This document shows, piece by piece, positions 1 through 64,000 of a stretch of DNA of 64,000 bases. A model generated the notes under the pieces. The model made no database searches and was not told where the DNA came from. It saw nothing but the letters and a program-made list of their open reading frames with translations. The stretch lies in NCBI RefSeq assembly GCF_038396675.1, contig NC_088933.1, forward strand, positions 22,675,001-22,739,000, written 5' to 3'. Within the stretch, counting starts at the first letter, position 1. Each line of letters opens with the position of its first letter. Made by a program: the position numbers and the translations under genes. The DNA comes from Hydra vulgaris. Taxonomy: Eukaryota > Cnidaria > Hydrozoa > Anthoathecata > Hydridae.

Positions 1-37
1 AAAACTCTGTCACATTCCTGATTAAATTTATTTGGTA

Positions 38-42
<5 letters not shown>

Positions 43-98
<56 letters not shown>
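43..98. repeat. (TA)n microsatellite
   Basis: Almost pure TA dinucleotides directly abutting the 3' side of the minus-strand Penelope-like element. Confidence 0.95.
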
Positions 99-106
<8 letters not shown>

Positions 107-119
107 ATAATTTATTTTA

Positions 120-240
120 AAAATACTAAACTCTTGATCGTTGTAGAGTGCTCAATATTTAAGAAAATATATATACTTTTAAAAACAGAGCGTTTTTTAC
201 TTAAATTTTAGAAAAAACAACTTTTAATGGAACTTAAAGT
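120..240 (-). repeat. PLE-1 terminal direct repeat, downstream copy
   Basis: Shares about 110 bp with 3020-3135, including GAGTGCTCAATATTTAAG and AAAACAGAGCGTTTT. Carries the 3' half of the hammerhead motif at 227-268. Confidence 0.8.
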
Positions 241-268
241 TTCATGCCTATCGGCAATCATCAGCCAT
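227..268 (-). ncRNA. Hammerhead ribozyme motif in PLE-1
   Basis: Read on minus: stem I strand ATGG, core CTGATGA, stem II TGCC-GATA-GGCA flanked by a T-T mismatch, core GAA, stem III AC-TTTAA-GT, cleavage nucleotide T, and the second stem I strand CCAT. All three stems form and the invariant core is intact. Minimal hammerheads with a 2-bp stem III are known from Penelope-like terminal repeats, where they are thought to process the element RNA. Cleavage after GUU rather than GUC may be slower. Confidence 0.8.
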
Positions 269-329
269 GAAGTACAAAATCAAAAATATAAAAAACCGTT
301 TAAAAATTGCAAACCAATTTTAGAATAAG

Positions 330-2344
330 TTCTGACGTTATAGTACAAGAAGACATTTATTTTTATGTCTGCATTTAGAGACTAATTCGTCTCTTTTGTT
401 TAGCAGATTGTTTCCTTTGTAAAATAATATTTTGAATTTCTCATTTAAATAAAGCTTACAAATTTTGACGCAGGATTGTATGATTTACAGCGTTTAATAA
501 TATTCCGAATAAGTTTCGCTTATCCCAATGTATACTTTATCGTTGTATTGAGGTTTATTTGAGCTTATGGTGGCTTGGTAAACAATGTTGTTAGACAAGC
601 AATTGTTGTTCAGTGGACAAAGAGATTTTTTAATGCAATTGCAGGCTTTTTCTGATAATTTTACATCACCATATAAAATATTTTTATTGTGTGAGTTGAT
701 GATAGATTTGATGTTTGGCATACAGGAGTAGCTTATCTTAATTGTGTTTCTGTTAAATATTTTGTGTAGTTTGTGGTTTTTAGGAAAATGCTTGTCAATT
801 AGGGTTAAAAAGCGTTGACCAATTTTGGTTGTAACATTTTTACTAAAGGGAGGATTGTACCAGGTTATATTTTGTTTGTGGTTATTTTTTGGAACATTTT
901 TTATGCTTGGTTTATATGTCAACTTATAAGTGTATCCTGATTACTTTAATGCGTCTTTATAAAGATGTGTCCATTTATTAAAAATAACTTCACTTGATGA
1001 GTTGGCAGACAATCTTAGCTCGATATTTTTTGGAAGATTATTTATTATGCTAGGTGGGATGGTTAGAATCAGCATGCACATAACTTAGGTTATTTTCAGG
1101 CTTGCAGGCTTGGTTGAAAAGAATTTTGAGTAAGATTAAAAGTTAAATCAAGGTAGTTAACAATTTTAAGATTGCAATTGATAGAGATGTTGAGATTGTC
1201 ACATTTGAAAACTTGAACAACATGCTTTTTTATTTGTTCCATTTGATGCCCATTTTTGTTTTTAAAAACAGCTAACCTGTCATCTCGATATAAACCAAAA
1301 TCATTTTTGTTGTAAAACTGCAAAAGTTGATCTAATAGAAAAATCTTAACTAGTTCGCAAACTTCCGCGCTATCATAGGCTCCCATGGTAACATCAAACA
1401 ATCCTGCTTTTTTCTTAATCCATGATATGTCACCGTTAAAAATGAAAGATTTTCTTGCATTACGTATAATGGATTTGCTTTGCTCGTCTATAATTATATG
1501 TTGCTCGGTGAAGGCAATTGCGCTATTTAGCATGTTTTCATCAATTGACGGATAAAAATCCTTTATGTCAAATACTAAAAATTTACAAAGGTGTTTATCA
1601 TCAATTTTTCGGAACCAATTTTTCACATTCTGCGTATTTTGCCATTGGTTTAAACAGAGCCTGATTCTTAATTCCGAGTTGATATTGGATAAAATAAATT
1701 TGGACAATCTTCCTACCTCATTCTTTGCAGGATTTAAAAGACGCACAGTAGGGTTGTTTATGAAGTTGGCTTTGTGATCTTTTAAAGTTATAAAACAATC
1801 GGCAGTTCCATTTATCTCGATTCTATTAAAAATATCGTGATTTGTCAAAATTTGCTTACTTTCTTTATTTACTACGTCCTTTAGATTTGATTCGTCCTTT
1901 TTATAAATGGAAGTGATTGCGTTTTTCAGAAGGTGATTGTAATCATCTTTAGATATTTTGTACATGTTGGAAGTTTTGTCAGCTGGAGTTAAAGTCTTAT
2001 TAGATTTGCGTAAAGATTTAATGTCATTATTTATTTTTTCTTGAAATGTGTTGTTGAGATTGCGAAATTTTATAGTTTTAACGAGATTTAATAAATCTTT
2101 TTTCAAATAGTGACATTTCTTTAATTTGTGGAGGACACTTTGAAGATTTTACTCCATAGTTAGTGAAATCATTACACTTAGACGCATCATCGAGTTGCTT
2201 GTTAATAAAAAATAACGCTTTCCATCTCATTCTTTTTATAAGAGCTTCAGTGTTCTCGAGTAACTGCAGTATAAATTCTTTTTCAGATGGTATGGGTATA
2301 TTTTTGATTGAGTATTTAAAGTTTATTTTTTCCATCTTGGACAA
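330..2344 (-). pseudogene. Penelope-like reverse transcriptase + GIY-YIG endonuclease, decayed
   Basis: Reads from 2344 to about 330. The N-terminal part (2344-2078) contains IKRMRWKALFF. A frameshift near 2100 leads to the RT (2106-1096) with LVFDIKDFYPSID (motif A), FDVTMGAYDSAEVCEL (motif B) and LYRDDRLAV (motif C). Motif C has DD preceded by R rather than the V common in other PLEs, and the next residue is R where the copy at 34748-35190 has G. A second frameshift near 1090 and a stop near 933 lead into the linker and endonuclease (922-494), with CNC-CPLNNNC cysteines and the YIGISET half of GIY-YIG. The rest of the endonuclease is largely deleted; only its C-terminal tail (LNKRDELVSKCRH, near 400-340) survives out of frame. 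RT then EN is the canonical Penelope order. The element would copy itself by target-primed reverse transcription, but this copy cannot make a functional protein. Confidence 0.85.
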
Positions 2345-2394
2345 TTTTGAGTAGAGTGCTCAACTGTATATATACATATATAAGTTGGCTTAAT

Positions 2395-2990
2395 GATCTT
2401 TTAAAGTTATAAAACAATCGGTAGTTCCGTTTATCTCGATTCTATTAAAAATATCGTGGTTTGTCAAAATTTGCTGACTTTCTTTATTTACTACAACCTT
2501 TAGATTTGGGTCGGCATTTTTATAAATGGAAGTGATTGCGTTTTTTTGAAGGTGGTTGTAATCATCTTTAGATATTTTGTACATGTTGGAAGTTTTGTCA
2601 GCTGGAGTTAAAGTTTTATTAGATTTGTGTAAAGATTTATTGTCATTATTTATTTTTTCTTGAAATGTGTTGTTGAGATTGCAAAATTTGATAGTTTTAA
2701 TGAGATTTATTAAATCTTTTTCAAATAGTGACATTTCTTTAATTTATGGAGGGCACTTTGAAGATTTTACTCCATAGTTAGTGAAATTATTACACTTAGA
2801 CGCATCACCGAGTTGCTTGTTAATAAAAAATAATGCTTTCCATCTCATTCTTTTTATGAGCTTCAGTTTTCTCGAGTAACTGCAGTATAAATTCTTTTTC
2901 AGATGGTATGGGTATATTTTTGATTGAGTATTTAAAATTTAATTTTTCCATCTTAGACAATTTTGAGTAGAGTGCTTAACTGAAAGAAGC
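2395..2990 (-). pseudogene. Partial tandem copy of the PLE-1 N-terminal region
   Basis: Near-identical to 1777-2370 and lying just upstream of it in element orientation, separated by a short tract at 2368-2384. It encodes the N-terminal part of the RT protein up to the motif FITLKDH (2734-2390). Unlike the main copy it has no frameshift at the LFEKDLINLIK position. 5'-overlapping tandem copies are typical of Penelope-like retroelements. Confidence 0.8.
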
Positions 2991-3019
2991 GTTTATATTG
3001 TTGTTGTATGATTTAGCAT

Positions 3020-3135
3020 TAAAAATACTAAACTCTTGATTGTTGTAGAGTGCTCAATATTTAAGAAAATATATAATTTTTCAAAAACAGAGCGTTTTAT
3101 ACTTAAATTTTAGAAAAAAACTTTTAATGAAACTG
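3020..3135 (-). repeat. PLE-1 terminal direct repeat, upstream copy
   Basis: Direct repeat of 120-240 with a few substitutions. It is cut off before the ribozyme core; after about 3135 the sequence diverges. Confidence 0.8.
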
Positions 3136-3439
3136 AAAGTCCACAAGAACAGCTTAACTAGCTGTTCAAGTTTGCTTCATGATCAACCATAACCATAAGT
3201 ATTAATGGGTGGAGCAATGTCTATAATAAACCAATGGTTTCTATAAATAAATGTGACATGTGACAGAAAAAGCTGTTAATTCTATAAATAAATGTGACAT
3301 GTGAAAAAAAAACTGTTAATAACTCTTTTTAAATCAACTTTACACAGATAAAAAAAACTTTTTGATGATTCTTTTATGGTATGTTTTTACATAATCATCA
3401 TCCTCCCCTCCCCCTTCTACCTAGAACTCATTCTACCGT
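3136..3439. other. PLE-1 internal/flank sequence without a gene
   Basis: Holds a two-copy direct repeat (around 3238-3320, unit containing AAATAAATGTGACATGTGA) and otherwise no recognisable coding sequence. Confidence 0.5.
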
Positions 3440-3484
3440 AGTTTGTAATTTTTAAACAGGTTTTTATATTTTTGATTTTGTACT

Positions 3485-3530
3485 TCACGGGTGATGATTG
3501 CCGATAGGCATGAAACTTTAAGTTCCCTTA
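3485..3530 (+). ncRNA. Degenerate hammerhead motif in the inverted PLE-1 end
   Basis: Same sequence as the motif at 227-268, inverted, but the core C is G (GTGATGA) and stem I is altered (CGG/CCC). Stems II and III are preserved. Probably inactive. Confidence 0.65.
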
Positions 3531-3554
3531 AAAGTTGTTTTTTCTAAAATTAAA

Positions 3555-3555
<1 letters not shown>

Positions 3556-3644
<89 letters not shown>
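3556..3644. repeat. (TA)n microsatellite
   Basis: About 44 uninterrupted TA units flanking the inverted PLE-1 end. Confidence 0.95.
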
Positions 3645-3649
<5 letters not shown>

Positions 3650-3684
3650 CATAAATTTTGTCAGTCAAAACATGGTAAAATTAT

Positions 3685-3815
3685 TTTTTTTTACTCCATG
3701 GTGGTGATAACACAAAAAACTCAGAGTTCTAATAACATATTAAATACAAGTTTAGCTAAATGCAGGTACTGTAGTAAGGATAGAATATGTAAAGTATGGC
3801 TCTGGTGTATCTATA
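3685..3815 (+). repeat. Diverged direct repeat, left copy (Penelope-type end)
   Basis: Aligns with 4375-4508 (shared GTGATAACACA, AACTCAGAGTT, TTTAGCTAA, GGTACTG). The hammerhead core present in the right copy is destroyed here. The pair brackets a LINE scrap at about 560 bp spacing. Confidence 0.55.
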
Positions 3816-4084
3816 AAAAAAGTATTCATTTACATATATATATTAGGGTGTTCTTAAAAAAGTGGCCAAATTTTTTCAAAAAACAGTAAATATAAATTAA
3901 AGATTAATCCTAACATTTTGTTTTACTTGAAAATGAAATAAAACAGCCTGCAAATTAAAATTTAAAAAATAATTTTTTTATTTGATCAGAAATTCATAAA
4001 AAAAGTTCAAAAAAAATTAATGCAGAACCAAGTTTTCAATAGAACTGAAAACTGCGGAAAATAAATGTTGATAACAGTTAACAT

Positions 4085-4330
4085 TAAACACTAGGGAAGT
4101 TTGTAAGGTCGATGGCACTTTTTGTCTTGAAGTGGCAAGATCTTTTACTTGTATTATTCATAAAGAGATAATTTTAAGAGGTAATTTTAAAGGATCAATC
4201 AAGTTTGTGAAAAACATAAGTTTAATTTTCTCTTTATTTAATGAAAGTTTATTACTTTTAATCCACTCAATAATTTTTAATAATTCTTCATTAAATATTA
4301 GCCTGTTGGCAAGAGTGCTGCTACACCGAC
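4085..4330 (-). pseudogene. LINE reverse transcriptase fragment (thumb region)
   Basis: Minus-strand reading gives NEELLKIIEWIKSNKLSLN followed by KLPLKI. This is the conserved stretch that follows the FADD box in CR1/jockey-type non-LTR retrotransposons. No catalytic motif is left and the frame ends in a stop near 4158. Only the superfamily-level call is supported. Confidence 0.6.
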
Positions 4331-4374
4331 TAAAGGTTTGTAGTAAAAAAAAAATATATATATATATTTTTTTT

Positions 4375-4508
4375 TTACTACTTGCCTGATGATTGTGATA
4401 ACACATGAAACTCAGAGTTGCAATATTAAATTATATTATAAACATTAGCATTTAGCTAATTCCTGGTACTGCGGGTAACAGTAACATATATATTATATAG
4501 CTCTAGTT
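4375..4508 (+). repeat. Diverged direct repeat, right copy, carrying a hammerhead
   Basis: Right partner of 3685-3815. It looks like the terminal repeat of a third Penelope-like family whose body is no longer present here. Confidence 0.55.
4382..4423 (+). ncRNA. Hammerhead ribozyme motif, family C
   Basis: TTGC-CTGATGA, then stem II TGTG-ATAA-CACA flanked by a T-T pair, then GAA, stem III AC-TCAGA-GT, cleavage nucleotide T, and GCAA pairing with TTGC. The complete core and three stems are present. Stem and loop sequences differ from the motif at 227-268 while the architecture is the same, which is covariation-style support for a real fold. Confidence 0.8.
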
Positions 4509-4590
4509 TATTTATTGAGCACTCTTTCAAGTATACAATATTATACATGATAATATAAAGATATTTTCTTTATTCATATATATACACTTA

Positions 4591-4745
<155 letters not shown>

Positions 4746-4769
4746 TGTATGTATATATACATATTATAG

Positions 4770-21380
<16,611 letters not shown>

Positions 21381-21400
<20 letters not shown>

Positions 21401-21513
21401 TTATTTTGTGTTTGTCCACCGAAAACTGATTATTCATTATTGTGTGTGTCCACTGAAAACTAATTATTCATTTTGTGTGTGTCCACCGAAAACTAATTAT
21501 TCATTTTGTGTGT
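21381..21513 (+). repeat. 33-bp tandem repeat spanning the WASHC4 stop codon
   Basis: Four units of CC(A/G)CC(G/A)AAAACTGATTA plus TTTTGTGTGTGT-like sequence. The first unit encodes PPKTD-stop; the others lie in the 3' UTR. Confidence 0.85.
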
Positions 21514-22154
21514 GTTTGTATATATATATGTTATTGTCTAACTTGTTATTTTAAATATATTTTTTAAATTAGAATTAAAGAATTATTATAATTTTTTCTT
21601 TAAAATTCACTTTGGAATTTTTTTTAAATAATTCTTGTGTACAAATTTTTTACCGAAAAATAATTTTTGCTTTTACGTAAATTATTTTCATTTTTAAAGA
21701 CTAAGGCGAGGTTTTATTTTTAGACTAAGACGTGCCGAAAACTCCTGATTTATAAGGAGAAAAAAAACAACCTTGTAATGAGCTACCATTGCTAGCGAGC
21801 AATTTAAGCTTCTTCATCCAGCCCCATTCTTTGGTTAAAACAACTACAAACTCCGTATCTACCGTATCTAATGATTGTAAACGTAAATATAACAAATACA
21901 TTCCAGCGAAGCTTTATTATTTTTTCAGCTTTATTATTTTTTTTTTTAAACTTAAAAACAAAAATATCTAAAAAATTATTTTCTTAACTAAACCCAAATA
22001 AGTTACAACATTTAAAACTAAACTTTTTTATAATTTTTTTTTTTACATAAGCTCGTCTAAATAATCGTCTAATAATAATCTTTTAGGTAAAACTAGTAGT
22101 TTTGCATAAAAGAGTCGAACATTCGTTAAGTCTATTTTCCTTTGTCCGAAGTTC
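21514..22154 (+). other. WASHC4 3' flank, no gene seen
   Basis: Probable 3' UTR followed by AT-rich spacer. AATTAAAG near 21573 is a possible weak polyadenylation signal. Confidence 0.4.
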
Positions 22155-22259
22155 ACGCCTCCTTCCTTACCGCGACGTGAAAATATGCCCAAAGCTCGTT
22201 TCGAACCTGGATCTCCTGCTTATAATGCAAGCGTTCTAACCACTGCGCCACGGACGCAC
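22155..22259 (-). mobile_element. tRNA-derived SINE, head region
   Basis: Minus strand: GTCCGTGGCGCAGTGGTTAG (A box), an anticodon-like arm with loop ATTATAA, then AGGTTCGAAAC (B box). The acceptor and T stems do not pair, so it is SINE rather than tRNA. The neighbouring block AAGTTCACGCCTCCTTCCTT is shared with the SINE near 54660. Confidence 0.7.
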
Positions 22260-22879
22260 AATATGCAGAAAAATGTTTAAAAAAATATTATAGTGAATTA
22301 TAATTAATATAGTCTAATTGAATTATAAATATATTTACTCTAAAGAGGTAAATGTACACGTTTGCGGCTTAACTTTATACACTCTTTGAGATATGAACTT
22401 AAATAACTTTCAAACTTTGAAGTTTAAAAAAGTTTCAAGTTGGACCACTCGTAAATATAAGTACGTAAAACTTCTTTTTTTGAAAGCCTAAATTTATTTA
22501 TGCATCACAGTCTCTACAATTTGTGGAGCTCTTATATTACTTAAAGCGTAATTTTTTACACAGATACAAAGAATTAAAAAAAAACGATAAACATTTATTC
22601 ATTTATTAAACGATAAACGCTTATTCAATAAGTTTTAAGGATAACATTATGTTACTCAAAGTATATATTACTCAAACTCGTTGTATTACTTATATTACTC
22701 AAAACGTAAATACATACAAATGACCCACAATTTGACTTTTTCTCCGACGAATCCGATTTAGTTAGGGGTATGGTAAAGATTTTCGCCAGATCATATTTGC
22801 GTGATGTTAACAAATCACATCATCAACAGATTGATGTCGATCATTTGAGTTGTTAGGATTGATACGCTGCTTAACTTAG
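22260..22879. other. Spacer, no gene seen
   Basis: AT-rich; probable 5' remains of the following LINE begin near 22730 but cannot be read. Confidence 0.4.
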
Positions 22880-24893
22880 TCAAATTGTTAATCTTTTTAT
22901 TTGTTGGAGATTGTAACATGGACTGTTTTAAATATGGTGAAAATAATAAAATGCAACAGTTTTACGATCGCTTTAATGAATTTCGATTGATGCTTATTAT
23001 AAATAAACCAACAAGAGTTACGCAAAACTTTTTTTCTGCAATCGACAATATTTTCACAAACAGCTTTTGCCATTTTACTTTTAAATCTGGTATTATTAGA
23101 AGTGATGTAACTGACCATTTCCCAGTCTTTGCAATTTTTAAAAAACCAAAAGATGTATTAAAGAAGAATTCTTACTTATAAAAAAGAACCATTACTACCC
23201 GAGGAAAAGATATGTTTAAACTAGGGTTGTCTTTTGTAAATTGGAACTTTTTTTTTCTCCAGACATTTGCTAATAACAGTTATAACCTTTTTCTGGAAAA
23301 AAATGTTTCATTTTTTACGATAAGTATTTTCCTGAAAAATCAAGCCGCATTAAAATTAAAACACTTAATTTTTGGTTCTCTAAGAATCTCTTCTAGTTTT
23401 CGAAACGAAAATAAAAGCGATATACACGTTTTATTAAATCAAAAAAAGATTGTGACAAGCATAATTACTTAGATCACAAAGGTCTGTATAAAAGGACTAA
23501 AAAATAGCCAAAACTTCATACTTCAAAAACAAACTATTTGAACTAAAAGGTAACGTGAAAATAACGTAGAATGCTATTAAAGAGATTCTTGGTAAACAAA
23601 AAATACATAACGAAGTGTTACCAAGTGTGATTACTGTAGATAACACACAGACCTCTAATGTAAAATTAGTGGCAACATAGTTTAACGGGTTTTTTGTCAA
23701 TACAGGTCCAGTAAAACTATACAAACTCCTGCACATTTTTCGAACCATGTAATGAAATCTGATAAAAACTCAGCATTTAAAAAACTTACTTCTGAAGAAC
23801 TTGATAATTCGGTAAAAAGTATTAAACACAAATAAAGCAACAGGCAATAATTCTAGTTCAGCTAGCATAATCAAAGATTGCTATGGATTCATTAAAAAGG
23901 TTTTCCCCAAAACCGGTGTTTTTCCAGATAAACTGAAAATTGCAAAAACTACACCTATTTTTAAAATAGGAGATGAAAGTCTTTAAAAATTATCAATCTA
24001 AATTGGTGTACCTGTTTTTAAAACAGGAAATGAAAGTGTTACAAATAATCGACCTATATTGGTGTTACCTGTTTTTTCAAAAACCTCGAGCATATCATGT
24101 ATAATAGGCTATTTGCATTTTTGAATGAAAACAATCTTCTTTATTGTACGGTTTTCGATCAAATTACTCTACGGAAAATGCACTTATACCTCTAATTGAA
24201 GTTATTAACGGGGCATCTTCTTACTATAAATTCACTTTAGGTATATTCCTAGACTCGTCAAAAGCATTTGACACCGGTAATCATTAGATTTTACTAGAAA
24301 AACAAAAATATTATGGAGTATGCTATAAATACCATAAATGATTTACCAGTTTCTAAACTGATCAAAAACACTTTTTATCTCTAAATGACGGTTTTCAGAC
24401 AGAAAAAGCTAAAATGTTAAGTGGAGTTCCACAAGGCTCAATCTAAGGTTTTTAACCTATGACAACGATGTATATAGAGCATCAAATACTATTTCTACTA
24501 TCATGTTTGCAGATGACACCACTTTATTTTATTCTTACAGTAACATTATTTTTCTATTTCAAGTAGTAAATAATAAACTAGAGCAAATATCGAACTGGCT
24601 TAACGCTAACAACATGTCTTTAAACACTGATAAAATAAAGTTTTCCTTATTCCATTCTAAACGAAAGTTTCAATATATATTGAAATGTATATGTAGGAAT
24701 ATATTCCTACATTCTTACCAATGCTATATATAAATAACATCAAAAATGAGTGCTCTTTCACAAAAAAACTACTTGGTGTTTTAATAAGACTTATTCGGGA
24801 GAGATATTATTAAATATATTCGCAATAAAATCTCGAGAAATATTGGTATTTTTTATTAAACCCATCAAATCTTAGACAAATCTACACTAACTT
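22880..24893 (+). pseudogene. CR1/jockey-like LINE, 5' two thirds, decayed
   Basis: Order of readable pieces on +: endonuclease end (22885-23180) with GDCNMDCFKYGENNKMQQF, INKPTRVTQ, AIDNIFTN and SDVTDHFPVFAIF; a linker; RT pieces KTTPIFKIGDES (23945), LGIFLDSSKAFDT (24238), SGVPQGSI (24420) and MFADDTTLFYSYSN (24503-24733) with WLNANNMSLNTDKIKFSLFH; then NPSNLRQIYTN (24862). Many frameshifts and stops. The GDxN / SDHxP endonuclease and FADD box are diagnostic of apurinic-endonuclease non-LTR retrotransposons. The frame ends at a MITE; the missing C-terminus appears to lie at 36068-36340. Confidence 0.85.
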
Positions 24894-25081
24894 ACACAGC
24901 AAAAAATATAGCGCTAACATAACGGTTACATAACGCTAAATGAAAAGTTTGGCGTTATGTTTTCCGTTATATTAGTAATTAATCTGTCTAAAGCGTTATG
25001 TTGGCCAAAGTTATTTGTGTATTTGTATATAAATGTAATCAGTTTGATTAACCGTTATGTTTACCGTTATGCTGGTTGGAA
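24889..25081 (+). mobile_element. CGTTATG-rich MITE, left half
   Basis: Starts ACACAGCAAAAAATATAGCG and carries several CGTTATG or CATAACG motifs in both orientations (24912-25072). Its presumed right half is at 35870-36066, whose outer end ACTGTGT mirrors this start. Confidence 0.55.
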
Positions 25082-25442
25082 ATATCGTCCCCTCAGTATT
25101 ATCTTGTTCTATGTCGCTAAACTATGGTTTTGAAAAAAAGGCATTTGAATTTTCAAAAGCCCTAAAAATGTTCAAAATAAACTTTGCACCAAATTTTGTT
25201 ATTATGAAATTGTCAAGGTCAATATATAATACCCTTATAAACCATTTTTAGAAAATTATTGTGTATTTATTGTTTAAAAAAATGATTTTTGACTTTTGAG
25301 GTAGAACAAATTACTGACAAACTTTACAAAATACAAAAATTGTATAATGTTCTATGTCAATTTCTTTGGGTTTTTTTAATTATAGTTTGTCCAAACATGC
25401 ACAAATGTCTTATTTGGTGAATGTTTTGAATGTATTTCTTAC

Positions 25443-25913
25443 CAAGGACGGATACAAAGATGGGTGTATCCCCCTCCCCCCCCCCCCCCCCCCTCATCTT
25501 AAGAATTATCAATCTTCAAAATATTATTGATAGAAATTAAAAAAAAAATAAAAATACAAAATATTATTTTGCAACATTTGAATTTTTGGCAAAAAAAAGT
25601 TAGTTATATACACATTTAATATATTTATTAGTAAACTAATTTATAAGCATTTTTTACGCTCTTCGCGTGCATCTTATTTTTGTTCAATATGACTTAGATG
25701 CTGAGCCCGTTCACAATCATTTAAAGTACCTTCAGCACTTTTGATTTTAAAAAATTTACACTAATTACACCTAACTTTTTTTCTTTGCCGGAAAGAATTA
25801 TTGAACTTAGTTAGAAAAATGATCAAATGAAACAGTGGTTTTAGCTGAAAAAATCATTTTTTTTGGTCATATAACCCCCTCCCCCCTAGGACAATAACCT
25901 GGATCCACCCCTG
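25443..25913. mobile_element. ~470-bp non-autonomous element carrying a gene fragment
   Basis: Imperfect inverted ends CAAGGACGGATACAAAG / CAGGGGTGGATCCAGG, each followed by a C- or G-rich run, resemble hAT ends. The flanking octamers TTTCTTAC and TTTTAGAC agree at only 5 of 8 positions, so the target duplication is doubtful. The interior (25655-25820) is about 90% identical to coding bases 26888-27060 of the neighbouring gene. Confidence 0.6.
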
Positions 25914-26023
25914 TTTTAGACATTATTTGGTTGTGTTCAAGTAAAACATTTTTTTTTTATGAAACAATTATATTAAGACATAAAAATAATTAAGAAAAGT
26001 ACATGGGAGATGCACATGAATTA

Positions 26024-28361
26024 CTAAACACAAAGAGTTGCCATATAATTTCTATCAATCTCAGGCATGTAGGGCATCATTTTTTTAATATCTTCATTCT
26101 TTTCTTTTGAAAGTAAGTGGCTTTTTTTGGTCTGAATTGACAGTTTTGGTGCAGTTATGGGATATGCTGTAGATTTCTTTTTTCTTAATGATTGGGCACC
26201 TGCAAAAACTGAGGTGAAGCCGTCTGCATGTTTTGTTTTAAATGAAACAGTAAAAGGATGATTGGAATAGTATTTTAATTGCTTTACTTGAGTAAAGGGC
26301 ACTTTGGTAAAGTTATAGCTTTTAGCTCCAGCTTGAATATTTAAAAAATCAACATCTTTCATCTGCAGGATATTGAAAGGTTTCTGTCGCCTAACAGACT
26401 TTAGTATTCTGATCAGACCCAGAGGACTGTATACCTCAGTTTTTTTTAATTTTTGGTCAATGCTGCTATGAACCGCATCAACCTCTTGAACACAGCCATG
26501 TCCGCTTGCAGAAAACTTTTGAGTGATAGATTCAACATCAGGATGAGCATTTAAAAAATGCTTTATTGCCGTGCTCATAATACTGTTTCTATTTTGCGGA
26601 ACGCAAGAATCTGACCATAAAATGAGGTTCTTAAGTTGTGGATGGGTGGTAAGCACAGATTCTAAAATTCGTAGAATTGCAGATGCCAAATCATTTCCGG
26701 CTCTGCCAGATTGGCTTTCAGACCAGATACAACAATAAACATCTTTATCTAAAGAAAGATGTGCTGTCATGTTATAAACAGACAGCTTCCTAAGATAAAA
26801 GAAGTTGGATATCTCAGCCTTGGGAACTGTTAAAACATTTTGTAAATCAAAACAGAGAACAGGATGTCCTGACTGTCTGTCTTTTTTGCGCTCTTCGCGT
26901 GCATCTTCTTTTTGTTCAATATGACTTAGATGCTGAGCCCGTTCACAATCACTTAAAATACCTTCAGCACTTTTGATTTTAAAAATTTCACATTTATCAC
27001 ACCTAACTTTTTTTCTTTGCTGGAAAGAAATATTGAACTCAGTTAAAAAAATTTCAGAGTATAAGTGCTTTTTAGCCGGTTGAAATCGTTTTTGCTGACA
27101 AAAGTCTTGGTAAAGCTCATACAGTCGACTAATAGACAATTCAGACTCAAAGTATTTTCTATTTGTATTAGCACGGCAATAGTGCGAGTCTATAACCGGA
27201 ATACTATATATGTGTTTCCTAACGCCATCTCTGACCGCGTCAGGAATTTTCTTTTTTGTATGTTTACCTTGTTTTCTTGGGGTAGGCGTGTTTGTATCTG
27301 TTTGGAAATGTTTATAAAAATATGAAATTCTTTGTTGGCTTATGTCAAGAGTGTTTAAAAAGAAAGGTTTGCAAACTCTGATGGGAATCCCTGCCAGGTG
27401 AAAAAAGTAGGCAAATGAGTATTGCCGCCTCGATGAAATTGCAAGTGTTCGTTTAGTTTTTTTCACAATACGTGTTGTATTTTCACTATAAAAGTGTGCT
27501 TTGAGGTCACCATTGAGTTCCCAAAATTTGTTAAATAGTAACTCCCGTTGCTCTTGCGGAAAATAAATGTGGCATTTAAATTTACAGTTAGTACAGTCCT
27601 TCTCATTATTGATCTCTCTCTTTCTTCTTATCACTTTATTCCTGCTTTTATACTCCTGGCCAGCTTGACGCCTTTTTTTATTGACATTGCATTTCCAGCT
27701 ATCTGGATTTCTGGTTCTTTTACGTCCAACTTTTTTTTTGTCGAGAGTTGCTCTATTGGCACAACTATTTCTAAATCCGTATGTAGTAGCTTATTGTGGA
27801 AACTTGAATCGACACTGTAGAAATAAAAAGTATAAACTTTAGCTACATTTAAAAACAACATAATATTAAAAAAAAATCAAAAATTAATGACAATTGGAAT
27901 TTCATAAGCATCGTAATTAGCAGGGTAATATAAGTTATTTTTTTACAGTTAGGAAATAAATAATATAAAGAATTTAGTCTTACTTAAAGACTTTGCACAT
28001 AGTTATTTAAAGGCACAATATATATAGTTATACATATAGTTATATATATATATATAGTTATACATATAGATTTATAGTTAGTTAACTACTAGTACTGTGT
28101 ATGAGAGCTAGTCTTAAGTTATTTTAACCCTTTAATGCACGATATTTATATAATAGTTGATAATGCACGATATAATAGTTGACTATTTTATCGTTAAAAG
28201 AACATAAAATGGAATCCAATTATCGGAAAAATAAAATTTTCCTTTTTATTTTCAAATTTTAAAATTACCATAGTAATAGAAACTACTTACGAGTCGGTAT
28301 TAAGTAATTCAAAGTCAACTGTTTCTTTTGTAACTAAACCAATAAACTTACTTGACGACAT
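26024..28361 (-). pseudogene. DUF7869-like transposon gene, two exons, one 1-nt frame break
   Basis: Exon 1 is 28361-28291 (starts MSSSKFIGLVTKETVDFELL, donor C|GTAAGT), exon 2 is 27814-26024 (acceptor TTTCTACAG). Exon 2 is open from its start to an A9 run at 27731-27739. There the frame shifts by one, continuing RKRTRNPDSWKCNVNKKRRQ, AGQEYKSRNK, CTNCKFKCHIYF and on to the stop at 26024. Later landmarks: a Cys pair CDKCEIF, VLCFDLQNVLTVPK, CCIWSESQSGRAGNDLASAI, LILWSDSCVPQNRN, KFSASGHGCVQEVDAVH. Asp in CFDLQ and SDSC plus the GH/EVD region suggest an RNase-H-like core, as in the DUF7869 family, whose members I believe are transposon-derived; that name is from memory. Total about 620 residues. 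Apart from the A-run shift the gene is intact. Confidence 0.75.
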
Positions 28362-28665
28362 TTTGAAAATATCAAAATAAAAAATCACGTGACTTGCGCT
28401 ACAACATTGATTTGCAGATTTGGGCATTAGAACATTATAATACTAAAATGTTTTAAAAAAGTGAAATAGAATAAGATAAAACTAACAAAATACGTAAAAT
28501 TGTAATTAGAACAAAGTCAAATTGAATAAATCTTGACGAAGCAGAGAAAGTAATAATTTATTGATAAGTGGAAATAATACATTATACTTTTTTAAACAAT
28601 AAAAATTGGTTTTTGCAACAACAAAAAAATTTGTAGATAAACAAGATAATACTGAGGGGACGATA

Positions 28666-28819
28666 TGTCATCACCTTATAATATGACATAAAAGTATTTG
28701 TAAAAAAAGCGCGAGTTGAAAGTATCTTTGAAAATTGTTGAATTGTTGCACGAGGATTTTTTATAAGAAATAAGATAAGGTTGATTATTTGTAGCAAAAT
28801 TCAATGATTTATAAATTAC

Positions 28820-28825
<6 letters not shown>
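28666..28825. other. Spacer, no gene seen
   Basis: AT-rich flank between the transposon and the next microsatellite. Confidence 0.4.

Positions 28826-28908
<83 letters not shown>
28826..28908. repeat. (TA)n microsatellite
   Basis: About 41 TA units immediately left of a Penelope-type end. Confidence 0.95.
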
Positions 28909-28911
<3 letters not shown>

Positions 28912-28939
28912 TAGTAAAAGACACTTATCCAACTTTTTT

Positions 28940-28979
28940 CTTCAACTTTAAGTTTCATCATTGCTGGATCATCAGGAAG
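28940..28979 (-). ncRNA. Hammerhead-like motif in a solo Penelope end
   Basis: On minus: CTTC-CTGATGA, stem II with only CA-GCAA-TG pairing, GAA, AC-TTAAA-GT, T, GAAG. Stem I (CTTC/GAAG) and the core are good; stem II is weak. It lies in a 75-bp island between two (TA)n tracts. Confidence 0.6.
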
Positions 28980-28980
28980 A

Positions 28981-28981
<1 letters not shown>

Positions 28982-29065
<84 letters not shown>

Positions 29066-29090
29066 TATATATATATACATATATATATAA
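28982..29090. repeat. (TA)n microsatellite
   Basis: TA tract right of the solo Penelope end, with CATATATA breaks at its right end. Confidence 0.95.
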
Positions 29091-29351
29091 ATCCCTAAAT
29101 AAAATCATATAATATATGTTTTATATATAATATATTAATAATATATTATATATAAATCATATATTATATAACTTATATAATATTATTTAAGTTAATGTGC
29201 CTTATTGTTATCTTAATTTTATTTTTTAATTTGATTAATTAATGTGCCTTATTATTACCACAAAATAATATTTATACAAAACATGGTTTAATATCATTAC
29301 TTTCATAATTTATATTGTAATTAGAAAAGAAATAACAAAGAAGAAGATAAA

Positions 29352-32300
29352 ATGGTCAAAGCTGTTCTTGTTAAGTACCTTGGCGAACAAAAAATTGTTA
29401 TTGCTAATAATAGCAGTATTATTGATTTTTTTAATAATGGTATGCATATTTATTTTTAAAAATTTCAGAAATACACATTTAATAATGTTTATAGATTGTT
29501 AAAAATAATGTAAAATTTTTACATAATATTTTGCTTAAGTAAAATTTTTGCAAATGTATATGCATGCTATTTAATATTTTCATTTTAATTCTTAATCAAG
29601 TTTGCATAGAGTAACTTTAAAAACAGACTGCGAAACATTTCAATATAATATATAAAATATATCTTTATTTATACACATATATATATATATATTTTATTTT
29701 ATTATGTTTTATTTTAAGTTGCTGCTTTTAAGTGGGGTTGTCAAATTCTGGTGTCAAAGTTACCCCACATTACCTTTTTAACTTTTTAAACTTTTTTTAA
29801 ATAAATTTGAAATAAGCTAAGAGCCTACAAAAGATACAGATCTGAAGAAAAATTATGTTTTGTTTTTATTTAGTTTCAAAGTTATGTTTTTATTTTAGTT
29901 TCAAAGAAGTTTGCTAGTACTAGTGGGAACATTTGTGGAATCACATGGAATGGATGTAATGTCGATGAAGATTTTTTTTGCCATTCTAAATGAGCAAAAT
30001 CTGGAAGTTGAGGCCTTGTCTTTGCCAGTGTCTAAACTTTATTCAAGCTCTTTCTGCCAAATGTCATCATGCTCACCAGCAGAATATTGTTCAAAGCATT
30101 CATCCAATCCTCCACTATTGACTTATGATGAGACATCTAGTTCACACCAACAATCTAGTGACCATTCAAATTTAGAGAGCGCAGCCGATGTATCTGAACC
30201 AGTATTTATTCAAGAAGCTTTAGCTCAAAAACGTGCGTTTTCACAGTCTTCATTGACAGGCGTTTCCAGTCAACTATCTTATACTGCTCAAGTGGCTTTC
30301 GCATCTAATCCACTAACAAATGCAATCCAAAAACTAAGGTTAAATTGTTGTATTTGTGATTTTAAAACATATAGACCTTATATATTGATATCTCATCTTA
30401 AATTACATGGTCAGGCAGGTTCAGTAGTATGCAATAATTGTTTTACTAAATTTAAAAGTGTTAGAGGTTTTCAACTTCATTATAAAAACTGTCTCATTCC
30501 AATTACTATGATTGAAGATGTTGAAGAAATTGGTGACACTGTTGAAGAAATTGACATGGAGATTCCAACAGAGAATAGAAAGCTTGGTGCATTAGCTCTA
30601 CACCTGAGAGGAAAATATAGATGTTCTGAAAATGTGTCAATATTATTTTTTCAAATTTAAAAGATATTTTAACTGATAACACACCAAAAGAAGAGCTTTC
30701 TACAATTTGCCAGCAATTACCAGCAGAATATTTAAGAAAGCAGTACTTTAAAAATGCTTTCAATGTACCAAAAGTTGAATCTATTTCTGAAAATGGCTTA
30801 CAGGGATGCTATATTTCATTTAAATAAATACTTAAGTTTATTTTGATATCCCGTGAATATGATAAGTGTTTAGAAAATTCTTCTGAAATATTGATTTCAG
30901 AAGAATTCATTGTTTTCAGATGATTTAGGTATTACCAATCCAATAGGTAAATCGAGAGGAAACCATAAGTTGTAGGTTTTGTATTTTCAGTTGTTAAATG
31001 TAGCTGATTATAGCCTCAGTAAAACTTTTTCAATATATCCTTTATCAATAACTGGTTCTAAATCAGTTAAAAATAAAATCTTTATGAAATCACCTCTACT
31101 TGATTTAGTTCAATTTCTAAATGAGCTATCTTTGTTTGATTCCTCAACTCTAACCGATACTAAAGGTAAGCGATTCACAGTTAAATTGAAGAACTTCATT
31201 GGTGATTCGTTAGCATGTAATGCAATTGCTGGTTTTAAGGAAGGCTTTAACAGGAAGGTTCTTAGGTGTTGTCGAGTTTGTAATTCTACTCGTTCAGATA
31301 TGCTTATTCACAATAGACATTCTCAGTGTATTGTTCGTGGTATAGAAGAACATAAGATAATCATAAGAACTTGATAATCCACTTCTACCTCTTAAACAAC
31401 ATCAAAAATGGTCAAAATTGTATGGTGTTCATTCTGCAAGCATTTTATCAGAAATTAGAAATTTTGATGTCACAAAACAAGTGCTTTTTGATCCCATGCA
31501 GGATTTGTTAGAAGGTGTAATACCTTTACAGATAGAACTTTACTTAAATAACGCTGTTTGTCAAGGTTTATTTACACTAGATAGCTTAAATGACTTTGTA
31601 AAGTGCTTTTAGGCAATTAATTGAGTTTTATATAGGCGGTGCCATTGTCAGGCTTACATCCTGATATTGATGAAAAACATTTTTTGACTTAAGAAGCACT
31701 TGATCATTAAATGTTATAGTTTATAACTTGTTCTAAGTTTTTTATTATAAAAATAATTTTGCATTTTTTTATTTGAAGATTTTACCATGACAAGTTTAAT
31801 AACGACTTTCTCCTAATATTATGGTATTAATATCTACTTGCATATTGATTTAGATTGATAAAATTCTTTTTATTGGTGACGTTAGACAACAACTCATTAA
31901 TTACTTTACATTAATTCTCCCATATCCCAACTCATACTATCATTGAAAATAGAATTCTTCTGCACAAAATATTTTTTTCAAAGTTAAAGTCGACTTGTCT
32001 TGGCTTATATCCTTGTTATGGTCAACGATGGGTAAGTGAAATATTACGTTTAATAATGTATTTGTTAGTCCAATTTGCTCATACTAAAAGTGATAGTATT
32101 AATTTTGCATTTAAAGATTTTATTCTTTTTAAGTTCGTGAACTTTTTGGTCTAAATAGATAATCATTTATGCATTATGTATTATTAATAAGTAAATTTTA
32201 AAAGTTAATGTTTTTTAAAGTTTTATTTGACAATTTATGCATTAATGTTTGTTTAGCAAACAGCCTCATGAGTTTGCTATTACTTTTTTTTTATAAACTA

Positions 32301-33590
32301 TAAGATTATATTTTGGTTATGTTAGGATCTGATTTTTAAAAAGTTGCCAAACAATTTTCGACAACGACAGTATACCAAGTGTCACAGCTTAAAGGTGAAA
32401 AGGCTTCCACAGGTTTCTGTTTCAAATAACAATAGGAAACTTAAACCTGTTGTGACTGAATTGGTAGCTAATCAAGAGCAGCTATTAAACGATGTTGAAG
32501 TAAGAAAAATATAATTTATGTATTTAAGCAATATTTATATTATTTAGATATTCTTGTAAATAGTTTTTCTCTTAATTTATTCCGGTTTTTATAAGAATAG
32601 TTTTTATAGCTCTTGTATGTTTAAAATCGACTAGTACTTTTCATTTTAGAATGAATTAAAAAAAAAAAAAACCTTCACAGCCAACCTTGTCCATTTTAAA
32701 TAGACAACTATTTAATAATGAGACATTCAGTGTGATACCAAAGAGAATTGGTTTTGCTCCTACACTAATGCTGGAGGAAGCAATTCGTTTTTATGCTGAT
32801 TTCAAGGATGCTACAGTCAAGATACAAGCAATGTTGTTTTGGATTTCTCCAGAGTCTGGTAACCACACTGATAATTTGTTAAAGCTCCAGCAGAAACTTA
32901 TTTCCAAGAAGACATGTGATAAATTGTTTATGAAAGTGGATGTAAGTTTATCACCTGAATATTAGAATTTATTTTGAATTAAACAACATGCATGTCTATG
33001 TTTCCATGAAATTACTTTTCTTCAGTCTCTTTTTTTGTAACAGTTTAATTCTTTCACAAAAATGATTTTAAACTGGAATGTATGTGAAAAACTGGAATGT
33101 ATGTGAAAAACTGGAATGTGTACTTTAAAAATTTTCACAATATTTTTTTGCAATATTATTTTACTATTATACTATTATATATATTTTTTAGAGTGAGTCT
33201 ATTGGAGAATACATTTTTTAGTGTGAGTCTATTGGAGAATACATTTTTTAGTGTGAGTCTATTGGAGAATACATTTTTTAGTGTGAGTCTATTGGAGAAT
33301 ACATAAGATTGCCAAGTTCTTATGGTCCCCAAGTGATTTTTAATCACAAGGAGTATGGCATAAGGAGTCAACACGGTCTTGAGATGGACACTCAGCCATT
33401 AGTCAGCACCAGTGAGATGGTGGTGATTTTAGTTATTGTGTATTATTTATTGGACTTATCATATCCATCTTGTTTTGGGCAGTTGCTTGGTTTTTTTCAA
33501 GAGATATGTGGATTTGAACAATTTATTTTCATATCAAAAAAGTGCAATGCACTGTTGAACTCTTTTCGAAGTAATGTAAAGTTTGTTTGA
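29352..33590 (+). pseudogene. Multi-exon TE-type gene with C2H2 zinc finger, decayed
   Basis: Exon 1 29352-29439 (MVKAVLVKYLGEQKIVIANN, donor G|GTATGC) joins 29899 (VSKKFASTSGNICGITWNG); a T8 run at about 29970 shifts the frame into 29975-30657. That piece has the finger CCICDFKTY..HLKLH and a second Cys/His group. A frameshift near 30636 gives LKDILTDNTPKEELSTICQQ and AEYLRKQYFKNAF. Next NPIGKSRGNHKL-stop-VLYFQL (30935-31010), FIGDSLACNAIAGFKEGFNR and CRVCNST (30979-31374), VHSASILSEIRNFDVTKQVL and DLLEGVIPLQIEL (31418-31612). Later spliced pieces are 32330-32496, 32650-32941 (donor GTAAGT) and 33305-33590. GDxLxxNxIxGFxxxF and the D-x2-x-LLEG box recur in uncharacterised cnidarian transposon-like proteins. 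At least three frameshifts and several stops, so not functional. Confidence 0.55.
33181..33305 (+). repeat. 30-bp tandem repeat containing a splice-acceptor-like sequence
   Basis: Four units of ACATTTTTTAGTGTGAGTCT-ATTGGAGAAT. Each contains TTTTTTAG, and the last leads into the open frame SIGEYIRLPSSYGP. Confidence 0.9.
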
Positions 33591-33899
33591 AATATATATA
33601 CATGATCCTAAACTGCATGATACTATATATAGAATAATTTATAATGATTACAAACTAATACTAATAAAAGTATTTGCAAAGCATTTGACCTGCCATTGGA
33701 CATTAATTACATTTTATCTTTATAAAGAAAAAAAAATTAAATTACAGGAAGTTGCAAATGTCTTAACTACTGTAAATTTTCACACATTTGTGGAATTTAC
33801 TGACACTATTATAAAAAGAATTCTTTAGAAATGATTACTTATGCTATTTTTTTAAAATGTTTTTTTAAAAAGGGTAGTTAATGTAAATATTATTTGAAC

Positions 33900-34517
33900 T
33901 CATTTATTTTTATAGTTTTTTAGGAGAAACTTATTTTCGTAGCTACATTTAAAAATTAATTCAGATCTTTTGTTTAATAAGCATTTTTGATTTGCATGTG
34001 TAATTATTTCAAATTTTTCTTGCAGGCATAGTATGCATTTTTTGGAAATATTGTTATATGCAGGCGCTGTATTAAGGATAGACCAATTCAGTATAAAATC
34101 ATCAATATTTTTTTCTTTTAATTCCCATATATATTTTGACAGCATGGTGTCTTTTGAATACTTTTTATTCTTGAAAGATTGCTTATGATTGGCAAAACGT
34201 TTTTTCCATTCACCCTCTGTTATGCCAATATATTGTTTATCAGGTACATTCTTAGAGGAAACAACACATTTATATACCACATTTTTTGATAAACAACTTC
34301 CACTCATTGGATAATTGATTTTTTGTTTACAATTACAATTTTCTGTAGTTTTTTCATTTAGGGTTTCTTTTTTGTTTAACAAAGCCTTATTGTGACCTTT
34401 TATAATTCTTTCCATATTTTTTGTGCAACTGTAGGTAACTTTAATTGTATTTCGATTAAAAATTTTACGTAACTTATTAGATCGCGGGAAATGCTTATCG
34501 AACAATTTTAAAAACAC
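33900..34517 (-). pseudogene. Penelope-like GIY-YIG endonuclease region, PLE-3
   Basis: 205 codons: FDKHFPRSNKLRKIFNRNT linker, cysteine cluster CNCKQKINYPMSGSC (one Cys replaced by Tyr compared with PLE-2), YIGITEGEWKKRFANHKQS and the tail NKRSELIFKCSYENK, in which the conserved CRH is CSY. The GIY-YIG core is intact. It is separated from the RT frame by frameshifts at 34517-34748, where WFNPPYSKNVSTNIGK can be read in another frame. Confidence 0.85.
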
Positions 34518-34747
34518 TTTTCCTATGTTAGTAGAAACATTTTTGCTATATGGGGGGTTGAACCAAATTACATTTCTATTTCTATTTCGTTTTTTTGTAT
34601 TCTTTTTTTCAGGGTCAAATTTTAGTTTAAAATTTTCAAAACCACTTTTTTTTAGGGCATCTTCAAATATTCGTTTAGAGGAATTGAATACATTTTCATT
34701 TGAGGAGTTTTGGTTTAGTCTGTTATTAATTGAAATCGGGATTTGTT

Positions 34748-35190
34748 TTAGAACTTGGGTGGATGGTAAGAGTTAATGTTAATATATAATAGTTCATCGT
34801 TTGGTTTTTTGAAAGGCTTATATGAATTTTCCGAGAGGTTAAATGTGACATCAAGAAAATTCACAATTTTTAAATTTATGTTAATTTTGATTTGAAAGGC
34901 AAACTTTTTAAAAATTTTTATAATATCTTTTCTAATTTTGTCGAGCTGTGGACCAGATTTTCTACGCATTACTATTAAACCATCGTCGCGATAAAGGCCT
35001 AAATCTTTTATATTGATTATTTTACTTAACAAATCTAAAATATATAGTCCAACAAATTCACAAATTTCTGCTCCGTCATAACTGCCCATTGTTACATCAA
35101 AGCAGTCATGTATGTTTTTCTTTTTCCAAGTTTCCTTATTAAAATAAAGTAAGGTTTTTCTACAATGTTTTTTTATACGGATTGTGTCAT
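34748..35190 (-). pseudogene. Penelope-like reverse transcriptase fragment, PLE-3
   Basis: Starts at the inverted junction and runs [66 protein letters not shown] to HPPKF. Motifs B and C and the thumb are present, with an intact YRDDG box. Motif A and the N-terminus are missing because of 5' truncation. Confidence 0.85.
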
Positions 35191-35561
35191 CAGCGCCTGC
35201 ATATAACAATATTTCCAAAAAATGCATACTATGCCTACAAGAAAAATTTGAAATAATTACACATGCAAATCAAGAATGCTTATTAAACAAAAGATTGGAA
35301 TTAATTTCTAAATGTAGGCACGAAAATAAGTTTCTCCTAAAAAACTATAAAAATAAATGAGTTCAAATAATATTTACATTAACTACCATTTTTAAAAAAA
35401 CATTTTAAAAAAATAGCATAAGTAATCATTTCTAAAGAATTCTTTTTATAATAGTGTCAGTAAATTCCACAAATGTGTAAATATTTACAGTAGTTAAGAC
35501 ATTTGCAATTTCCTGTAATTTAATTTTTGGTATAAATTGAAGTTTTATTAATTTGATCATC

Positions 35562-35603
35562 CATTTCTGATGAATCTTTGTTGATGAAACACAGTGTTAA
35601 ATG
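35562..35603 (+). ncRNA. Hammerhead ribozyme motif, PLE-3 right arm
   Basis: CATTT/AAATG, ATC/GAT and ACA-CAG-TGT stems around CTGATGA and GAA; the cleavage nucleotide is T instead of the C found in both PLE-2 copies. The corresponding left end is cut off before the motif. Confidence 0.85.
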
Positions 35604-35706
35604 GAAAAAATTTTTGTTAAGTGATTTTCTACTACTAATATAATTGCTCTGTTCTTTTAAGAACATTGAGCACTCTATTGTGTAGAATACTTTTTAAAGT
35701 TGTTTA

Positions 35707-35708
<2 letters not shown>

Positions 35709-35790
<82 letters not shown>
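35709..35790. repeat. (TA)n microsatellite
   Basis: About 40 TA units at the right end of PLE-3. Confidence 0.95.
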
Positions 35791-35793
<3 letters not shown>

Positions 35794-35869
35794 AGAGAGT
35801 TTTGTTTTTAGTGAATTGCATGGTCATTATAGAAGAAAAAAAGCATATTTTAAGAATACTGAAATTTCC

Positions 35870-36066
35870 TTAAACATAACGGATAACATAACGGGTAATT
35901 ACCCGTTATCTCAGGTTTTCAAACATAACGGATAACATAACGGCAGTTACCGTTATGTTATTTTCTTACGAATTATACATTGAACAAAACGGTAATTACC
36001 CGTTATAAAACACGAAAACTGGCGTTATGTTTTTAAAAATTATAACAGGTAATTTTTTTACTGTGT
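35870..36066 (+). mobile_element. CGTTATG-rich MITE, right half
   Basis: CATAACGG motifs in both orientations, a perfect 22-bp palindrome at 35888-35909 (ATAACGGGTAA/TTACCCGTTAT) and a terminal TTTTTTTACTGTGT mirroring the start at 24889. Confidence 0.55.
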
Positions 36067-36067
36067 A

Positions 36068-36340
36068 GCTATATTTGCATTCATCAATAGTTACTTATCT
36101 TTTGGCAAAATTGTTTGGGTTAGTACAAACAAATCTAAACTTGAATGTCTCCCCAAGCAACAGAATCATTCAGTAAGAATTACTTATTTTCATAACCACT
36201 TCACAAAAGCTAAACCTCTTCTAAAAATCATGAGGGCTTTTAATATTTATGAAATAAACATACTCAAAGTTACACATTTTATGTTCCAACATCAGTTTAA
36301 AAAAACTCTAAAAGATGAAATGTTTTTGTATTTAATATTT
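36068..36340 (+). pseudogene. LINE C-terminal fragment
   Basis: Reads FINSYLSFGKIVWVSTNKSK, LECLPKQQ, VRITYFHNHFTKAKPLL and IYEINILKVTHFMFQHQF. This is the region after the RT thumb in CR1/jockey-like elements. It begins just where the LINE at 22880-24893 stops, in the same orientation. Confidence 0.75.
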
Positions 36341-37056
36341 TTTAATATTTTATTTGACGGAAATTATCTTTGAATTGTAAATGGTTACTGATAAAAAAAA
36401 ACATAAAATAATATCTTTTATATCTAAAAAAAGATGGGCGTTTGAGATAAATATTTTGCATTCATAGAGTCAACATCTTAAAATTGTATTAGTACACGTG
36501 TACTAATACAATTAATTAGTTAACCAAGATATCCATAGAAAATATTGTTTTATTAATCTTAGTATTGTATTGCTTGTGTTTATGTTTATTCACTCTGTGG
36601 TGCAATCAAAATGAAACATTCGAAATTAAGTGGTTTGTTTTTTAAACTCTAAGGATATATATTACAGTTATTTACAAAATATTTATAGAGCTTCTTTTTA
36701 GAATATTTCGTTGTGAATTTGACAATTTCAACTTCCTAATATAAACTCGTCATTACAAATTAAAATTAAACAAAAAAGTCTAAAAAATATTTGAAAAATT
36801 CCCCGTTTTAACAATTATTAAACACGTATATTTTAACTATATAAGGTATTGAGGTTATTTCAAAACCATTTTGAAATTATTTCCACGCACCACCCACCAC
36901 CAAGACCCTATTATCACCAAACTCATTAACTTATTATCACCAAACATATTATTTTATGTACTAATTTATAAGCCGAATTCTTTGATTCTAAAGTAGGATA
37001 TATGATAAGGTTTGTATATTTAAATGTATGATAATTTTAATTATTTGCTTTAATAT
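36341..37056. other. Spacer downstream of the K2P gene
   Basis: AT-rich. The only structure I see is the palindrome at 36482-36513; no gene. Confidence 0.5.
36482..36513. repeat. Perfect 32-bp palindrome
   Basis: AATTGTATTAGTACAC followed by its exact reverse complement with no loop; centre CACGTG. Confidence 0.95.
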
Positions 37057-44494
<7,438 letters not shown>

Positions 44495-44650
44495 TCTAAA
44501 AAATTTATGCAAAAGTTATATTATCAACAAAGAAATATTGCTAAAAACAAATATATATTATAAACAAAGAAAAAATGTTATTAACAAATGAGTATTACTT
44601 ATAATAAGTAATATTTTAAAACAATATTTTAATGTTTTTTAAAAAGAAAA

Positions 44651-44703
44651 CAACAAAAGAACATGTTTCGTTTTTGCTAAAAATGAAACATGTTCTTTTG
44701 TTG
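44651..44703. repeat. Perfect 19-bp-stem hairpin
   Basis: CAACAAAAGAACATGTTTC, 15-nt loop, exact complement; upstream of the K2P start. Confidence 0.95.
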
Positions 44704-44754
44704 GAGTGTTGTTTTGAAAAAACAACAAGTTTAAAAAAATTTTGATACAATCGT

Positions 44755-44757
<3 letters not shown>

Positions 44758-44786
<29 letters not shown>

Positions 44787-44936
44787 CATACATACATACA
44801 TACATACATACATACATACATACATACATACATACATACATACATACATACATACATACATACATACATACATACATACATACATACATACATACATACA
44901 TACATACATACATACATACATACATACATACATACA

Positions 44937-44970
<34 letters not shown>

Positions 44971-44995
44971 CATACATATATACATGCATACATAC
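44758..44995. repeat. (CATA)n microsatellite, about 60 units
   Basis: Almost uninterrupted tetranucleotide array that ends within a Tc1 transposase scrap. The long YVCM/HTYI open frames across it are repeat artefacts. Confidence 0.97.
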
Positions 44996-44997
44996 AT

Positions 44998-45250
44998 TTG
45001 GTAACGAACGTCATTTCTCGGGCCACTTGGACGTCGTACATACTTTTTGGAGACAATGGTACATGTGTACCATTAGTTTCAAAAAGAATAAATTTAGATT
45101 CGTCTGAGAAAGCTACTTTTTTCCAGTGTTTGTTTAGTTTAGGAGATCTTTGGCAACTAGGAACTTTTGATTCATTTTATCAGTGTTCGAAGTGAGGCGG
45201 GATGCGGCGAGATGCCATACCGTCACCTTTTTAAAAAGTAAAGACCTTTC
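44998..45250 (-). pseudogene. Tc1/mariner transposase fragment
   Basis: Minus-strand reading KKVAFSDESKFILFETNGTH then PLSPKSMYDVQVAREM. FSDESKF holds the first catalytic Asp of Tc1-type transposases. Upstream, MNQKFLVAKDLLN-stop-TNTGKK is the usual run-up to that motif. The 3' side is replaced by the CATA array. Confidence 0.8.
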
Positions 45251-45386
45251 CGCCACCTTTTTATTAATCTCTATACATATGAAAATGATAAGGCTGGATG
45301 GTATTTTTAATTTACCGAATACTTTACTTTTTTTCTTCACTTCAAGCACTGCTTTTTACTAATAAATGGTTTTTTAATACCAATAC

Positions 45387-45419
45387 GACAAAAAGTCCCA
45401 CATCGTGGGACTTTTTGTC
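45387..45419. repeat. Perfect 15-bp-stem hairpin
   Basis: GACAAAAAGTCCCAC, loop ATC, exact complement. Confidence 0.95.
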
Positions 45420-47473
45420 ATTTTAATAATAAAAAAAAAATCGTTTTAATAATTAAAAAAAATCGTTTTAATAATAAAAAAACCAAAATGGTCAGCACAA
45501 TTAAAACATGCAACAGTCAAACCTTGTGCAGCAATAGGATCACTAAAGAGAGCGTTTAGATTGTGGAATACTTTTATTGCTTAAAACACCTTATGGCACA
45601 TTTGTTTGATCTTACCCCGAGTATTAAATCCCCAACGGGCTCCTATTAACAAAGCCGATAAAAAGTAGTTATGAAAACTTCATTCTGAATTTAAACTTAT
45701 ATGCAAGGGCGCGGCAGAATTTTTTGATGTTTCCGATAGGACACTTTCACGCGTTATCAAAACTCCAAACATATGTATATTCATATCTTGCCAAATGAAG
45801 AGGTTTTGCAAATAATTAGAATGGCGGAGGCCTTGAAACAAAAAGTCCTAAAACGTTTGCCCCTCTCCTTCCTTCCCAAACGTGAGGGCCTGTGATGTAT
45901 TAAATTTTCAACTTTACTATCTTAAACTTAATTTATCGAAAGATTTTAAATTTCGTTTTTTTAAATAACTTTTACATATTACTCAAGAGCAGGAAGAAGT
46001 TTAATTAACTTTTACTTATTACTCAAGAGCAGGAAGAAGAATTATTTGATATTTATCGGATTATGTATCCTATATACATTAATATTGTAAATATTTTAAA
46101 GTATTTGTGTGATTTAAATTTTGATTAAATTATTTGAAATTTAGTTCAAATTTTTTTTTGTAACGGGTATTTAAAATGCTTGATTAGGCATAGGCTACCT
46201 CAATTATACCCTTTGTTCCATTTTTGTCCCTTATCATTTTAGGGCTTAAAATACAATGCTTAGAAATAACTGCCTTCAAAGAAAATATTTATTTCTAAAC
46301 AGATCGGTTAACATTTGAAATATCGTTACAGAATATAATATAAGAAATTTTTTGATTTTATTAACCCTCTTTTTTGTTTTTATAGAACAAATATTTTTAA
46401 ATCAACTTTTTACATGCATGCTTCTAAAAAGCTTAAATGGGCTAAGAACTCTCTCGAGTTTACCATTTATGATTCAAATTTACACTTATGAATCTTAGCA
46501 CTTTGCTCGAATTTTGAAAAACTTTTTCTATTGTTATAAGATGGTCGAAGACGTTATAAGATGGTCTTTGGCCCACAGTGTTTAGGGCTTAAATTTATAA
46601 AAATAATAATAATTTTTTTTTTTTAATTCTTTCAAACCTTTTTAAAAATTAGGTTGAAATGCCATTGCTCCAAAAGTATACCAGCCTCAAACTTAAAAAT
46701 GAAAGTTACATAAAAAATACTGTTATTACTGAAGTAACAATAATTTTTTATTTAATTAACAATAAAGATTTTAGTCATAGAAAACAATTTTTATGCATTT
46801 TAAAATGTGCATCATCTGTTTTGTTGTTCATAAATCGTTTTAAAAGTTGCGTAATCGTTTTTAATATGCATAAATAATTTTAAAATGTGCATAATCACTT
46901 TAGTGATCTTGTGCACTACTTTTTCTTATTCTTTCATTAAACATTCTATTCTAGCATGTATAATGTATAGAATATAGAATGTATAGAACTATATAAAAGG
47001 ATTAGTATTCTTTTTACTATTAAAGTAGTGTTGAAAAAGAAAGTATAGATAAGTTTATATTTATAAAAAGAATTGCTATAAGAAGAACTTGGAAATGCAG
47101 ATAGTTGTTCAGACACAGAGCCAACGACACCAGGGGAGGGGGTAGTTTTATTAAGTTTGGTTGTCGAGAACTTAATTCTCCGTAGGCACCAACAGAAAAT
47201 TTAATTAATAAATTAAAATTATGTTTTTCATTACAATCTTTATAAAAAACATGTTTCAACAGAGATAATTTGGGTTTTAGAATAGGAATGGGAGGAGATT
47301 GCTAAAGGATAAAAAAGATATGTAATATCATTTTTTTGAGTCTTTTATGAAAATTCAATTAAAAAACATATTGTTTTATTTTCAATACTCCTTATAAAGT
47401 TTAGCAAAAGGTGATAATCAAATAAATAGCCAAATTCAAATTAAGATAAATAAACTACAAAATTATGACTTTT

Positions 47474-47511
47474 AAAAAATTCTTTATGTTTTTGAACATA
47501 AAGAATTTTTT
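47474..47511. repeat. Perfect 17-bp-stem hairpin
   Basis: AAAAAATTCTTTATGTT, 4-nt loop, exact complement. Confidence 0.95.
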
Positions 47512-47742
47512 TAAAATTAAATATTATTACAAATATTTATGTTTTTGAACTATTTACTGTTTTAGATTATTATATTTTTTAATTTTTTTTTATTTAGTTT
47601 TTTTAAATAAATGTTAAACACATAAACCAAATAATACATTTGTATTTTCACTAATTTTTATTACCAAATAGACATTTATGAGTTAAACTAAAATGTTTGT
47701 AATTTTTTGAGTAATCATTTTTTACAAAACTAGTAAATTAGA

Positions 47743-47775
47743 AAAATAACAGTCGTAAGTAACGACTGTTATTTT
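47743..47775. repeat. Perfect 14-bp-stem hairpin
   Basis: AAAATAACAGTCGT, 5-nt loop AAGTA, exact complement. Confidence 0.95.
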
Positions 47776-49123
47776 CTTTATTTTGGAAATTAGATATAAT
47801 AATGTTAAATTGTAATAAAGTAATAAATTTTTGAGTAACATTATTATTATTTTTGAGTAAACTTATTATTATTATTGTCATCATTATTTTTAATTTGAAA
47901 AATCAAAGTTTACACCTGAAAAAGTTTATGCAAAATATACAATTTTTCAATAAATAAAAAATTCAAAAATAAGTTATATCATTTTGAATCAAATTGTGCT
48001 AAGCGTATGAATTGGATACGTAGTCCTTAAAATATCATTGTAAAAAAACATATTTCAAATTAATATTTTTTTAAAATTAGACAATTATAAGTTGGTATAA
48101 AAAAGATCTATGAAAAAGTATAAACCAAAATGAAAAAGTTCTTGAAATTGAATTCCAAATAAGATATTTTCAAAAATAGAAATACCGCTCAGACTTTATC
48201 TAATCCCGCATCCGTATCCATCTCTGTATGAGCATTTATGTTCATCGATGCGTATGCATACATATCTCGTAAGCGTATTCAAATCTACCCATGAGTATCC
48301 GTAACCATCCCCTGTTTGTATACAAAGAAAAAAAGAGATAGATACATCTATATCTATCTTTTCATATCCATTACACATGCATATTTGTATCATTTATGCG
48401 TCCGTATACGTCCGTCTCTAATTTGTAATATAAGTTTTGGTTTGAAAGAGCTGTTTTGTTATTTTAAATCATTGCATTTTTGACGCCAATACCTCAACGA
48501 CTGTAATACTAATAGGCAGTTTAAATACCGTTCTTTATGATATATAGTTATACGTAAATTTTTTCCAGTATAGACTTTTTACCGGTTAGCCTCTCTCCAA
48601 AACTTAAATCGTTTAGTTCAGTGATTTAGGTTCAAAAACATATGTTTTGACTAAACTTTTGAGTTTTCTTACAAAAATTTATAATGCTCGATTGGAAGTA
48701 AGAGAAACCCTCATACATTAAACATTCTTTATTCGTAGCTTCTCCTTTTTTTCTTTCTTTTATTCTTTTATTCTCTTTTCTACAAAAAGTTTAACCTTAT
48801 AATTCTTCTATTAGTTATCTTATGTTGAAAATTATAACTTTTCAAATGAATAAATAAATATCAATCTAACATATATTTCAAAGTAAACGAGTAACAGTTC
48901 TATGATCTTTTTTTATATAACTAATCTTCGATAAATTAATAATGGAAACCTAATCACAAGTTTTTTTTTTTGTCTGGGAAAAGTCGGATTCCTGGGAAAT
49001 TGTATTTCATATGGATTTTACACGCCATATGACTTTACAATTATATTCTGGTATACATTTGTATTTTAAGATTTTTTATTATTAAATACTCTTATATCTT
49101 TATCTTTGTTTATAATATTACTT

Positions 49124-49157
<34 letters not shown>

Positions 49158-50485
49158 TTACGAATTTCAGTTGCGTGTTTCGTGTTTTTTTGGAAAAAAA
49201 TATCTTTAAGCGCTATTTTACAAAATTCTTCTCTCTCTTTTCACTTTGTTTTTTTGTTTTATTTTGTTTTGTTTTTTATAAAACATGAAATTACAGCTAT
49301 TCTTTTTCGAGTTCTTTGATAATTATTAATTTATGTTTCTTCAGATACTTATTAATTATTTATTTATGTTTCTTTACAAGGATTCAAATAAAAAGGAAAT
49401 CACAAAACTAGAACTTTACATTTGCATACTTTTATCGTCAGTTACCTTAATAAAAGACTTTAAACAAAACAATACCGAAAATAGCAGTATTTAACTAAAA
49501 TCAGCATTGAAAAAAAAATTCGAAAAGAAAAAAAGTTATAAATCTTATAATGTTGTGCGTTAAAAAGAAAGAAAAAAAAAAAGATTTGCTATGATAGTAA
49601 TATCTTTTAAAAAACCTTAAACAGGTGAATTTATTTGGTAGGTGTTTCTTGGTAACAGAATAAGGGACTAAGCACTAGAGACCTGAACAGTATAAATGTA
49701 CTAGGGAGTTGTTCTGTTCCTACATCAGTGATCAGTCAATATAATTTTTTATTTTTAAAAACTTTTCTTCTTTTTATGTGTTTTAGGGGAAACGAACTCA
49801 GAAAAAAAGCAAAACAATAAATAACTTTTTCTCTATTTTCATAAGTTTGTGTTAAAATAGTAACTTTTTAAACACCATGATCAGGGATGGTACCAGCATA
49901 TTTGGTCTTCGAGATATCTAACTTCCAGATATGGAGCAAACTCCAAACATTTATATGTTTATACTTATCCTTGTCCTTTTTGAGATAAGGTTAAAGGTTA
50001 TTACAATCGAAATTTATTTTATGCAAACTAAAGTTATTTTAAGTATTAAATACCCTCGGTATATAACATTTAAACAGATTATATGAAGCATTAGCATTTT
50101 TTTATAACTTGGAGAACCGCGGCTGTAATTTTAAATTATGAAGTGAAAAACTCGGACCCATACAACACAGGTCCCAAAACGTAAAAGTACCGTAGAATAA
50201 ATTTTTAACTAAACAAGTTAAAAATCTAAAATTTATCTTTAACAATCTAAAATTTATCTTTACACAAATAAAAAGATTACTCAGTCAACTATTTTTTTAA
50301 TAATAATACAAGCATAATAATAGATTCTAAAAAAAAATTTAATTGTATGGTCTTCAGTTTCTACAGTTTAAAGCTTTAAATATTTTATTAGTTTCCTCAC
50401 CTCTGATAAAATTCAAACAAATGAAAAACTCTTTGAATTCTTTTATTTAATTGTATTCTTCCTAAATAACTGATATAGTAAAAGG

Positions 50486-50591
<106 letters not shown>

Positions 50592-50774
50592 TCATAGCTG
50601 CCCGCTATACTCTAATGTATTCAAACAGTGTTTTTAAATTCATATTATATATGTAATAAAGGAAGTTATTTTACATAACTATTTAGAATATATAAAAAAA
50701 AGGAACAATATTTTAATCAAGTAATGAAAGTAGTTAAACATAAAAAAAAAAAAATGAAATTCAAATTATACCTT

Positions 50775-51050
50775 GTTAAAATGTCATTAAAGCAAGTTAA
50801 TAATAATCTTGCGTATTCGCAAAGAAAAATCATCATGGAACTACAAACGAGTCTCAAAATCTACTGGAACTCATATATCCACTGTTGGAGGAGTTATAAA
50901 AAGATATAAGAAGACTTATTGGTCAAATGAGCTAAAAGACCGGGAAAAAAAATAACTTTTTAACAATAAATCAGTGGTAAATAAGATTCGTTGTTATTTT
51001 GAAAAAAATCCAAGCTTGTCAAGACTAGTACAAGCTCTACCAGTACACCA
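50775..51050 (+). pseudogene. Tc1-like transposase N-terminal fragment
   Basis: Pieces QRKIIMEL, HISTVGGVIKRYKKTYW, SNELKDRE and VNKIRCYFEKNPSLSR, in two frames, follow the helix-turn-helix region of Tc1-type transposases. An internal stop and a frameshift are present; the catalytic part is absent. Confidence 0.6.
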
Positions 51051-51059
51051 CTATTGCAT

Positions 51060-51750
51060 TTTTTTTACATGACAGAGTTGCTCACGACATCACAAATATC
51101 ATCTATTATATTAGTAAAGTCCTGCAATATAGTAGCTGCATCACCACCAATCTTTTCTTTCGTACCAAAAGATTTACGATGATTTCCCGAACGTCGTTAC
51201 AGAATCTGACGTCTTTGAAAATTATTATTTCTTTTTCATGTAACAAAGAAACAAACTCATGAAGTTCTTGATTTTCTTCATTTAAAAAATTTTATTTGTT
51301 ATATAATGCTTTAATTTCTTCTAAACTTAAAAGATTTATCATATTATTTTCATTAATACAATTGCTTTTATTTTGTAAAGCAATTTTTAAATTACTTTTT
51401 TAGCAACTTCGTTTCTCTTATTTTAACTCAGAAATGTTTAAATCTGAACTTTAAAGAAACAAAATAATAACTAATATCTTTATTTTAAATAACTCAATAA
51501 TTATTATTTTAATTTTTTAGTTATGATACTTTAATTTTGTTTCTTTTTTCAAGGAATTAATTTTATTCTTTTTTATTTCCAACTGAGTATCACGGTTCTT
51601 TATTTTTTTTTGGTTAATATTTCTCACATTAAATGATTTTTTGGACTTGATTAACTCTGTTCTCAATAATGTAAAAGTTTTCTTTTTCTTAATAAAAGTT
51701 TTTAACAAAGTTAAGTTTACTTTTGATAAGAGAGAACTTCAAAATAAGTA
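51060..51750 (-). pseudogene. Unclassified decayed coding region with coiled-coil character
   Basis: Minus frame 51708-51517 is Lys-rich and predicted helical by eye (LRTELIKSKKSFNVRNINQK). Further on, EENQELHEFVSLLHEK and IIIFKDVRFCNDVREIIVNL can be read before stops. The F-K-D-x-R-x-x-x-x-VREIIVNLL pattern feels like a TE protein common in cnidarians, but I cannot name it. Confidence 0.3.
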
Positions 51751-52337
51751 TTTGTAGATTGTTTAACATATTTTCAAAATCCTTTAAATGCGCAAAACAA
51801 TCCAATTTTAATTCAACTAGCACAGTTAGCCTTAACTAAATTTTGGTTTTCTGAATTGTGTTCAAATTAATTTCAACGTTTTCTGAAAGAGTATATTTTA
51901 CTGATCACTATGTATATAGTCCACCAAATCAGAAAACTCCTATTAAGTAATAATGGCATTTTTAAGATTTTTACGCGCCTTTTTTGTATGTCTTTTTTGT
52001 GGTCGCTATGTCATATGAAAATAAACAGCCATAACCATATAATTTTTAAATTTCAGAGCTGTTTTTTGTATTATAACATTGCTGATGATCGATACCATAC
52101 ATGGATTGTGTCCAAGGTTGGTATACTTAATGATTTTTAAATAAATAAATATATTTAAAAAGTATATATGTCATAAACGTAAAACCATTCACATAACTGA
52201 AAAATTGGATACCTTGTTGAACTCAAAGAAACAAGATTTTATAAATGAATCAAATCTCATTTTGCTTGGTACTAACATATCTTTATCTTTTTAAGGTGTA
52301 GGGGTATAGTTAAATAAACAAATGTTGTTGATCTCAG
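51751..52337. other. No gene assigned
   Basis: A 76-codon open frame on + (51910-52140) ends near the spliced TE gene that follows and might be its 5' remains; no motif supports this. Confidence 0.3.
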
Positions 52338-54450
52338 GCAGAAAATTAATTTTGACATTGACTGGTCAAAGATGGCTATCGCGGCTAAAACACGAAATGG
52401 GTAAAATGTTATTTTATTTGTATATCTATTGTAAAGAAATATAAAATTATAATGTTTTATATAATTTCAGGAAACTAAAAACTTGCAGCTGTGAAATATG
52501 CAAAGTTGAAAGAACGCAGGGAAGGATACCCAATAAAAAATCTGGTATAAAGAGTTTTAAAACGGCAGCTATTAGTCTGCGGTGTAGTTCTTGTCTGACT
52601 AAAGTTAAAAGAGGATTGCATCATAAATGCAATGCAACAACGCTCAGGTAGAAAACCTTTTTCATAACTTTGATTATTTGAATGTGAAAGGTTGCATACC
52701 ATGTTCTATAGAAAACAAGTTCGTAAATGTAATTTTTCAGAAATAACATATCAGCTGCATCCGGATATCAAGGTATTAGAAAAACCATATTAATTTGCGT
52801 TACTAATAGATAGATAAGTGAAAGAAATGTTAAGAATAATAAATCAAAAATGATAATTTTAATTTTAAACCTTTTCAAGTTTTTGAACCTATAACCTTTT
52901 TAACAATGTAAAGTTGTCGAAACCTTTTTCATTCAGTCTCCATAGTTTTGTAACTTATTTAGATGTCAAGGAACAAATGGCTTCTCACGTTATTAAAGAA
53001 AAGCTATGTAATGAAAGTGGTAACACCATTTCATTGAAGACATGAGGTACTGAAACTATCTCTTGGATCTGAGAATACTCCAAAAACAACCAATTTTACT
53101 CACAAAAATCTTCTTTATATTCAGAATTCTCTTTCCTTAAGTAACCATCAAATGATGAAACTTGCTAGTATGACAAGATAAAATCACAATACTAATACAA
53201 ATTTAATTCTGCATAATAAAATGATGCAATATTTGGAGTAAAACTGATTATATAAAAAAATTAATAATTACAGAGTTGTTGAAAAAAGAAGAAACGCTGT
53301 AGAACATGGACTGAAAGATTGTGTCTCTGATTTGGACAGTTATCTTCTCCAATTATTTACCGAAGAAAATATTTTATTTGAATTTAAAAACAAAGATAAA
53401 ACTTTGGAATGTAAAAATATTAAAATAGCGTACTGCAATGATGTTACTCCTTTTATTAAACTACTCCTTGATCTTAAATATGTTGATTCTAAGAATCAGT
53501 TGCTAAAAATTGCTGTTGACGGGGGAAGTGGTTTTATCAAATTTTGTTTAAATATAGTTAATGTCAATGAAATTTTTGAAAATTACGGCAAAGTTGAAAT
53601 AGATTACCTTAAAACAAACCTGGTAACAGCTTGCAGGGCTTTATATAAAGATGGTTTAAAAAAAGTATTCAAAGATCGTCCGTAAATGCTTCATTTCTTC
53701 TTCTGGTAGCTCCAGAAATCCCAGAAAGATATTTAAACATTAAAATATCATTTGAAAAATTAAATTTTGAAAAATTTTAGCACATTGTGGTATACGACAT
53801 AAGGCTTAGTCAAATTCTGACAGGTATATTTCCAAGTAGCAGTTCAATTCATCCCTGTTATGTATGTGAGTGGGATAGAAGAGAAACTTGGACAAATGCT
53901 TCATATAGAACTTTCGAGAGCTGTCAAAGCAACTATGCACAAATCAAAGAATCTGGTTCAAAATATAAGTGTGCACAATATTTTAAGAATTTTATAAACC
54001 CTGTATTTGTTCATGGAAACCCCTCTGAATTTCTTGTAGATAGACTTGTTTTGCCGGAGCTTCATATAATGGAGGTAACTGTCAATCATGTAATAGGTAA
54101 CATGGAGTGGATTGCAAATTATAAGGACTGGTCAGCATAGTGGAAAACTTAATGGAAATTCTTCTCGAAAAATTCCTAAAAAGTGGGAAGTCTTTAATGA
54201 TAAGCTGCCAATTAAACTAAAGACTTTTGGAGAATGCTTAAGATTGTTAAATTTAATTGTTGAGTCTTGCATTTAATCCGGACTTGATGAAAACTTTCAA
54301 ACTAATATCGAAAATTTAAAAGCCTGCTATAAAAATTTGATGTTGGAACATAGTATTACTTTAACACCAAAATTTCATATCCTGTTCAATCATGTATCTG
54401 AATTCAGTAAATCAAAAAAAATGGGCTCAAAAATTCGACTGCAATGTTTA
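52338..54450 (+). pseudogene. Spliced TE-type gene (zinc-rich N-terminus, VDGGSGFIK protein), decayed
   Basis: Exons 52338-52400, 52471-52647, 52741-52772, 52963-~53190 and 53274-54450 join in frame at GT-AG sites. Readable parts: CSCEICKVERTQG and CSSCLTKVKRGLHHKCN (zinc-type), KEQMASHVIKEKLCNESGN, then KIAVDGGSGFIKFCLNIV, HPCYVCEWDRRETW, DRLVLPELHIMEVTVNHVIG and LTPKFHILFNHVSEF. There is a TGA in exon 4, a frameshift near 53060, a stop near 53684 and others to 54300. The frame is then interrupted by a SINE at 54455. The motif set recurs in uncharacterised transposon-like proteins of cnidarians and arthropods; catalytic residues cannot be assigned by eye. Confidence 0.6.
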
Positions 54451-54454
54451 AATA

Positions 54455-54705
54455 AGTGCGTTGAAGCCGTAGCGCAGCGGTTAGTGCGCTTGCCTCAGAA
54501 GCCAGAAATTCGTTGTTCAACGCCACCTCTGGGCAAATATTACAACATCGGTAAGGAAAGAGACTCTTTTTTTTTTTTTTTAGGTTATTTAGGTGCTCCC
54601 AAAAGTTCTTACGGTCTTATCACGGGGCACCACGAGAGAGCATTTAAGCATTTAACTAGAAGTTCACGCCTCCTTCCTTACCAATATCGCTTTTGAACTA
54701 GAGCT
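54455..54705 (+). mobile_element. Two joined tRNA-derived SINE pieces in opposite orientation
   Basis: 54466-54530 on + is a tRNA-like head: CCGTAGCGCAGCGGTTAGTG (A box) and GTTGTTCAACGCC (B-box-like), followed by GGTAAGGAAAGAG and a T-run. 54580-54705 holds the inverted 3' part with GGTCTTATCACGGGGCACC and GTTCACGCCTCCTTCCTTAC. The pair ends the preceding TE gene. Confidence 0.7.
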
Positions 54706-54724
54706 AGCGTCAAATTTGGACTAG

Positions 54725-55283
54725 ATTTTTTAGATTAATAAATTTTATTGTAGAGTATTTTAAAGAGACAAAGATTTTTTATGCGTAGAGATTGCATGCA
54801 ATGACGATTTGAGGGGGAGGGTCAAAAAACATCGGACCTCTGAGTTCTGAGCCAGAACTCTAGCCATTGCGCCATTGCTGCTCAAATGCTCTTCCTCTTC
54901 TTCTCTTTTTTAAATTTGAAAAAAAAAAAAAAGAATCTTACTTACCACAACCTTGTTAGGACACTTTTGACTTTATAAATCAATATATTAAAAAAGAGGA
55001 GGGGGGGGGGGAATCCGTAAAAATTACCGTTTCTTAAAAATAAAAAAAAGGTCCTTAAAAACTAAAATTCACTCGACTAAATTTTGTCAAATACTAGACT
55101 AGCTGTCTAAATTTGTCGAAAAACCGACTATAACTTAAAAATCACCTTCTTTGAGGGGGTAAAACATATCCTTCCCCAACACACCCTCCCCCTCAAATCG
55201 TCATTGCATGCAATCTCTACGCATAAAAAAACCTTTGTCTCTTTAAAATACTCTACAATAAAATTTATTAATCTAAAAAATAC
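54725..55283. mobile_element. ~560-bp foldback element with a tRNA-like core
   Basis: Arms 54725-54830 and 55175-55283 are almost perfect inverted repeats (about 105 bp, shared GCATGCAATGACGATTTGAG). Inside, 54835-54900 on - reads as a tRNA-like piece (AATGGCGCAATGGCTAGAG ... GAGGTCCGATG). No protein. Confidence 0.8.
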
Positions 55284-56689
55284 TTTAATATTTGTATTTT
55301 TTATGAATATTTTGCATCGTAGTTGAGAGAGTAAAAGCTAGAAATATGTTACACACAAGCTCAAAAGACAAGTTAACGCGGAAAACGTCTACTTTTGTTA
55401 TTTTACAAAAGTAATGTAAGTAAAAGTAAAATTTAAATTAACTGAGCGTTTTATTGTTTTTTCGAAAAATTGCTCAATTCTGACTGTAATTATTTGACTG
55501 AAAGATGTGCACTTTTTGCTTGTGGGTCTTTATTATCTTATATTTTTTGTTGAAATATTTAAAGAATACCCAAATACAACGGTGATAAAACACATATTTT
55601 TGAAACAAAGAAATGAATTTTATAAATCTATGTAATAACCATGAAGTTTATTGCCATTAAAATCTTTAAAAGTTTCCGGAAATTTTGAGCAAAATTTCCC
55701 AGAAATTTTCAACACTAGTTGTTACCATATTCGTCCGCAGAAAATTTTCTGAGGGTGGGGGTCCGGGTTCAAAATATTTTTAACAGATTTTTTTTTTCTC
55801 TCTTTTATTTTCAATTTAATACGCTAAATTTAAGCAATATATACAATAAAGAAAAATATATATATATTTAAAACAACAACTTCAATTCTTGTTAAAAATA
55901 AAATTTGATTTTAAATAGATGTTGTAATTTTTTTGTGAATACTGCGTTTACTATATACATTCATTGTGCCATCAAAAAAATTAGTAATTAAATTAGCTGT
56001 AGTAATTACAATAGCAGCAATTCCTTTAATGACACAATGAATGTATATAGTAAACGCAGTTTACTATATACATTCTTAAAAAACAAATCACAAAAAACAT
56101 ACATTTATTTAAAATTAAGTTTATTTTTTAACAATAACTGAAGTGGTCTAGTTTCAATACTAAACATACCAATAATTTTATCTATAAAGTCTTTTTTTTT
56201 TGCAGTTTATTTTGTCTCTGTGTATGCTTAACATGCACAATCCTGAGAGACGGTCATTTGACATCATTGACCTTTTTTTTTACTCAACGTAATGTTCTAA
56301 CCAATCGATTCACCGTGCATGTTGTTGCTGGTAAAGTTATCATTAGTAAGACATACCTGATACCTAATATTATAAGTTGATGAACCTTGACTATTGTTAT
56401 GTTCTCAAGCGTTCCAAAATAAAATTAACTCAGGGCCTCAGTTTTCAAAATTAATCAAAATTATTCTTAATCAACTTGAAAAGTCTGACTAATTTGTTTA
56501 AGTATGGCTGAGTAATGCGAAATAAATGTGCTGGATTTTGATAAGCATTAAAGCTGATGTGCATTTATCATGTAATTTCATTTGTATGCAATGAAGATAC
56601 TTCCTGATGAAAATAAATATCTTTAAATTTACTACTAAAAACTCAAACACTTTATTACTTGCTTGTCCATCTTGTCTCCGACAGAAGAG
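55284..56689. other. No gene seen
   Basis: Holds one small foldback (55941-56060) and a G-rich patch near 55760; no readable coding sequence. Confidence 0.5.
55941..56060. mobile_element. 120-bp foldback with perfect 28-bp inverted repeats
   Basis: Arms 55941-55968 and 56033-56060 start ACTGCGTTTACTATATACAT. The outermost part is repeated once more just outside the right arm (56060-56076). Confidence 0.85.
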
Positions 56690-57720
56690 GAATATTTGTG
56701 ACAGAAGATCTCTGTTTTGGCCTTTTTTCGAAAAAATGCAGTAATTGCTTTAAAAATGCCAATAGTATTTTGTACCACTGCAAAATCTTTTAGATCAATA
56801 CCTACGAGATTAAGTTTATGTGAAGCGTAGTGAACAAAAACGGCTTTGGGTAAATCATTTGAATTTTTTACCTAAATATCATTTTCTTTTCCAGTCCGTG
56901 TGGAGCACCTATCATAACCTTGACCGAGCAAATTATTAAGGAGAAGGCCAATTGTTTTGCATTTCTAAATGATGTAATTAAATATTATAGCAACGTTGTA
57001 TTTTTCAGCGGTAAAAATCCAAGAAATTCATCACAAATCATAGCCTTCTCTTTAGACGTATTAACAAACCACACTCTCAGTAATATTGAGTTTCTAAAAT
57101 ATCTGCTGTTTCATCGACCGAGACCGAGAATTCAACCGACCGAGACCGAGAATTTAACAGCATTGTTGGCAGTTTTTTTCAATATCTTCTTGCAGAGCAT
57201 GTTTAGACAAGTTAAATAAATAGTTCTGCGTTCGATGTGAGGTATAACGGGCATATTCAGCTGCTGTATCAAAAAATATTTTTTTTAAATACGTCTCCTC
57301 CTTCAATTTATACTCATAACGTTGTTAAACATTTTTTATTATATTTTTTACGTAATACCAAGTCATTTGTTTCACAAAATTTTAAAAATAATAAGATACA
57401 GCTTCTTTTAGTGATTTAATAGTTCGTTTTACTGAACTCTCAGGCAAAGAATATTTTTATTTAGATCTCTTATTGTTGATGCCAAGTGTTCAGCACCTCG
57501 CTGAGCCCCACGATACCATGCTGAGCTGGCATTATTTTTGGCACAATCAGTAAAAATTTTATACTTTGTGAAAAGATTAGTATTAAAGACAACTTGCATT
57601 TTTTTAAACTGGTTGTGGAAATTTGGCACAAAATACTCAAAACAACTTTTTATCAAGGTGAATATAATAACCATCGAGTTTACTAGGTATTTAAAAAATG
57701 TCACCTTTTAAATCGTAGGG
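56690..57720 (-). pseudogene. hAT-family transposase, decayed (ZMYM1/DUF4371-like)
   Basis: Read on minus in shifting frames: SVDETADILETQYY, LIRLKRRL, NLLGQGYDRC, KAVFVHYASHKLNLVGIDL and FAVVQNTIGIFKAITAFFRK. DETADI, GQGYD and VH-x-x-SH-x-LNLV are hallmarks of the hAT transposase group that includes ZMYM1-like proteins. DETADI carries the first catalytic Asp. Numerous stops and shifts; C-terminal dimerisation domain not seen. Confidence 0.75.
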
Positions 57721-58059
57721 TGGAATTGGCTGGTAAAGATCAGTTAGGAAACAATACTTAAGGTCAATAGAAAGTTTCGTAGTTCATTTTACAAAGAGTC
57801 CAATGTCATAATTTAATCTAGTATCTCCACTTTAAGTTTGTCAGCTTCTTGTTTGAGAGATCTTTATTGTGTTATCTTTATGTTAAACACAACCACTAAA
57901 AGAATAAATGTTTTAGTTAAAACGTGTATACGAAATAAATGTGAAAGTAGAAAATCAACTAACAACAAGTACTCCTCAATTTTTATTTCGAAGCAAGTAA
58001 TAATTTAATACGATAAAATAAGAAGATCAAACATTAAAAAAAAAATTAATTATTCCTGT
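57721..58059. other. No gene seen
   Basis: Spacer between two decayed transposases. Confidence 0.4.
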
Positions 58060-58520
58060 GGGAATCTAATAAAATTTTGAGCCTTTGCTTTAGTGGTACC
58101 CATACGCTTGCGCACAGAATAAGAATCAAAACTATTTGATGCTTTTTTAAATGATATTTTAATATCTTTAATGTTTCTGCAAAGATTTTATTTTTTCATT
58201 TTTCTTTTAATAATAGCCCAGAGTTTCAATAACTCTCAATTCTGGGCAGTTTGGAGGATTTTCTGTTTTAGGCACAAATTTCACATTATTCTTTCTATAT
58301 CATTCCATAGCTTTCATTTCTATATCATTCCACAACAATAATGAATTGAAGCTAAATCAGGCCAGAACGCAGGTCTATTATTGTATGATTTAATGAGAGG
58401 TAAAAGGCGTTTTTGTAAACATTCTTTAACATATATTTGAACAGAAAGTGTGGACTGAGAAAAATAAGGTGCTTGATTTTTTACAAACTTACGGTTATTC
58501 ACAATAAACAATAAAAGGAT
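58060..58520 (-). pseudogene. Mariner-type transposase C-terminal fragment
   Basis: Minus strand: YVKECLQKRLLPLIKSYNNR, AFWPDLASIHY, then after a shift KILQTAQN-stop-ELLKLWAIIKRKMKK and SVRKRMGTTKAKA. FWPDLASxHY carries the second catalytic Asp and the WAIIKR block follows the third acidic residue in this group. The frame is broken between the two. Confidence 0.75.
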
Positions 58521-58829
58521 AGCGAAACTATCACTACAGAATTTGCAAATATGCTTAAAAAATTATTAAACACTCCTCGAATAGCATAAAGCAATATAAC
58601 CCGAAAAATCCCACCGTGCACAAAGCATAATAATGTAATAAAAGCTGAACAAAATATTAAAGAAGCTATTTCTGCCTAAAAATCAAACAAGTCTAGCAAC
58701 TCATTTGGTATCTCAGCTGAACATTTGAAACACGCAAATTGTGACGCATTGACGCAGTGGCTAAGAAATTTTTTTCCCAATGATGGATGAAATCAATGTC
58801 TTCATCCATCATTAAACCACTAATTTAAT
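58521..58829. other. No gene seen
   Basis: Probable LINE/mariner flanks; nothing readable. Confidence 0.35.
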
Positions 58830-59087
58830 CATACAAATAGCCATTGATTAATCCAAACAACTATCGAGGTATTAGTATAATACCGATTTTTACAAAAATT
58901 CTAGAAAATCTGATTTTAATAATATGTCCGGAGATTAAGAACACTCACCCGCTACAATTTGAATTTAAATTTAATTTTTCAACCCTACATGCAGAATTTG
59001 TAATTATTGAAACTAATAAACATTACAATAATTCACCTGTTTATTTAGGCTCCTTGGATACAGAAAAAGCCTTTGATAGCTTTAAGA
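58830..59087 (+). pseudogene. LINE RT fragment on +
   Basis: NPNNYRGISIIPIFTKILEN, QFEFKFNFSTLHAEFVIIET and VYLGSLDTEKAFDSF. NYRGIS.P..K..E and DxEKAFD are the finger and motif A of non-LTR RTs. It stops where the minus-strand LINE begins. Confidence 0.8.
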
Positions 59088-59510
59088 TCGTTTATGTATA
59101 TTAAAAACAAAAGAGGTGCAAGTATGGAACCTTGGGGAACACTTTTTTTCCATGAGCGATTGCATTGCTTTCTGTCTAGTAAAAAATTTTTGAACCAGTT
59201 TAGTGCAACACCTTTTATCCCATATTTTTCCATTTTCCTAATTAAGATAGCGTGATCTACCGTGTCAAATGCCTTAGATAAATCAACAAAGACTCCAAGA
59301 ACGTATTTTTTGTTTTCAAAGGAGTCATTTATATTATTTATAAGATCAAGAATTGCGTGTTCATTTAGGATTTTGTTATTTGTTTGATATTTATACAGTT
59401 TATTGTATATTACTCTCTTCAAAAGTTTTGAAAATACAGGAAGCACTGAGATAGGTCTGTAGTTATTTAGTGTAAATGCATCACCGGTTTTAATATTGGT
59501 ATTACCTTAC
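59088..59510 (-). pseudogene. LINE RT fragment on - (CR1/jockey-like)
   Basis: NNYRPISVLPVFSKLLKRVI, GVFVDLSKAFDTVDHAILIR, KMEKYGIKGVALNWFKNFL, SVPQGSILAPLLFLIYINDL. Motif A (SKAFDTVDH) and motif B (PQGSILAPLLF) are intact for about 140 codons; the catalytic FADD box is missing because the copy is cut at 59087. Confidence 0.88.
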
Positions 59511-59570
59511 TTTATTGGACAGAAAAGTTTTCAATATTGGTATTACTCTTACTTTATTGGACAGAAAAAA
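59490..59570. repeat. Short direct duplication
   Basis: AATATTGGTATTAC(TC)TTACTTTATTGGACAGAAAA occurs twice in tandem, with TA lengths differing by two bases. Confidence 0.9.
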
Positions 59571-59639
59571 GCATATTCAACGAGGTCATCATAACATTTT
59601 GAAGATCTCTTAATGATATCTAAGAGAGACTTTTCTTTT

Positions 59640-59815
59640 ATTAAATATTTAGGTGCTTCAAAAGACCCTAAGGGTCTTATCACAGAGCACCGAGGACTAG
59701 TAGTAACCAAAAAGTTCACACTTTCAATTATACATATATGTTCAGAGCCGGCATCAAACAACGAACTTCCAGTTTTGAAACCATAATTCTAAACACTGTA
59801 CCACGGCTGCCAAGT
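59640..59815 (-). mobile_element. tRNA-derived SINE
   Basis: Minus: GGCAGCCGTGGTACAGTGTT (A box), AAGTTCGTTGTTTGATGCCG (B box). Downstream, the GGTGCTCTGTGATAAGACC core shared with the SINE piece at 54590-54650. Confidence 0.7.
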
Positions 59816-60388
<573 letters not shown>

Positions 60389-60735
60389 GTATATATGTAA
60401 TACCTATAGGTATTATATATAGGTATACCTATATACAGTATTGGACAAAACATTTGCAACCAACATTGAGCAATGCTAAAAAGTGTTCCTAATTTTACAT
60501 GTCTTAAAAACGAAACGAACTATACTACCACAGCAAACAGTTCAGGAGTCTGGAGTCATAGCATGTCATGATATGAGCAATCAGCTGACAGGTGACAGAA
60601 CACAGGCAGAATTTCGTTGACAAGTGCCATTTTGCAGCGGGCAAAACAAGTGCAACTTTTTTAGTTTGTTTCATTTTCTTAAGTCTGGTCCGTGTCAACG
60701 TCACGGAAGTTTTTGAATAATTAAAGGAAGTATCC

Positions 60736-60780
60736 AGAAGTTTCCAGAAGCATGCAGAAGCTTCCAGAAGTTTCCAGAAG
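60736..60780 (+). promoter_or_regulatory. Heat-shock element array (nine pentamers)
   Basis: Contiguous alternating nGAAn/nTTCn pentamers: AGAAG TTTCC AGAAG (CATGC) AGAAG CTTCC AGAAG TTTCC AGAAG. Eight of nine match the binding consensus for heat-shock factor in perfect 5-bp phase. Confidence 0.85.
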
Positions 60781-60881
60781 AAGCATCTGGAAGCATCCTA
60801 GTAGCATCCAGAAATATCCAGAAACATTCAGAAGCATCTAGACGCATCCAGATGCTTCCAGACGCATCGAAAAAAGCATCT

Positions 60882-60896
60882 AGAATCTTCCAGAAC
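60882..60896 (+). promoter_or_regulatory. Proximal heat-shock element (three pentamers)
   Basis: AGAAT CTTCC AGAAC, a perfect trimeric site, 24 bp upstream of a TATA box. Confidence 0.85.
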
Positions 60897-60919
60897 AGGT
60901 TCACACAGGTTCATTTTAC

Positions 60920-60957
60920 TATATAAGAGACATGTAAATCGACATGTAATTCAGTCA
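60920..60957 (+). promoter_or_regulatory. TATA box and initiator of the Tc1 transposase
   Basis: TATATAAG at 60920-60927 and TCAGTCAGT at 60951-60959, about 31 bp apart, the normal TATA-to-start spacing. TCAGT is the arthropod-type initiator. Confidence 0.7.
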
Positions 60958-61138
60958 GTATATGGAAGTCAATCAGACAGTATTAGCAAGACAGTTTATC
61001 GAAGTGAGTTTTATCAAAGTGTTTTATCGAAGAACATCAATACAAGAAGCGAAATACAACAAGTGTTTTATTACATCAATACAGTCCACATCCAACCAAG
61101 ACGTTGTGTTCCACAGAGCATTATTGTATCATCACAAG

Positions 61139-61204
61139 GTAAATGTAACACGGTAAGCCTTGAGAAGCGTGATTATTTATTTTTATTATTTTTATGACTT
61201 TAAG
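61139..61204 (+). other. Possible 66-bp intron in the transposase 5' UTR
   Basis: CACAAG|GTAAAT ... GACTTTAAG|TGC just before the ATG at 61212. Its removal would delete the upstream in-frame ATG at 61194. Confidence 0.45.
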
Positions 61205-61211
61205 TGCAAAA

Positions 61212-62219
61212 ATGGCTACCGACAGTCTTGGATTGGAACTAAGAAAGAAAATTATTGGCGATTACATAAGTGGAATGTCACAAAAAAATATTTGTGATAA
61301 ATATCGCGTGAAAAAATGGACCGTATCAAGACTATGTTCCAAATATCGTTCTACGGGGAAGTTGGCAGCAGATAACAAAGGCGGAAGACCGCGTTCCACC
61401 ACTTCTAGAGAGGATTCTATGATCGTCAGATCCGTCAAGAAGGATCCCTGGATATCATCAGTCGAGATACAAAAGCAATTAGAGCTGCCTGTATTGGACC
61501 GAACAATCAGACGACGTGCTGTTGAAGCCGGGTTGTTTTCTCGACGCCCAGCAAAGAAACCGCTGATTTCACTAAAAAACCAGAAGAAAAGACTCCTGTT
61601 TGCTACATCTCATATTGACAGGAATGTGCAGAAATGGCGAATTGTCCTGTTCAGTGATGAATTGAAGTTCAACATCATTGGGAGCGATGGCATTTGCCGT
61701 GTACGCCGACCGGCCGGAAAACGCCTCGATTTACGTTACTGCCATAAGACCGTGAAGCATGGTGGAGGCAATGTAATGGTCTGGGGGTGTTTTTCTGCTA
61801 ACGGTCTAGGTCCAATACATCGAAACGATGGAATAATGGACCGTTTCATGTATAAAAATATCCTGAAAAATGTTATGTTACCTCATGCTGAATGGAATAT
61901 GCCAATAAAATGGGTTTTTCAGCAAGACAACGATCCGAAACACGCTGCAAAAGTAGTCAAGCAGTGGTTTCAAAACAACCACCTATCGGTGATGGATTGG
62001 CCACCTCAATCTCCGGATCTCAACCCTATTGAGAACCTGTTGTAGATCGTTAACCGCAGAATTAATCGTGAAGGTGTTTGTAATAAGGATCAACTGTTTG
62101 AACAAATCCAAAAGGCCTGGGCAGCGATTCTACAAAGTTTCATTGATCACCTGATCGAATCTATGCCTCGAAGATGCAAGGCTGTGATCAACAACAAAGG
62201 ATTCGCCACGAAATATTGA
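61212..62219 (+). pseudogene. Tc1 transposase, one premature stop
   Basis: Cuts and joins the element at TA sites. Start chosen at 61212 (AAAAATGG, MATDSLGLELRKK) rather than 61194. Two helix-turn-helix segments cover residues about 10-110 (SQKNICDKYRVKKWTVSRL; GRPRSTTSREDS). The catalytic domain has FSDELKF (first D), QQDNDPKH (second D) and SPDLNPIEN (E). Exactly 34 residues separate the second D from E, so DD34E. A TAG at 62043-62045 (codon 278) follows NPIENLL; a Trp codon (TGG) would be normal nearby, so a single G-to-A change is likely. The frame then continues IVNRRINREGVCNKDQLFEQ to TGA at 62217, giving 335 residues, the usual Tc1 length. Preceded by a heat-shock-type promoter. Confidence 0.9.
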
Positions 62220-62408
62220 TAGCAAAATACAGCTTGGTCAACATTTTGTCGAGTTGCACTTGTTTTGTCCAGAAGGAAATCAATTTTTTTAATACTTTTG
62301 ATTAATTTATTAATTTTCATGTACAAATAATGAACTTTGTGATGAATAAAACTTGAAGAACTTTGTCTCTAAACAGTTACATAGTTATTTCTCTAAATTG
62401 AAAAAATG

Positions 62409-62509
<101 letters not shown>

Positions 62510-62701
62510 ACGTACACACACACGCACAATGTGTGACTTACTATTTATACGCATGATATTTTAATTTTTAATCATAATAATATTATAAACACTACATGTA
62601 TGACAAAGGAGATTTTAAGTTGTTTTATGTTTCTGACAATTTATGTAGTGGAGTTGCTTTGATTCAAAGTTTGAACGTTTTTTAAAGTTACCCTGTATGC
62701 A

Positions 62702-62767
62702 AAAAATGTATACAATAAATTTATTGTATACATTTTTACATTATAACATACTTTAAAGTATGTTATA
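62702..62767. repeat. Two adjacent perfect palindromes
   Basis: A 36-bp palindrome at 62702-62737 (half AAAAATGTATACAATAAA) and a 26-bp palindrome at 62742-62767 (half TATAACATACTTT), both loopless. Confidence 0.95.
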
Positions 62768-64000
62768 CTATAACAATAGAACTACTATAGTAGGCTTATA
62801 AACTTCTTTGGATTTTATATGCTTAATAAATTTATAAACAAAAATTATCCAACTTAAACAACAAGCTGCTACACTAGCTGAGGCAGTGTACAAAGTATTC
62901 TCACTAATTTTAATGATAAAAATATCCGAAATAATTAATTCATTTTTTAAGTAACAATAACAACCAATGAAAAAGAAAAACTTTAAATAATCAAAATATA
63001 AACTATTTTTAATACTTTAATGTTTGAACAGTTTCATATAAATTCTTGACATAATTACAAATATAACAAGATATAACAATTTCAATGATAAAAGAAAAAA
63101 AAAAGAAAAGAGAATTTATAAAAACAGGCAAGGGCTCAAATACGATTAATTAAAGTTATCACAAGCTTTGCATAGAGTGCCATGTAGATATTGCAAGTTA
63201 AAAATGAAATATTAGAAAAAAAGCTTCATAAACAATTGTAAAAAGTAAACTTGCATTCTAAAAAGTAGTGGCAATGGTACAATAGAAGTAAAGCAGAAAG
63301 TTATGTATCTTTTTACTTTCAAATGAAGATTAAGTTTGATTTATTTAGATTTAGTATTCTGTCGTATATGACAGAAATTATAGCCACCTAGAATTTACAA
63401 ACCATTTGGTGAAGGAGGGGGGAGGGGGTTGTAAATTATGATCAAGTAAAAACCTTACATAACCGCAATTTTTAGAAATAAGAATTTTTTGATAAAACTC
63501 AGGGAGTGAGTGTTCTTGAATTGCATTTAAACAAGCGGAAAAACAAATGCTTCATATTTGTCGATTTTAAAAAGACTTTTTAAACTTTTTAATTTTTATT
63601 AACGTAACTAATAAATTCTTATAGCTGATAAAACCTTGTAGCTAATAAAACCTAGTAACTAATGAAACATTGTAGCTAATAAAACACCAATTAAAAAGTT
63701 TTTAACACTTTGTTGCAACTTCAACAATTATAAAAATAATCTGTAAAAATTTAGACATTCTTTCATTTAAGCAAACATATTTTTCTAAATAAGTAAAAAA
63801 TTTTAAAAAATAATTAAATAATCTTTATAAATAACTAAATAGTTTTTAAAACAATAAGTTATAAATTTTGTTTTAATCTTTTTAACTCATCAGCTTTTTT
63901 GTAAACTTTTAAAATCTCTTTAGCTATAAACATTGCACCCTTAGCTCATCAGCTTTTTTTTTAATTAGGTTTGCAACAATTATAAACTCCCTCTTTGTGC
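62768..64000. other. No gene seen
   Basis: AT-rich. Small motif repeats only: AGCTAATAAAACCTAGTAAC-like units at 63620-63690 and AGCTCATCAGCTTTTTT at 63890 and 63945. A G-run lies near 63415-63430. Confidence 0.5.

Follow-up and report, generated by a model that had tools for sequence, protein, structure and literature searches.

An ordered array of heat-shock elements, TATA box, and initiator upstream of the transposase in a Tc1/mariner family of Hydra vulgaris

In the 64,000-nucleotide stretch of the Hydra vulgaris genome analyzed here (assembly GCF_038396675.1, contig NC_088933.1, positions 22,675,001 to 22,739,000 of the forward strand; the window), a run of heat-shock-type pentamers lies between the left end of a transposon and its transposase gene. 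The initial annotation, made from the letters of the window, read this as a Tc1 transposon with a heat-shock-type promoter. The locus raises the question of whether the run belongs to a promoter that host heat-shock factor (HSF) would drive and that the transposon family shares, or is a repeat in which heat-shock elements (HSEs) appear by accident.

The identity of the element as a Tc1 transposon was borne out by its Tc3-type helix-turn-helix and DDE domains, a match to SB100X, terminal inverted repeats (TIRs), and TA target sites. Domain searches with the transposase found HTH_Tnp_Tc3_2 (E 8.6e-18) and DDE_3 (E 2.9e-10), and its sole solved-structure match was Sleeping Beauty SB100X (E 7.5e-47). 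Counted by eye in the translation, 34 residues separate the second D from the E (QQ-D to E-NLL), the spacing of a DD34E transposase; the D presumed to be catalytic was chosen after Sleeping Beauty. The full-length relatives P0001, P0003, and P0005 measure 335-341 aa. The element is thus a Tc1/mariner transposon of the DD34E Tc1 group with TA target sites. Helitrons are recognized by a Rep-helicase and have neither TIR nor target site duplication; that identity was rejected for the present element, which has a DDE transposase, TIR, and TA. Its parts in the window are as follows.

60436 to 62408, plus strand: Tc1-like element, window copy, delimited by alignment with other copies; left end CAGTATTGGACAAAAC after the TA at 60434-60435
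60442 to 60460, plus strand: left outer terminal repeat motif TGGACAAAACATTTGCAAC, matching the inverted motif at 62253-62271
60641 to 60658, plus strand: left inner copy of the motif, read by eye, giving an inverted-repeat/direct-repeat end
61212 to 62045, plus strand: transposase open reading frame (ORF) from ATGGCT, found by ORF and domain searches and cut off early by TAG at 62043-62045
62253 to 62271, minus strand: right inner motif copy TGGACAAAACAAGTGCAAC, found by its match to the left outer motif

Alignment with other copies placed the loss of the right end of the window copy at 62408, where a TA microsatellite stands in its place, while many other copies run on beyond this point to GTTGCACTCGTTTTGTCCGATACTG followed by TA. 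The termini in other copies read TA followed by CAGTATTGGACAAAAC on the left and GTTTTGTCCGATACTG followed by TA on the right. A first sample of copies was selected by the array: 40 array-similar places, including the window, were taken among 291 candidates, and the other 39 were fetched. Among these 39, the left end was recognizable in 30, the right end in 21, and both in 17; of the 14 copies with both ends matching a strict pattern, 12 had TA at either side and 2 had TA and TG. TIRs with a TA duplication are therefore known from other copies, as the window copy has no right end. The window copy is dead twice over, by the in-frame TAG at 62043 and by the lost right end, and cannot make an intact transposase. 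When the genome was searched with P0005 (28,689 candidates), 30 of the 120 matches listed had no internal stop within the transposase match. The transposase had no match in the viral and bacterial contig collections searched, nor had the HSE core and the inner end motif in the viral one, and the 64-kb window gave no Rfam match at the gathering threshold and no tRNA match. Long TA microsatellites border the element on both sides (60279-60421 and 62410-62509), and many other copies also lie in TA runs.

The promoter region of the window copy and the stretch leading to the transposase contain the following features.

60727 to 60896, plus strand: 10-nt tandem array with consensus GAAGCATCCA, about 16 units, from repeat analysis
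60736 to 60780, plus strand: distal HSE block of nine in-register pentamers, eight exact, from a pattern scan; the longest exact run is five, at 60756-60780
60850 to 60864, plus strand: middle block, which the majority sequence of the 40 copies reads as an exact trimer
60882 to 60896, plus strand: proximal HSE, the exact trimer GAATCTTCCAGAA, from the pattern scan and the majority sequence
60920 to 60927, plus strand: TATA box TATATAAG, from the pattern scan, starting 24 nt beyond the proximal trimer
60951 to 60955, plus strand: initiator TCAGT with its A at 60953, read from the sequence; a second TCAGT overlaps it at 60955-60959
60962 to 61156, plus strand: upstream ORF (uORF) of 64 codons, from the ORF list, with its ATG 9 nt after the predicted start and its end inside the intron
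61139 to 61204, plus strand: probable 5'UTR intron (GTAAAT...TTTAAG, 66 nt, GT-AG) or acceptor for spliced-leader trans-splicing, read from the sequence

The nine contiguous pentamers, the second perfect trimer, the TATA box, and the initiator of the initial annotation were all found again at these places. The distal block runs GAA TTC GAA (ATG) GAA TTC GAA TTC GAA, and its mismatched pentamer, cATGc, is retained in nearly all of the 40 array-similar copies. The A of the initiator lies 33 nt beyond the first T of the TATA box. The whole window holds just three exact chains of at least three pentamers, a five-pentamer chain at 60756 and separate three-pentamer chains at 60736 and 60882. The arthropod setting implied for the initiator was not supported; the host, Hydra, is a cnidarian.

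The layout was compared across the family, which the initial annotation itself had named as a test. The 39 array-selected copies carried an exact trimer in every case, the five-mer in 29, and the ordered series of trimer, TATA box, and TCAGT in 30; one more exact trimer, decayed in the window copy, appears at the 60851 block when the 40 copies are reduced to their majority sequence. Since this sample is biased toward the array, a second one was drawn by transposase similarity. Genome matches were ranked by their likeness to the outside protein P0005 (120 best of 28,689 candidates), and for 80 of the first 84 the upstream DNA was fetched; the four left out were the window's own match, one twin on contig C15, and two whose match began after residue 1, and two of those used, L057 and L058, are twins. 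This sample favors well-preserved transposases and so is not random either.

All 80 transposase-selected copies possess the family 5'UTR. Chosen without regard to the array, 77 of them show an exact trimer in the 621 nt preceding the transposase, compared with 0.7% of 4,000 trials under a first-order Markov null from the same DNA, in which the five-mer never occurred. Longer chains were found as well, of five pentamers in 48 copies and of four in 10. Strict patterns recovered the ordered trimer, TATA box, and TCAGT in 45/80 and the TATA box with TCAGT in 65/80. In 60 of the 80 copies, the TATA context was preceded by an exact trimer at no more than 75 nt; the trimer had one mismatch in 5 and three mismatches in 1, and in 14 the context was not found. 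Two features that characterize heat-shock promoters are thus widespread. One, a series of at least three contiguous inverted nGAAn pentamers ahead of the start, occurs in the window and in 77/80 copies. The other, a TATA box and initiator at a working spacing, takes the form of 33 nt from TATATAAG to TCAGT in the window copy and in 54 of 60 further ones, these 60 being the copies among the 80 examined in which both motifs were found. Most of the other copies examined therefore share the layout, in agreement with the reading of pentamers, TATA box, and initiator as one ordered promoter. With a median distance of 2.0% from the majority sequence in UTR and intron (76 copies), the copies are young, so the common layout is partly due to recent descent.

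An earlier, indirect check through proteins of other copies that read through the array or promoter (P0006 and P0121-P0127) was superseded by the genome DNA. Of these eight proteins, P0126 lacks the core. The remaining seven cover it, and each is consistent with an intact five-mer, the code fixing 7 to 10 of the 15 motif bases. The proximal trimer was compatible in 7/7 proteins tested, P0006 not among them. The TATA box was checked in six, omitting P0122, an nr protein of Hydra vulgaris whose reading frame spans the same array and promoter and implies a copy with a TATA-initiator gap 4 codons shorter. A second outside query, P0009, disclosed no sister family among its matches listed (120 at 60-63% identity, many at P0005 places). 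P0129, from a 1,683-base NCBI contig, has repeats that can be read, in a back-translation by eye, as a GAAGCCTCCA-like decamer without TTC, and looks unrelated.

The claim that the arrangement is better ordered than chance held in one respect and failed in another. Against random DNA it stood: the five-pentamer pattern with at most one mismatch was found twice in the window, once exactly, where dinucleotide shuffles gave an expectation of 0.01. The order of the units, on the other hand, was ordinary when the make-up of each column was kept and the order shuffled (chain of five, P = 0.29; four trimers, P = 0.10). The array consensus GAAGCATCCA is one base away from an HSE, and since the sites are made of such a decamer, their order is not independent evidence. 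A degenerate array in which sites arose or decayed had also been described, and array lengths differ by multiples of 10 nt in 53 of 61 measured arrays, which, with the decayed trimer at 60851, supports a history in which units would have been gained and lost and sites decayed.

These observations bear on the reading of the array as a decamer minisatellite without regulatory role, its GAAGCATCCA units grown by slippage and resembling HSEs by accident. The predominance of 10-nt length steps, the ordinary unit order, and the lack of excess constraint on HSE bases described below would all fit it. However, a GAAGCATCCA array subjected to 24 random changes seldom yielded the 5 TTC units among 16 of the window copy (P = 0.0002, or 0.0016 with AT bias) or its chain of five (P = 0.005, or 0.014 with AT bias), so that the TTC units exceed random decay of the consensus. 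In the copies whose arrays could be divided into units, the TTC and ATC types are equally common (CTTCC and TTTCC, 200; CATCC and TATCC, 202; of 621 unit matches). Moreover, a TATA box and initiator immediately follow the array, and their 33-nt distance recurs in 54/60 copies. An accidental minisatellite is accordingly considered unlikely.

Constraint within the family was analyzed in 73 copies. Rare changes per cell were 0.0159 in HSE bases versus 0.0150 in spacers (P = 1.0), with 0.0151 for the remaining array positions and 0.0141 for the UTR, and shared change types numbered 8, 9, 26, and 18, respectively; none of four contrasts was significant (P 0.15 to 1.0), in a test that is weak because the copies are young and decay freely once inserted. 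Excluded from the rates were the window copy, L058 (the twin of L057), L102 (no array stretch aligned), and L074, L103, L111, L112, and L116, in which the array was largely lost or replaced, while all 80 copies were kept in the state counts; one GAA of the middle trimer was assigned to the proximal class in the rate count, leaving the all-HSE figure unaffected. Extra constraint on the HSE bases is desirable support for an HSF-responsive promoter and no defining feature of one, and it was not observed here.

Repeats placed between the left inner repeat and the gene could also serve as accessory sites for the transposase or for end pairing, like the inner repeats of inverted-repeat/direct-repeat elements. 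By eye, though, they do not resemble the end motif TGGACAAAACA..TGCAAC, the right-end stretch shows no visible counterpart, and the units come and go, which makes this role extremely improbable.

The origin of the promoter in a heat-shock gene was likewise considered. The layout resembles that of a heat-shock gene promoter, the Drosophila hsp70 promoter being alike, and the whole module of HSEs, TATA box, initiator, 5'UTR, and intron could have been captured from a host or donor gene. A passage of mariner elements from insects to H. vulgaris is described in PMC7357744. The acquisition proposed in the initial annotation nevertheless found no support, as no source was detected among six hsp70 loci, five of them without an upstream trimer, a comparison that is weak at this number; in addition, the decamer appearance of the array suggests growth in place. 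Capture is thus regarded as highly unlikely. As a yardstick the host hsp70 genes were of no help, with a trimer in 1/6 loci (0.6-1 kb upstream of each).

Downstream of the initiator, the possible short 5'UTR intron of the initial annotation is present in the window, preceding the transposase ATG at 61212, and its strict pattern recurs in 52 of the 80 other copies. Spliced leaders are carried by 29.7-30.9% of Hydra transposon Iso-Seq reads, according to PMC12220107, and for this reason the acceptor may serve spliced-leader trans-splicing, which would remove the 64-codon uORF. Because the uORF begins just past the predicted start and terminates within the intron, translation of the transposase would be affected by splicing or trans-splicing. 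Folding of the 5'UTR was neither unusually structured nor unusually unstructured (z 0.64).

Array, TATA box, and initiator together probably serve a young, high-copy Tc1/mariner (DD34E) family of Hydra as an HSF-driven promoter for its transposase. Direct observation covers the element with its ends and the ordered promoter, which most sampled copies carry. HSF binding, the start site, induction, and mobilization are predictions from this layout. Trimers of host HSF would occupy the proximal trimer and the distal block, and RNA polymerase II would initiate at TCAGT. Transposase would then increase with active HSF, under heat, other protein stress, or possibly germline or stem-cell HSF activity, and would cut and paste the element into TA. 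H. vulgaris makes HSP70 after heat, at 33°C, as reported in PMC2908143, which also cites work on the absence of an HSP70 heat response in H. oligactis.

An HSF-driven promoter might instead be used mainly in the germline or interstitial stem cells without heat, the heat response being a side effect; this reading overlaps with the preferred one of an HSF-driven promoter. Germline expression benefits a transposon, and Hydra TcMar-Tc1 expression is described as cell-population-specific, with putatively active families expressed in i-cells (PMC12220107). Those data, as presented there, are at superfamily level and not for the element in the window, and predominant use without heat is given a modest chance.

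The share of the family in the strong HSEs of the genome was estimated by searching 911.5 Mb in 15 contigs. A 43-nt tag from the 5'UTR, with at most 3 mismatches, occurred 2,228 times, versus 0 for its reversed control. Exact five-pentamer matches numbered 2,342 versus 22 in the reversed control, overlapping matches being counted apart, and exact trimers 27,538 versus 12,789. Among 100 five-mer matches listed, all from contig C1, 93 were family-like by sequence and 7, at 3 loci, were not. When 20 five-mer loci of C1 were fetched, 17/17 of the family type aligned to the array and at least two other element parts, and 3/3 atypical ones did not. About nine in ten strong HSE matches in the sampled C1 stretch belong to the Tc1 family, a proportion that is an extrapolation for the rest of the genome. 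One Tc1 family may have captured an animal's heat-shock switch and may supply most strong HSEs of the Hydra genome, a reading given somewhat less than an even chance. If true, the family would mobilize under stress and act as a genome-wide HSF reservoir or sponge, and it would recruit neighboring genes into the heat response, as worm Helitrons did, by an independent route and in a different transposon superfamily.

Further observations concern other loci. A second, older repeat with an HSE array was noted in L128 (about 3955), L129 (about 3990), and L130 (about 3922), at 82-84% between copies; TATAAAA follows within about 100 nt after the array in the same orientation, and an ORF lies downstream in L128, making this possibly another HSE-driven mobile element. 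The window also holds a reverse transcriptase fragment at 59045-59446 on the minus strand (RVT_1, E 1.3e-17) and an ion-channel pore exon at 37261-37749 on the minus strand (Ion_trans_2, E 6.3e-07), which runs into a TA repeat and is probably of a K2P-type potassium channel. A 536-aa ORF at 26024-27634 on the minus strand, with a weak DUF7869 match below the family cut-off, is perhaps from another mobile element. In the transposase and HSP70 searches, several pairs of matches scored equally or nearly so at a distance of 6-23 kb. Most are on opposite strands; they comprise HSP70 pairs on C12, C10, and C11, the last on the same strand, and element pairs on C5, C8, and C15. Inverted duplications or assembly artefacts may underlie them.

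Transposons driven by HSEs are already known; notable here are the Tc1 type, the cnidarian host, and the holding of most strong HSEs in the sampled part of the genome. In our view, claims of stress-induced transposition in animals are frequent, and few have been linked to a promoter. Term searches of the open-access literature, which are incomplete and do not show absence from print, found no Tc1/mariner or Hydra element with an HSE promoter. Sleeping Beauty-type Tc1 elements have in common with the Hydra element the SB100X structure match, paired end repeats, and the TA target; we know of no HSE promoter in Sleeping Beauty. ONSEN, a copia element of Arabidopsis, carries HSEs and, unlike the Hydra Tc1, is a plant LTR retrotransposon. 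It is a heat-activated transposon (PMC6927752), as the Hydra element would be if the induction proposed here holds. The LTR elements TCN3 and TCN12 of Cryptococcus are described with putative HSEs in the LTR and heat-dependent mobility, but they differ in being LTR retrotransposons with one or two putative HSEs (PMC12810828). Tc1/mariner elements of C. elegans also bring factor-binding motifs to promoters, those of LSL-1, EFL-1, and LIN-15B, while the portion of PMC8896005 drawn on describes no HSE array driving a Tc1 transposase.

The nearest precedent is Helitron1_CE with related Caenorhabditis Helitrons, DNA transposons with clustered HSEs in their own transposase promoter (PMC6927752). Helitron1_CE has 14 HSEs upstream of F33H12.6, and almost two thirds of C. 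elegans HSEs are located in Helitrons; HSF-1 binding and HSF-1-dependent induction were measured there (PMC6927752), whereas for the Hydra Tc1 we infer both. Helitron1_CE is a rolling-circle element of a nematode, and the Hydra element is a DDE cut-and-paste Tc1 of a cnidarian. The promoter of the Hydra family is easily read, and about two thousand copies bear its tag. The host is a laboratory animal whose HSP70 response to heat is known and for which Iso-Seq and ATAC-seq data have been published. Should the reading hold, the family would be a second independent case, after the Caenorhabditis Helitrons, of a DNA transposon dominating the strong HSEs of a genome, and repeated transposon takeover of the heat-shock network would become testable.
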